Shown here piece by piece: positions 1-60,590 of a DNA stretch of 60,590 bases (positions are counted from its first letter, which is position 1; each line of letters opens with the position of its first letter). The translations under genes were made by a program, and so were the position numbers. Source of the stretch: Maricaulis sp. (lineage in GTDB: Bacteria > Pseudomonadota > Alphaproteobacteria > Caulobacterales > Maricaulaceae); assembly GCF_030149235.1 (NCBI RefSeq), contig NZ_JASBRW010000072.1:1-60590 (forward strand), written 5' to 3'. The notes under the pieces are model-generated. The model did not search any database. It had not been told where the DNA came from and saw only the letters and a list, made by a program, of their open reading frames with translations.

Positions 1-10
1 AAAGACTTAA

Positions 11-964
<954 letters not shown>

Positions 965-997
965 GCAGACTGGACGGCCCGCCTCGCATCGCTATAT

Positions 998-1013
998 GTG
1001 AGTACATGCTCAC
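998..1013. promoter_or_regulatory. Operator copy 1, overlapping the tetR start codon
   Basis: The perfect dyad GTGAGTACATGCTCAC has arms GTGAG and CTCAC around a 6-base spacer. It overlaps the ATG of the TetR-family gene. The same dyad occurs twice before the aldo/keto reductase gene (1796-1835). Autorepression is inferred from this arrangement. Confidence 0.75.
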
Positions 1014-1575
1014 CCGTCCGGCGACCACGAAAGAAAAGCTCATGCGCACGGCGATGGATATCGTCGCCGGCGACGGCTTCGCTGCGGCCACAACGGCGCA
1101 TATCGCCGAGCGGGCGGGTTTTGCCGAGGGCACGCTCTATCGCCATTTCAAGTCCAAGGACGAGCTGCTGATTGCCGCCTACCGGCAATTGAAGGCCGAT
1201 GTCTTCGACCGCGTCAGCGCTGAAACCGGCAATGCCACCGATCCCAAGGCCCGCCTTGCGGCCCTGTGGCGCGACATGTGGACGGTTTATGCCGCCGACA
1301 TGTCCGCCTTCATCTTCGGCCAGCGCTTTGCCGAAAGCGCCCTGTCCAAGGCTGAGGGCGGCGCTGCCCACGAGCGCATGATCGGACATATCCGGGGTAT
1401 TATCGAGGACGGCCAGAAAGCGGGCCTTGTACGCCAAGCCCCGCCAGAAACGCTGGTGGCGTTCTTCTTCCCGCCTTTGGTGGCGATGTTGAAACAGCGG
1501 GTTCAGGGCCGGGCCTGGAGCGAGGCAGAGATTGAAGCCGCGATCGAGATGGCCTGGGCGAGCTGGACGGGGTAG
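1006..1575 (+). CDS. TetR/AcrR family transcriptional regulator
   Basis: A DNA-binding repressor-type protein of 189 residues, usual for TetR/AcrR. The N-terminal helix-turn-helix spans about residues 8-55 and contains the typical ATTAHIAERAGFAEGTLYRH pattern. The C-terminal half is the variable ligand-binding and dimerisation part. The start codon lies inside a GTGAG-N6-CTCAC dyad that recurs before the downstream aldo/keto reductase. The simplest reading is a repressor that controls itself and that enzyme. The ligand is unknown. An in-frame start further upstream was not found. Confidence 0.92.
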   Translation: MLTRPATTKEKLMRTAMDIVAGDGFAAATTAHIAERAGFAEGTLYRHFKSKDELLIAAYRQLKADVFDRVSAETGNATDPKARLAALWRDMWTVYAADMSAFIFGQRFAESALSKAEGGAAHERMIGHIRGIIEDGQKAGLVRQAPPETLVAFFFPPLVAMLKQRVQGRAWSEAEIEAAIEMAWASWTG

Positions 1576-1608
1576 CGGGGTCACCCCCCAAATCTACTCA
1601 ACGTATTT

Positions 1609-1722
1609 CCCCGACTTCATGTCGGGGCCTGGCGTTATCCCGGCGTGGATGACTCTCGGCGCTGTCAGCGCTTGGAGTCATCGGCGTCTTCGTCTCCACC
1701 AGGCCCCGGAATAATTCCGGGG
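1609..1722. repeat. Compound palindromic intergenic element
   Basis: Four self-complementary parts are nested here. CCCCGAC/GTCGGGG form a hairpin at 1609-1627. CGGGGCCTGG (1623-1632) pairs with CCAGGCCCCG (1699-1708). Inside that, GATGACTC (1648-1655) pairs with GAGTCATC (1675-1682). CCCCGGAAT/ATTCCGGGG form a second hairpin at 1704-1722. The element fills most of the gap between tetR and the aldo/keto reductase gene. It could be a REP-like repeat or a structured terminator. Copy number in the genome cannot be seen from here. Confidence 0.7.
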
Positions 1723-1795
1723 GAAAATGGGGTGGGATATCAACACATACCCCCCTCATCCCGTACCGCGTAAAAATTTTCACCGCCCCTCTTGT

Positions 1796-1835
1796 ATTGT
1801 GAGCAAATACTCACAATATGTGAGTGAACGCTCAC
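1796..1835. promoter_or_regulatory. Tandem operator copies 2 and 3 upstream of the aldo/keto reductase
   Basis: Two GTGAG-N6-CTCAC dyads stand side by side. The first, at 1796-1817, has extended 8-base arms ATTGTGAG/CTCACAAT. The second is GTGAGTGAACGCTCAC at 1820-1835. Their centres are 21 bases apart, about two helical turns, so both would face the same side of the DNA. The motif matches the one at the tetR start. Confidence 0.78.
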
Positions 1836-1875
1836 AACAGCGCTTTGCAGCAACCCAGATCTGAAGGGACACATC

Positions 1876-2868
1876 ATGCTGACACGCGAAATTGGACATT
1901 CCGGGATTTTCGTAAACGCCATCGGGCTGGGCTGTATGGGCCTGTCCGAGTTTTACGGACCCGCGACCGACAAGACCGACGCCATCAAGCTCCTGCACAC
2001 CGCCATCGAGGGCGGGGTCAATCATTTCGACACCGCCGAAATGTACGGCATGGGCGCCAATGAGCGGCTCCTGGGCGAAGCCTTTGAGGGCAAGCGCGAC
2101 GAGGTGGTGATCGCCACCAAATGGGGCCCGACCCGCGATTTCGAGACCGGGGCCTTTACCGGCATTGACGGCTCCGAGGCGAATATGCGCCGCGCCGTCG
2201 AGAACTCGCTGAAATTCCTGCGCACCGACCATATCGACCTCTACTACATGCACCGCATGGACCAGAGCCGGCCGATCGAGGAGACGGTCGGCGCCATGGC
2301 CAAGCTGGTCGAGGAAGGCAAGGTCCGCGCGATCGGACTGTCTGAAGCCTCGGCGGATACCCTGCGCCGCGCCAATGCCGAGCACCCGATCGCGGCGCTG
2401 CAGTCGGAATACTCCATCTTCAGCCGCGATATCGAGGATGGCCCGCTCAAGGCGCTGGAGGAGATCGGCGGCTCGCTGGTGGCCTATTCCCCACTCGGCC
2501 GCGGCATGCTCACCGGCCGTTATTCGCGCGAAAACAAGCCGGGCGAGATGGACTTCCGCTCCGGAGACTACTTGCCACGCTGGGCCGAGGGGGCGTTTGA
2601 AGCAAATCTCGCCCTGGTCGAGGAGATCACCGCCATCGCCGAGGCCCACAAGGTCAATGCCGCCCAGGTGGCGCTCGCCTGGGTGCTGGGGCGCGGTGAA
2701 AACATCCTGAGCATTCCGGGGACGACCAAGGCGGCCAATCTCGCCATCAATCTCGGCGCGGCCGATGTCACCCTGAGTACCGAGGACATGGCGCGCCTCG
2801 AGCCGCTGGCCGACAAGGTCCAGGGACTGCGCTATGCCGAAGCGCAGATGGCCTCGATCAACGCCTGA
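1876..2868 (+). CDS. Aldo/keto reductase
   Basis: NAD(P)H-dependent oxidoreductase of the aldo/keto reductase TIM-barrel family, 330 residues. The catalytic tetrad is visible as Asp52 and Tyr57 (FDTAEMYG), Lys82 (TKWG) and His126 (YYMHRMD). The C-terminal half carries the cofactor-binding SIPGTTK segment. An AAGGGA ribosome site precedes the ATG. It probably answers to the upstream TetR regulator through the tandem operators at 1796-1835, which suggests a role in reducing reactive carbonyls or quinones that the regulator senses. The substrate is not evident from sequence. Confidence 0.93.
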   Translation: MLTREIGHSGIFVNAIGLGCMGLSEFYGPATDKTDAIKLLHTAIEGGVNHFDTAEMYGMGANERLLGEAFEGKRDEVVIATKWGPTRDFETGAFTGIDGSEANMRRAVENSLKFLRTDHIDLYYMHRMDQSRPIEETVGAMAKLVEEGKVRAIGLSEASADTLRRANAEHPIAALQSEYSIFSRDIEDGPLKALEEIGGSLVAYSPLGRGMLTGRYSRENKPGEMDFRSGDYLPRWAEGAFEANLALVEEITAIAEAHKVNAAQVALAWVLGRGENILSIPGTTKAANLAINLGAADVTLSTEDMARLEPLADKVQGLRYAEAQMASINA

Positions 2869-2887
2869 CTTCCCCACAGTTGTGATA

Positions 2888-2913
2888 CGGCGGCGCTTTT
2901 ACGGGCGCCGCCG
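2888..2913. terminator. GC-rich stem-loop after the aldo/keto reductase
   Basis: CGGCGGCGC (2888-2896) and GCGCCGCCG (2905-2913) form a perfect 9-bp stem with an 8-base loop, 19 bases after the stop codon. No T-tract follows, so intrinsic termination is uncertain. Confidence 0.4.
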
Positions 2914-2985
2914 CGCCTTACCCCTCGCGCGCCGGGCGCTTTTGACTAGACTGCGCTTCAACGACTCAGCGGCAGGAGCGCGGCA

Positions 2986-3879
2986 ATGGATTGGGACAAG
3001 CTGAAAACCTTTCACGCCGCCGCGCAGGCCGGCTCACTGACCAAGGCGGCAGAGCGTCTGGGCCTGTCCCAATCGGCGGTCAGCCGCCAGATTGCGGCGC
3101 TTGAAGATGATCTTGGCATAACCCTGTTTCATCGCCATGCCCGCGGCCTGATCCCGACCGAGCCGGGCAATCTGCTCAATGAGGCCGCGCACGAGATCGC
3201 GGCCAAGGTCGCACTGGCCGAAGCCAAGGTGCAGGACGCGCGTGATGAACCGTCCGGCGAGCTCAAGGTCACCGCCCCCACTGCACTCGGCTCGATGTGG
3301 CTGGCCGCACGCCTGCCGGAATTCCAGGCGCAATACCCGGCGATCCGTATTCGCCTGATGCTGGATGATCACGAGCTCGACCTGGCCGGTCTGGAGGCCG
3401 AGGTCGGGATCCGCCCCTGGCCCTCGACCCAGAATGATCTGGTGCAACGCAAATTGCTCGGCGTGCGCCAGCACCTCTATGCCAGCCAGGACTATATCGC
3501 CCGGCGCGGCGGGCCGAGGAGCGCGGAAGATCTGGATAATCACGCCATCATCTATTACGGCCCGCCGCAACTGGCGCCGATCCCGGGGCTGGACTGGGCC
3601 GCGCGGATAGGCCGACCGGACGGCGCCGAGCCTCGCCCGGCGGTGATCGAGGTCAACACGATTTACGGGGTCACCAAGACGGTGCAGGCCGGCATGGGCA
3701 TTGCCGCCCTGCCCGACTATGTGGCGCGCGAAAACCCCAACCTGGTCCGGGTCCTGCCGGACCTACAGGGGCCTGATTTCGAGGTCTTCTTCGTCTATCC
3801 GAGCGAGCTGCGCGGATCGCGCCGCATCATCGCCTTCCGCGATTTCCTGATCGAACAGGCGCGGCGCTGGGAAAGCTAG
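2986..3879 (+). CDS. LysR-family transcriptional regulator
   Basis: A 297-residue LysR-type regulator. The winged helix-turn-helix covers about residues 1-60 ([20 protein letters not shown] pattern), followed by a linker helix and a periplasmic-binding-protein-like effector domain from about residue 90. GGCAGGAG precedes the ATG. Its stop codon shares the tetranucleotide CTAG with the stop codon of the convergent chemoreceptor gene. No divergent neighbour, the usual LysR target, is present, so the regulated gene is unknown. Confidence 0.92.
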
Positions 3880-5273
3880 CTGCGGGCGCGGCTGGCGATC
3901 AGGGTCTCGAGCAGGCGGACGACCGTTTCAGACTGCAATTCCATCGCGTCGACGGCGTTTTCTGCGCCATCCTTGTCGCCGGCATTGCAGCACTCGATGG
4001 CCTGCGCCGCGAGACGGTGGAATTCGGCATGCGGTTGTTCCAGTGCCTTGAAATTCTCGTCTGACTGCAGGCTCTCATCACTGACGCTGTAATACCAATT
4101 GCCGAGACGGCAGCCCTGATGGTTCGAGACCTGGTCCTTTTCGAACGCATTGCGCCCGACGAGCATTTCCGACAGTTTCTTCTTACACAGCAAGTGGTCG
4201 GACTTGGCGCGGTAAAGCACATAATCGTGGATTTCGCGGGCATCGAATTCGGAGAAGGCCTCATCGACCAGTGATTCGCTTTCCGCGACGGCTTCTATCA
4301 CCGCCTCGATCCGGCCGCGCGCCTTGGTCGCTGACTTGGTGACCTCGGTCACACCGCGGGCCAGCTCGCCGGTGGCCTGGGACTGCTCATTCATGAGACG
4401 GGCAATCTCGGAGACGAGATGGGCGCTTTCCTCAACCAGGCCGACGCCGGTCTTGACGCTCGCCGTGGCGCGCTCGGTCGCCTGGATGCCGCTTTCGATC
4501 GAGGTCATCGATCCCCGCACGGCGCCGATAATACCGCTGACTTCGCCTTGCAGGTTGTCGATCCGGTCACGGATATCACCCGTGGCCTTCTCGGTCTGGC
4601 CCGACAGGGCCTTGACCTCTTCCGCAACGACCGAGAAACCCCGCCCGGCTTCACCCGCACGCGCCGCCTCGATGGTGGCGTTGAGGGCGAGAAGATTGGT
4701 CTGGCCGGCAATTTCGGCGATGGTGTCGACAATCTGGGTGATCTGAGCGGAGGCCGCCTCCAGGCGTTCAACCCGGCCCATTATGCTCTGATAGGCCGTA
4801 TCGATCTCGCCCATTTGATGGGAGGACTGGGCCACTTCATCGAGGCCGGTATTGGTCGCCGTCACACATTCGGTGAGATTGCCAGCAGACGTACCGGCAA
4901 AGCTGGAGATCTGCTGGATCGAAGCATCGAGCTGCTCGATGGCGGCCGCCATGGTCTGGCTCTGACTGGCGACACCCCGGATATCCCCGGTCACCCGGGC
5001 CGTTGCGGCCATGGCCGAACTGGCATGCATGGAAAAGCCTACAGACCGGTGCAGGGACAGCTCGTCGCGGCCGGCTATCATGCCAATCAGACGGGCCAGC
5101 GGGCCGGCCAGGTCTTCCGGCACATCTGGAAGCCCGGTGAGCTCCCCATCCGCCAATCGATCCAGCGTGCTGGCCAGCGACTGCACCCACTCCGGATCAT
5201 GATCCGCTGCGGTCACAGGCAGGTCTGTTTCGTCGTCTTCAAAAGCATTGCGGCGGAGGAGTGCATTCAGCAT
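3876..5273 (-). CDS. Soluble methyl-accepting chemotaxis protein with C-terminal CZB domain
   Basis: A chemoreceptor-type signalling protein of 465 residues from the ATG at 5273, chosen for its AAGGA ribosome site. The open frame extends upstream to a GTG at 5312. No membrane helix or periplasmic domain is visible, so it should be cytoplasmic. The central part holds the conserved receptor hairpin ([20 protein letters not shown]), which contacts CheA and CheW. The C-terminal 130 residues resemble the CZB chemoreceptor zinc-binding domain, with [10 protein letters not shown] and further spaced His residues. CZB domains are known to bind zinc and to sense oxidants or zinc. No che genes lie nearby. 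Confidence 0.9.
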
Positions 5274-5473
5274 AGGCGAATTCCTTAGTCTCTTGAGAGA
5301 CCTGCCCTGCACTCGGTTAATTAAGGGTAATAATTTTGTGGCGAAACCAAACGCTCCAAGCCCGCTTCACGCATGTATTTGGACCTGGTCACTGCATTTT
5401 CGCATAACGGGATTGCGGACACGTCTCTTCTTCCGGGCCGGGTTCTGCGTCATATACGCGTCATCGAAGGCGG

Positions 5474-5498
5474 CGAACACCGCTGTGTACCTCGAGTT
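5474..5498 (+). promoter_or_regulatory. EcfG-like general stress promoter candidate
   Basis: CGAAC (5474-5478), a 16-base spacer, then AGTT (5495-5498). The alphaproteobacterial general-stress sigma factor EcfG/SigT recognises GGAAC-N16/17-CGTT, so each element differs by one base. The predicted start, about 5503-5506, falls at the first stem of the small RNA candidate downstream. Confidence 0.45.
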
Positions 5499-5502
5499 TT
5501 GA

Positions 5503-5588
5503 AGCATACCCGTCTCCTCCCCTTCAGGTATGCCTATCTGGCGCCGGATCCTCTCCTCCCCTTTAGGATCCGGCGCCAATTTCTTTTC
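5503..5588 (+). ncRNA. Small RNA candidate with twin CUCCUCCCC loops (cuckoo/CcsR type)
   Basis: Two hairpins stand in tandem. Stem 1 is GCATACC (5504-5510) with GGTATGC (5527-5533). Stem 2 is a perfect 13-bp stem, 5539-5551 with 5566-5578. Their loops are almost identical, TCTCCTCCCCTTCA (5513-5526) and TCTCCTCCCCTTTA (5552-5565). The second stem is followed by ATTTCTTTTC, as in an intrinsic terminator. The alphaproteobacterial cuckoo RNAs, such as CcsR1-4 of Rhodobacter, are short stress-induced RNAs with two stem-loops that expose CCUCCUCCC, an anti-Shine-Dalgarno-like motif. The architecture here matches. The 5' end is inferred from the EcfG-like promoter. Confidence 0.72.
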
Positions 5589-5605
5589 AGACGCATAAAG
5601 AAGAA

Positions 5606-5635
5606 CCCCGGCTCGAAGGCCGGGGCTTTTTCTTT
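5606..5635. terminator. Bidirectional intrinsic terminator after dps
   Basis: CCCCGGC (5606-5612) and GCCGGGG (5619-5625) form a 7-bp stem followed by a T-rich run on the + strand (5627-5635). The minus strand also reads into T-rich DNA (TTCTTCTTTATG). It can end dps transcription from the right and act as a second stop for the small RNA from the left. Confidence 0.8.
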
Positions 5636-5667
5636 GGCGGTCTCGTGCCGGTCAGTCCCCCCCTGAA

Positions 5668-6135
5668 CTAGCCCAGGGTCGAGCGCAGCATCCAGGCGGT
5701 TTTCTCGTGAATGGTCAGGCGCGGGGTCAGGACATCTGCGGTCGCCTCATCGCCATTCTCACCGGCCAGGTCCAGTGCCTTGCGGATCGTGCCGACCACC
5801 TGTTCGTGACCGACCAGAAGATCGGCCACCATGTCATTGGCCTCGCTCTTGTCGGCCGCCGGCGACAGGGTCGCAGACGCCGCCATGGCGTCATAGGAGG
5901 CCGGCGCCTTGACGCCCAGAGCCCGGATACGCTCGGCAATCTCGTCGGTCGCCGTCCACAGCTCTGTATACTGGGTCTCGAACAGCGTATGCAGGTCATG
6001 GAAACGCGGTCCGGTGACATTCCAGTGATAGGCGTGCGTCTTGAAATAAAGCGCATAGGTGTCGGCGAGAACCGCGGTCACGGCAGCCGCCATATCGGTC
6101 CGCTGGTTTTCGGTAAGGCCCATATTGAAGCTCAT
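5668..6135 (-). CDS. dps: Dps-family ferritin-like DNA-protection protein
   Basis: Forms dodecameric shells that oxidise and store iron and protect DNA in starvation and oxidative stress. The product is 155 residues from the ATG at 6135, which has GAGGAG eight bases before it; an in-frame ATG at 6165 lacks this. The intersubunit ferroxidase residues are visible: His in THAYHWNVTG, then Asp and Glu in the DEIAERI helix region. A dyad at 6185-6207 overlaps a likely TATAAT -10 element. The neighbouring stress-type small RNA candidate fits a stress setting. Confidence 0.93.
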   Translation of the reverse strand: MSFNMGLTENQRTDMAAAVTAVLADTYALYFKTHAYHWNVTGPRFHDLHTLFETQYTELWTATDEIAERIRALGVKAPASYDAMAASATLSPAADKSEANDMVADLLVGHEQVVGTIRKALDLAGENGDEATADVLTPRLTIHEKTAWMLRSTLG

Positions 6136-6184
6136 CGCTGTCTCCTCTGCATGTTTCCGGGGCAACCGGAGTTTCTGTAGGGGA

Positions 6185-6207
6185 TTATAGCGACAGGTAT
6201 GCTATAA
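6185..6207 (-). promoter_or_regulatory. Dyad and -10 element upstream of dps
   Basis: TTATAGC (6185-6191) and GCTATAA (6201-6207) form an inverted repeat with a 9-base spacer. Read on the minus strand, the left arm includes TATAAT, a good -10 element for dps. The ATAG...CTAT ends recall OxyR half-sites, but the inner spacing is 11 rather than 7, so OxyR binding is not claimed. Confidence 0.5.
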
Positions 6208-6250
6208 ACCAAACAAGTCTTATTTCTCGGAGCAATTGATTTTACCGATA

Positions 6251-7492
<1,242 letters not shown>

Positions 7493-7566
7493 CTAGTCCC
7501 GCGGGCACACTGGAGCAATCACAGCCCGCACGGCTGATTGTCGCGGCCTGCCAGTCCAGAATATAA

Positions 7567-7596
7567 CTTGCATTGCAATATATCATGCATTACAAG
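7567..7596. promoter_or_regulatory. Imperfect dyad upstream of the PadR gene
   Basis: CTTGCATTGCAA (7567-7578) and ATGCATTACAAG (7585-7596) are inverted relative to each other, with 9 of 12 positions matching and a 6-base spacer. The dyad ends three bases before the PadR start. An autoregulatory operator is the natural reading but is inferred. Confidence 0.5.
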
Positions 7597-7598
7597 AC

Positions 7599-7940
7599 AT
7601 GATCATGAATATCGACAGCTGGAAATCCCAATTGAGAAAAGGCGCAGCGGAGCTGGCCGTTCTCGCCATGCTCGATCAGACGCCAAGCTCGGGTATCGCC
7701 CTGGTCAAGCGGGTCGAGCCCCACCCGCATATCGGCCTGTCCGGCGGCGCCCTCTACCCCCTGCTCAACCGGCTCGAACGCGAGGGCAAGATCGCTGGCC
7801 GCTGGTCCAGCGAGACCGTGGGGCGGCCGGAGAAGTCCTATGAGGTCACCGAGGACGGCAAGGCCTGGCTCGCCGCCATGCGCGCAGCGCGCGCCTTGTT
7901 CGACCAAGACATGAACGCAATCCTGGAGGCGCAGGCATGA
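7599..7940 (+). CDS. PadR-family transcriptional regulator
   Basis: A 113-residue winged-helix regulator. The PadR pattern is clear from the N-terminus: a helix with LRKGAAELAVLAMLD, a turn with SGIALVKRV, then GGALYPLLNRLEREGKI and the wing with SYEVTEDGKAWL. An in-frame ATG at 7605 is also possible. Its last four bases (ATGA) overlap the start of the downstream membrane protein, so the two are translationally coupled. PadR plus a HAAS-type membrane protein is a recurrent pair in bacteria. A dyad lies just upstream. Confidence 0.92.
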   Translation: MIMNIDSWKSQLRKGAAELAVLAMLDQTPSSGIALVKRVEPHPHIGLSGGALYPLLNRLEREGKIAGRWSSETVGRPEKSYEVTEDGKAWLAAMRAARALFDQDMNAILEAQA

Positions 7941-8509
7941 GCACCGATCCGCGCATTGAAAACTTTTGCGACGCCCTGGAGCAGAACCTGACCCGTCTCG
8001 GCGTCGAGCATCCGGGCGATATCGTCTCCGAGATCCGCTCTCACCTGCTCGCCGCTGCAGATGCCGGCACGCTTGAGAGCACGCTCAACGAGATGGGCAG
8101 CGCGGCGGATTATGCCCGCCAGTTCCGTGACGCGCTGCGTATCGAGGACGCCTATATCCGCTCCGGCCCGAAGCACACGGTGGCGACCCTGATCCTCTTG
8201 TCCGCGCATCGCCTCGTCGCCGCGATCGGTCTGTTTTTCACCGGAATCTTCTATCTCACCGCGCTCTCGGTTCTGGTGACGATCGGTTTCGAGATTTTCG
8301 ATCCATCCTCCACCGGCCTGTTCACATCGGAGGAAGGCGGATTCTTTCTCGGCACGATCGCCGGCGCCCCCCACGCCTACACCGAACATCTCGGCGGCTT
8401 CTACATCCCCGTCGCTGCTGCCATGGCGATGGGTTTTTACCTTGCCGGTGGCGCTATTGCCCGCCTCGCCCTGCGCATGATGCGCAAGAAACCCAGCCGT
8501 CAGACCTGA
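7937..8509 (+). CDS. Membrane protein with N-terminal HAAS-like domain
   Basis: A 190-residue protein encoded in a 4-base overlap with the PadR gene. Residues 1-75 are a helical soluble segment (RIENFCDALEQNLTRL...HLLAAADAG) that resembles the HAAS/DUF1700 domain commonly paired with PadR regulators. Two or three hydrophobic segments follow, at about 80-115 and 150-175, and the C-terminus is basic. The protein is inferred to be an inner-membrane partner regulated by the PadR protein. Its biochemical activity is unknown. Confidence 0.8.
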   Translation: MSTDPRIENFCDALEQNLTRLGVEHPGDIVSEIRSHLLAAADAGTLESTLNEMGSAADYARQFRDALRIEDAYIRSGPKHTVATLILLSAHRLVAAIGLFFTGIFYLTALSVLVTIGFEIFDPSSTGLFTSEEGGFFLGTIAGAPHAYTEHLGGFYIPVAAAMAMGFYLAGGAIARLALRMMRKKPSRQT

Positions 8510-8538
8510 CCACGCCCATCCGTCTTGAGGGAGAACCA

Positions 8539-10452
8539 ATGATACGCCATCTGATCGCGGCCTGCGCCGCCCTCGCCCTGCCCCTGTGCGCTGCCCAGGC
8601 CCAGGACGACGCGCCTCCCAGCCCTCTGCTTGAAGCCCACCAAAGCGGCCTCGACCCTGCCGACATCGCGCTCTTCTTCGACAGTGCTGTGGCCACCAAC
8701 CTGGCCGAGAATGATATCCCCGGCTTGGTCGTGACCGTCGTGCAGAATGGCGAGCTGGTCTTCGCCAGGGGGTATGGTCATGCCGATGCTGCCCAGACCC
8801 GCCCGGTCGACCCGGCCACCACCCTGTTCCGTCCTGGCTCGGTCTCCAAATTACTGACCTGGACCGCCGTCATGCAGCTGGTCGAACGCGGACAGCTGGA
8901 CCTGAATGCGGACGTCAACACCTATCTCGACGGCACCGGTATCGAGATCCCTGAAGCCTTTGGCGGCCCGGTGACCATGGCCCATATCCTCGCCCATACC
9001 GGTGGCTTTGAAGACGGGGCTGTCGGCTTCCTGTTCGCGGACGAGGCCGAGGACCTGCGCCCGCTTGGCGAGGTCATGCTGGAACACCAGCCCGCGCGGG
9101 TGCGTCCAGCGGGCTATGCGGCCAGCTATTCCAACTGGGCGACCAGCCTGGCCGGCGTCATCATCGCCAATATCTCCGGCACAGATTTCGAGACCTATAT
9201 AGACCAGAATATCCTTGAACCGCTGGCCATGACCCAGTCGAGCTTCCGCGAACCCCTGCCGGGTGACATCGCCGCCGACATGTCCGAGGGCATGATGCGC
9301 GAGAACGGCGAAACCCTGGACCAAGGCTTCGAATACATCGCCAACTTCGGTCCGGCCGGCGCCCTGTCTGCCTCCGGCACGGATATGGCGCGCTTCATGC
9401 TGGCCCACCTCAATGGCGGCGAGCTCGACGGCGAGCGCATCCTGTCGGCGGAAACGGCCGCGCTGATGCACAGCCAGCTCTACACCATGCACCCGGGCCT
9501 GCCGGGCATGGCGCACGGCTTCTTCGAGCAGGAATATAACGGTCAGCGCGTGATCTCCCACGGCGGCGACACGCTCTGGTTCCATTCCAACCTCGTGCTG
9601 GTCCCGGATCATGATCTCGGCGTCTACATCTCCACCAATGGCGCCGAAGGTGCGGCATTGCGCGGCGATGTCTTCGAAGCCTTCATGGACACCTTCTACC
9701 CGGGCGAGGCCGTCGAGCTTTTGACCCCGGAGGTCGGCACGGACCTGAGCGAATATGCCGGCATCTACCGCTTCAATCGCCATTCCTATACGACACTGGA
9801 GAAGATCACGGCGGCTGGCGGTGGGCTCACCATATCGGCCAGCGAAGATGGGGCGCTCCTTGTCAGCTCCGAGGCCGGTACAAGGCGCTATGTCGCGCTC
9901 GGCGACGATGTGTTCCGCAGCTATGACAGTGAAGCCCGCATCGCCTTCATGCGCGACGAAACCGGTGCCGTAACGCACTATGTGCCGTGGAATGCCCCGA
10001 TCTTCGCGGCCTATCGCGTTTCGCCGATGGAGACGCTGAACACGCAATTGCTGATCCTCGGCCCGGCCTTGCTGATCTTTCTCAATCTGGTAGCCGGTAC
10101 GCTGGTGCACTGGCGGCGGGTGTTCGCCATGAACGGTATGCAAAAACTGGCGCGACTGAATGTCTTCGCCCTCGGCGCGACCCAGCTGATCTTCGTTGGT
10201 GGACTGGCGGTGGTGCTGTCCAGCGCCGGTACCGAAATTGTTTTCGGCTGGCCTCCGGCCCTGACGACGCTGCTCGCCTTCCCGGTGATCGGAGCGGTTT
10301 TGACCCTGACGGGGGCGGTCCTGGCCTTCCGCCTGTGGAGCCGCGGTGATGGCAGCGTGCTCGCACGGCTGCGCTATTCCGCAGTGATCCTGTTTTCCAC
10401 CGGCTATCTGGCGGTCCTGAACTACTGGAACCTGCTTGGCTGGAAGTTCTGA
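8539..10452 (+). CDS. Exported serine hydrolase of the beta-lactamase/D-Ala-D-Ala-peptidase family with C-terminal membrane helices
   Basis: A 637-residue protein with a signal peptide (about residues 1-22, cleavage after AQA). The class C/penicillin-binding-like catalytic domain shows SVSK at 101-104 (nucleophile Ser and base Lys), YSN at 197-199 and an HGG motif near 337 in place of KTG. This pattern is typical of esterase-like and peptidase-like members as well as of AmpC relatives, so substrate cannot be inferred. The C-terminal 140 residues contain about four hydrophobic helices, which would hold the periplasmic domain at the inner membrane. It begins 29 bases after the HAAS-like gene and may belong to the PadR unit. 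Confidence 0.88.
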   Translation: MIRHLIAACAALALPLCAAQAQDDAPPSPLLEAHQSGLDPADIALFFDSAVATNLAENDIPGLVVTVVQNGELVFARGYGHADAAQTRPVDPATTLFRPGSVSKLLTWTAVMQLVERGQLDLNADVNTYLDGTGIEIPEAFGGPVTMAHILAHTGGFEDGAVGFLFADEAEDLRPLGEVMLEHQPARVRPAGYAASYSNWATSLAGVIIANISGTDFETYIDQNILEPLAMTQSSFREPLPGDIAADMSEGMMRENGETLDQGFEYIANFGPAGALSASGTDMARFMLAHLNGGELDGERILSAETAALMHSQLYTMHPGLPGMAHGFFEQEYNGQRVISHGGDTLWFHSNLVLVPDHDLGVYISTNGAEGAALRGDVFEAFMDTFYPGEAVELLTPEVGTDLSEYAGIYRFNRHSYTTLEKITAAGGGLTISASEDGALLVSSEAGTRRYVALGDDVFRSYDSEARIAFMRDETGAVTHYVPWNAPIFAAYRVSPMETLNTQLLILGPALLIFLNLVAGTLVHWRRVFAMNGMQKLARLNVFALGATQLIFVGGLAVVLSSAGTEIVFGWPPALTTLLAFPVIGAVLTLTGAVLAFRLWSRGDGSVLARLRYSAVILFSTGYLAVLNYWNLLGWKF

Positions 10453-10477
10453 GCCCGGCCTCACAAACACTTGATCA

Positions 10478-10501
10478 GGGGCGGTCTTGCATGACCGTCC
10501 C
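10478..10501. other. Stem-loop between the serine hydrolase and AhpD-like genes
   Basis: GGGGCGGTC (10478-10486) pairs with GACCGTCCC (10493-10501) with one G-U wobble and a 6-base loop. There is no T-tract. It could be a weak terminator or an operator for the downstream gene. Confidence 0.35.
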
Positions 10502-10559
10502 TGCATCGCGACCTCCTGTCCGACGCCGCTTCCGGCGCCGCAAGCGAGGACATAACGTG

Positions 10560-11129
10560 ATGACCGAATTCACGATGCATTCGGTTGAAACCGCACCCGA
10601 CGCCGCCAAGCCGCTGCTGGAGAAATCCCAGGCCAATGCCGGCTTCATTCCCAATCTTCATGCCTTGATGGCGGAATCGCCGGAGCACCTGGAGGCCTAC
10701 CAGACGCTCAGCGCCCTGTTCTCCCGGACCTCACTCAGCAAGACCGAGCAGAACATCGTCTGGCTCGCGATCAATGCCGAGCATAATTGCCATTACTGCG
10801 TCCCGGCCCATACGGCGATCGCCCAGATGCAAAAGGTTCCGCAGGACATCATCGACGCCCTGCGCGACGAACGCCCGCTCCCGGACGCCAAGCTGGAAGC
10901 CCTGCGGCAGTTCACCCTGAAGACGGTGCGTCAGCGCGGTGTCGTCTCCGATGCCGATACCGACGCCTTCCTCGCCGCCGGCTATACCCGACGCAACATC
11001 CTCGACGTGATCCTCGGCGTCTCGCACAAGGTGATGTCAAACTACATCAATCATTTCGCCGACACCCCGGTTGATGAGGCCTTCAAGCCCTTCGCCTGGA
11101 CCAAGGGCGAGGCTGTTGCCGCGGAATAA
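10560..11129 (+). CDS. AhpD-like carboxymuconolactone decarboxylase-family protein
   Basis: A 189-residue all-helical protein of the AhpD/CMD superfamily. The ATG at 10560 was chosen for its GAGGA site; the open frame extends to 10491 through an arginine-rich stretch that does not look coding. The redox motif CHYC with the following His (EHNCHYCVPAHT) is at about residues 77-88. Members act as thiol peroxidase partners or alkylhydroperoxidases. The gene stands alone, followed by a strong terminator at 11152. No AhpC homologue is nearby. Confidence 0.88.
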   Translation: MTEFTMHSVETAPDAAKPLLEKSQANAGFIPNLHALMAESPEHLEAYQTLSALFSRTSLSKTEQNIVWLAINAEHNCHYCVPAHTAIAQMQKVPQDIIDALRDERPLPDAKLEALRQFTLKTVRQRGVVSDADTDAFLAAGYTRRNILDVILGVSHKVMSNYINHFADTPVDEAFKPFAWTKGEAVAAE

Positions 11130-11151
11130 GCTTTCGCAATCAATCGATTAA

Positions 11152-11181
11152 GGGCGCTTCCTCGGGGAAGCGCCCATTTTT
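11152..11181 (+). terminator. Intrinsic terminator after the AhpD-like gene
   Basis: GGGCGCTTCC (11152-11161) and GGAAGCGCCC (11166-11175) form a perfect 10-bp stem with a 4-base loop, followed by ATTTTTATT. It separates the AhpD-like gene from the sortase operon. Confidence 0.9.
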
Positions 11182-11332
11182 ATTGCGCCCAATTTCGCCG
11201 CAATTCTCCCCGCAATCGCCGCAAACCGGCCCTTTGCCCTCCCCGATCCGGGCGCAGCTTGTCCATGGACAGGGAAGCGAACCGCTCGCGAAAAACACGA
11301 TCACGGCGGTTCGATTTATGGGGAGGAAGTCG

Positions 11333-13561
11333 ATGACTTCATCGCGCACACGCAACGCCGCCGGGAGCCAGGCCTGGCTCGGCCTGATGATCGCCATAGC
11401 CGCTTTTGCCGCCACGATCTTCTTGTGGTCTGAAGCCCAAGCCGACACGCTCGATCCGGCCACACCGGAAGGCATGGTCCGCCTCAGCGAGGTCAATGAG
11501 GGCGCCCTCCTCCTCAAGACCGTCGAGGCCGGTGTCTATGTGCCCGCGCCGCTGGTCGCGACCGATATCGCCCTCGACATCTCCGGTCCTGTCGTTCGCG
11601 CCACCATCACCCAGCGTTTCGAAAACCCCTCCGAAGCCTGGGTAGAGGGCACATACGTCTTCCCGATGCCTGAAGATGCCGGCGTCGATCGCTTGCGCAT
11701 GCAGATCGGTGAGCGCTTCATTGAAGGTGAGATCCACGAGCGCCAGCAGGCCCGCCAGATCTATGAACGTGCCCGTGCCGCCGGTCAGCGCGCCAGCCTC
11801 TTGGAACAGGAACGCCCCAACATGTTCACCACCTCTGTGGCCAATATTGGCCCGGGGGAGACCATTATCGTGCAGATCGAGTATCAGGATGTCGCCCGCC
11901 TGCGCGACGGCACGTTCGAAGTCCGCGCGCCGCTGGCGATAACCCCGCGCTACATCCCACAGGATGTCGGCTACCAGCTGGCGTCTACAGGCTCGATTTC
12001 ACGCTCCAGCGTGCCCGACGCGCACCGCATCACCCCGCCCATCATGCATCCGGACAGCGAGCCGGGCGAAGGCCTGCGCCTGCCGGTCACCATCCGCGCC
12101 AATCTCGACGCCGGCTTTGAACTCGGCCCGGTGGCCAGCCGCTTCCACGCCACCTATGTCGAACACACCGCGCCCGGCCAGGCCACGGTCCGTCTTGCCG
12201 ACGGCCCGATCCCGGCCGATCGCGACTTCGTCCTGACCTGGCGTCCGGCCAATGAAACGGCGCCGAGTGCAGCGCTCTTTACCGAGACCGTCGGCGATGA
12301 AACCTATCTCCTGGCGCAGATCCTGCCGCCAGCCCAGCTCGGAGCGGACACGCCGCGCCGCCCGCGCGAGACGATTTTCGTGATCGACAATTCCGGCTCC
12401 ATGGCCGGCGAATCCATGCGCCAGGCCCGTGAAGCGCTGATCTTCGCCCTCGAGCGCCTCGAACCGACCGATCGCTTCAATGTCATCCGCTTTGATAACA
12501 CGATGGAGCAGGTCTTCCCCGATGCTGTCGACGCCAGTGCGGTCAATCTTGCCACCGCCATCGGCTTTGTCCGGCGCCTGGACGCGGAAGGCGGCACGGA
12601 AATGCTGCCAGCGCTGGTCGCTGCGCTCAATGACAGCCGCCCGGATGAGACCGGCCGCGTGCGCCAGGTTGTCTTCCTGACCGATGGTGCCATTGGCAAT
12701 GAACAGCAACTTTTCGAGGCTATTGATGTCGGTCTAGGCCGTTCGCGCCTCTTCCCGGTCGGGATCGGTTCGGCTCCGAACACTTATTTCATGAGCCGCG
12801 CAGCCCGTGCTGGCCGGGGCACCTTCACCCATATCGGTCAGATCAGCGATGTGGCCGAGGTAATGGAAAAGCTCTTTACCGCGCTCGAGCGCCCGGTCAT
12901 GACCGAGCTCGACGCGCTGTTTCCCCGCGATGCGCTGGCCGAGATCTGGCCTGCACCGCTTCCGGACCTCTATTACGGCGAGCCGGTCGTCATGACCGCG
13001 CGCCTGCAGTCCACCGAGGGTGTGATGTTGGTGGAGGGTGAGTTGGCGGGCGAGACCTGGCGTGAACAGCTCTCGCTCGCGAACACCCGGCCCGCCTCTG
13101 GCATCGCCACCCTGTTCGGTCGCAATCGCATCCGCTCCATCGAGGAAACCCGTTTCCAGGGCGCGTACCAGGATACGATCGATGCGGGCGTGTTGCGCAC
13201 GGCGCTGGAATTCTCACTCGTTTCCCGCCTGACCAGCCTGGTCGCTGTCGATGTCACGCCAGCCCGCCCGGTCGCCGACCCGCTGGTACAGCGTGACATC
13301 CCAGTGATGGCACCGGATGGCTGGGACCTGGAGGCGGTCTCTGATGATCGTATCGATCCGGTCCAGCACGCCGCACTCGACACCGCTTTGATCGACCAGC
13401 TGCGCCCGGGCCGCGACCCCAACGCCCAGGCGGTCGACGAGAATGGTGTGCCGCTGCCGGCCACCGCCACACCGCGTGAAATGATGATGTGGCTCGGCGC
13501 GCTGATGATGCTGATCGCCCTGTTCTGGCTGATCGCCAACCGGGAGCGCCGGCTGTGGTGA
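11333..13561 (+). CDS. Sortase target protein: VIT and von Willebrand factor A domains with C-terminal LPATA sorting signal
   Basis: A 742-residue exported protein. The ATG at 11333 has a strong GGGAGGA site; the longer frame from 11183 runs over the terminator region. It has an N-terminal signal or anchor segment (about 10-35), a VIT domain (about 45-180) and a VWA domain (about 330-510) with the metal-site DNSGS. The C-terminal signal has LPATA at 708-712, a hydrophobic helix, and a basic tail (NRERRLW). This matches the proteobacterial sortase target family that sits next to a class GN sortase. The stop overlaps the sortase start (GTGA), so the two are coupled. The role at the cell surface is unknown. 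Confidence 0.93.
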   Translation: MTSSRTRNAAGSQAWLGLMIAIAAFAATIFLWSEAQADTLDPATPEGMVRLSEVNEGALLLKTVEAGVYVPAPLVATDIALDISGPVVRATITQRFENPSEAWVEGTYVFPMPEDAGVDRLRMQIGERFIEGEIHERQQARQIYERARAAGQRASLLEQERPNMFTTSVANIGPGETIIVQIEYQDVARLRDGTFEVRAPLAITPRYIPQDVGYQLASTGSISRSSVPDAHRITPPIMHPDSEPGEGLRLPVTIRANLDAGFELGPVASRFHATYVEHTAPGQATVRLADGPIPADRDFVLTWRPANETAPSAALFTETVGDETYLLAQILPPAQLGADTPRRPRETIFVIDNSGSMAGESMRQAREALIFALERLEPTDRFNVIRFDNTMEQVFPDAVDASAVNLATAIGFVRRLDAEGGTEMLPALVAALNDSRPDETGRVRQVVFLTDGAIGNEQQLFEAIDVGLGRSRLFPVGIGSAPNTYFMSRAARAGRGTFTHIGQISDVAEVMEKLFTALERPVMTELDALFPRDALAEIWPAPLPDLYYGEPVVMTARLQSTEGVMLVEGELAGETWREQLSLANTRPASGIATLFGRNRIRSIEETRFQGAYQDTIDAGVLRTALEFSLVSRLTSLVAVDVTPARPVADPLVQRDIPVMAPDGWDLEAVSDDRIDPVQHAALDTALIDQLRPGRDPNAQAVDENGVPLPATATPREMMMWLGALMMLIALFWLIANRERRLW

Positions 13562-14208
13562 GCGCACAGAAACGGGCGCACCCCAAGGCGGGGAGGATGG
13601 CGGCCACGCTCGCAGCCATCTGCCTCCTCCTCGCGGGCGGGTTCGTCTTCGGCCAGGGCGCTTATCTGACCGCCAAGGCCGAGATTGCACAGGTCCTTCT
13701 GGCCAAGGCCTGGACCCGTGCTCAGGATGGAGAGACCGCGCCAACACCATGGCCCTGGGCCGATACCTGGCCCGTGGCGCGCCTCTCTGTCCCTTCCCTC
13801 GGCGAGCGCGCCATCGTGCTCGCCGAGGGCGGGGGCGAAGCCCTGGCCTTTGGCCCGGCTCATCTCGCTGTCTCTCCGGCTCCCGGTGATGCCGGCACGT
13901 CGATCATTGCTGCCCACCGGGACACTCATTTTGCCTTTCTGCGGGATGTCGAGCCCGGCGACGAGGTGATTGTCGAGCGAGCAGATGGTGAGCGCATCGC
14001 CTTTCGCGTCACCCACACCCAGATCGTTCACGCCGAGCGCTCCGGCATCCAGCCGGCGGGCGGCCCGGCGCGACTGGCGCTGGTGACATGCTGGCCGTTC
14101 GGTTCACTGACACCCGGTCCACTGCGCTATGTCGTCTGGGCCGAGAAGATCATGACAGATCATCCAGACGCCGGATTTGAGCTGGCGCTGAACTCCGGCA
14201 CGGGTTAA
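13558..14208 (+). CDS. Class GN sortase
   Basis: A membrane transpeptidase of 216 residues from the GTG at 13558, which overlaps the target gene's stop by four bases. The N-terminal membrane helix (about 15-40) is followed by the sortase barrel. The catalytic residues are visible: His in AAHRDTHF, Cys in LVTCWPFG and Arg in GPLRYVVW. Sortases cleave the LPxT-type signal and join the protein to an acceptor amine. In Gram-negative bacteria they are rare and usually serve one dedicated VIT/VWA target, here the preceding gene. What the acceptor is in a Gram-negative envelope is not known. Confidence 0.93.
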   Translation: MSAQKRAHPKAGRMAATLAAICLLLAGGFVFGQGAYLTAKAEIAQVLLAKAWTRAQDGETAPTPWPWADTWPVARLSVPSLGERAIVLAEGGGEALAFGPAHLAVSPAPGDAGTSIIAAHRDTHFAFLRDVEPGDEVIVERADGERIAFRVTHTQIVHAERSGIQPAGGPARLALVTCWPFGSLTPGPLRYVVWAEKIMTDHPDAGFELALNSGTG

Positions 14209-14245
14209 CCCTTCTCGCCAGGCGGGGGCCTGTGAGGAGAGAAGT

Positions 14246-15010
14246 GTGGGCGAAGTGTTGTTCGCGCCCCTCGATGAGCCCTGGCCGCGCCGCGTCTTCG
14301 CCGGCGCGCTGGCCGTCATGGCCAATGCCCTTCTCCTTGCCCTGATCCTGCTGGCACCACGCCACATGCTCGACCCTGTCGAGCCGGATGTTGTCGAGGT
14401 CATTCTCGTAGAACGGCCCGTCGAGACGGAGGAGCCGCCCGCCGAGGTCCGCCCCGTACAGGACATTCCAGTCGAGCAGGAGGCCGAGCCGGAAACGGCT
14501 GACAACGCACCAGAGCGTCCCCCGCAAGCCCCGGAACAGGTCGCGCCCGCGGAATCTCAGGCCCGAGGAGAAACGATCCCGGAGGACGAAGACGAGGACG
14601 AGATCGAGCAGAGCCGCGGCGGTGGTGGCGGCTTCCTGGCTTTCGAGGGCGACGCCTTGTCATTGCCTGCCGGGCGTGGCTCTACCCCGATGTTCCTGCG
14701 CGAGGTCTTCTGCCAGTCCAGCTCTGCCGCGACCCGCGAGGCCGCTGCCTGTCCGGACGGCCCGCCGGAAGGAGGCTGGGCCTATTCCGATCACGGCACG
14801 GCCGAGCAATTGGCCCGTGTCCGGGCGGCCTACGGCATCGGCCTTACGGCAGAGGAAATCCGGGCACTGTTCGCCGACCGTCCGATCCCCGCACGCGACC
14901 TGGCCGGGCTTGGGACGACAACCAATCAGCACTCCCAGGCGACCAGTGCCGCCGACAGCATGCGCGACAGCTTGCCACCGCTGGTCCCAGATCCCGCTTT
15001 TGGCGATTGA
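14246..15010 (+). CDS. Unknown one-TM proline/glutamate-rich protein of the sortase operon
   Basis: A 254-residue protein that begins with GTG after a GAGGAG site. It has a short cytoplasmic N-terminus, one membrane helix (about 18-38), then a long Pro/Glu-rich acidic linker (about 45-130) with a Gly run. A compact C-terminal region of about 110 residues contains two Cys (FCQ and ACPDG). The layout resembles TonB-type periplasm-spanning proteins, but no TonB C-terminal domain is recognisable. It lies 37 bases after the sortase on the same strand, so it is probably part of the operon. Function unknown; it could assist, tether or accept the sorted protein. Confidence 0.7.
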   Translation: MGEVLFAPLDEPWPRRVFAGALAVMANALLLALILLAPRHMLDPVEPDVVEVILVERPVETEEPPAEVRPVQDIPVEQEAEPETADNAPERPPQAPEQVAPAESQARGETIPEDEDEDEIEQSRGGGGGFLAFEGDALSLPAGRGSTPMFLREVFCQSSSAATREAAACPDGPPEGGWAYSDHGTAEQLARVRAAYGIGLTAEEIRALFADRPIPARDLAGLGTTTNQHSQATSAADSMRDSLPPLVPDPAFGD

Positions 15011-15018
15011 CGGAGCAA

Positions 15019-15040
15019 GCGGATAACCGCTCTTATCCGC
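15019..15040 (+). promoter_or_regulatory. Perfect inverted repeat directly before the threonine aldolase ATG
   Basis: GCGGATAA (15019-15026) and TTATCCGC (15033-15040) form an 8-bp stem with a 6-base loop that ends two bases before the ATG at 15043. As RNA it would occupy the ribosome-binding region. As DNA it could be an operator. Confidence 0.5.
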
Positions 15041-15042
15041 TC

Positions 15043-16062
15043 ATGAACTTCCTCTCCGACACCACCGCCCCGGCTCACCCGACCCTGATCGATGCCCTCG
15101 CCCGCGCCAATGAAGGCTATGCGATGAGCTATGGTGCCGATGACATTTCCGCTCGTGTGGAAGCCCGGCTGAAAGAGATCTTCGAAACTGATCTGAAAGT
15201 GCTCTTTGCTGTATCCGGCACGGCCTCCAATGCGCTGGCGCTCTCGGTTCTTTGCCCGCCGCACGGCGCCATCCTGTGCCATGACGAAGCCCATATTCAC
15301 CGCGATGAACGCGGCGCGCCGGAATTCTATACCGGCGGGGCCAAGCTCATCCCGTTGCGCGGCGCCCACGCCAAGATTGAACTGGCAGAGCTCGATCGCG
15401 CCGTGGGTGAGATTCCCGAAGGCTTCGTGCATTCCAATCCGGTACGGGTGCTCTCCCTCTCCAATCTTACCGAAAGCGGCACCGCCTATACACCGGCTGA
15501 AGTCGCCGAACGCGCCGCCCGCGTCCAGGACCGGCCAGCCTTCGTCCATATGGATGGCGCCCGCTTCGCCAATGCCCTTGTCACGCTGGGCTGCACGCCG
15601 GCACAGCTGACCTGGAGGTCCGGCGTTGATGTCCTGTGCTTCGGGGCCACCAAGAATGCCGCCATGGGGGCAGAGGCCGTCATCCTTTTCCCCAAGGCGA
15701 TGGACCGGTTCGAGGAACTTCAGGCGCGCCAGAAGCGCGGCGGACATATGGCGCCGAAAATGCGCTATATCGCCGCCCAGTTCGATGCTTGGCTCAAGGA
15801 TGACCTTTGGCTGGACCTGGCCCGCCGGGCCAATCAGCGCGCCCGACTTCTCGCCGACGGTATCGGCACCATCGACGGGGTCGAGGTGCTGCACTCCGTC
15901 GATGGCAATGAAGTCTTCGCTCGCCTGCCCGAGGACATCGCGGCACGTATGCGGGACGCCGGGGCCGGCTTCTACCAATGGCCGGACGGTTCCGCGCGCT
16001 TTGTTGCCTGTTGGTGCACCGAACAGTCCGAAGTCGAGGCGCTGATCCAATCTGCGCGCTAA
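15043..16062 (+). CDS. ltaE: Low-specificity threonine aldolase
   Basis: A pyridoxal-phosphate enzyme that cleaves threonine and allo-threonine to glycine and acetaldehyde. The product is 339 residues from the ATG at 15043, where the family-typical MNFLSDTTAPAHP begins. The frame is open up to a TTG at 15007 that would overlap the previous stop. Family features include NEGYAMSYGADD, VHMDGARFANA with the cofactor Asp, and FGATKNAAMGAEA carrying the Schiff-base Lys. No clear ribosome site precedes the ATG; instead there is a perfect hairpin, which may affect translation. Confidence 0.92.
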   Translation: MNFLSDTTAPAHPTLIDALARANEGYAMSYGADDISARVEARLKEIFETDLKVLFAVSGTASNALALSVLCPPHGAILCHDEAHIHRDERGAPEFYTGGAKLIPLRGAHAKIELAELDRAVGEIPEGFVHSNPVRVLSLSNLTESGTAYTPAEVAERAARVQDRPAFVHMDGARFANALVTLGCTPAQLTWRSGVDVLCFGATKNAAMGAEAVILFPKAMDRFEELQARQKRGGHMAPKMRYIAAQFDAWLKDDLWLDLARRANQRARLLADGIGTIDGVEVLHSVDGNEVFARLPEDIAARMRDAGAGFYQWPDGSARFVACWCTEQSEVEALIQSAR

Positions 16063-16121
16063 ACACAGCTTGAGGTGGTGAAACAAATCGTGTACACCCC
16101 CTACATCGGATGGAGGTGTCA

Positions 16122-16631
16122 GTGGCGCACGGGACCGGAATTCTCTTCAAGCTCGACCGGATAGGCTTCGACGCCTATGGCCGGGTTCAGATCAATGATG
16201 ATGAAGCGGCGGGCGCGCTTCACCACCTGTTGCGCGAAGCCGATGCCATTGCCTGCCGGTCCGGATGCGGCATTCCGCTGGCCTGCGACAGCGCGCTCAT
16301 CCGGCGTGATGAGCTTGTCCAGAACGGGCCGGTGCTCTTGATCAATAACGCCGATTTCGCCTCCATTATCCGCAAACGGAAGGCGGTCGATGCGCGCGAA
16401 GCTGTGATCGTGTCGAGCCCTACAGGGCCCTGCAGACCGGCTAGCTCGCCTCGGCCTTTTCCTCATCCGTCGAACGGCGCCAAGGGCCGCTATAGCGCGG
16501 GTCCTGACGGCGACGGCGGTCCGGGCCGAAATAGGTCGAGGCCTTCACGAAACGGCGCGGGCGTTCGATCAGGGCCGAGATGCGATGGAAGAGATCAACC
16601 GGACGCACCGGCTTGGCGAGGTATTCATTGA
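16122..16631 (+). CDS. Hypothetical protein, doubtful
   Basis: An open frame of 169 residues that starts at a GTG preceded by GGAGGT five bases upstream. The first 105 or so codons have the third-position GC bias expected of coding DNA here. The translated part (FDAYGRVQINDDEAAGALHH, then a Cys-containing segment) matches no family that I recognise. The last 60 codons run antisense through the 3' end of a clear response regulator gene and look like shadow sequence. Either a short gene has lost its stop, or this gap is non-coding. A competing minus-strand frame covers 16119-16466. Confidence 0.3.
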   Translation: MAHGTGILFKLDRIGFDAYGRVQINDDEAAGALHHLLREADAIACRSGCGIPLACDSALIRRDELVQNGPVLLINNADFASIIRKRKAVDAREAVIVSSPTGPCRPASSPRPFPHPSNGAKGRYSAGPDGDGGPGRNRSRPSRNGAGVRSGPRCDGRDQPDAPAWRGIH

Positions 16632-16989
16632 CCCCGGCATTGATCGCCTCAAGGACTTTGGATTTATCCGTATGGCCGGTCACCATGATGATCGGCAGAT
16701 ACTTGTTCGCACTATCCGAGGCGGTGCGCACCAGGCGAGTAAACTCGAGCCCGTTCAGATCGCCGAGCATGTAGTCGACCAGGGCAAAATCCGGATTGAC
16801 GTCACGCATGGTCTCAAACGCGTCCGCTGCATCACGCACCTCGACAATCGTCCGCACGCCGAAACCCTGAAGGATCGTACGCAGGATCGTCGACATATGG
16901 GCATTGTCCTCAACAATCAGGACACGGATGCGTTCAAAACTACCGGACATGAGCGCTCTTGCGGCCGCGGGAATCAGGTCTTCTGTCAT
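16441..16989 (-). CDS. Single-domain response regulator with basic C-terminal tail
   Basis: A 182-residue receiver protein. The CheY-like domain spans about residues 20-145. It has the acidic pair in VEDN, the phosphorylatable Asp in ALVDYMLGD, the switch Thr in MVTGHT and the Lys in LAKPV. The last 35 residues are a basic, disordered-looking tail (FGPDRRRRQDPRYSGPWRR), seen in other alphaproteobacterial stand-alone receivers. No output domain is present, so it should act by protein contact or in a phosphorelay. It is one of three such genes within 2.1 kb, and no kinase is adjacent. Confidence 0.92.
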   Translation of the reverse strand: MTEDLIPAAARALMSGSFERIRVLIVEDNAHMSTILRTILQGFGVRTIVEVRDAADAFETMRDVNPDFALVDYMLGDLNGLEFTRLVRTASDSANKYLPIIMVTGHTDKSKVLEAINAGVNEYLAKPVRPVDLFHRISALIERPRRFVKASTYFGPDRRRRQDPRYSGPWRRSTDEEKAEAS

Positions 16990-17126
16990 AATCGCCCAGC
17001 GGTCTTAACCAAGTCTTGACCGGGCCGCCCGGCGCTGCGGCGCCGTGCCACGCCGCCAAAGCGCGAAATGTGCTAATCTGCGAACCATGGGTAGGGTTCA
17101 TCCTCCGACCGAGAAAGGAGACCGGC

Positions 17127-17519
17127 ATGAACATCGCTGAAAAGGCCGTCCGCGACCTCATCCTGCGGGCCCGCGGTTATGACGGCAAGGAGCAAATCGA
17201 AGATTTCGAGCGCGATCCCGATACCGGTGAAACCGATGCGGTTGAAAGCCTGCAGACCGGCACTAATGATGCCGGCCGCGACGAGCTTGAAGCCTGGATT
17301 GGCGGGCTAGACGAGGAAGCCCAGGCCGAACTGGTAGCACTCTACTGGATCGGGCGCGGCGATTATGAAGGCCGCGAGTTTCCGCGCGCCGTGGAACAGG
17401 CGCGCAGCCGTCGCTCGACCCCGACCGCAAACTACCTGCTCGGCGCTCCCTTGATGGGCGATTACATTGAACTGGGTCTGGATGCGGTCATCGAGGCCGA
17501 CGTCTATGATGACGCCTGA
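17127..17519 (+). CDS. DUF3775 domain-containing protein
   Basis: A 130-residue acidic cytoplasmic protein. The ATG at 17127 has AAAGGAGA before it; the frame extends upstream to 17016 without support. The sequence is dominated by the DUF3775 pattern: a helix with KAVRDLILRARGYD, a central DELEAWIGGLDEEAQAELVALYWIGRGDY segment and the C-terminal PLMGDYIELGLDA. The function of this domain is not established. It stands alone on the + strand between two minus-strand receiver genes. Confidence 0.85.
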   Translation: MNIAEKAVRDLILRARGYDGKEQIEDFERDPDTGETDAVESLQTGTNDAGRDELEAWIGGLDEEAQAELVALYWIGRGDYEGREFPRAVEQARSRRSTPTANYLLGAPLMGDYIELGLDAVIEADVYDDA

Positions 17520-17540
17520 AACCGGTCTGCTGCCAGGCCT

Positions 17541-18014
17541 CTAGCGGGTGCTGCGACGCCAGACGACTTCGGATTCCGGAGCGCTAGGCCCTTGGTCTGC
17601 TCGGGATTCCAGTACCTGGAGGATGCGGTTGCCCAGCACATCGGGCGCGACGGGCTTGACCAGATAGGCATCTGCGCCCTTTTGCACCGCTTCCTTGACG
17701 ACATGCGCCTCGGCATGCCCGGTGAGCACAACTACGGCCACATCGCTGTTGGGATGATCGGTCCGCGCCCGCAATTCCTCGAGAATGGACAGGCCAACCT
17801 CCCCCGCGAGCTCATAGTCCAGCAGCATGACGTCAAACGGCGCCGTATCCAGCGCTGCCCAGGCCGTGGCCACATCCGGAGCATCATGCACCTCGCTGGC
17901 ACCGAGGCCGGTGACGATCCGGCGCACCAGCGAACGGATCGCGTTGACATCTTCAACGATCAGAACACGCAGGTTTTGCAGACAGGGCTGAGACATCACA
18001 CTCGCCAAATTCAA
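17541..18014 (-). CDS. Single-domain response regulator
   Basis: A 157-residue receiver (151 if the in-frame ATG at 17996 is used). The CheY-like fold is complete: acidic residues in VEDV, the phospho-acceptor Asp in VMLLDYELAG, the switch Thr in VVLTGHAEA, and Lys in LVKPV. A short tail ends in VVWRRSTR, similar to the WRRSTDE end of the receiver at 16441, which suggests a shared origin. It has no output domain. It is separated from the next receiver gene by a 41-base AT-rich gap. Confidence 0.9.
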   Translation of the reverse strand: MNLASVMSQPCLQNLRVLIVEDVNAIRSLVRRIVTGLGASEVHDAPDVATAWAALDTAPFDVMLLDYELAGEVGLSILEELRARTDHPNSDVAVVVLTGHAEAHVVKEAVQKGADAYLVKPVAPDVLGNRILQVLESRADQGPSAPESEVVWRRSTR

Positions 18015-18055
18015 TTTCGATGCTGTTTTTGTCGCACAACGTATTGAATATTACC

Positions 18056-18493
18056 TTAATGCAACCCCGAGGCGTTGAGGATTTGCGGACGTTCGCGACG
18101 CGCGGCGAGCACAGCCATCAGGCTTTTCCCAAGCGTATTGGCGTTGAGCGGTTTGGGCAGAATAGCGCTCGCCCCCGCCTCCCGTGCGCCCTCGAACAGG
18201 AAGGGCAACTCAAGCGGGCCGAGTAACAGGACCGGCAGGTCCGGATCCGGGCTCGCCTGCGGATCGCGCAGGCTGCGGATCACATCGAGCCCGCTCTGCC
18301 CGCCCAGATCATAATCGACCAGGACGATGTCGGGCCGGCAGGTATGTGCCAACACCATCGCCTCTTCCGCCTCGCCGCACTGATACACGCGTTGCACCCC
18401 CAGCCCGCGCAACAGGGTCGACAGAACCGAGCGCACGGCTTGGCTATCATCGATCAACAAAACGCCGGCATCACTCAGGGCTGCAGGGGGCAT
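18056..18493 (-). CDS. Single-domain response regulator lacking the switch Thr/Ser
   Basis: A 145-residue receiver protein from the ATG at 18493, which has GAGGAG upstream. The acidic pair (LLIDDS), the phospho-acceptor Asp (IVLVDYDLGG) and the Lys (LPKPL) are kept. At the position of the conserved Thr/Ser, which normally couples phosphorylation to the output face, the sequence reads LLLGPLE, a Gly. This is visible by alignment with the two neighbouring receivers (LTGH and VTGH). It may be phosphorylated without the usual conformational switch, or act as a phosphate sink or a constitutive binder. Confidence 0.88.
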   Translation of the reverse strand: MPPAALSDAGVLLIDDSQAVRSVLSTLLRGLGVQRVYQCGEAEEAMVLAHTCRPDIVLVDYDLGGQSGLDVIRSLRDPQASPDPDLPVLLLGPLELPFLFEGAREAGASAILPKPLNANTLGKSLMAVLAARRERPQILNASGLH

Positions 18494-18554
18494 GGAAATC
18501 TCCTCGTCACACCGCACAGGGTTAATCCTGACACTTAATGCCGGGTATCCAGGC

Positions 18555-18571
18555 GCTCATGCATTATGAGC
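18555..18571. promoter_or_regulatory. Short dyad between a receiver gene and uvrB
   Basis: GCTCAT-GCATT-ATGAGC is a perfect 6-bp inverted repeat within the gap between the divergent receiver and uvrB genes. It does not match the alphaproteobacterial LexA box GTTC-N7-GTTC. Its role is unknown. Confidence 0.3.
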
Positions 18572-18663
18572 TGACGCAGCGCCTGCCCGCGGGTGCGCCC
18601 TGCCGACACCACGCTGTCAGCACGCCCCTAGCCGTCGCCCGCGCGCGTGCGTATATCCAGCCC

Positions 18664-20823
<2,160 letters not shown>

Positions 20824-20839
20824 TGCCCCCTTACAGCTT

Positions 20840-20856
20840 TGGCTGGCACCCAGCCA
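20840..20856. terminator. Stem-loop between convergent genes
   Basis: TGGCTGG (20840-20846) pairs with CCAGCCA (20850-20856) around a 3-base loop, between the stops of uvrB and the convergent membrane protein gene. There is no T-tract, so termination strength is uncertain. Confidence 0.4.
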
Positions 20857-20865
20857 GCTCGCCCC

Positions 20866-21585
20866 CTACTCCTCCAACCCCTCGACCACGACGGCGCTCT
20901 TGTCGAAATCCGCCGTGACGCTGCGCCAGTTCCACAGCGTGCGGCCGGCATAGAGGACGAGGCCAATGACGAAAAAGTCGGCGACGAGGCGGAACATCAG
21001 CACGTAGAGGCCGAAGAGGATATTGTCCGAGGCGTGGCGGACGGCGCCGAAATTCAGCTCATAGACCTCGGCGACATCATTGAGGGCGCCCTTGAGGATC
21101 ATGTCGACGGTGAAGACGGCGAGGTCGCCGACGGCCGGGGTGTCGATGGCCTGGCGGGTATGGGCGTCGATGAGGACGGCGTGGCCGGGAAAGAGGAAGG
21201 GCGCGATCCAGGTAATGGTGAGCACGGTGATCAGCGGTACGATGACGCCGAGGGCGAAGATCAGGCCGATCCGACCCAGCGAGGTCATGGAATAGGCCCG
21301 GGCATCGTCACGGATGCGCTGGCGCCGCCGGGCGATGCCGCGCGGGGTGGAGGGCTTGGAGCCGCGATAGGTCAGGACCCGGCGCAGCGTGTCGATCGAG
21401 GTCGAGCGGTGCAGGCGGATGAAGGGTTTGCGCGCGGTGTAGACCGAGAACAGGCTGATGGCGAAGGCCAGGGCGAAGACATAGATCCGCCGCGCTTGTT
21501 CCGAGATCAGGGCCTGGTAGAGCGCGCTGTCCGCGATCGCCTGCCAGGCCGTTGCCAAGGTCCCCAGGACCGAACTCTCTTCCAT
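20866..21585 (-). CDS. Multi-pass membrane protein of unknown function
   Basis: A 239-residue protein from the ATG at 21585 (a TTG four codons upstream also has open frame). It has about four hydrophobic segments: one near residues 25-45, two around 105-140 and one near 190-215. A very basic cytoplasmic loop (RGIARRRQRIRDDARA) lies between the first and second. The C-terminus is acidic. I recognise no family. It converges on uvrB and is followed upstream on the same strand by a TM2-domain gene 84 bases away, which may be in the same unit. Confidence 0.75.
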   Translation of the reverse strand: MEESSVLGTLATAWQAIADSALYQALISEQARRIYVFALAFAISLFSVYTARKPFIRLHRSTSIDTLRRVLTYRGSKPSTPRGIARRRQRIRDDARAYSMTSLGRIGLIFALGVIVPLITVLTITWIAPFLFPGHAVLIDAHTRQAIDTPAVGDLAVFTVDMILKGALNDVAEVYELNFGAVRHASDNILFGLYVLMFRLVADFFVIGLVLYAGRTLWNWRSVTADFDKSAVVVEGLEE

Positions 21586-21668
21586 CCCCTCCCCCAAGGG
21601 TTGCTCGGGGAGAGTTTAGCACGATCACGCCGGGGCGAGGTAGCGGTTTCGCGTATCAGGCTTGCAGC

Positions 21669-22076
21669 TTAATCGCCGCCATCGGCATCACCGCCGTCAA
21701 TCCCTGCACCCCACTCATCGGCCTGCTCCGGCGGCCGCGTCGGTGCCGGCGCCGCCACACTGCGACGGTCAAAGCTGCGCGCCATTTCGCGGGCCAGTTC
21801 AATGTTCTTCTGCCGGGCGCGGCTGCCGATCAGGAAGTAGTCGACAATGACCCAGATGCCGAAACCGCCAAAGGTGATGAGCTTGAGCACGCCGGCGAGG
21901 ATGTCGCCGACGAGGAAGCGGTCAATACCGAGAAAACCGAGCCAGATATTGAACCCGTAGAGCACAACCGGGTTCTTCTCCGAGGCCTGAAAAGCGGTCA
22001 GGAAGGCGCCGCGATTATCCTCCGGCACGGAGGCGATGATGTTGGCCAGTTCGAGCGTGTAGGATTTTAGATTCAT
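21669..22076 (-). CDS. TM2 domain-containing membrane protein
   Basis: A 135-residue protein. The central part carries the TM2 pattern: a first helix with LGFLGIDRFLVGD, then a second helix with GVLKLITFGGFGIWVIVDYFLI, the two joined by a short turn. The N-terminus is a soluble helix. The C-terminal 40 residues are rich in Pro, Gly and Asp and are probably disordered. AAGGGGA precedes the ATG. TM2 proteins are widespread and their function in bacteria is not established. Confidence 0.85.
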   Translation of the reverse strand: MNLKSYTLELANIIASVPEDNRGAFLTAFQASEKNPVVLYGFNIWLGFLGIDRFLVGDILAGVLKLITFGGFGIWVIVDYFLIGSRARQKNIELAREMARSFDRRSVAAPAPTRPPEQADEWGAGIDGGDADGGD

Positions 22077-22159
22077 GGTGTGTCCCCTTCATTGAACGCC
22101 AGTTAAGCGCGAATGGGCTCGGGCGGCTAGCGGGAAGATGGCACTGAGGCTCCCGTGTT

Positions 22160-22180
22160 GGAGGCGCCTGCGGCGCCTCC
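22160..22180. other. Perfect GC-rich hairpin upstream of an exported protein gene
   Basis: GGAGGCGCC (22160-22168) and GGCGCCTCC (22172-22180) form a 9-bp stem with a 3-base loop in the 213-base gap between divergent genes. No T-tract is present. It may be a structured leader of the + strand gene or a small intergenic repeat. Otherwise the gap shows nothing I can name. Confidence 0.45.
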
Positions 22181-22289
22181 CCATGACATTTCCGTAAGCC
22201 CGCCAGTTCGCGCTCTGCCCGCGCGCCCATCCGTGCTAGGGCTTTGTCCGGGAAGGGGTTGCGTTGATGCTAGTACCGGGAATAACCTC

Positions 22290-23012
22290 ATGAAATCTGT
22301 ATCCGTCCTGTTTGCCGCTACCTGTGTTCTGTGCGCGCCCGCGGCGATGGCGCAAAGCGTGCACCCCCTGCTCGACAGCGCTCTGGCGCGCGGGCTCGAC
22401 GAAACTGAGGCGAGCGCCTGGCGCTATACGGTGACGGTGACCAGCGCCGACGGTGTCATGGTCGGGCGTTTTGACGGCGCGCGGCCTGAGGGCCAGGAAT
22501 GGGCCCTGCTCTCGCCGCCCGAAGAGGAGCTGTCGGAGTTCCAGTCCGAGCTCTGGTCCGGCTTCAATGACCGCAATGGCGAGGATGATGACGCCGAGGG
22601 CTATGGCTCCGGCCTGTTCTTCTCCGTCGATGACAGCGATATCGTGCCCGGCAGTTTCGCGCTGGCCGAGGAGGCCGCCGACGCGCTGGTCTTCAGCTTC
22701 GATCCCAAGCTGGAAGGCCGCGAGGAGATCGATATGGGCGAGTATCTCACCGGCGCGCTGACCGTGTCGCGCGACCCGGCGGTGGTGACGCGGCTGCGCA
22801 TGTGGGCGCCGGAGAGTTTCAAACCGCACATCGCGGTGCGCCTCAACACGCTCGATATCGTGCAGGATTTTACCTGGATTGAAGGCCTGCCCGCCCCCGT
22901 CCTGACCCGTCTGAGCCAGACCATTCGCGGCAGCGCCGCCTTCCAGGAATTCGACCAGAGTTTCGAGCTGGTGTTTTCCGAGATCGAATATTCCGGGCCG
23001 CTCTCGCGCTAG
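22290..23012 (+). CDS. Exported protein of unknown function
   Basis: A 240-residue protein. The ATG at 22290 begins a clear signal peptide (MKSVSVLFAATCVLCAPAAMAQ, cleavage after AMA). The open frame starts at 22155 but the first 45 codons are unsupported. The mature part is acidic, lacks obvious Cys pairs and lipobox, and contains repeated short beta-like segments. No family is recognised. The neighbouring convergent gene encodes a lipoprotein of similar size with a different sequence. Confidence 0.78.
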   Translation: MKSVSVLFAATCVLCAPAAMAQSVHPLLDSALARGLDETEASAWRYTVTVTSADGVMVGRFDGARPEGQEWALLSPPEEELSEFQSELWSGFNDRNGEDDDAEGYGSGLFFSVDDSDIVPGSFALAEEAADALVFSFDPKLEGREEIDMGEYLTGALTVSRDPAVVTRLRMWAPESFKPHIAVRLNTLDIVQDFTWIEGLPAPVLTRLSQTIRGSAAFQEFDQSFELVFSEIEYSGPLSR

Positions 23013-23019
23013 GCCGCCC

Positions 23020-23643
23020 CTAACCCGGGAAGCTCTGCACACCCATTTCGACCGCTTCGCCGTCGATCATGGCGACGCACATCAGACTTTCCATGCCCTG
23101 GACGAAACAGTCGATAGGATGATCGCCGGCGCGCCAGGCATCGAACTGGGCCCTGTCCTCGGTCGCGGGATAGAAAGGAAACTCCGCCCCCTCATCATAG
23201 GCGGGCAGGTCTGATGTGCGCGTACGCCAGGGGTCTTTATCGACCCATTCGGCAAACGCCGCGAAGAAGGCCTCATCGCTCTCCGCCCAGGCCAGGATCG
23301 CGACATGCTCGGCAGGCGCGCTGAATTCATAGAGGCGCTCGCCATCAGCCCCGACAATGTCGCGCCGGGCGACGCGCTGACCGTTTTCACAGAACACCGC
23401 CGCATCAATGGTGACGCTCAGGCCCTCGGCATAGTCCCAGCGGCGCTGGGCCGACAGGCGGCAGAGGTCCACGCCGACATCAGCGACCTCTGTCGCCTCT
23501 ATGGCGGCGGTCACGTCTGCGATCTCCGGCGCTGCCTGGCTGGCGGGCGCCGCGGCCTCTGGTGTTGTAACTGTTTCGCTGACCTCGGCCGTACAACCGG
23601 CCAGCATGGCCAGTGCGGCCACTCCGAAAATACGCATCTTCAT
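23020..23643 (-). CDS. Lipoprotein of unknown function
   Basis: About 207 residues. The ATG at 23643 (or 23637, two codons in, which has the better-spaced GGGGGA) starts a short signal with lipobox LAGC at about residues 14-17. The next 40 residues are Ala/Thr/Glu-rich linker. Four Cys occur in the mature domain (LCRLS, FCENG, DCFVQ and MCVAM), which could form disulfides in the periplasm. No family is recognised. It converges on the preceding exported protein with an 8-base gap. Confidence 0.75.
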   Translation of the reverse strand: MKMRIFGVAALAMLAGCTAEVSETVTTPEAAAPASQAAPEIADVTAAIEATEVADVGVDLCRLSAQRRWDYAEGLSVTIDAAVFCENGQRVARRDIVGADGERLYEFSAPAEHVAILAWAESDEAFFAAFAEWVDKDPWRTRTSDLPAYDEGAEFPFYPATEDRAQFDAWRAGDHPIDCFVQGMESLMCVAMIDGEAVEMGVQSFPG

Positions 23644-23709
23644 CCCCCTGGTCTGATCGCAGACTAGCGCCCCTCGCCCGCCTCGCAAGCTTTGAAACAA
23701 ACTCGTCTC

Positions 23710-23748
23710 AATTTGCGTACTCGCGCTTAGCTCGCCGGAAATTTGCGT
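23710..23748. repeat. Direct repeats upstream of the ParA-like gene
   Basis: AATTTGCGT occurs at 23710-23718 and 23740-23748, exactly 30 bases apart, about three helical turns. CGTACTC also occurs twice (23716 and 23759). Repeats before parA operons are often the binding sites of RHH partition partners; that role is inferred here. Confidence 0.5.
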
Positions 23749-23804
23749 CTGGTTTCATCGTACTCAGGCCGCAGTGAGAGGCGCGGTCAGACAAGAGGTG
23801 AAGC

Positions 23805-24776
23805 ATGACGCAATTGCCGGATCGAGATCCTGAGACGACGCCCTTGGCCCAGGTCGTCGTTTTCGCCTCGCAGAAGGGCGGGTCCGGCAAGACTACCGTG
23901 TCGGCGCACTTGGCGGTTGAAGCCGAGCGCGCCGGCGCGGGCCCTGTCGCTCTGATCGACACCGATCCCCAGGGTTCGATGGCGAAATGGTGGAATGCCC
24001 GGGCCTCCGACACCCCGGCCTTCGCCCATATTTCCGTGCCGGACCTGGCCCGCGATATCGAGGCGCTGTCGGCGGCGGGCTACCGGTTGATCGTGATCGA
24101 CACGCCGCCGGCCATCACATCGGCCATTTCCGAGATCGTCTCCCACGCCGATCTCGTCGTCCTGCCGACCCGGCCCAGCCCGCACGATCTGCGCGCCGTG
24201 GGCCCGACGGTCGACATCGTCCAGCATCAGAACAAGCCGCTGGTCTTTGTGGTCAATTCCGCGACGGCGCGCGCCCGCATCACCGGAGAGACAGCGATCG
24301 CGCTGTCCCAGCATGGTACCGTCGCGCCGGTCACCCTGCACCATCGCGTGGATTTCGCCGCCTCCATGATTGATGGCCGCACGGTCGGCGAGGCCAATCC
24401 GGGCGGCCGCTCGGCTGCCGAGATCAGCCAGCTCTGGGCCTATTTCGACGAACGCCTGGCCCGGCTGCGCGGAGACACAGCGCGCCTGATCGACAACCCA
24501 CTCAAGACTTTCGACGAAGATATTCTCACGCCCGTGCCCAAGGCGCTGGCCCAGCTCAAGCAAAGCGGGGAGAGCGCCGCCGCTGCGGCCGTCAAACAGG
24601 CCCTGGAAGCGCCGGAGACGCCGCCGGCCGCCCTGAGCTCACACCGGTTCGGTGATGTCGCCGGCCAGTGGGATGGCATCGAGCGGCGGCGCGAGGACAC
24701 CGGCCCGCCCCCAGGCAAACCTGACCGGCGCGCAAGTGCCTCCCGGCCGGCTTTCGGCAAACGCTTCAGCGCCTAG
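23805..24776 (+). CDS. ParA/MinD-family ATPase
   Basis: A 323-residue deviant Walker A ATPase. KGGSGKTT at 24-31 carries the signature Lys, the Walker A' motif is LIDTDPQGS at 50-58, and Walker B is VIDTPP. The ParA core ends near residue 215. The extra C-terminal 100 residues are Ala/Pro/Arg-rich and look flexible. ParA proteins oscillate or form gradients on the nucleoid or membrane to position DNA or protein cargo. There is no parB or parS here; the next gene, 10 bases on, encodes a small ribbon-helix-helix protein that could be its partner. The chromosomal parAB locus is expected elsewhere. Confidence 0.9.
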   Translation: MTQLPDRDPETTPLAQVVVFASQKGGSGKTTVSAHLAVEAERAGAGPVALIDTDPQGSMAKWWNARASDTPAFAHISVPDLARDIEALSAAGYRLIVIDTPPAITSAISEIVSHADLVVLPTRPSPHDLRAVGPTVDIVQHQNKPLVFVVNSATARARITGETAIALSQHGTVAPVTLHHRVDFAASMIDGRTVGEANPGGRSAAEISQLWAYFDERLARLRGDTARLIDNPLKTFDEDILTPVPKALAQLKQSGESAAAAAVKQALEAPETPPAALSSHRFGDVAGQWDGIERRREDTGPPPGKPDRRASASRPAFGKRFSA

Positions 24777-24786
24777 AGGACACGCC

Positions 24787-25218
24787 ATGGGTCAGAAATA
24801 TGCCTCGCTCCATGCCGGCCTACTCGCTCGCAAGGGTGAAGCCATGCCGGCCTCGCGCCCCGGCCTGGTGCCCGGCCTGATTGAACGGGCCGCACCGGCG
24901 GTCGAAACCGCAGCCCCGCAGCATCAAGCAGAACCCAAACGCCCGACAGTGCGGCCGCGCCCGCCGGTACGGGAACCGGTCGCCAATCCCCAGCCCATCG
25001 AGAACCTGCCCGCCCGGCACAAGACGACGATACGCCTCAACGCCGCCCAGAAGCGCCGGCTGCGTCTCGCCGCCGCCGTCCTGGACCGGTCGCAGCAAAG
25101 CCTCATCAGCGAGGCCTTGGACGAGTTTCTGGATATACTGGCGGCAGATCCAGCCCTTGATTGCCGTTGCCTGAGCCGCTGCGCGAACGAAACAGGAAAA
25201 GCGCCAAAACCGCGCTAG
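24787..25218 (+). CDS. Ribbon-helix-helix protein, probable ParA partner
   Basis: A 143-residue protein. The ATG at 24787 lies 10 bases after the ParA-like stop. The N-terminal 80 residues are Pro/Ala/Arg-rich and disordered-looking. Residues 82-118 (KTTIRLNAAQKRRLRLAAAV, then LDRSQQSLISEALDEFL) fit the ribbon-helix-helix fold of small DNA-binding or ParB-like proteins. The C-terminal tail has two Cys. An N-terminal unstructured arm followed by RHH is also seen in ParA partners such as ParG. The stop codon shares CTAG with the convergent gene. Confidence 0.75.
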   Translation: MGQKYASLHAGLLARKGEAMPASRPGLVPGLIERAAPAVETAAPQHQAEPKRPTVRPRPPVREPVANPQPIENLPARHKTTIRLNAAQKRRLRLAAAVLDRSQQSLISEALDEFLDILAADPALDCRCLSRCANETGKAPKPR

Positions 25219-25850
25219 TGCATGGAACCGTCTGCGCTGCCGGCGATGCGGGCGGCGAGAATGGTCTCCATCACTTCCAAGCGTTCGGCACAATCATTGG
25301 CGAGCAACAAACGCTGGCGTTCCGGAGCGGCAAAAGGTGCAATCATGGAAAGCTGGTCAATCATGCGCGGCAACGGCGCAGTACCCAGGTTATCCCAGTC
25401 CGTGCTCAGACCTTCCGATTCCAGCCACACCTCGAGCAGGCGAATGAGGCGTTCCCGCCCCTCCTCCGGAGCCTGGCGCGACTCAAGATCATGCTCGAAA
25501 GCGAGATAATCGGTACGCGCCACGCGATAGGGAGCCGCGGTTTCGATCTCGGCCGCGAGGGTGAAACGGCTGACCCCGCGCAAGGTGATCAGATAGCGGC
25601 CATCGCTGGTCTCCTGGAACTGGTCCAGTCGGCCCGCGCAGCCCACACGCGCCAGACCCGGCTTGTCCGGGGAGCCGCCCGCGCGGGTCTGGATAATGCC
25701 GATATGGCCATGGCCCCGGCGCACATCATCGACCATGTTGAGATAACGCGGCTCGAACACATTCAGCGGCAAGACCTCTCCAGGCAGGAGAATCGTGCCC
25801 CCGAGAGGAAAAAGCGGCAGTTCGCTGGGAAGTGTTTCTGTATCGGCCAT
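25215..25850 (-). CDS. Lon substrate-binding (LON-SB/ASB) domain protein
   Basis: A 211-residue protein consisting of the N-terminal domain of Lon protease without the ATPase and protease parts. It opens with the family pattern ELPLFPLGGTILLPGEVLPL and NVFEPRYLNMVDD, followed by HGHIGIIQ and a CAGRL segment. The C-terminal half is helical. Such stand-alone proteins are common in alphaproteobacteria; a role in protein quality control is proposed but not proven. It converges with the RHH gene. Confidence 0.9.
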   Translation of the reverse strand: MADTETLPSELPLFPLGGTILLPGEVLPLNVFEPRYLNMVDDVRRGHGHIGIIQTRAGGSPDKPGLARVGCAGRLDQFQETSDGRYLITLRGVSRFTLAAEIETAAPYRVARTDYLAFEHDLESRQAPEEGRERLIRLLEVWLESEGLSTDWDNLGTAPLPRMIDQLSMIAPFAAPERQRLLLANDCAERLEVMETILAARIAGSADGSMH

Positions 25851-25890
25851 AACAGAGAGGTAGGGCGCGAAAAGCGGCTCGCCAAGTGAT

Positions 25891-26493
25891 CTACAGGTTA
25901 AATCTCATCACTTCGAACTGGTCATGCCGGGCAAACCAGTGGCTCGCGCTTTCGTTGTCGAGCTCGCGCATTTCCGAACGCAGATACCAGTCCCCATTGT
26001 CCAGACAGAAGGGGGTATAGGCCGAGACAGCACAGATTTCACGACCATGGCGGTTGATGTGTGACCAGGTGCGGACCGAGGCGACATCGCCGCAGAAAAT
26101 ATCGGAATGAACGATACGCCGATAATTCTCGTCAACCTCTTCACCGAACTTGCCATTCATCGGCTCGCCCAGATCATCCCGGGACATCAGCGGCATGAGG
26201 GCGAAACCGGCCTCGCTCTGCGCCTCGAGAATGACCTTGCCCCGGCGCACCGACAACAGGCCGGCCACATTGGGGCTGGAGATCACGCTGGCCTTGATCG
26301 AGCGCAGGAGCTGTTCGGACGGTGAGACGGTAAAACGCTGGCGCAGGATTTCCTGATGGTGCGGTGACGGCAAGGCTACTCCGCGCTCCCACTGGGAGAT
26401 CAGAGCTTGAGAAACACCGAGCTGATCCGCGAGGCATTGCTGTTTCAAACGCTCGTGAAACCGCAATTCGCGAATCTGTTTTGCCCAATCCAT
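25891..26493 (-). CDS. XRE-family regulator with C-terminal sensor-like domain
   Basis: A 200-residue protein from the ATG at 26493 (the frame extends to 26529). The HTH covers residues 5-55 with CLADQLGVSQALISQWERGV. Residues 70-200 form a second domain that may be PAS-like (a beta-rich pattern ending in the SHINRHGREICAVSAYTPF and WYLRSEMREL segments). The ligand is unknown. Direct repeats lie in the upstream region at 26613-26641. It is 40 bases downstream of the Lon-domain gene start on the same strand. Confidence 0.82.
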   Translation of the reverse strand: MDWAKQIRELRFHERLKQQCLADQLGVSQALISQWERGVALPSPHHQEILRQRFTVSPSEQLLRSIKASVISSPNVAGLLSVRRGKVILEAQSEAGFALMPLMSRDDLGEPMNGKFGEEVDENYRRIVHSDIFCGDVASVRTWSHINRHGREICAVSAYTPFCLDNGDWYLRSEMRELDNESASHWFARHDQFEVMRFNL

Positions 26494-26612
26494 GAAGCAC
26501 CTCGGCCACCCTACCGTGTCCCCGGACATTACTGGAATTCATTTAGAAGTGAAATAACCGGCGCCTGCGATACGCTGCTGAAAAGGCATGTGAGCCTCAG
26601 GTTTGGCCCCGT

Positions 26613-26641
26613 GCATTTGGCAGGTCGACTGGCATTTGGCA
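26613..26641. repeat. Direct repeats upstream of the XRE regulator
   Basis: GCATTTGGCA occurs at 26613-26622 and again at 26632-26641, 19 bases apart. The repeats lie in the 194-base gap between the GHKL ATPase gene and the XRE gene, upstream of the latter. An operator role is a guess from position. Confidence 0.4.
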
Positions 26642-26687
26642 TGTCTTTGAAAGCCGGGGATGAACCCGGCCAGAACCTGACGCGCAA

Positions 26688-27563
26688 TCAGCTCGCAGCG
26701 CGGGTCTCGCCGGTCTCGCCGATATCGGGCAGGACCATGGAGGCCTCCACCGTATTGCCGATGCCGAGATAGGACACGTTGGCGAAACCCAGCCCCTTGG
26801 CCAGCTTGATACCCCGGCCCCGATGGCCGGTACGGGTCGGATTGGCCATTTCCGCTGTCTCTGCATCAATGCCCTCGCCGTCATCCTGGATCAGCAGGGA
26901 CATCAGGCGGCGGCCACGCTGATAGCGCAGTTTGACCACGCGCTCGGCGAAGGCCGGCTCACGCAGGCGCTTGGCCAGCTTGGCCTCCCATTTTCCTTCA
27001 GCCAGCCCCTGGGCCTTTTCCTCTGCGGAGAATTCCAGATTGCCGTGTTCGATGGCGCTGGAGAGCAGAACATAGATGCCGACCGCAGTGGCCACAGGTT
27101 TCGGCGCGCAGCGCGCCAGGAAGACCGCGACATGCTGGGCTTCGGACAGGGTGCGGATCCGGAACTCGCCCTCGCTGAGGGAGAGGACAGCGCCCTGTTC
27201 AGCGCCGCCGCTCTTGTTCAGCACCAGTTCCTGGGAGCGGTAGGCGCTGAGGCCGGAAACGGCATTGACCAGCGAGCCGGCATCGGTGTCGTGGGCGACA
27301 TAGAGATCGGCTCGTGCGCCGGGACGGCCACCCTGAGTGACGAGGATGGAGCGTTGGCCGGGGGCGGCATTGGTCCGGGCTTCATTGATCCGGTTGGCGT
27401 GGGCATCATCGGCCACGATCAGCGCGACCGGTCCGGCCGGATCCATGGTCGGTCCGAGATAGACCGTCATGTCCAGCCCCTTGGCGAGCGCCTTGGACAG
27501 GACGCGGGTGCGCGGGCTGTCGGCCATGCTCAGCCAGAGACGTTCGGCAGGTTTACCAACCAT
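26688..27563 (-). CDS. GHKL ATPase-domain protein
   Basis: A 291-residue protein. The N-terminal 130 residues resemble a divergent receiver-like or alpha/beta domain (VALIVADDAHANRINEA). The C-terminal part is a GHKL ATPase fold: N box at about 165-180 (LLSSAIEHGN), G1 box DDGEGID and G2 box HRGRGIKLAKG. No HisKA phosphorylation domain is present. Such proteins are often serine kinases or anti-sigma-type regulators paired with receivers, and alphaproteobacterial general-stress regulators use this fold. Its targets are not indicated by neighbours. Confidence 0.82.
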   Translation of the reverse strand: MVGKPAERLWLSMADSPRTRVLSKALAKGLDMTVYLGPTMDPAGPVALIVADDAHANRINEARTNAAPGQRSILVTQGGRPGARADLYVAHDTDAGSLVNAVSGLSAYRSQELVLNKSGGAEQGAVLSLSEGEFRIRTLSEAQHVAVFLARCAPKPVATAVGIYVLLSSAIEHGNLEFSAEEKAQGLAEGKWEAKLAKRLREPAFAERVVKLRYQRGRRLMSLLIQDDGEGIDAETAEMANPTRTGHRGRGIKLAKGLGFANVSYLGIGNTVEASMVLPDIGETGETRAAS

Positions 27564-27674
27564 GGGCGCTTTGCATCCTTAGGCCTTAACCGGGCATTCA
27601 ACATACACTTGTGCCGACTATCGGATGAAGCCGTTAACAAGAACTATCGCGCAACTGAATGAGAATGCCGGGAC

Positions 27675-28451
27675 TTAGGCGTCGCGGTCCTGCAGCACAC
27701 CGGCCCGCCGTTCACGCCAGTTCGGGAAGCGGTAGAAGATGTGCGTGCCGATATGGCGGGTACGGATCAGGCTATCATTCCAGATCGGGTCAACCGCCAC
27801 AGTGTGATAGTGCGTCGCCGTACGGGTCACGTCCTCGGCGAACCCCATCATCGCCAGACCGGCCACCTCAACCGAGTTACGCCAGCCACGGCCATAAGGC
27901 GCGCGTTCGAGCGAACCATCACAGGTGAAGGTGAACTGGCACCCGGTACGGCGTTCGGAGCCCTGATAGACAACACCGCAGATCGTGTTGGGCCAGTGTC
28001 GGCTGTCGACGCGGTTGAGGACCACCTGGGCGACGGCCATTTGACCGACGCGGGGCTCGGAACGCGCCTCGTAATAGACCGCCTCGGCGAGGCAATCGAG
28101 CTCGGAGGAGCGGCGGGATATGCCGTCGAACAGGGCGCTGGTCTCGGCATAGAGATCATTGAGCGGGCGGGTGCCGACGCTGAGGCCGGTCTCGTCGTTG
28201 GCGCTGAGCTGCTGCGAGGCGAGCTGGATATAGCCCGGCATGCCGCTGGCGGCTTCCTGGTCGAGGATGCGCTGGGCCAGGGCAATCGTCTCCAGATTCT
28301 CGTCCTGGGCACGTACGCGAACGGAGGCAAAGTGCAGGGCATAGATGACCGCAATGCCGAGCAGGATCGTCGCCAGCAAATGCAATGCTGTCGCCACCTG
28401 CTTTTGCTGGCTGCGTGCCGTGTCCAAATCCATGCGCTCTACTGCACTCAT
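27675..28451 (-). CDS. SleB-type cell wall hydrolase
   Basis: A 258-residue protein with an N-terminal cytoplasmic stretch and one membrane helix (about 22-42), so the catalytic part is periplasmic. The hydrolase_2/SleB domain occupies about 125-250. It begins LDCLAEAVYYEARSE, with the expected catalytic Glu, and continues with VAQVVLNRVDSRHWPNTICGVVYQG, QFTFTCDG and the HYHTVAVDPIW pattern. These enzymes cut peptidoglycan and act as lytic transglycosylases. The upstream gap (28452-28638) contains TTAAC-type half-sites but no clear promoter. Confidence 0.9.
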   Translation of the reverse strand: MSAVERMDLDTARSQQKQVATALHLLATILLGIAVIYALHFASVRVRAQDENLETIALAQRILDQEAASGMPGYIQLASQQLSANDETGLSVGTRPLNDLYAETSALFDGISRRSSELDCLAEAVYYEARSEPRVGQMAVAQVVLNRVDSRHWPNTICGVVYQGSERRTGCQFTFTCDGSLERAPYGRGWRNSVEVAGLAMMGFAEDVTRTATHYHTVAVDPIWNDSLIRTRHIGTHIFYRFPNWRERRAGVLQDRDA

Positions 28452-28638
28452 CGTGTTACCGTAATCGCATCGCCTCTCGGCGCGCGGATCATGAGGGATT
28501 GAGCTGAATCCTTCATGAAGCGAGCGCGCCTCACTATGGAATTACACCATACGGGTCAACTACCCGGTTGGCTTACAAATATGAAATGATTCGCCTATCG
28601 CGGCGGGTTAACGCGGTTGTTTACTCTTTATCAACCAC

Positions 28639-31326
<2,688 letters not shown>

Positions 31327-31341
31327 CGTTATTTTCCCTGT

Positions 31342-33636
31342 CTAGCCTTCAATCCGGCTGAAATCGGCCACCGCGTGGATCGCCGTGCGGATGTCGGACA
31401 ATAAAAGCAATCTGTTGCGGCGCAACATGGCGTCGTCCGCATTTACAGTGACCTGATCGAAGAAAGCGTCAATCGGTGCACGGAGCATCGCCAGCGCCGC
31501 CATGGCTGCGGTGAAGTCCTCCGCCTCCAGCGCCGCCTGCGCCTTCGGACCGGCCTCAGCCAGCGCCGTCATCAGCGCCGTCTCGGCCGCTTCCACCGCC
31601 GCGCCGGCATCATGGGCGCCTTCCGGCATGTCCCCGGTCTTGTTGAGGATGTTGGAGGCGCGCTTGTATCCGGCCAGCAGCGCCGTGCCGTCCTCAGTGT
31701 CGAGGAAGCCCTGCAGCGCCCGCGACCGCGCCGTCACCCGGACGAGATCGTCATCACCCAGGGCGAAGACCGCGTCGATGACATCGTGGCGGATGCCTTC
31801 ATCGCGCAGGTGGACTTTAAGACGGTCGGCGAAAAAGGCGAGCAGCGACGGGATAAGAAGGTTCGGTTTCGCGAAGGTTGTCCGCGTGTTTGCGTCAAAC
31901 TCTTCAACGGCCTCAAGTCGGTAAACACCGCCCCAGACCTCATTTGCTTCCAAAACTACAATCGATCCGGTCGCCATCTGCTCTGCAGAGAGTTCGGACG
32001 TTTTGGCCAGATCTTTGATCTCTACGGCGTCAACAGCACCATCGCCAAAGTCATTCTGGATCGTATCGCTTCGCCAGTAGACGCAGGAAACGCTTGGCAC
32101 CCACGCCGCCTTGATAAGCCGATTTAAGACGTAGTTGCCAAAAGACGCGAGCGGCAATCTGCTGTCACCCTCCAACAAAATCCGGATCACCCCCAGCGCG
32201 GCACGGCGAAGGGCGAACGGGTCTTTGGAACCGGTCGGTTTTTCGTCGATGGCCCAGAAGCCGACCAGCGTATCGAGCTTGTCGGCCAGGGCGACGGCGG
32301 CGGAGACGGGTTCGACCGGGACTTCGTCAGACGGGCCCTGAGGCTTGTAATGCGCCTTGATGGCATCGGCGACGGCGGCGTCCTCGCCCTGCTCCATCGC
32401 ATAATAACGCCCCATGGCGCCCTGCAGCTCGGGGAATTCATAGACCATTTCGGAGACGAGATCGGCCTTGGCCAGGCGCGCAGCCTTCTCGGCCAGGTCC
32501 GCATCCGCACCCACCACCGGGGCCAGCTCGCGCGCCAGGGCGGCAACGCGGTCAACCTTGTCGGCCACACTGCCAAGCTTCTCATGGAACGTAACTTTAG
32601 ACAGCTCGCTCGCCATGTCTGCCAGCTTGGTCTTGCGGTCATTGTCCCAGAAGTGACGCGCATCAGCGAGACGGGCCGAGAGCACCCGTGAATTGCCCGC
32701 AGCGATGGCCTTTCCGCCATCGGGCGCCGTCTGGTTGGCCACGGTGACGAAATGCGCCGAGAGCGTGTTCGTCTTGGGGTCACGCACGGCGAAATACTTC
32801 TGGTGCGTCTTCATCGTCAGGGTGATGACTTCCGGCGGCAGGTCGAGGAAGTCCGGATCCATCGCGCCGAGCACCGGCACCGGCCATTCCACCAGGCCGC
32901 AGACCTCGTTCAACAGGCCCTGGTCCTCAACCAGTTCCAGCCCGGCGTCGCGACACGCCTTGGTCGCGCCGTCCATGATCATGCGCTTGCGGTCACCCGC
33001 ATCGAGGATGACATGGCCCTCACCTTCCAGCTGCGCCTTGTAGTCAGCGAACCCGGTGACGGTGAACGGGCCGCGGCCATGCACGCGATGGCCCTCGGTG
33101 ATGTTGGAGGTTTCCAGGCCGAAGACCTTGAATGGCACCACGTCGCCGTCGAAAACGCAGAGCAGGCGCTGGATCGGGCGCACCCAGCGCTGGGCTTTCT
33201 CGCCCTCGCCGATCTTCATCGATTTGGGCCAGTGGAAATTCTGCAGGATGGCCGGAATGGCCTCGGCGACGACCTCGGTGGTCTGCCGGCCCGGCTTGTC
33301 GATAATGGCGACCCAGAAGGCGCCCTTCTTGTCTTCGCGCTGCTCGCAGCTATCGGTGCTGTCCAGACCCGCACCGCGCAGGAAGCCCTGCAGCGCCTTC
33401 TCCGGCGCACCGACGCGCGGACCCTTGCGCTCCTCGCGCACATCATCCGCCTTGGTCGGCAAACCGGTCATGACCACGCTCAAACGGCGCGCCCCGACCA
33501 GGGCCGTCGTGCTTTCGGCCTTCAGACCCGCCTCACCCAGCGCCTTGACCAGCGCGGCTTCAAGATCCTTGGCCGCCTTGGCCTGCATGCCTGCGGGGAT
33601 TTCCTCGCAGAACACTTCGAAAAGGAGTTCAGACAT
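31342..33636 (-). CDS. glyS: Glycyl-tRNA synthetase beta subunit
   Basis: The 764-residue tRNA-binding subunit of the bacterial alpha2-beta2 glycyl-tRNA synthetase. The ATG at 33636 overlaps the stop codon of the GFA-like gene (TGATG) and opens with the typical [18 protein letters not shown]. The HD-like domain and the anticodon-binding C-terminal domain are present (RVTARSRALQGFLDTEDG, KRASNILNK). Residues about 490-570 contain a stretch (VLNRLIKAAWVPSVSCVYWR...GVYRLEAVEEF) that looks longer and lower in GC than the rest. It may be a lineage-specific insertion. Confidence 0.95.
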   Translation of the reverse strand: MSELLFEVFCEEIPAGMQAKAAKDLEAALVKALGEAGLKAESTTALVGARRLSVVMTGLPTKADDVREERKGPRVGAPEKALQGFLRGAGLDSTDSCEQREDKKGAFWVAIIDKPGRQTTEVVAEAIPAILQNFHWPKSMKIGEGEKAQRWVRPIQRLLCVFDGDVVPFKVFGLETSNITEGHRVHGRGPFTVTGFADYKAQLEGEGHVILDAGDRKRMIMDGATKACRDAGLELVEDQGLLNEVCGLVEWPVPVLGAMDPDFLDLPPEVITLTMKTHQKYFAVRDPKTNTLSAHFVTVANQTAPDGGKAIAAGNSRVLSARLADARHFWDNDRKTKLADMASELSKVTFHEKLGSVADKVDRVAALARELAPVVGADADLAEKAARLAKADLVSEMVYEFPELQGAMGRYYAMEQGEDAAVADAIKAHYKPQGPSDEVPVEPVSAAVALADKLDTLVGFWAIDEKPTGSKDPFALRRAALGVIRILLEGDSRLPLASFGNYVLNRLIKAAWVPSVSCVYWRSDTIQNDFGDGAVDAVEIKDLAKTSELSAEQMATGSIVVLEANEVWGGVYRLEAVEEFDANTRTTFAKPNLLIPSLLAFFADRLKVHLRDEGIRHDVIDAVFALGDDDLVRVTARSRALQGFLDTEDGTALLAGYKRASNILNKTGDMPEGAHDAGAAVEAAETALMTALAEAGPKAQAALEAEDFTAAMAALAMLRAPIDAFFDQVTVNADDAMLRRNRLLLLSDIRTAIHAVADFSRIEG

Positions 33637-34097
33637 CAAGCGTGCTCTTGTGCGGCCCAGCGTTCCATGAGGGCGAAATAGCCATCATCGGGGGCTTCTT
33701 CGTAAATCAGTTCGTCTTCGTGAAAGACCGTCCAGCCCTGGGCATGCTTGACCCAGATATGACCGACGGGCTTGAGATTGGCGCGATCATCCAGTGACCC
33801 GGCCTTGACCGAGATCGATGGATTGCCCTCGGTATCATGCGCGATACGGGTGCCGCATTTCTCGCAGAACAGGGCCGACTTCTTGGCCTTTCCGGTTTCA
33901 TTCTTGATCTCGAACGTCTTCGGCCCGCCCTTGAGGTATTTGAACCCGTCGCGCGGCACCAGCAGCGACATGGAAAAGGCCGAGGAGGTTTCCTGCTGGC
34001 TGTCCAGGCTGTGATTGCAATACAGCGTCAGCGGCTTCTTGGTGATCTCAAAGCGGATCGCACCACACTGGCAGCCACCGCGGAGGGGAAGTTTCAT
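33636..34097 (-). CDS. GFA/CENP-V-like protein with incomplete zinc site
   Basis: A 153-residue protein between glyQ and glyS, with overlaps at both ends, so it is translated as part of the operon. The ATG at 34097 starts [17 protein letters not shown]. The fold of glutathione-dependent formaldehyde-activating (GFA)-like proteins is recognisable from [11 protein letters not shown] and FCEKCGTRI. The second zinc cluster, usually CHCxxC, reads CNHSLDS and so retains only one Cys. The C-terminus contains [14 protein letters not shown] true formaldehyde role is therefore unlikely, and a protein-specific role with glycyl-tRNA synthetase is possible but unproven. Confidence 0.85.
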
Positions 34098-34984
34098 TCC
34101 GCCGCCTCCACAGCCGCGCGCTCCTGCTTCACCCAGGCTTCGGCGCAGCCCTTGGCCAGCTCGCGCACGCGGGCGATCCAGCTGGCGCGCTCGGCGACGG
34201 AAATGGCGCCGCGGGCATCGACCAGGTTGAACAGGTGGGAGGCCTTGAGGCAAAAGTCATAGGCCGGCAGGGGCAGCGGCTTGTCGAGCTCCAGGAGCGC
34301 CTTGCACTGGCTCTCCGCGCCTTTGAACCACTCGATCAGCATGTCGACATCGGCATGGTGGAAGTTGAATTCGGAGTATTGCTTCTCCGCTTCCAGGAAG
34401 ACGTCGCCGTATTTCATGCCAGCGCCATTGAAATCGAGGTCGTAGACATTCTCCACGCCCTGGACATACATGGCCAGACGTTCGAGCCCGTAGGTCAGCT
34501 CGCCGGAAACGAGATCGACATCGAGACCGCCGACCTGCTGGAAATAGGTGAACTGGCTGACTTCCATACCGTCACACCAGACTTCCCATCCCAGACCCCA
34601 GGCGCCCACGGTCGGGTTTTCCCAGTCATCCTCGACAAAGCGCACATCATGCAGCTTCCGATCGATACCGATGGCATCGAGCGAGCCGAGATAAAGGTCC
34701 TGAATATCGGCCGGGCACGGCTTCAGAAGCACCTGGAACTGATAGTAATGCTGCAGCCGGTTCGGGTTCTCGCCATAGCGGCCATCGGCGGGACGGCGCG
34801 AGGGCTGGACATAGGCGGCATTCCACGGCCGCGGGCCGAGCGAACGCAGCGTCGTGGCAGGATGCAGCGTCCCGGCGCCAACCTCGACATCATAAGGCTG
34901 CAGGATGGCACAGCCCTTGGACGCCCAATAGGTTTGCAGACGCAGGATAAGCTCCTGGAAAGACGGGGCGTTTTTATCTGACAT
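34094..34984 (-). CDS. glyQ: Glycyl-tRNA synthetase alpha subunit
   Basis: The 296-residue catalytic subunit that activates glycine and forms the alpha2-beta2 enzyme with GlyS. It has the class II pattern: [20 protein letters not shown], then [43 protein letters not shown] (motif 3 Arg) and a C-terminal helical tail. The stop overlaps the GFA-like start (ATGA). The gene leads the operon glyQ, GFA-like, glyS, ppdK. No T-box is seen upstream, as expected in Proteobacteria. Confidence 0.97.
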
Positions 34985-35055
34985 CGATGAATTTCCGGCG
35001 ATAGGCGCAACAGGTGCTGAATTTGGCCGGACACTAGGCGTGCCCGGCGGTCAAT

Positions 35056-35214
35056 TCAAGCGCGAGAGTCCTTGTCGTCACTGGGGTCAAGCTGCGCTTC
35101 CACCGCCCGCCGCGCGGCCTCAGCCGCATCATCACGTTTCGCCGTGGCACGCTTGCGACCGAAGAGGAGGAATGCGACGGCGAGAAGGATTAGGATGAGG
35201 GTGAGTTCGAGCAT
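35056..35214 (-). CDS. Small one-TM protein
   Basis: A 52-residue protein from the ATG at 35214 (open from 35241). A hydrophobic helix occupies residues 3-18 (ELTLILILLAVAFLLF), followed by a basic patch (GRKRATAKR) and an amphipathic, acidic tail. The topology is a short N-terminus outside with the tail in the cytoplasm. It lies upstream of glyQ on the same strand, 71 bases away. No family is recognised; size and composition make it plausible but unproven. Confidence 0.55.
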   Translation of the reverse strand: MLELTLILILLAVAFLLFGRKRATAKRDDAAEAARRAVEAQLDPSDDKDSRA

Positions 35215-35242
35215 GGATTTTCTTAGCGGTCCTTCCCTCAAC

Positions 35243-35296
35243 TTGTCATCCCGGACGTAGGCCCTGCGGAAGCGGGGCCTACGTCCGGGATGACAA
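35243..35296. repeat. Perfect 22-bp inverted repeat (intergenic hairpin element)
   Basis: Arms at 35243-35264 and 35275-35296 are perfectly complementary, with a 10-base loop. They begin TTGTCATCCCGG and end CCGGGATGACAA. It sits between the small membrane protein and the methyltransferase gene. Length and perfection suggest a REP/MITE-like repeat that may double as a bidirectional terminator, since AT-rich DNA follows on the + strand. Confidence 0.8.
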
Positions 35297-35304
35297 TTAT
35301 TGAA

Positions 35305-36036
35305 TCACTCCAACCCTAACGCCCCGCCCGCATAGATCGCCTGTACCTCAGGCGCATAGGCGCGCTCTTCGCCGGCATGCAGAACCAGCGGCGCCAGGAT
35401 CCGCGCCGGGGCGCGGCCGCCCTTGCGGACCCGGACGATGACCCGCTTGGCCTCGCGGCCAGCGCGCGGCTGGACAGGCTTGATAACGACGGACCCGAAT
35501 TCGCGCTCGGTGGCACTCAGAATGTCCGGCAAGGCATCGGCACGGTGGATGAAGGTGAGATAGCCCTGCCCCTTGATCAGCCGCGCCGCCGCCCGGGTCC
35601 AGACCGGCAAAGGCGTATCGCCGGTGAGCCAGGCGTGCTGTTTTTCCGGTGCCGGAGTGCGCAGGCTCGACGGGTCATCAAAGAAGGGCGGATTGCAGAA
35701 GACCTGGTCGGCCATGGGCCGTGGAGCGATCTCCGAGATATCGCCGGAGACGATCTCGACGCGGTCTCCGAGCGCGTTCTCATTGACATTGTAGCGGGCG
35801 ATTTCGGCGGCCCAGGCTTCACGTTCCCAGGCGGTGAAATGCACTCCCTCCAGCCGCCGCGCCGCGCACAGGAGCGCGCCGCCCACGCCGCAGCCGAGCT
35901 CGACAACATGCGTGCCCGCTTTGGCCTCGAGGCTGGCGGCGAGCAGGACTGCATCCATTCCGGCGCGATAGCCCTTGACCGGCTGGTTTAGCCGCACGCG
36001 GCCATCAAGCAGGGTGGAATGATCGGTTTCGATCAT
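35305..36036 (-). CDS. Class I SAM methyltransferase, TrmN6/YfiC-like
   Basis: A 243-residue Rossmann-fold methyltransferase. Motif I (VVELGCGVGGALLCAARR) binds S-adenosylmethionine. The NPPF motif (FCNPPFFDD) is typical of N6-adenine methyltransferases acting on nucleic acid. The closest functional type by pattern is tRNA1(Val) A37 N6-methyltransferase (TrmN6/YfiC), a plausible but not proven target. Its start overlaps the DUF2007 stop (ATGA), so the two are coupled. The palindrome at 35243 follows the stop codon. Confidence 0.85.
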   Translation of the reverse strand: MIETDHSTLLDGRVRLNQPVKGYRAGMDAVLLAASLEAKAGTHVVELGCGVGGALLCAARRLEGVHFTAWEREAWAAEIARYNVNENALGDRVEIVSGDISEIAPRPMADQVFCNPPFFDDPSSLRTPAPEKQHAWLTGDTPLPVWTRAAARLIKGQGYLTFIHRADALPDILSATEREFGSVVIKPVQPRAGREAKRVIVRVRKGGRAPARILAPLVLHAGEERAYAPEVQAIYAGGALGLE

Positions 36037-36275
36037 TTCAGGCCCAGATCCGGCTCCTGCCCGTCGGCATCCTTGAAGGCCTTGAGCAGCAAGGTTCTAG
36101 CCTGGTGCTCATCCTCATCGGCCACAGCCAGGCGCGGCTGAATAGAGGAAAAGCCGCCGCCATACATTGAGCTCGTTGCTGTGTCGAAGACAGCACAGTC
36201 GATCCCGGCCTCCTCCAGCACGTGCTGGGCAAAGGACATTTTGACCGGATCGGGGGTTTTAAGGACGTCTTTCAC
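36033..36275 (-). CDS. DUF2007 (putative signal-transducing protein)
   Basis: An 80-residue protein starting at GTG 36275, with AGGAG ten bases upstream. It has the DUF2007 pattern: VKDVLKTPDPVKMSFAQHV, then a short alpha/beta fold with AGIDCAVFDTATSSMYGGGF and RLAVADEDEHQARTLL. Function is not established, though the fold resembles small regulatory domains. It shares ATGA with the downstream methyltransferase start. A long minus-strand frame that contains it (to 37313) is antisense to the polyprenyl synthase. Confidence 0.85.
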   Translation of the reverse strand: MKDVLKTPDPVKMSFAQHVLEEAGIDCAVFDTATSSMYGGGFSSIQPRLAVADEDEHQARTLLLKAFKDADGQEPDLGLK

Positions 36276-36392
36276 AGCGATTTGAGCTCCTGCGCTGAAT
36301 TGCCACCGCGCTCGCCGCTGGACGCGACGGGTCGGGATTCCTATTGTCACGGTCAAACTTGGGCCCGCAAGAGGTTCGCCGGCGTGGACAGC

Positions 36393-37412
36393 ATGGTCAG
36401 TCTGAATACCCCTGTATCGCAAAGCGCACCGGCGCCCAATGCCGCTGAACGCCTCGCTGAGCTGGCCTATGACGATATGCGCCGGGTCGATGCGCTGATC
36501 CTGGAACGCCTCGACAGCCATGTCGATCTGATCCCGGAACTGGCGAAATACCTCATCGAGGCCGGCGGCAAGCGCGTGCGCCCGATGATCACGGTCGCAG
36601 CGGGTAATCTCCTCGGCTTTACCGAAGACAGCGTCATCAAGCTCGCCGCCGCGGTGGAGTTCATCCACACCGCCACCCTGCTGCACGACGATGTGGTCGA
36701 TGAAAGCGGCATGCGCCGCGGCAAGACCGCCGCCAATCTGATCTGGGGCAACGCCTCCAGCGTGCTGGTCGGCGACTTCCTGTTCGCGCGCTCCTTCTCC
36801 CTGATGGTGGAAGCCGGTTCGATGAAGGCGCTGGGCGTCCTGTCCGCTGCCGCCTCGACGATCGCCGAGGGCGAGGTTCGCCAGCTGTCCGCGGTCAAGG
36901 ATATCTCGACCTCGGTCGACACCTATATGGAAATCATCGACGCCAAGACCGCCGCCCTGTTCGCTGCTGCCTCGCAGGTTTCCGGTATCGTCGCCGGACG
37001 GTCGCAGAGCGATGAGGATGCGCTGGAAACCTATGGCCGCGAACTCGGCCTGGCCTTCCAGCTGGTCGATGATGCGCTCGATTATGGCGGCCGCGCCGCC
37101 AAGCTGGGCAAGGCCGTTGGCGATGATTTCCGCGAAGGCAAGGTGACCCTGCCGGTTGCCCTGTGCCTCAAACAGGCCAGCGGGGAAGAGCGCGAATTCT
37201 GGCAGCGCGTGATCGCCGAGACGGATCAGCGCGAGGGCGATTTCGAGCGGGCGATGGACTATATGCAATCGTGCAAGACCATCGACGCCACCGTCAACGC
37301 CGCCCGCGATCATGCCCGCAAGGCCCGCCTGGCACTGCAGCGCTTCCCCGCCAATGAATGGCGTGAAGCGCTCGAAAACCTCGCCGATTTCGTGGTTGAA
37401 CGGGCGTACTAA
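36393..37412 (+). CDS. ispB: Trans-polyprenyl diphosphate synthase (octaprenyl/decaprenyl type)
   Basis: Adds isopentenyl units to make the long side chain of ubiquinone; 339 residues from the ATG at 36393 (a GTG three codons earlier is possible). The first aspartate-rich motif is LLHDDVVDESGMRR and the second is LVDDALDYGG. GGKRVRP contacts the diphosphate. The region before DDVVD has small residues, consistent with a long-chain product. It is divergent from the DUF2007 unit. The exact chain length cannot be set from sequence alone. Confidence 0.93.
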   Translation: MVSLNTPVSQSAPAPNAAERLAELAYDDMRRVDALILERLDSHVDLIPELAKYLIEAGGKRVRPMITVAAGNLLGFTEDSVIKLAAAVEFIHTATLLHDDVVDESGMRRGKTAANLIWGNASSVLVGDFLFARSFSLMVEAGSMKALGVLSAAASTIAEGEVRQLSAVKDISTSVDTYMEIIDAKTAALFAAASQVSGIVAGRSQSDEDALETYGRELGLAFQLVDDALDYGGRAAKLGKAVGDDFREGKVTLPVALCLKQASGEEREFWQRVIAETDQREGDFERAMDYMQSCKTIDATVNAARDHARKARLALQRFPANEWREALENLADFVVERAY

Positions 37413-37419
37413 GCGCCGG

Positions 37420-38445
37420 TCAGTGCAGCGTGTCCAGGCCGCGATCCTTGGCCTGACGCCTCACCCAGCGATGAAACAGGGTGAAGGCCCCGGTCCCGAT
37501 CAGCAGCATCAGGAATTTCACGCCCTCCGCGCCACTGGCATGCCCAAGCCAGGCGAGCGTCGCGGCCATGATCGCCATGACCGCCCACACCAGCGCCACA
37601 TCGCGATGACTCCAGCGCAGGCGCAGAAGCAGCTGGTAGGCATGGGCCCGATGCGCCGCGAGCAGATTGCACTTGGCCTTGGCCCGCGAGGCCATGGTCA
37701 GAAGCACATCGCCGAGGACGGGCATCAAGAGAAGCGGGGCGAGCCAGACCGACCCCGCCGGTCCGGTCACGGCGAAGGCCAGGGCCAGACCGCCGAGCAT
37801 CATCGCCACGCCCAGTGAACCGATATCGCCCGCAAACAAACCGCCACGCGCCCCGAGCAGGGGCAGGTTGAGCACACAAAACCCGCCCAAAGCCGCCGCC
37901 AACAGCACCGAAAGGGCCGCCAAAGCGCCCTCGCCCATGACCCAGATTGCGAGGGCAGCCGGGATCAGCGACAGGGCCATGAGACCATCGGCTCCATCCA
38001 TGAAATTGACGGCGTTGGTCACGGTGAACAGCCACAGGACCGAGCCGGCCAAACCGACCACCAGCGGCAGGGCGACACCGAGCTCAGTGACCGGACCCAG
38101 GGCCAGGGTCAAACCGCTGGAGAGGATGATAAAGGCTATGAATTTAAAGCCTTCATGCAGGGTAAAGAGATCATCGAGCAGACCAATCAGCCCGGCGATG
38201 GCACCGGCGGCGAGAATGGCGATCACCATAACGGCCTCGTTCGGCGCCAGCGGAGCAAGCCAGATCACACCGGCAAACAGGCCTGCCAGCACCGCAAGTC
38301 CACCTCCGCGCGGCGTCGGCGCGGTGTGGCTGGAGCGGCTGTTGGGATGGTCGAGAATGCCCGCAAAGCGCACCAGAACGGCGCCGAAAAACGCCGTGAA
38401 GAACGCGCAGAGGACGGGCAAAGCCGGCGCAAACAGCTCCATCAT
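37420..38445 (-). CDS. MraY/WecA-family undecaprenyl-phosphate glycosyl-1-phosphate transferase
   Basis: A 341-residue integral membrane enzyme with about ten helices. It transfers a sugar-1-phosphate to the polyprenyl carrier at the start of a surface-polymer pathway. Catalytic motifs are visible: GLLDDLF (Asp-Asp), NAVNFMDGADG, FAGDIGSLG and HRAHAYQLLLR. The HRxHxYQ motif puts it in the WecA/WbpL-type group, rather than MraY proper. ATGA overlaps the ispE stop. No other polysaccharide genes are close, so the polymer served is unknown. Confidence 0.92.
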   Translation of the reverse strand: MMELFAPALPVLCAFFTAFFGAVLVRFAGILDHPNSRSSHTAPTPRGGGLAVLAGLFAGVIWLAPLAPNEAVMVIAILAAGAIAGLIGLLDDLFTLHEGFKFIAFIILSSGLTLALGPVTELGVALPLVVGLAGSVLWLFTVTNAVNFMDGADGLMALSLIPAALAIWVMGEGALAALSVLLAAALGGFCVLNLPLLGARGGLFAGDIGSLGVAMMLGGLALAFAVTGPAGSVWLAPLLLMPVLGDVLLTMASRAKAKCNLLAAHRAHAYQLLLRLRWSHRDVALVWAVMAIMAATLAWLGHASGAEGVKFLMLLIGTGAFTLFHRWVRRQAKDRGLDTLH

Positions 38446-39323
38446 TCGCCGTCACCTGCGTAAGTGACCTCGCCATCGGCGATGCCGGCCAGGCCGACCT
38501 CGATGGCAAAACCGTCATAGCTGTCAGCTGCTCGCTCGGCTTTTTCATCATCGGAGAAAAGCGCGAAACAGCTCGCCCCGGATCCCGACATGCGCACCAG
38601 TTCGGCGCCATCCTGGCGCCTGAGCCAGTCCAGCGCCCGCTTGATTTTCGGAGCGACCCGCATGGCCGGGCGCTCGAGATGATTGGGCTCGCGGGCGAGC
38701 CAGTCGAGAATATGCCCGCCCAGCGCCCGCCCCGGCTTGAGCGGTGCGGGGTCAGTTTCATCAAAGGCGGCAAAGACTTCACCAGTGGAAACGGGTACGC
38801 CCGGATTGATGATCACGGCCGTCAGCGAGGGAAATTTGCCGATCAGCTCAATCTCCTCGCCAATCCCGCGCATGTGCAGGGGCCGGGAATACACGCAGGC
38901 CGGCACGTCTGCGCCCAGCTCGATAGCGATCTCGGCAAGCCGGTCGAGCTCCCAGTCAATCTCCCATAGCCGGTTGAGCGCGCGCAGGGTCGCTGCGGCA
39001 TCGGCGGATCCGCCGCCCAGCCCTGCCGCTACGGGGATGTCCTTTTGCAGGTGGATGACCGCGCCCTTGTCGATCCCGGCCTTCTCCTGCAGCAGGCGGG
39101 CGGCCCGCAGGACAAGATTATGTTCCTCTTCCTGCAAATCCTGGCTCGTCTCACCGCCCATCGTCATCATCAGGGCGACTTCATCACGCACCGTGATCAT
39201 GTCACCCCAGTCGGCGAAGGTAACGAGGCTGTCGAGCGGGTGATAGCCGTCTGCCCGGGCCGGGCCGACCCGCAGGGAAAGATTGATCTTGGCAGGTGCG
39301 AATTCGCTGATGGTACCCGACAT
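38442..39323 (-). CDS. ispE: 4-diphosphocytidyl-2-C-methyl-D-erythritol kinase
   Basis: The GHMP-family kinase of the MEP isoprenoid pathway; 293 residues. It has APAKINLSLRVGPARADGYHPL at the start (motif 1), PVAAGLGGGSADAAATLRAL (the ATP-binding glycine loop) and a C-terminal MSGSGASCFALF motif 3. ispE with a polyprenyl synthase 2 kb away links the region to isoprenoid supply, although the synthase is transcribed separately. Genes downstream are coupled by overlap. Confidence 0.95.
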   Translation of the reverse strand: MSGTISEFAPAKINLSLRVGPARADGYHPLDSLVTFADWGDMITVRDEVALMMTMGGETSQDLQEEEHNLVLRAARLLQEKAGIDKGAVIHLQKDIPVAAGLGGGSADAAATLRALNRLWEIDWELDRLAEIAIELGADVPACVYSRPLHMRGIGEEIELIGKFPSLTAVIINPGVPVSTGEVFAAFDETDPAPLKPGRALGGHILDWLAREPNHLERPAMRVAPKIKRALDWLRRQDGAELVRMSGSGASCFALFSDDEKAERAADSYDGFAIEVGLAGIADGEVTYAGDGE

Positions 39324-39343
39324 AATGCCGCTTTTTCTGCTGC

Positions 39344-41050
39344 TTACGGAATGGCAGGCTGTTGAGCACTTTCCACGAACTCAACGCTATCCACGTCGGG
39401 CAAACCATGTTCGAGCCGTTCGAGCAAGGCCTCACGCTCATCCGCCTCGGGCTCCAGATCCAGCGCCCGGCGCCACTGGAAGCGCGCTTCCAGACGCCGA
39501 CCAACCTGCCAATAGGCGTCGCCGAGATGGAAATTCGCCGTGGCACTGCCCGGAGACAGCGCTGCAGCCCGCTCCAGTGTCAGGACCGCGGCTTCGTAAT
39601 TACCCAGGCGATAATGCGCCCAGCCGAGACTGTCGATGATATGCCCGGCCTCCGGCTCGAGCTCGGCCGCACGCGCGACCATGGCAAAAGCCTCATCCAG
39701 GCGTTCACCTCGATCGATCCAGAGATAGCCGAGATCATTGAGCACCTGGGCTTGATCTGGCCCGGCCCCCAGCGCCAGCAGGTACTCACTCTCAGCGGCC
39801 TCGTCATCGCCTTCCAGGAAAAGGCAGGAGGCTCGGAAATAATGATAGCGCCAGTCCACCAAACGGCCGTTGGCGACCCTGTCAGCGACGACATCGCCAT
39901 ACAGGCCCGCGGCTTCACCGCAACCGCCATTGACCCGCAGCAGGTCTGCCAGGATCAGGCGCGCCTCGTTATTGCCGGTCTCAGCCAACAATTCGCGCGC
40001 CATGGCCGTGGCTTGCTCCATCCGATTGAGGCGAGCGGTCAGCCAGATCAGGTCGACCTGGGCCGGGATGTAGAGCGGGCCTTCGGGGACAGCGGCATAC
40101 TCGACCAGGGCCGCATCGGGCAGGTTGATCCGCTGCAGGACTTCGCCGAGCAGGATGCGATTGGCATGCATGTCGGGATCGAGCCGCTGGATCATGCGCA
40201 GATAGAGCGCGATCAGGTCCATATCGGTCTGGGCTGCGAGGCTGGCGGAGGGACCAAAGGCTGCCAGCGCCGCGGCTTCTGCTGATGTCGGACGACGCGG
40301 CGGCCGGCCACCGGCCTCAAGACGCGCCAGAGCGGCAGAGATAACCGGATCGGTTGGCACCGTGGCCAGATATTCCTCGTACAGGGCCCGCGCATTTTCG
40401 CGCTCGCCCTGGCGCTGGAGGAAAGCGCCATAAAGCTGGGTCGTCATCCGCGGGAAGGCGGAACCAAACACAGCGGCGCGATAGCCTTGATCAGCCGCTG
40501 CCAGGTCTCCCGCGGCCTCTTCAAGGAGAGCCCGGTGAAAGGCGATGAAGGGCAGGAGTTGACCATGGGCGGTCATGCGGCGCGCCTGGGTCAGGGCGAT
40601 ATCGCTGCGGCCATCACCGATCAGCGCCCAATGCAGGAAAATCTCTGCGATGAAAGCGTTGAACGGGCCATAGGGCGGCGCTTGATCGAGCACGTCCACG
40701 GCCTCATCATAACGGCGCCGCGCCATCAGGTCGGCGGACAGGTAAAGCCCGGCAAGGCGGCTCGGGTCGCCCATCGCAACCGACTCGCCCGCATAGCGAG
40801 CCGCATCATCCATGCGCCCCGCCAGTAGCGCAGTGATATAGGCCTGGTCCGCTAGGGTCACATCACCCGGCGACTGGTTCAGCGCCGTGGCGTAATAGCT
40901 CGCCGCCCCGTCCGCATCGCGGTGCTCGCGCGCATAGCGGGCGGCCAGGAAGGCGCCATAAACGGACGGCTCCTCATCCGGCACGCTGACACAGGCGCTC
41001 AGCAAGCCGCTGGCGAGAACGATAAAGGACAGGCCAAGGACGCGTTTCAT
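39344..41050 (-). CDS. Tetratricopeptide-repeat lipoprotein
   Basis: A 568-residue protein from the ATG at 41050. The signal peptide has lipobox LSAC (about residues 17-20), so it should be lipid-anchored in the periplasm or outer membrane. The rest is almost all helical TPR-like repeats, most obvious near the C-terminus (DQAQVLNDLGYLWIDRGERL, LGWAHYRLGNYEAAVLTLER). It probably acts as a protein-interaction scaffold. It precedes ispE by 21 bases, so it shares the transcript with ispE and the WecA-like gene. Confidence 0.88.
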   Translation of the reverse strand: MKRVLGLSFIVLASGLLSACVSVPDEEPSVYGAFLAARYAREHRDADGAASYYATALNQSPGDVTLADQAYITALLAGRMDDAARYAGESVAMGDPSRLAGLYLSADLMARRRYDEAVDVLDQAPPYGPFNAFIAEIFLHWALIGDGRSDIALTQARRMTAHGQLLPFIAFHRALLEEAAGDLAAADQGYRAAVFGSAFPRMTTQLYGAFLQRQGERENARALYEEYLATVPTDPVISAALARLEAGGRPPRRPTSAEAAALAAFGPSASLAAQTDMDLIALYLRMIQRLDPDMHANRILLGEVLQRINLPDAALVEYAAVPEGPLYIPAQVDLIWLTARLNRMEQATAMARELLAETGNNEARLILADLLRVNGGCGEAAGLYGDVVADRVANGRLVDWRYHYFRASCLFLEGDDEAAESEYLLALGAGPDQAQVLNDLGYLWIDRGERLDEAFAMVARAAELEPEAGHIIDSLGWAHYRLGNYEAAVLTLERAAALSPGSATANFHLGDAYWQVGRRLEARFQWRRALDLEPEADEREALLERLEHGLPDVDSVEFVESAQQPAIP

Positions 41051-41139
41051 ACGGTCATGCTCGCGCGAGCGCGCCTTCGTGGCAAGCATCAAGCGCCGCG
41101 CGGGCTTGCAAAATCACCAAGCCCGGCGGTACGCTTGGA

Positions 41140-42813
41140 TTACATGTTGGCGTAAATCGGCCCGCCGCCGCCTTCCGGCGTCGTCCAGTTGATGTTCTGG
41201 TTCGGGTCCTTGATATCGCACGTCTTGCAGTGAACGCAGTTCTGCGCGTTGATCTGGAAGCGCTTTTCGCCACTGGTCTCGTCATCGATCCATTCATAGA
41301 CCCCGGCCGGGCAATAGCGCGTCGACGGGCCTGCGAACTCGCCGAGCTCGGAGATTTTCTGCAGCTCCTCGTCGGAGAGCTTCAGGTGAATGGGCTGGTC
41401 TTCCTCGTGATTGGTGTTGGAAATGAACACCGAGGAGAGACGATCGAAGGTCAGGACGCCATCCGGCTTGGGATAGTCGATCGGCTTGTGCTTGGAAGCC
41501 GGTTCGAGGCTTTCCGCATCGGTCTTGCCATGCCCCAGCGTGCCAAACGGCGACCAGCCACCGAAAATCGTGTTGCACCACATGTCGAGACCGCCCAGAG
41601 CGACACCGATCAGGGTGCCGAATTTCGACCAGAGCGGCTTCACATTGCGCACGCGCTTCAGGTCCTTGGCGACCCAGGAGCTTTCGTAAGCGGCCTGGTA
41701 TTCGACCAGCGTATCGCCTTCACGGCCCGCACCGAGCGCCTCGAAGACGCTTTCAGCGGCCAGCATGCCCGTCTTCATGGCGTTGTGGCTGCCCTTGATG
41801 CGGGGCACGTTCACGAAGCCGGCGGAACATCCGATCAGGGCACCGCCCGGGAAGGCCAGTTCCGGCACAGACTGGTAGCCGCCTTCGGTGATGGCGCGTG
41901 CACCGTAGGAAATGCGCTCGGCGCCTTCAAAGGTCTCGGCGAAGGCCGGGTGCGTCTTGAGCCGCTGGAACTCTTCGAACGGCGTCAGATACGGATTCTT
42001 GTAGTTGAGGTGCACGACAAAGCCGATCGAGACCAGGTTGTCGCCGAAATGGTACATGAAGGATCCACCGCCAGTGGAGCCATCAAGCGGCCAGCCCATG
42101 GTGTGCTTGACCAGACCCGGCTTGTGCTTCTCCGGCTTCACGCGCCAAAGCTCTTTCAGGCCGATGCCGAACTTCTGCGGCTCCTTGCCTTCCGACAGGT
42201 TGAAACGCTCGATCAGCTGCTTGGCCAGCGAACCGCGCACGCCTTCCGCGATCAGGGTGTACTTGCCGCGCAGTTCCATACCCGGCTGGTAACCATCCTT
42301 CTGGCCACCATCGCGGGCGACACCGAAATCACCGGTGACGACGCCCTTGATGACACCGTCTTCTTCGACAACGTCCGCGGCCGGGAATCCGGGATAGATT
42401 TCCACCCCCATGGCTTCGGCCTGCTCGCCGAGCCAGCGGGCGACATTGCCAAGCGACGTGATGTAGCAGCCGTGATTGCTCATCAGCGGCGGAAACATCA
42501 GCGTCGGCAGCGAGATCGAGCCGGCCGGACCGAGCACTTCGAAAATATCGGTCTTCACCAGATCGGTCAGCGGAGCGCCCTGCTCCTTCCAGTCGGGAAT
42601 CAGTTCGTTGAGGGCCTTGGGATCGACCACGGCGCCGGACAGAATGTGTGCGCCGACTTCGGCGCCTTTTTCGAGCAGGGCGATGGAAATCTCCTGCCCG
42701 GCCTCTGCAGCAAGTTGTTTCAGGCGGATCGCCGCGGACAAGCCAGCCGGGCCTCCGCCAACGATAACAACGTCATACTCCATGGACTCGCGTTCGATTG
42801 CGGCGTCGGTCAT
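41140..42813 (-). CDS. Electron transfer flavoprotein-ubiquinone oxidoreductase
   Basis: The inner-membrane flavoprotein that passes electrons from ETF to ubiquinone; 557 residues. The FAD-binding VVIVGGGPAGLSAAIRL is near the N-terminus. The ubiquinone-binding and membrane-association region lies in the middle. A [4Fe-4S] cluster is bound near the C-terminus: one Cys in YCPAGVY and the others in CVHCKTC. The end matches the family (INWTTPEGGGGPIYANM). It heads the unit running to the WecA-like gene. No etfAB genes are in the window. Confidence 0.96.
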   Translation of the reverse strand: MTDAAIERESMEYDVVIVGGGPAGLSAAIRLKQLAAEAGQEISIALLEKGAEVGAHILSGAVVDPKALNELIPDWKEQGAPLTDLVKTDIFEVLGPAGSISLPTLMFPPLMSNHGCYITSLGNVARWLGEQAEAMGVEIYPGFPAADVVEEDGVIKGVVTGDFGVARDGGQKDGYQPGMELRGKYTLIAEGVRGSLAKQLIERFNLSEGKEPQKFGIGLKELWRVKPEKHKPGLVKHTMGWPLDGSTGGGSFMYHFGDNLVSIGFVVHLNYKNPYLTPFEEFQRLKTHPAFAETFEGAERISYGARAITEGGYQSVPELAFPGGALIGCSAGFVNVPRIKGSHNAMKTGMLAAESVFEALGAGREGDTLVEYQAAYESSWVAKDLKRVRNVKPLWSKFGTLIGVALGGLDMWCNTIFGGWSPFGTLGHGKTDAESLEPASKHKPIDYPKPDGVLTFDRLSSVFISNTNHEEDQPIHLKLSDEELQKISELGEFAGPSTRYCPAGVYEWIDDETSGEKRFQINAQNCVHCKTCDIKDPNQNINWTTPEGGGGPIYANM

Positions 42814-42948
42814 TGGCCAGACATCCCTCTTTGTCGTCAGTTGGAAGCACAGAGCGTGCTTGCCGGAATCCGGTCATAGCTTAGGATCACACCTTCATCT
42901 AGCGCGACCCGTGCTACGGATCAAAGATTTTACGTTGACGTTCACGTA

Positions 42949-43788
42949 ATGCAAGAAACCTCGCTCACCCGGCAGGACGAAAAAGCACTCAAGGCCCTGA
43001 TCGACTGGTGGGCTGAGGCGGGGCTGGAGCTCGACGCCCCGATTGTGCGTGCTCGTCCGGGGCTTGCCCCGGCGCCCGCGACGCCGGCAAAACCCCGCGC
43101 CATCGCTGAACCGCCGCGTGCAGCGACGGCGGCCGCGGCGCGCGCTGCCGGCTTCGGCAGCACGCCCAAAGCCGGCCCGGGGGCACTGGAGGCCGCCGCA
43201 AAAGCTGATACGCTGGACGCACTGAAGGCTGTGATTTCAGAGTTCGAGGGTTGCGCGCTCAAACGAACGGCACGCAACACCGTGTTTGCCCGGGGTCATG
43301 CCGAGGCACGCATCATGGTCGTCGGGGAAGCACCCGGCCGCGATGAGGATGAACAGGGCAAGCCTTTCGTCGGTCGCACCGGGCAGTTACTCGACCGCAT
43401 GTTCGCCGCGATCGGGCTGGGCGAGGACGATCTCTACATTTCCAATATCGTCAATTGGCGCCCGCCCGGGAACCGCAATCCGACGCAGGAGGAAATCGCG
43501 ATCTGCCTGCCGCTCATCGAGCGTCATATCGCGCTCAAGGCGCCCGAAATACTAGTGGTCGCTGGCGGGGTTTCAGCCCAGTCGCTCTTGCGCAGCCAAA
43601 CCGGGATTACTCGCCTGCGCGGACAGTGGGCGGACTATAAACTGCGCGATGCCAGCGGCAAGGAAACGGGCCAGACCGTCCCATGCCTGCCAATTTTCCA
43701 TCCGTCCTTCCTGCTGCGACAGCCGGCTTCAAAGCGACAAGCCTGGGCTGACATGCAGGCCCTGGAATCCCGGTTGAAGGACAGCTAA
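42949..43788 (+). CDS. Uracil-DNA glycosylase family 4 (type 4/5 Fe-S)
   Basis: Removes uracil from DNA; 279 residues, longer than the ~200-residue core because of a 90-residue Ala/Pro-rich N-terminal extension. The core begins around residue 95 and has MVVGEAPGRDEDEQGKPFVG (motif 1, with catalytic acid), NIVNWRPPGNRNPTQEE, and the C-terminal HPSFLLRQP motif. The Cys residues that hold the [4Fe-4S] cluster are present (GCALKRTARNT and later). It begins 136 bases from ETF-QO in divergent orientation. Confidence 0.92.
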   Translation: MQETSLTRQDEKALKALIDWWAEAGLELDAPIVRARPGLAPAPATPAKPRAIAEPPRAATAAAARAAGFGSTPKAGPGALEAAAKADTLDALKAVISEFEGCALKRTARNTVFARGHAEARIMVVGEAPGRDEDEQGKPFVGRTGQLLDRMFAAIGLGEDDLYISNIVNWRPPGNRNPTQEEIAICLPLIERHIALKAPEILVVAGGVSAQSLLRSQTGITRLRGQWADYKLRDASGKETGQTVPCLPIFHPSFLLRQPASKRQAWADMQALESRLKDS

Positions 43789-43817
43789 GCGCTTTTAATC
43801 CGCGATCTCATTGAATC

Positions 43818-43833
43818 TTCGAGGGGACTCGAA
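43818..43833. other. Short palindrome before the radical SAM gene
   Basis: TTCGAG (43818-43823) and CTCGAA (43828-43833) form a 6-bp inverted repeat with 4-base spacer, 62 bases before the proposed start. A regulatory role is possible. The rest of the 107-base gap shows nothing else. Confidence 0.25.
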
Positions 43834-43895
43834 AATCGGCCGATAGTGCGCAAAATGTTCTTGCTTTGTTCTGATGCGTGAGTCAGTTTGAGCTC

Positions 43896-45107
43896 ATGAC
43901 CGAGCGCCCTGGAGGCTACGCCCTTAACGCCACCGAAAAGACCCAGGATGCACGCCCCATCGCCCCGGGAACCCGCATCAAGGGTCGCGGCGCTCGGTCA
44001 AACCAATCCGGGCGGTTTGAGGCTTACCAGCGCGAAGCCTTTGATGATGGATGGGGGGCTTATACCGGCGACGGCTGGAGCGAGATTGCCGAGAGCGAGG
44101 CTGAAGCCGGGGCTGGAACTGCATCCGGCGATGCCGACGCCATAACGCCACCGGAGCAGATGTCGACGGTAGTGATGAAGGATGCCTCTCGCTCCATAGT
44201 CTCAACCAATAGTTCGCCGGATATCGCTTTTGACCAGTCGATCAATCCCTATCGCGGCTGTGAGCACGGCTGCGTCTATTGCTATGCGCGGTCGAGCCAC
44301 GCCTATTGGGGCTATTCACCTGGGCTCGACTTCGAAAGCATGATCTTCTCCAAGCCGGACGGTGCCAGATTGCTGGAGGCGTTCTTCAACCGGCCGCGCT
44401 ATGAACCCAAACCCATCGTTATCGGTGCCAATACCGATGCCTGGCAGCCGGTGGAGAGACGGCTCGAGCTCACCCGGGACATCCTCAAGGTCTTTGCTCG
44501 TTACAAACACCCGGTCAGTTTCATAACCAAGTCCTCGCTTGTTTTGCGAGACCTCGACATCCTCGGCCCCATGGCCGAGCAAGGCCTTGCCAAGGGCGCG
44601 ATATCCGTCACCACGCTGGACAACCGGTTGGCGCGGGATATGGAACCGCGGGCCGCGGCCCCGCACCGGCGCCTCAAGACCATCGAGGGGCTGAGCGCCG
44701 CCGGCCTGCCGGTAACGGTGATGATGGCTCCGATCATTCCGGCGCTGAATGATCACGAGATCGAGCCCCTGCTCGAGGCCGCAGCCCATGCCGGGGCGAC
44801 AGGAGCCGGCTATGTGCTTTTGCGCCTGCCGATGGAGATCAAGGACCTGTTCCGCGAATGGCTGGCGGAGAAGCGGCCGGATAGCGCCGCCCATGTGCTC
44901 TCACTGCTGCGCTCCATGCGCGGCGGGCGCGATTATGACCACAGCTGGGGCCGCCGCGGCCGCGGCCAAGGCCCCTATGCGGAGCTCATCGCCCAACGCT
45001 TCCGCGCCGCCATGCGCCGTTTCGGCTATACCAGCCAACGGCGCCCTCTAGAGTTCAGCCTTTTCGAGCGGCCCGCGGGCGACGCGCAACAACCATCCTT
45101 GTTCTGA
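43896..45107 (+). CDS. PA0069-family radical SAM protein
   Basis: A 403-residue protein from the ATG at 43896; a GTG at 43878 is also in frame and neither has a strong ribosome site. The radical SAM cluster motif is CEHGCVYCYAR (CxxxCxxC). Residues about 105-360 form the TIM-barrel region with SFITKSSLVLRDLDIL, MMAPIIPALND and a late YGYTSQ-like segment. Such proteins are related to SplB and are widely conserved; their substrate has not been established. The N-terminal 90 residues are variable. Confidence 0.9.
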   Translation: MTERPGGYALNATEKTQDARPIAPGTRIKGRGARSNQSGRFEAYQREAFDDGWGAYTGDGWSEIAESEAEAGAGTASGDADAITPPEQMSTVVMKDASRSIVSTNSSPDIAFDQSINPYRGCEHGCVYCYARSSHAYWGYSPGLDFESMIFSKPDGARLLEAFFNRPRYEPKPIVIGANTDAWQPVERRLELTRDILKVFARYKHPVSFITKSSLVLRDLDILGPMAEQGLAKGAISVTTLDNRLARDMEPRAAAPHRRLKTIEGLSAAGLPVTVMMAPIIPALNDHEIEPLLEAAAHAGATGAGYVLLRLPMEIKDLFREWLAEKRPDSAAHVLSLLRSMRGGRDYDHSWGRRGRGQGPYAELIAQRFRAAMRRFGYTSQRRPLEFSLFERPAGDAQQPSLF

Positions 45108-45186
45108 CTACAGGTCTGAGCGCGCGACGGAGGCTTGCCAGGCAAACGAGCAGCCCCCACACTCGTTATCGGGGAGTGGGGAAATC

Positions 45187-46074
45187 ATGGTGTTGCGTCT
45201 GATCTTGCTTTTGCCGGCCGTCTTTCTGATGGCCGCGTGCTCGGTGCAGTTCGACCCATACCAACGGGGGGCCACCAGCGACGAGATCGGTGCCTTCGTC
45301 GAGGCACGCTTTGAACGCAATAGGCGCGAAGCGATTTTCTTTGCCGGTTTGCAGTCCGCTATCGACGCCAAGGATGGAACGGCGCTGCTGCCGCTTCTTG
45401 CCCCGGCTATCGTTGCCGACACGGTGGAAACCGATATGGCGCAATTCTTTGCCCAGTTTCCCGACCTGCCGCTGCAGCGCACCGACCTGGTCACCTACCG
45501 GTTCAATCTTGACCAGTCCGGCGATGGCCCCGACCAGCTCAGCGTCACGGCCGAATACGTCTTCAATTACGAGATGGCCCAACCGGTTTTCCTGACCGTT
45601 ACCGGCGAAGCGACTGGCAGCGACCCGATCCGCGCCGTCAATCTGCGCTCTCAGGTGCTCGACCCGGCCAACTGGACGCCGCCGAAGCAACTTGGCCCGA
45701 TCCGCCAGGGCGTGCGTGCCATCGCCTATGCCACACCGGTTATTCTATTTCTCGCCTTTGCCCTCTGGCTGGCCATGCCACGCCTGAAACACCGCTATCT
45801 CTGGCTGGTCGCAATTTTCGCCACCACGCCGACCTTCACCTTCAATTGGGCGACGCAATCGCTCAATGCCCTCGCCCCCACGTTCGAACAGGGGGAGGAC
45901 GGGATCTGGCGTATCGAGGCGGTGGAATGGATTGTCACCGGGGTGCAGATCTCACGGCTGGGTGATTACCATCCCTGGATCATCACCGTCGGGATGCCGC
46001 TGGGTGCCTGCTGGTTCCTGTTCCGGGCCATGGCTGGCCGGCTCGAACGCCAGCCGGCCCCGGAAACAGCCTAG
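45187..46074 (+). CDS. Lipoprotein with membrane helices, unknown function
   Basis: A 295-residue protein. The N-terminal hydrophobic stretch ends in lipobox MAAC (15-18). Residues 30-165 are a soluble domain with repeated DLVTYRF and SVTAEYVFNYEM strands. Two hydrophobic helices follow at about 175-200 and 207-225, and a third near 260-285. The combination of a lipid anchor and later helices is unusual. No family is recognised. Its stop codon shares CTAG with the convergent GGDEF/EAL gene. Confidence 0.78.
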   Translation: MVLRLILLLPAVFLMAACSVQFDPYQRGATSDEIGAFVEARFERNRREAIFFAGLQSAIDAKDGTALLPLLAPAIVADTVETDMAQFFAQFPDLPLQRTDLVTYRFNLDQSGDGPDQLSVTAEYVFNYEMAQPVFLTVTGEATGSDPIRAVNLRSQVLDPANWTPPKQLGPIRQGVRAIAYATPVILFLAFALWLAMPRLKHRYLWLVAIFATTPTFTFNWATQSLNALAPTFEQGEDGIWRIEAVEWIVTGVQISRLGDYHPWIITVGMPLGACWFLFRAMAGRLERQPAPETA

Positions 46075-47906
46075 GCACGGCGCACGGCGCTGGCACCGGC
46101 AAGAATCTCGGCGCGCAGATCCGGCGGCGAGGCCAGGAAATCCTTGATCGCGCCCCGCGTCAGCGGACGGGCCAGCAAATAGCCTTGTACGTTCACCTCG
46201 TTCAGGTCGCCCAGGGCGATCAGCTCGTCCATATCCTCAACGCCCTCAACGACAACGCCCATACCGAGCTGATGGGCGAGATCAATGGTCGAGTGAACGA
46301 TGATACGGGCTTCGGGCTGGTTCTGGATGCCGGAGATGAAGGAGCGGTCGATCTTGATCTTGTCGAAGGGGAAGGAGCGCAGATAATTCAGCGAGGCAAA
46401 CCCGGTGCCGAAATCATCAATCGCGAGCCCGACGCCAAGGTCCTTGAGACGGCGCAGAATGGTCAGCGCGCGGGCCTCATCATCGATCAGCACGCCCTCG
46501 GTGATCTCGATCTCCAGTCGCGACGGATCGAGTCCGGCCGACCGCAAGGCCCGTTCAACGGAGAGGACAAGATTGCCCTGTTTGAACTGGGCCGGGCTGA
46601 CATTGATGGAGACGCGTTGGCCGTCTGTCCAGTTGACCGCCTCGCGACAGGCCCGCTCGATCACCCACTGGCCAAGGCGCAGGATCTGACCGGTTTCCTC
46701 GGCCAGCTGGATGAATTGCGAGGGCGGCACAAAACCACGCTCATCATCATGCCAGCGGACGAGGGCTTCAAAACCGACAATATCACCGCTCCCCAAATGG
46801 GCTTGCGGCTGGAAGTGCAGATCGAGCAGCTCATCCTCAATGGCCATGGCCAGGTCGGATTCCAGCATACGCTTTTCCTGCATCTGCCGGCCCATTTGCG
46901 GATCGAACTCGGCAACACAATTGCGGCCCTGGTGCTTGGCCCGGTAGAGCGCCTGGTCGGCCTGGTTCATCAGCCGGTCCGGGTCTTCACCATCGAGCGG
47001 GAACATGGTCACCCCGCCAGAGGCGCTGACATTGAGATGCACCGCACCGATCGTGGCCGGCTTGGCGACATTGTCGACCACCCGCTCGGCGATCGTCGTC
47101 GCTTCGAGACGGCTATCGACCCGGGGCAGGATCACCGCAAACTCGTCGCCACTCAGGCGCGATGCGATGGCGCCCTCGGGCAGGCTGTCGAGAATCCGCT
47201 CGGCGACCGCCACGAGGAGTGCATCACCGGCCGCGTGCCCGTGGACGTCATTGACTTCCTTGAAGCGGTCGAGGTCGAAGAACATCAGCGCCACCTCGTC
47301 ATGGGTGACCCAGGCGCGTTCGAGTTCATGCTCAAGGCTCTCGCGGAAACGAGCCCGGTTCGGCAGGCCAGTCAGGGCATCGTGATGCGCCATATGCATG
47401 ATGCGGGCGCGGGTCCGTTCCTCACTTGAGACATCGCGGAACGCCAGGATCAGGCTGGGCTCGCCCTCATAATCCATCTCGCGCGCCTGCACCTGTACCG
47501 TGATGTCATCGCCGGATCGCATGCGCAGTTGGCAGGTCTTCTGCTCGCCGCTCTGCATGGTCCGCAGGGTCGAGGCCGACTTGTCATCGAGGCCGAGCTT
47601 GCACAAGGGGGTGTTGATCAGGTCCTCGCGCGATAGGCCGACCATATCGAGGAAGCGCATATTGGCTTCCGCAACCAGGGTGTTGCGGACCAGAACGAGC
47701 CCCTCGAAAGTCGCGTTGGCGAGCGCTTCAAGCCGCGCCCTTTCGGCACGTTGGCGCTTGCTATTGGTCAGGAGACAGCGGGGCACCGCCCAGGCGATGG
47801 CGTATCCCACCACCACGCCCGCAAGGGCGACCATGCCAAGAAGCCAAAGCCCCTCGCTCCCGGCATTTGAAGTCAACTCGGAAACCACGCTATGAACCCA
47901 ACCCAC
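46071..47906 (-). CDS. Membrane-anchored PAS-GGDEF-EAL protein
   Basis: A 611-residue c-di-GMP enzyme. The N-terminus has one membrane helix (about 18-42). A PAS domain follows (about 55-170). The GGDEF domain (about 175-330) reads SGDEF at the active site, a Ser for the first Gly, which still occurs in active cyclases. The EAL domain (about 350-600) has the intact EALVRW motif, NVSPAQF, and DDFGTGFASLNYL. Both cyclase and phosphodiesterase activity are possible. It has no obvious operon partner. Confidence 0.93.
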   Translation of the reverse strand: MGWVHSVVSELTSNAGSEGLWLLGMVALAGVVVGYAIAWAVPRCLLTNSKRQRAERARLEALANATFEGLVLVRNTLVAEANMRFLDMVGLSREDLINTPLCKLGLDDKSASTLRTMQSGEQKTCQLRMRSGDDITVQVQAREMDYEGEPSLILAFRDVSSEERTRARIMHMAHHDALTGLPNRARFRESLEHELERAWVTHDEVALMFFDLDRFKEVNDVHGHAAGDALLVAVAERILDSLPEGAIASRLSGDEFAVILPRVDSRLEATTIAERVVDNVAKPATIGAVHLNVSASGGVTMFPLDGEDPDRLMNQADQALYRAKHQGRNCVAEFDPQMGRQMQEKRMLESDLAMAIEDELLDLHFQPQAHLGSGDIVGFEALVRWHDDERGFVPPSQFIQLAEETGQILRLGQWVIERACREAVNWTDGQRVSINVSPAQFKQGNLVLSVERALRSAGLDPSRLEIEITEGVLIDDEARALTILRRLKDLGVGLAIDDFGTGFASLNYLRSFPFDKIKIDRSFISGIQNQPEARIIVHSTIDLAHQLGMGVVVEGVEDMDELIALGDLNEVNVQGYLLARPLTRGAIKDFLASPPDLRAEILAGASAVRRA

Positions 47907-47958
47907 TCATATGTTTTTTTCGAGCCTGCCATGAAATCTTGGATTTTCGCTTAACGCG

Positions 47959-48554
47959 ATGAACGTAAATCGCGACTTTCTTATTTGTGGCATCGATGAA
48001 GCCGGACGTGGCCCGCTGGCCGGGCCTGTTGTGGCAGCTGCGGTCATCTTGCCCGCGGACTATCGCATCGACGGATTGGCTGATTCCAAGAAGCTGACTG
48101 AAACCCGCCGCCGCAAGCTGGCCGCAGAACTTCGGCATCATGCCTGGATCGGCCTGGGAATTGCCGAGCCGGAAGAGATAGACCGGCTCAATATCCTTCA
48201 CGCGACCATGACGGCGATGCGCCGCGCTTGCCTCAACCTGCCGGCCCTGCCGCACAAGGCAGAAATCGACGGCAATCGCATACCTCAATACATGCCGTGC
48301 GAGGCGGAAGCGATTGTCAAAGGGGACAGCAAGGTCGCGGCGATTTCGGCCGCCTCGATTATCGCCAAGACAGTCAGGGATGACCTAATGTTGCTCGCGG
48401 AGGCCCGATTCCCCGGCTATGGCTTTGCGGGCCATAAGGGCTATCCCAGCCCTTCGCACAAGGACGCCCTGATACGTTTGGGCCCCTGCCCGATCCATCG
48501 CCGGAGTTACGCTCCGGTTCGCCAGGCAACCGAATCGGCGCAAAGCGGGAATGC

Positions 48555-48570
<16 letters not shown>
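47959..48570 (+). CDS. rnhB: Ribonuclease HII
   Basis: Cuts RNA in RNA/DNA hybrids and initiates ribonucleotide excision repair; 203 residues. The catalytic Asp-Glu pair is in CGIDEAGRGPLAGPVVAAAV. Downstream are IVKGDSKVAAISAASIIAK (with the third carboxylate region) and the C-terminal GHKGYPSPSHKDAL. The end of the gene overlaps the ccrM promoter region: a GANTC site lies at 48555-48559 inside the last codons. It shares a divergent promoter gap with the GGDEF/EAL gene. Confidence 0.94.
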
Positions 48571-49739
<1,169 letters not shown>

Positions 49740-49834
49740 CACCGCAACTGTGCGAAACGCCCTCCCCTTAGGGCTTGCGCAATAGTCGTGAATTAAAACT
49801 GGCTTTTCAGCATCTTCGAAGGGGGCGATGGCTG

Positions 49835-52348
49835 ATGTTTTCCTCACTGGCCTGGCGCGTTCTCGGCACCATCTTGCTGACGACCCTGCTGATCTCGATC
49901 GCCGCAACGGGGCTGACGGCCTTCAGCTTCTGGCGCGATATCGAACGCCAGCAGCTTGATACCGTATCGGCTTATATCCGCGAGCGTGCACGGCGCACGA
50001 CGGCGATGTTCGACGAAATCCGCGACGCCCATGCCACCTCCATAGAAGCCTTGGAACGACGCATGGACACGCTCGACGATGCCGTTGTCGAGCGAGAGTT
50101 TGATCGCCTATTCCCGCTGACACCAGATGGCACCCGGCGCAGTATCGACGCCCTGTTCGACGGCTATGCCGATGGCGGCGGGGATTACCATTTTGGCGTC
50201 GGCGCTTTCATCGGGCCTCACGACGAGATCCCGCTCGAACGCAAACGTCTTTTGCTGGCAGCCTATTATGTGGTCGACCGCGGCGGCGAAATGCTCGGCC
50301 AGCGGATCCGCAATCTCTATTTCTTCACGCCGGACAATGAGCTTGTCATCTCGGCCAGCGCCCGCCCCGACCGGCTTGCCTTCTATCGTCGCGAGGCGCC
50401 AGCCGACTTTTCCATTTCCTCCGCCCCGTTCGCGGCCCTGGTGCTGCCGGAAAGCAATCCGGAAAGCCGCTTCGTCTGCGATGAGTTGAGCCAGGCGGTT
50501 TTTGTCCAGAACCGGGAATCGCTGACGACGGGGTGCTTCACGCCGGTCCGCGCCAGCGGCATTCATCTCGGCGCCTTCGGCACCACCATCCCGCTGCAGG
50601 ACTATTTCCGCAATGCGATGAATGATGCGCCGCCGAACGGGCAGAATGTCTTCATCAATTCTGCCGGCCAGCTGATCGCTCACGCGGACTTGCTACAGGG
50701 CGAGATCACAACGACATCAGTTTCACAACTGGCCGCCGAACTGGGCATTGAGCAGATTCATACGGTCGTTGAAGCGAGCGGTCAGGCCTTTGGTGCGCTG
50801 GTCAGTCCGGACCGGCGCTGGGTTGCGGCTTTTGGCCAGATGAGCGGCCCCGACTGGTATTTCGTTACTCTCTTCGATCATGCCGCATTGCAGCGCGAAG
50901 CGATTATGGAAGCCGGGCTGATCCTCGGATTTGGCGTCCTGGCTGTCGCCATGCAGAGCTTCCTGCTCTACCTGGTCATCCTGCGTTTCGTGATTAATCC
51001 GCTCGGCCAACTCAATCGCCGCTTTGCCGACCACCGCGTCGGTGACGCGCAGGAACCCGCATTCCAGGAGCTGATGACTGATGCCAGCGAGATTGGCGAT
51101 CTGGCCCGGACCCTGGAAATTCAGTGCCAGCAAAAGGAGAGCTTGCTCGCCGAGCTCGAAGATCGGGTTGAAGCGCGCACCCGGGAACTGGAACAAGCCA
51201 ACCAGGCCAAAAGCGATTTCATCGCCAATATGAGCCATGAATTGCGCACCCCGCTCAATGGCATTTCAGGCCTGGCCCATGCTCTTGAGAGCGAGCTGGT
51301 AAGCGCTGAGAAAAAAGAGCAGGCGCGCATGATCCGCGCCTCGGGCGAGACGTTGAACCTCTTGCTGTCGGATATTCTCGACATGTCGAAGATCGACGCT
51401 GGCAAGCTGGAGCTCGCCAGCGATGACGCTTCGATCCGTGAGCTTGTTCGCGACACTTTCACCCTGTTTGCCAGCAGTGCCAAGGGCAAAGGGCTTGACT
51501 ATGAGCTGACCCTCGACGACAGCGTTCCGGAGACCGGTCGCATCGACAAGCTGCGCCTGCGCCAATCGCTTTCCAACCTCTTGTCCAACGCCATCAAGTT
51601 CACCGACAAGGGCGCGGTCACGGTTGCGGCCTCCGCCGAGCATGTCGGATCAGACTGCCGGCTCAGGCTGGTGGTTTCCGACACCGGCATCGGCATGTCC
51701 AAACAGGTTCAGGAGCAGCTCTTCCAGCCCTTCACACAGGCCGATGCGACGACGGCGACGCGGTTTGGTGGCACCGGTCTTGGTCTTTACATTTCGCGCA
51801 GCCTGGCACGGTTGATGGGGGGCGATCTGACTGTTGAATCGAGTGAGCAGGACGGTTCGCGTTTTACCCTCGTGGTAAAAGTCCTCGATACCGCAAATGC
51901 GCCGCGCCCGGCCGCTCCACGCACCCCGCAGGACATCGCCAATGCCCCGGAATTCCGTGATCTGCATGGCGCAAGGATCCTGCTGGTTGAAGATAATCTC
52001 GTGAACCGTCAGGTCGCCCGGGCCTATCTCAAACCGTTGAAAGCCGAGGTTATCGAAGCGCATGACGGCAAGGCTGCACTCGACGCGCTGGATTCCGGTC
52101 AATTCGACGTCGTGCTGATGGATGTCCGGATGCCGGTGATGGATGGGCTAGAGGCCACGCGCAACATCCGGGCCCGCACAGATGCCGCTGCCACGCTGCC
52201 GATCATTGCCCTCACTGCCAATGCCTCACCGGAGGATTCGCAGGAATGCTTTGCTGCCGGCATGGACAGCTTCGCCGCCAAGCCACTGAGCCCGGAAGCC
52301 CTGTACGGCGCGATCAAGATCGCTTGGGAAAAACGCTCAGCCGCCTGA
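49835..52348 (+). CDS. Membrane hybrid histidine kinase
   Basis: An 837-residue sensor from the ATG at 49835 (open from a TTG at 49775). One membrane helix near residues 8-32 is followed by a large periplasmic domain (about 35-365) and a second helix (about 370-395). A linker coiled coil precedes the HisKA domain with [10 protein letters not shown] (phosphorylated His). The HATPase has its N box ([13 protein letters not shown]), G1 (DTGIGMS) and G2 (FGGTGLGL). A C-terminal receiver has [14 protein letters not shown] and ends with AKPLSP. Its partner is not adjacent. Confidence 0.93.
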
Positions 52349-53395
52349 ACGCCCGGCCAGAACAATCTTGCGCATAACGCTGGGCAAGGCGTGATCACCG
52401 AGACGCTCGGCATCGGCCCAGATACCGTCGTCCGGCTCCCAGTCGGCCCCGGCATCGGCCTCACGCACTTCCAGCCGCAGCTCGAAATGGGTGAACACGT
52501 GCTTGACCTCGCCCCTCACCGACCAGCCGGCCTCGAAGGGCGGTTCTGCCGGCTCCGACGCGTCTGACCAATCGGACGACGGCACTTCCATCATGCCGCC
52601 CAGCAAACCGCTGTCTGACCTCTGACGCAGCCAGATATGCCCGTCGCGCCGGACCAGCCAGGCGGTCCCGCGGCGTACCGGTTTCGGTTTTTTCTTTTCC
52701 TTGCGGGGATAACTCAGCATATCCCCGTCCGCACGGCCGCGGCAGTGGGTGCTCCACGGGCAGATCAGGCAGTTGGGAGATTTGGGCGTGCACACCGTGG
52801 CGCCCAGATCCATGATCGCCTGGGCATAGTCGCCGGACCGCTCCGGATCCGCGATGTCTGCGGCGATTGCCTTGATCTCCCGCTTGGCTTTGGGCAGCGG
52901 CGTCTCTATCCGCCACATGCGGGTCATGACCCTTTCCACATTACCGTCCACGACGCTGGCCGGTTGGTCGAATGCGGCCGCACGTATGGCATTGGCAGTA
53001 TAGTCACCGATCCCGGGCAAGGCCTGCAGCGCCTTGAGGTCAGATGGAAAGGCTCCGTCATACTGATCGACAACCGCCTGTGCGCAGGCATGCAGATTGC
53101 GCGCGCGGGCATAATAGCCAAGCCCCGCCCACTCGCGCATCACGTCCTCGCGCGGCGCCGCGGCCAGGTCGCCTACCCGCGGCCACAGCTCCAGAAAACG
53201 CAGCCAGTAGGGCGTTGCATGGGGCACGGTCGTCTGCTGCAGCATGATTTCCGACAGCCAGATGGCATAGGGGTCGGCTACTGCACCGGCGGCGCGGTCC
53301 TCGGGACGGATACGCCAGGGGAGAGACCGACCCGAGCGGTCATACCAGTCGAGCAGACGGGTGCGCAGCGCAGCGATTTCCGTTTCATCCAACAT
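52337..53395 (-). CDS. mutY: A/G-specific adenine glycosylase
   Basis: Removes adenine paired with 8-oxoguanine; 352 residues from the ATG at 53395. The catalytic Glu lies in [10 protein letters not shown], the helix-hairpin-helix is [17 protein letters not shown] with the active-site Asp (VVDGNVERV), and the [4Fe-4S] cluster is held by Cys in [18 protein letters not shown] (C-x6-C-x2-C-x5-C). The C-terminal MutT-like domain ([13 protein letters not shown]) recognises the 8-oxoG. The 3' end overlaps the convergent kinase gene by 12 bases. Confidence 0.95.
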
Positions 53396-53444
53396 GCATG
53401 CCCCACTCTTGTCCGCCGCTGGCTTTGGCGCGATGGTACTGAAC

Positions 53445-54011
53445 ATGAAACGTCCGGTCACACCGTCAACGCTGGAAAGCGAAGCGCGGCGCTATCTCGA
53501 ACAGCATCGCGGTCGCCGCGCCCGGCCAGCTGCGCCGCCCGCGGCACAGGCGGCCGAGCGCGTTCTTCGACCGCTCGCCAAACGCTTCGGCGTCGGCATC
53601 GAGCAATTGGAACAACACTGGACTGAAATCGTCGGCGCACGGCTGGCCCGCTGGTGCGATCCGGTTTCCATCCAGCGCCAGGGCAGCGTGCAGACACTTG
53701 TCATCCAGGCGCGCGGCCCGGCGGGAGCTGTTCTGCAGGCGGAAAGCCGCCGCATTCTCGAGCGGGTGAAACTCTATGCCGGGCACCGGGCACCGACCCG
53801 CTTGAAGGTTGTGCAGGGCCGCCTGGGCGGGCAGGACGCGCCGAAATCGCCAGGCCAGTTACAGGTCACGCCTGCATTTCCGCAGCAGCCAGAGACATTA
53901 AATCGCGTCAAACAAGTGACAGACGGGGTGGAGAAATCCACCGAGGCCCGGTTATTGTCCGCGCTGAAACGTTTCGACCGGTCGGTGCAGGCGCGCCGAA
54001 ACCGGACCTAG
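53445..54011 (+). CDS. DUF721/DciA-like protein
   Basis: A 188-residue protein from the ATG at 53445. The N-terminal 40 residues are basic and disordered-looking. Residues 45-140 match the DUF721 pattern (VLRPLAKRFGVGIEQLEQHW, EIVGARLARWCDPVSIQR, KVVQGRLG). Relatives include DciA, the ancestral replicative-helicase loading protein, so a replication role is plausible but not shown. It is divergent from mutY (49 bases apart) and leads into the two DsbA-like genes. Confidence 0.85.
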   Translation: MKRPVTPSTLESEARRYLEQHRGRRARPAAPPAAQAAERVLRPLAKRFGVGIEQLEQHWTEIVGARLARWCDPVSIQRQGSVQTLVIQARGPAGAVLQAESRRILERVKLYAGHRAPTRLKVVQGRLGGQDAPKSPGQLQVTPAFPQQPETLNRVKQVTDGVEKSTEARLLSALKRFDRSVQARRNRT

Positions 54012-54032
54012 AGTGTTGAGGGGAATATCGAG

Positions 54033-54752
54033 ATGAAACTGACCCGACGCCTGTTTTCGGCTCTGGCCCTGTCGTCCGGACTGCTTCTGTCGGCTTGTGG
54101 CGGCAATGCAACCTCGCCGGCGACGACCACGGATTATGATCTGGCAAAGGGCTCGGACACTGCGCCCCTGACCATTATCGAATTCGCTTCGGTCGCATGC
54201 GGCCACTGCGCCACCTTCCATGAACAGGTCTACCCGACCCTGAAAGAGAATTACGTCGATACCGGCCAGGTCCGCTTCATCATGCGGGAAATGATTACCG
54301 GCTCGCCGCAATTGTCCGTGGCCGGTTTCACGCTTGCCCGCTGCGTCTCCGAAGACCGCTATTTCGACGCGATCGACCTCCTGTTCCAGCAGCAAAGTTC
54401 GATCTTCCGCGCGACCCAGAACCCCAATGGTGCCCGCTCGCAATACGTGGCGATCGCTGGTGCTCTGGGCCTGTCTGAAGCTGACCTGCAGACCTGCCTC
54501 AGTGACGAGTCGATTGCCCAGGGCATTGTCGACAGCCATGAGCGTGCAGCGGCCGCCGGTGTCGACGGCACGCCGCGCTTTGTCTTCAATGGCCGGCTGC
54601 TGGAAACCCGCCGCGCTGCCGGTGAGGACGAGTACACCTATTTCCTCGGCGAGGAGCAGGTGATCATTGATGGTGAGCCGGTGCCGGGTCTCATGGACGC
54701 GGAGACCTTCTCCCGCCTCATCGACCACCTGCTTGCCACCAGCGCAAGCTAG
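54033..54752 (+). CDS. DsbA-family thioredoxin-fold lipoprotein (CGHC)
   Basis: A 239-residue periplasmic thiol oxidoreductase-like protein. The signal peptide has lipobox LSAC (about 19-22), so it should be lipid-anchored. The thioredoxin-fold active site is CGHC (FASVACGHCATFH), and the cis-Pro loop is GTPRFVFNG. The insert between is the helical DsbA domain. Gram-negative SMC genes of this group are often preceded by two such proteins. Whether it oxidises or reduces substrates is not shown by the sequence. Confidence 0.9.
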   Translation: MKLTRRLFSALALSSGLLLSACGGNATSPATTTDYDLAKGSDTAPLTIIEFASVACGHCATFHEQVYPTLKENYVDTGQVRFIMREMITGSPQLSVAGFTLARCVSEDRYFDAIDLLFQQQSSIFRATQNPNGARSQYVAIAGALGLSEADLQTCLSDESIAQGIVDSHERAAAAGVDGTPRFVFNGRLLETRRAAGEDEYTYFLGEEQVIIDGEPVPGLMDAETFSRLIDHLLATSAS

Positions 54753-54766
54753 GCGCACGGATTGGA

Positions 54767-55501
54767 GTGGTGAGTGTGACTATTCTGCGTGCCATCCAGA
54801 TCGCGCTGCTGGCGCTCGTTCTGCCAGTAACCGCCCAGGCGCAGTCCAGCGCTCCGGCGGAGCTTGTCCCGCTCAACACCTATACCGACTACGCCATCGG
54901 GTCCGATACGGCGCCGTTGGAGATCATCGAATACGCCTCCTTCGCGTGCCCGGCCTGCAAGAACTGGCATGACCAGGTCTGGTCTTGGCTGAAGCCGGAA
55001 TTTGTCGACACCGGTCGGGTGCGTTTCGTGCTGCGCCCGATTGTAACGCCGCCGAACGAGGTCGCCGCCGCCAGCGCCATCATGGCCGAATGCGCGGGGC
55101 CGGATCGCTATTTTGAAGCCTCCGGCCTTCTGTTTGACGCCCAGCCCGACATTTTCGACGCCATCCGCAATCAGGGTGATGTCCTCGGGGTCTATCACGG
55201 CGTCGGGGCCAATATCGGGGTGTCCCCAGAAGCCTTCTCGGCCTGCCTGCAAGATCCGGCGAAAAGCCAACGTATCGGCGAAACCATTGCCTTAGCCGGA
55301 ACCGACGAGGTCGCGGGCACGCCGACTTTCGTCATCGATGGCCAGACCCTGAACCGAGCCATGATCGATGGCGAGGCGATTTTGGTGTGGGGTGGAGAGC
55401 CCCTGATCGTCAACGGAGAAAGGCTTCCCGCCAACTATGGTGAAGACAATTTCCGCCGAATCGTCCTTCACTTCCTGAACGAGTCCGATTCGGACCAGTA
55501 A
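54767..55501 (+). CDS. DsbA-family thioredoxin-fold exported protein (CPAC)
   Basis: A 244-residue homologue of the preceding gene, from GTG 54767. GTG 54776 has the better-spaced GGAG and may be the true start. The signal peptide lacks a lipobox and ends AQA at about residue 27, so the mature protein is periplasmic and soluble. The active site is CPAC (FACPACKNWH), and the cis-Pro loop is GTPTFVIDG. A tandem duplication with divergence (anchored and soluble versions) is the likely origin. Confidence 0.88.
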   Translation: MVSVTILRAIQIALLALVLPVTAQAQSSAPAELVPLNTYTDYAIGSDTAPLEIIEYASFACPACKNWHDQVWSWLKPEFVDTGRVRFVLRPIVTPPNEVAAASAIMAECAGPDRYFEASGLLFDAQPDIFDAIRNQGDVLGVYHGVGANIGVSPEAFSACLQDPAKSQRIGETIALAGTDEVAGTPTFVIDGQTLNRAMIDGEAILVWGGEPLIVNGERLPANYGEDNFRRIVLHFLNESDSDQ

Positions 55502-55564
55502 AAACGTCAGGAAAGCGCCGCATTCATCTGCACAATCTGCAGCGTGGCGCGTTGTGGAGGTCAG

Positions 55565-58500
55565 GTGAAGTTCACTCAGCTCAGGCTGGCCGGTTTTAAA
55601 TCCTTCGTCGATCCGACCGAATTGCGGATTGATCCGGGACTGACCGGAATTATCGGGCCGAACGGGTGCGGCAAGTCCAACCTGCTCGAAGCCCTGCGCT
55701 GGGTTATGGGTGCAACCTCCGCCAAGTCGCTGCGCGGCGGTGGCATGGAAGACGTCATCTTCGCCGGCACCGATGCGCGCCCGCCGCGCAATCATGCTGA
55801 AGTCGTGCTCACCGTCGACAATGCCGAAAAGCTGGCCCCGGCTCGCTTCAACGAAGCGGCAGCGCTCGAGGTCACACGCCGCATTACCCGTGGCGGCGGC
55901 TCGGCCTACAAGATCAATGGCGAGGAAGTCCGCGCCAAGGACGTGCAGCTGCTGTTTGCCGATGCCGGCACCGGCGCCAACTCGCCGGCCCTTGTGCGTC
56001 AGGGCCAGATTTCCGAACTGATCGCCGCCAAGCCACAGAACCGGCGCCGCGTGCTGGAAGAAGCCGCCGGTGTCGCCGGATTGCGCGCCCGCCGTCATGA
56101 AGCCGAACTCAGGCTGAAGGGCGCCGAGACCAATCTCGGCCGGCTCCAGGAAGTCATCGACGAGACCGGCGCCCGCCATGACGCCTTGCAGAAACAGGCC
56201 CGGCAAGCGGCCCGGTATCGCAAGCTGTCCGCATCCATTCGCACGCTGGAGGCTGCCGTCTGGCTCAATCGCTGGCGCGAAGCGGCCAGCCATGTGGAAA
56301 CGGCGGAAGCGGAACTCGCCGAACGCCTTGAAGCTGCCGAAGTCGCGACCCGTCATGCCGCCGAAGCGCGTACCCAGGCCGAGATTGAAGCCGCTGCCCG
56401 GGAACCGGCCCGCCAGGCCGAAGCGGAAGCCGCGGCAGCCCTGCGCCTGCTGGAGCGCGAACGCGACAAGCTCGAACGGGAAGCCGGCGAGGTTCAGTCC
56501 CGCATAACGGCGCTGGAAAACCGTATTGATGAACTCGCCTCGGCCATCCGCCGCGAGGAGCACATCGCCGAAGACGCGGAAGGCTCGCGCAGCGAGGCCG
56601 CAGGCCAGCTCGAGGCGCTGGACCAGGAAGCTGCCAAGGATAAAGAAACGCTCGCCTTCGCCGAGGCTGCATCAAACGATGCTGAACAGCGCCGGCAGCA
56701 AAGGGACGCCGTGCTTGACGCCAAGGCCCGCGAAGCCGCCGAGCACCGGGCCGCGGCCGAAGCCGCCCGCCGTGATGCCGAACGCCTCGAACAACGTCAG
56801 GCCCAGATCGGCCGCGAACTGGAAACAGCCAAACGTGAGCTGGACGCTGTCAGGGCCTCAACCGCGCTGAGTGAGCTGGAGGCTGCCCAGGCAGCGGCAG
56901 AGACAGCCGAGGAGGCGCGCGACCAGGCCCAGGCTGCGTTTGTTGCAGCGGAAGGGGCGCGCCAGGCGGCGGAGGAGCTGCGCAATGAGGCCACTGCGGC
57001 TTACCAGGCGCTGAGCCAGGAACGCGACGGCCTCGAACGTGAAGCCCAGGCGCTGGAGAAACTTCTCGCCAATACGCTGGAAGATACACCGAACCCGGCA
57101 CTCGATGCGGTGCGGGCTCGTTCGGGCTTCGAGCATGCGCTGGCGGCAGCGCTCGGTGATGACCTTCAGGCCTCGCTCGACGCCGACGCTGCACGGTATT
57201 GGCGCGAAGCCGGGGTCAAGGCTGACCTGCTTCCGGGCGGAAGCGTTCCTTTGTCTGACCACGTCAAAGCTCCGCCCGCCCTGAAAGCCCGGCTCGATGC
57301 GATCGGCGTGGTCAAGCCCGAGCGCGCCGAAAAAGCGGCCAGCCAGCTCAAACCCGGCCAGACCATTGTCACCCTGGAAGGCGACCTCTGGCGCTGGGAC
57401 GGCCTTGTTGCCCGCGCGGACGCACCGTCCGCTGCCGTGGCGCGCCTGGAACAGCGCAATCGTCTCGAAGAGATTCGCGCGGCGCTGGATGCCAGCGCCC
57501 AAGCCTTCAATAACGCCGAGCAAGCGCGCGACAAGGCTGAGCGCGGTTTCAACGATGCCCGCACGCGCGAGGCCGATGCCCGCAAGACCGTTCCAGCCGC
57601 TGAACAGGCCGCCCGCGCGGCTGTTTCGCGTCTGTCCGACCTGCGTGAAAAAGCGGCCCGCGATACCGCCCGCGCCGACGCGCTCAGCGATCGCACCAAG
57701 AGGCTGAGCGAGGAAGAAAGCGAAGCCGCCAAGGCTCTGGCCGAGGCGCTTGAGGCGCTGGATGCCGAAGATACAGCGGAGCAGTTGATCGAGGCGGTCG
57801 ACGAGGCGCGTGACAAGGCTGAACAGGCGCGCCTAGCGGCAGCCGATGCCCGCGCCGCCTATGAAAGCGCCCGGCGCGAATCGGAATTGCGGCGGCAGCG
57901 CCGCGGTGCCCTCGCCCGCGATGTCGAAGCCTGGACCCGCCGCTGTGAAGGCGCCCGCAAGCAGATCGGGGAATTGACGGCCGAGAGTGGCAAGGCAGCC
58001 CAGGAGCTGGAGACGACCCACGAGCGCCCCGCGGCCCTGGAAGAAAAACTGCACGCCCTCGCCGATCGTATCGAGGTTGCAGAGGAGACCGCGCGCAAGG
58101 CACGCGACGCCGCCTCCGGCACCGAGGACCTGGTCAAGGAAGCCGATAGCGCTGCGCGCAGGGCCGAAGCCGCGGCCTCTGCCGCCCGCGAAGGCCGGGC
58201 TGCCGCAGAAGCGAAGCTGGCCGGTATGCGCGAGCGCCTGGTGGAGACCACGGAGCGCTTGCAGGACGCCACGGGTGCTGCGCCCGGCGCCCTGTCCCAG
58301 CGCGTCGCGGAAGCCGATGTGGAAGGCCTCAGCGCGGACGAGCTGGAACGCCGGCTGCAGGACGCCCGCAATTCCCGCGAACGTCTCGGCGCCGTCAATC
58401 TACGGGCTGATGAGGAAGCCGAGGAACTCGCCGGCAAGGTTACAGAGATGGAGCGCGAGCGCGACGACCTCCTCGCCGCCATCGACCGCTTGCGCAAAGC

Positions 58501-59011
58501 CGTTGATGAACTGTCCAGGGAAGGCCGGGCTCGCCTGCTGGAGGCCTTCGAGATTGTCGACGGCCATTTCCGCCAGCTTTTCGCCACCCTGTTCGAAGGC
58601 GGTCATGCCGAGCTTCGCCTGACCGAGGCAGACGACCCGCTGGAAGCCGGCCTGGAAATCTTCGCCTGCCCGCCGGGCAAGAAGCTGGAGACCATGTCGC
58701 TGATGTCCGGCGGCGAGCAGGCGCTGACGGCATCCGCGCTGATCTTTGCCGTCTTCCTGTCCAATCCGGCACCGGTTTGCGTCCTCGACGAGGTCGATGC
58801 ACCGCTCGATGATGCCAATGTCGACCGCTATTGCCGCATGTTGGACCATATGCGCTCGCTGACGGAGACCCGATTCCTCGTCATCACGCACAATCCGCTG
58901 ACCATGTCGCGGGTCGATCGGCTGTTCGGAGTCACTATGGCTGAACGCGGCGTTTCCCAGCTTGTCTCGGTAGACCTGATGGGCGCGGAACAGTTGATTG
59001 CGGCCGAATAG
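55565..59011 (+). CDS. smc: Chromosome segregation SMC protein
   Basis: A structural-maintenance-of-chromosomes ATPase of 1148 residues. The GTG at 55565 has GGAGG four bases upstream and starts with the family-typical MKFTQLRLAGFKSFVDPTE; the frame is open from 55544. Walker A is GPNGCGKSN near residue 35. Two long Ala/Glu/Arg-rich coiled-coil arms flank the hinge (about 520-640). The signature motif is LMSGGEQAL and Walker B is VCVLDEVDAPLDDAN. It condenses and aligns chromosome arms with ScpA and ScpB, which are not in the window. Confidence 0.96.
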   Translation: MKFTQLRLAGFKSFVDPTELRIDPGLTGIIGPNGCGKSNLLEALRWVMGATSAKSLRGGGMEDVIFAGTDARPPRNHAEVVLTVDNAEKLAPARFNEAAALEVTRRITRGGGSAYKINGEEVRAKDVQLLFADAGTGANSPALVRQGQISELIAAKPQNRRRVLEEAAGVAGLRARRHEAELRLKGAETNLGRLQEVIDETGARHDALQKQARQAARYRKLSASIRTLEAAVWLNRWREAASHVETAEAELAERLEAAEVATRHAAEARTQAEIEAAAREPARQAEAEAAAALRLLERERDKLEREAGEVQSRITALENRIDELASAIRREEHIAEDAEGSRSEAAGQLEALDQEAAKDKETLAFAEAASNDAEQRRQQRDAVLDAKAREAAEHRAAAEAARRDAERLEQRQAQIGRELETAKRELDAVRASTALSELEAAQAAAETAEEARDQAQAAFVAAEGARQAAEELRNEATAAYQALSQERDGLEREAQALEKLLANTLEDTPNPALDAVRARSGFEHALAAALGDDLQASLDADAARYWREAGVKADLLPGGSVPLSDHVKAPPALKARLDAIGVVKPERAEKAASQLKPGQTIVTLEGDLWRWDGLVARADAPSAAVARLEQRNRLEEIRAALDASAQAFNNAEQARDKAERGFNDARTREADARKTVPAAEQAARAAVSRLSDLREKAARDTARADALSDRTKRLSEEESEAAKALAEALEALDAEDTAEQLIEAVDEARDKAEQARLAAADARAAYESARRESELRRQRRGALARDVEAWTRRCEGARKQIGELTAESGKAAQELETTHERPAALEEKLHALADRIEVAEETARKARDAASGTEDLVKEADSAARRAEAAASAAREGRAAAEAKLAGMRERLVETTERLQDATGAAPGALSQRVAEADVEGLSADELERRLQDARNSRERLGAVNLRADEEAEELAGKVTEMERERDDLLAAIDRLRKAVDELSREGRARLLEAFEIVDGHFRQLFATLFEGGHAELRLTEADDPLEAGLEIFACPPGKKLETMSLMSGGEQALTASALIFAVFLSNPAPVCVLDEVDAPLDDANVDRYCRMLDHMRSLTETRFLVITHNPLTMSRVDRLFGVTMAERGVSQLVSVDLMGAEQLIAAE

Positions 59012-59058
59012 CAAAATATTCCATACTTTTTAGCATGTTACCGCACCTGCGGCATTGC

Positions 59059-59087
59059 TTGACTTGGTCAGGTCGCAAGGATAGTTT
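59059..59087 (+). promoter_or_regulatory. Candidate promoter of the ATP synthase F0 operon
   Basis: TTGACT (59059-59064) and TAGTTT (59082-59087) are separated by 17 bases in the 176-base gap between smc and atpI. The -35 is good and the -10 is weak. GATAGT at 59080 is an alternative -10. No other promoter-like pair was seen in the gap. Confidence 0.45.
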
Positions 59088-59187
59088 GCGCGCGCCTGTG
59101 GGGGGTCCTCTTTCATAGGCGTACCGATCAATCCTGTCTCGCAAAGACGATAAGCTGAGCGACCCATCCAAATCCGACCTCGACCAG

Positions 59188-59457
59188 TTGCAGCAGCGCA
59201 TTGATGCGCAGCGCAAGGCCCGCGAGGACAAGTACAAGGATGAGCCGCGTTCCGCCTGGTCCCTCGGGGTCCGCTACGGGTCGGAGTTCTTTGCCGGGGT
59301 GTTCGTCGGTTCTGCGCTCGGGTTCATTCTGGACCTGATCGCCGAAACGGGACCTTGGGGCCTGATGGTCGGTACTCTATTAGGTTTTGCCTCGGGCACG
59401 GTGAATGTCGTGCGCGCGGCCAAGGAAATAAACGCGGAGACCGACGGCGAAAGCTGA
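59188..59457 (+). CDS. atpI: ATP synthase accessory protein I (AtpI)
   Basis: A small F0-associated membrane protein that helps c-ring assembly and ion supply; 89 residues if TTG 59188 is used. The membrane part has two helices, about 30-50 and 57-75, with the GFILDLIAETGPWGLMVG turn. The frame is open upstream to a TAG at 59116-59118 and continues in a plausible AtpI-like N-terminus (LSDPSKSDLDQ), but there is no ATG or GTG in it; only CTG codons (59134, 59155) and the TTG. The true start is therefore unresolved. Confidence 0.8.
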   Translation: MQQRIDAQRKAREDKYKDEPRSAWSLGVRYGSEFFAGVFVGSALGFILDLIAETGPWGLMVGTLLGFASGTVNVVRAAKEINAETDGES

Positions 59458-59512
59458 GGTCTTCATGGGATCAAGCTGCGGCATTTGCCGCATTAGATGA
59501 GTGAGGCCGGGC

Positions 59513-60292
59513 GTGGCAGCAGACACCAACCCGATCAAGCAGTTCGAAGTTCACACCCTCTTCGAGTTCGAGGCCTTCGGCCTGAATCTGGCATTCACCA
59601 ATTCCAGCTTCTTCATGGTGCTGACGACGTTCCTGACGATCGTCCTCTTCTCCTTTGCCATGGGCAGCCGGGCGATGATCCCGAACCGCGCCCAGTCGGT
59701 CGCGGAAATCATCTATGGTTTCGTCGCCGACATGCTGCGCTCGACGGCGGGCTCAGACGCTCTGCGATTCTTCCCCTTCGTCTTCACGCTCTTCATCTTC
59801 ATCCTGGTCGCCAACATGCTCGGCATGTTCCCCTACTTCCCGGCGCCGGGCTGGCATTCCTTCACCATCACCAGCCACATCATTGTGACGGCTGCGCTGG
59901 CGATGAGCGTGTGGCTGACCGTACTGGTCTACGGCCTGTTCAAACACGGCTTCAAGTTCTTCAAACTCTTCGTTCCGTCGGGCGTTCCGCTTTACATCCT
60001 GCCCTTCGTGACGCTGATCGAGATCATCTCCTTCATCTCCCGCCCGGTTTCGCACTCTGTGCGTCTGTTCGCCAACATGCTCGCTGGACACATTCTCTTG
60101 AAAGTGTTCGCCGGCTTCATCGTCATGCTTGCTGGCGCGCTCGGCGCAGCCGGTTATCTGGTCGGCATCCTGCCGTTCGCCATGACGCTGGCGCTGACCG
60201 CCCTCGAATTCCTGGTCGCTTTCCTGCAGGCGTATGTCTTCGCCATCCTGACCTGCATCTATCTCTCCGACGCTCTGCACCCAGGACACTAA
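59513..60292 (+). CDS. atpB: ATP synthase F0 subunit a
   Basis: The proton-channel subunit, 259 residues from GTG 59513, which has GAGG six bases upstream; a GTG at 59501 is also in frame. Several membrane helices are evident, including the essential Arg helix ([19 protein letters not shown]) and the last helix ([27 protein letters not shown]). It works with subunit c at the membrane rotor. It sits between atpI and atpE, the usual order in alphaproteobacteria. Confidence 0.95.
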
Positions 60293-60341
60293 CGCAGAAC
60301 GTTATTCAACCCGCTATTCGATCTTCCAAAGGAGTTTCATC

Positions 60342-60566
60342 ATGGACGCGGAAGCAGCTCGTTACATTGGTGCCGGCCTCGCTTGCCTCGGTATGCTCGG
60401 TGCAGCCGTCGGCGTGGGCAACATCTTCGGTTCTTTCCTTCAGGGTGCCATGCGCAACCCGTCTGCTGCTCAGCAGCAGTTCGGTAACCTGATCTTCGGC
60501 TTCGCCGTGACCGAGGCACTGGGCATCTTCTCCCTGCTCATCGCCCTGCTGGCCCTGTTCGGCTAA
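60342..60566 (+). CDS. atpE: ATP synthase F0 subunit c
   Basis: The 74-residue rotor-ring proteolipid. Two helices are joined by the polar loop FLQGAMRNPSAAQQQ. The proton-carrying Glu is in FAVTEALGIFSLLIALL. The N-terminal helix has the GxGxG-like packing pattern (GAAVGVGNIFG). AAAGGAG lies eight bases before the ATG. The next gene (probably atpF) would start beyond the window. Confidence 0.96.
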   Translation: MDAEAARYIGAGLACLGMLGAAVGVGNIFGSFLQGAMRNPSAAQQQFGNLIFGFAVTEALGIFSLLIALLALFG

Positions 60567-60590
60567 AATCAGGTTCGTGTGGCGGTCGAT

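Follow-up and report, generated by a model that had tools for sequence, protein, structure and literature searches.

The window, a stretch of 60,590 nucleotides from a Maricaulis sp. genome, carries beside dps a small RNA gene with two anti-Shine-Dalgarno hairpin loops, and we consider it probable that a regulator of the LsrB/VtlR type drives this RNA, which would start near position 5462 and block translation. We establish the structure, strand, loop conservation, promoter elements and gene linkage of the RNA, and infer its transcription, the binding of the regulator and the repression of targets. In the proposed mechanism, the product of the locus would be a small RNA, about 125 nt long, that acts in trans. 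The LsrB/VtlR-type LysR protein would bind at the GCAT box, some 54 bases ahead of the start, and bring sigma70 polymerase to a weak promoter of the -35/CATAT type. The two hairpins would keep CUCCUCCCC single-stranded in their loops, with hairpin 2 serving also as terminator, and the loops would pair with the G-rich Shine-Dalgarno sites of many mRNAs and thereby block their translation.

Table 1 Features of the RNA locus and its neighbourhood (window coordinates).
Feature	Position	Strand	Basis or remark
LysR-type regulator, LsrB/VtlR homologue, 297 aa	2986..3879	+	PDB 9hh1 match
Methyl-accepting chemotaxis protein	3876..5312	-	ORF list; NCBIfam MCP matches under curated cut-offs
Putative LsrB/VtlR box GCAT-AAC-GG-GAT-T	5402..5414	+	-60 to -48 from estimated start
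-35-like CTTCTT (poor)	5427..5432	+	alignment of 22 relatives
-10-like TCATAT	5450..5455	+	17 bases after -35; 48 bases after start of GCAT box
Predicted small RNA transcript	5462..5588	+	start estimated from promoter; end at T-rich tail
Small 5' hairpin	5470..5486	+	fold; overlaps CGAAC
Hairpin 1	5504..5533	+	7-bp stem, loop CGUCUCCUCCCCUUCA; fold
Hairpin 2	5539..5578	+	14-bp stem, loop CUCCUCCCCUUU; probably the RNA's intrinsic terminator
T-rich tail TTTCTTTTC	5580..5588	+	directly after hairpin 2
Second terminator hairpin, apparently two-way, common to the RNA and convergent dps	5606..5625		fold z -5.3
dps, convergent neighbour	5668..6135	-	start at ATG inside ORF 5668-6165; synteny

An earlier reading of the sequence alone had described two tandem hairpins with C-rich loops followed by a T-rich tail, and all of these elements are present where it placed them (Table 1). 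Loop 1 reads TCTCCTCCCCTTCA (5513-5526) and loop 2 reads TCTCCTCCCCTTTA (5552-5565). When up to two mismatches are allowed, the loop 14-mer has four sites in the window against 0.46 expected, a number reached by none of 100 shuffles, and the two RNA loops are the sites without mismatch. For the core of two hairpins the folding energy is -37.5 kcal/mol (z = -8.7), and none of 200 shuffles folds as well. Among the 16 terminator-like hairpins of the window only one has a C-rich loop, namely that of the RNA itself, and terminators with C-rich loops are not enriched within the window. In the alignment of relatives, GC-rich dyads like the small 5' hairpin are found at the same place.

We assessed conservation on loci that were fetched by the dps protein and thus independently of the RNA. 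The search covered 101 genomes, 83 of them with dps; 70 dps loci were read, and 22 of these show an alignable RNA downstream of dps. An RNA model (R1) built from the 22 aligned loci found these again and added six more genomes at E < 1e-6, with the RNA within about 1.3 kb of dps, which brings the dps loci with a nearby RNA to 28 of the 70 (22 in R1 and 6 found by R1). Its carriers include Maricaulis, Hyphobacterium and Woodsholea. In a second set of 80 dps loci, which overlaps the first genome set and of which 40 were searched with R1, matches at E <= 2.3e-9 occur in 13 loci, all among the 17 with a dps identity of at least 65%. The misses among these 17 are L192, L199, L202 and L204, and R1 has no match at Alkalicaulis, at two Oceanicaulis loci or at L204. 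Elsewhere in the window R1 finds only a weak match (2875-2951, E 0.12). At one relative's locus (L062, genome G010) the RNA gene is duplicated in tandem, at 1060-1147 and 1326-1414, the loop types being CUUCUCCCC and C-rich.

Covariation was scored on the MAFFT alignment of the 22 loci, which was not fitted to the structure. The results show that 96.7% of the stem cells are paired, compared with 26–44% in slid controls, and that 10 of the 18 pairs are altered on both sides in a compensating manner among the 22 genomes. On four of five covariation measures none of 500 shuffles equals the real alignment, and on the fifth 24 of 500 do. Loop 1 keeps CUCCUCCCC in 20 of the 22 relatives across seven different 5' arms of stem 1; stem 2 varies less, five of its pairs being invariant. 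The number of hairpins and loops varies, in that five of the 22 relatives lack the C-rich sequence in loop 2 and some have a third C-rich hairpin in addition. The outcome is the opposite of what had been named as evidence against the RNA, stems kept and loops lost: the loops are the more constant part and the stems vary with compensation.

The same alignment assigns the strand. The stems contain 15 G-U cells against 3 A-C cells, and this excess identifies the plus strand as the RNA; a minus-strand reading was rejected on this asymmetry. The region could otherwise be taken as no more than the terminator or 3' UTR of dps on the minus strand, as the two genes are convergent and share the two-way terminator at 5606-5625. 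The G-U to A-C ratio, the conserved promoter elements ahead of the hairpins on the plus strand, and loops that are more constant than the stems all speak against this, and we hold it to be very improbable. A small protein gene is less credible still, to the point of being negligible. Open frames of 97 aa (5373-5666, plus strand) and 70 aa (5367-5579, minus strand) do cross the region, yet in the nearest relative, L035, the plus-strand frame is already broken by a stop and by gaps, and the other matches among those listed are interrupted by stops or are short, weak fragments. The protein-coding reading was therefore rejected, since the frames across the region are not conserved.

The description of the RNA as a cuckoo-type RNA of a Maricaulis-type genome, its anti-Shine-Dalgarno loops being free, is supported by its structure, by the conservation of its loops and by carriers that include Maricaulis itself. 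Formal membership by covariance-model search is a more divided matter: the best two matches among 4227 Rfam families are cuckoo families, CcsR1 (RF02791, E 1.6e-5) and ar14 (RF02344, E 4e-4), but both stay under their gathering scores (29.4 vs 65.3 bits and 30.2 vs 58.8 bits, respectively). RF02344 exceeds its cut-off in none of the 101 genomes and matches at E <= 1 in 52 of them as well as in one of 14 control genomes, so that such weak matches alone mean little. An Rfam search of 11 relatives and class matches gave ar14 in six, all under cut-off, and suhB in L045, with nothing at E <= 0.05 in L117, L122, L130 and L061.

The cuckoo group has been described as having two to four hairpins, helices without sequence conservation and the loop motif CCUCCUCCC (PMC4504443). 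Here we find two hairpins, seven stem-1 arms among 22 relatives and a stem 2 with five invariant pairs; the window loops carry UCUCCUCCC, eight of the nine bases of CCUCCUCCC, and 6 of the 22 orthologues have the strict motif. The ar14 RNA NfeR1 of Sinorhizobium meliloti (RF02344) is like the RNA described here in having hairpins with identical anti-Shine-Dalgarno loops and divergent stems, and its sigma70 promoter with an LsrB site upstream (PMC10746234) resembles the promoter proposed here, whereas it has three hairpins with the loop CCUCCUCCC as opposed to two with UCUCCUCCCC in the window. The Rhodobacter sphaeroides RNAs CcsR1-4 (RF02791) likewise consist of two hairpins, with CUCCUCCC loops. 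They are described as a four-copy operon behind a DUF1127 gene and under RpoHI/HII (PMC10253847), whereas the window has a single RNA near LysR and dps genes, its neighbours being the MCP and Dps genes. With Caulobacter GsrN a C-rich exposed loop is held in common, although GsrN is reported to be EcfG/sigT-driven (PMC5869019), and with Caulobacter SisA-D (aR8) the anti-Shine-Dalgarno motif. In SisA-D, as far as described, UUUCCUCCCU lies in a single-stranded stretch and the genes typically stand beside an FGase gene (PMC12559287), whereas the motif is here placed in twin loops. The RNA would work like a cuckoo RNA, and it is best called cuckoo-like and not filed as ar14 or CcsR.

Upstream of the hairpins, the more conserved promoter, consisting of the box and a sigma70-like -10, points to an estimated transcript start near 5462, and the start near 5503 that had been predicted earlier is not upheld. 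The box of the window is one base off the LsrB/VtlR consensus GCAT-N3-TG-N3-T as given in PMC7486931 and PMC8844928. At the abcR1 promoter, which LsrB is described to bind, this consensus is located at -61 to -49 (PMC8844928), close to the -60 to -48 of the window box, a position counted from an estimated start. The form GCAT-N4-G-N3-T stands 48-49 bases before a CATAT-like -10 in 20 of 27 upstream regions (shuffled mean 0.04), the -10 being N-CATA(T/A) in 18 of these 20 and GATATA or CAGATA in two; the relaxed box and two of the accepted -10 forms were chosen after the alignment had been viewed, and N-CATA(T/A) alone gives 18 of 27. The exact consensus is present in 6 of the 27 regions, and even the relaxed box is absent from 7. 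For NfeR1 the LsrB site is given in another form, TGCA-N6-GCAT (PMC10746234).

The spacing CTT-N17-NCATAT also resembles heat-shock promoters such as those of the CcsR operon and AbcR2, and an RpoH-dependent promoter has to be weighed. CcsR is reported to be driven by RpoHI/HII (PMC10253847), the AbcR2 promoter is given as CTTGAA-N16-CCTATAT (PMC8844928), and CTTGAA is present at two of our loci (L055 and L063). On the other hand, most relatives have a poor -35 (CTTCTG, CTGGTC), CTTGACG with other -10 sequences stands upstream of groES in the seven genomes read, and an upstream box at fixed spacing in 20 of 27 regions suits an activated sigma70 promoter. We therefore regard RpoH control as unlikely.

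The sequence-only reading had instead put the RNA under general stress control, on account of an EcfG-like site, CGAAC-N16-AGTT. This site does exist at 5474-5498, where its CGAAC overlaps the small 5' hairpin, but it is two mismatches from GGAAC-N16-CGTT and is not generally conserved, and GGAAC-N15-18-(C/G)GTT is found in none of the 27 upstream regions. PhyR has no match in the window's genome (90% complete) nor in 15 other carriers of the 22, and several of the carriers without PhyR are genomes of 99–100% completeness. NepR was not found in the window's genome (G000) or in G002 and G005, among seven genomes tested of which four have it. The best EcfG-like protein of the window's genome is only 32% identical, and in ten other PhyR-less genomes tested it does not exceed 41%, compared with 54–100% in five PhyR-bearing genomes of the same search. 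Relatives with the general stress system do carry full EcfG-form sites at their nepR loci, and the six PhyR-bearing carriers show no upstream site within one mismatch of GGAAC-N15-17-CGTT, the best having two (L064). In the genus of the window, PhyR was not found in 13 of 19 genomes (G000-G006, G008-G010 and G014-G016) and is present in six.

What favours an EcfG-dependent, GsrN- or cuckoo-like member of the general stress regulon is the occurrence of CGAAC-N16-AGTT, with its two mismatches, in the window and in L035, that of CGAAC-N15/16-CGTT, with one mismatch, upstream in L053 (G025) and L056 (G041), and the precedent of Caulobacter GsrN, which is described as sigT-dependent and has a C-rich loop (PMC5869019). 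As PhyR and NepR have no match in the window's genome, its EcfG-like protein is distant, and PhyR-bearing carriers lack a near-consensus site, we rejected an EcfG promoter for this genome and give such a regulon member very little chance. A separate observation concerns G025, where a borderline NepR match (at cut-off) lies beside a 38%-identical EcfG-like protein (G025:C4:1131240-1131952), with no PhyR match. This genome possibly has a reduced or divergent general stress system, and an EcfG system may accordingly act in the genome of L053, so that EcfG control may apply in the G025/G041 genus.

For the LsrB/VtlR-type activation that we prefer, the candidate regulator is encoded in the window itself. 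The LysR protein matches A. tumefaciens LsrB (PDB 9hh1) over residues 1-296 with an E value of 1.9e-80, the next PDB match being at 4.6e-26. It contains no cysteine; the thiol-based redox sensing that is central to rhizobial LsrB is thus not transferable to it. In 17 of the 28 genomes the regulator gene is the immediate upstream neighbour of the RNA, in the same orientation and 107-413 nt away; in the window it stands 1.6 kb upstream, with the chemotaxis gene between. A chemotaxis gene takes the upstream place in the window, G002 and G005, and a homologue lies upstream of the RNA at L006 and L010. Besides L034-L037, the regulator is not seen in the available flank in seven of the 28 genomes, a flank of only 21 and 185 nt in two of them. 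In A. tumefaciens, vtlR is likewise described as upstream of abcR1/abcR2 (PMC7486931). AbcR1/AbcR2 (ar15) with LsrB/VtlR are, as far as described, alike in the regulator gene next to the RNA and would also be alike in the GCAT box and the anti-Shine-Dalgarno action; ar15 is, however, not among the Rfam matches listed, and the anti-Shine-Dalgarno motifs are here in twin hairpin loops.

We investigated how far this linkage reaches in the class. Among 385 alphaproteobacterial genomes sampled, 227 have a homologue of LsrB/VtlR at E <= 1e-50, about a dozen of them with several matches, and three of the four other genomes of the window's order in this sample have none at that threshold. This count bears on the view of LsrB as unique to Rhizobiales (as described in PMC11975290); VtlR has already been called conserved in the class (PMC7486931). 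At 20 of the 29 best regulator loci outside the window, C-rich anti-Shine-Dalgarno-like motifs occur in the 400 nt downstream of the regulator, on its strand, and the reverse-complement, G-rich motifs in three. These 29 loci are the best of the 227 by similarity to the window protein, some of the same genus (three from g152), and hence not a fair sample, and the motif set was picked after the sequences had been viewed. Three of the loci (L276, L277 and L281), which belong to a single genus of another family, combine the exact box with C-rich motifs, which are hairpin loops in L276 and L281, the two that were folded. Rfam reports SorX, suhB or SorY in 5 of the 18 loci submitted to it, with only L286 over cut-off (SorX, 47.0 vs 46.6 bits). 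An aR8/suhB- or SorX-like RNA whose core is ACGTGAA..CCTCCCTGT stands downstream of the regulator in 13 of the 29 loci, which belong to other alphaproteobacterial families (L273, L282, L283, L285-L291, L294, L295 and L297).

It is about an even question whether LsrB/VtlR with an anti-Shine-Dalgarno RNA represents an old alphaproteobacterial module that is not peculiar to Rhizobiales, in which the regulator is conserved, the RNA slot is variously filled and the cysteine redox switch is not original. Under such a reading the slot would be occupied by AbcR in rhizobia, by the twin-loop cuckoo-like RNA in Maricaulaceae and by aR8/suhB- or SorX-like RNAs elsewhere. Among the sources consulted we found no published report of an LsrB/VtlR linkage to an anti-Shine-Dalgarno RNA outside Rhizobiales. 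Our findings would place a cuckoo-like RNA in Maricaulaceae under a directly testable regulator, and this in a genome in which PhyR, NepR and a close EcfG were not found. If confirmed, they would make one regulator-plus-RNA switch comparable across the class.

In the rhizobia, NfeR1 (ar14) and AbcR1/2 are reported to block translation (PMC10746234, PMC8844928), and LsrB to activate NfeR1 (PMC10746234). By analogy with NfeR1 and AbcR, repression of translation is the likeliest action of the RNA. Each loop presents CCUCCCC, and GGGGAGG-N4-9-ATG has 57 sites in the genome, among them the antisense of the RNA itself, compared with 2 sites of the reversed control. The count measures capacity, not specificity, given that Shine-Dalgarno sites are G-rich anyway. 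Some of the 29 target loci with GGGGAGG are short or internal frames. Searches for perfect 9-base target sites were uninformative; only two other GGGGAGGAG sites stand near an ATG, and both overlap longer open frames. The dps leader (6135-6160, minus strand) has GAGGAGAC before its ATG, with eight bases complementary to loop 1, which makes dps a candidate target.

Finally, we looked at C-rich hairpins away from dps. Over the 385 class genomes R1 matches at E <= 0.01 in 31, the window's own included; of these loci 22 were folded, and only a few (L117, L122, L130 and L136) show C-rich twin hairpins, indicating that R1 is not a class-wide detector. A further 19 matches of RF02344 or R1, including the second matches of the window's genome (contig C24, and C39 by R1), fold mostly as terminators, as 3' ends with C-rich loops or as noise. 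Of the loci outside the dps context, L028 looks like a real C-rich multi-hairpin RNA, and L005 is perhaps another. Tandem hairpins with CCTCCCC-type loops were seen away from dps in L009, L011, L015 and L016 (family f3 of the same order) and in L028, and look like further cuckoo-like RNAs. In relatives (L151-L154 and L156) and on C39 of the window's genome (L149), gene ends carry terminator-like hairpins with C-rich CUCUCCCCCC loops, the genes concerned including chemotaxis receptors in the window's genus, and these hairpins possibly represent anti-Shine-Dalgarno RNAs derived from 3' UTRs.
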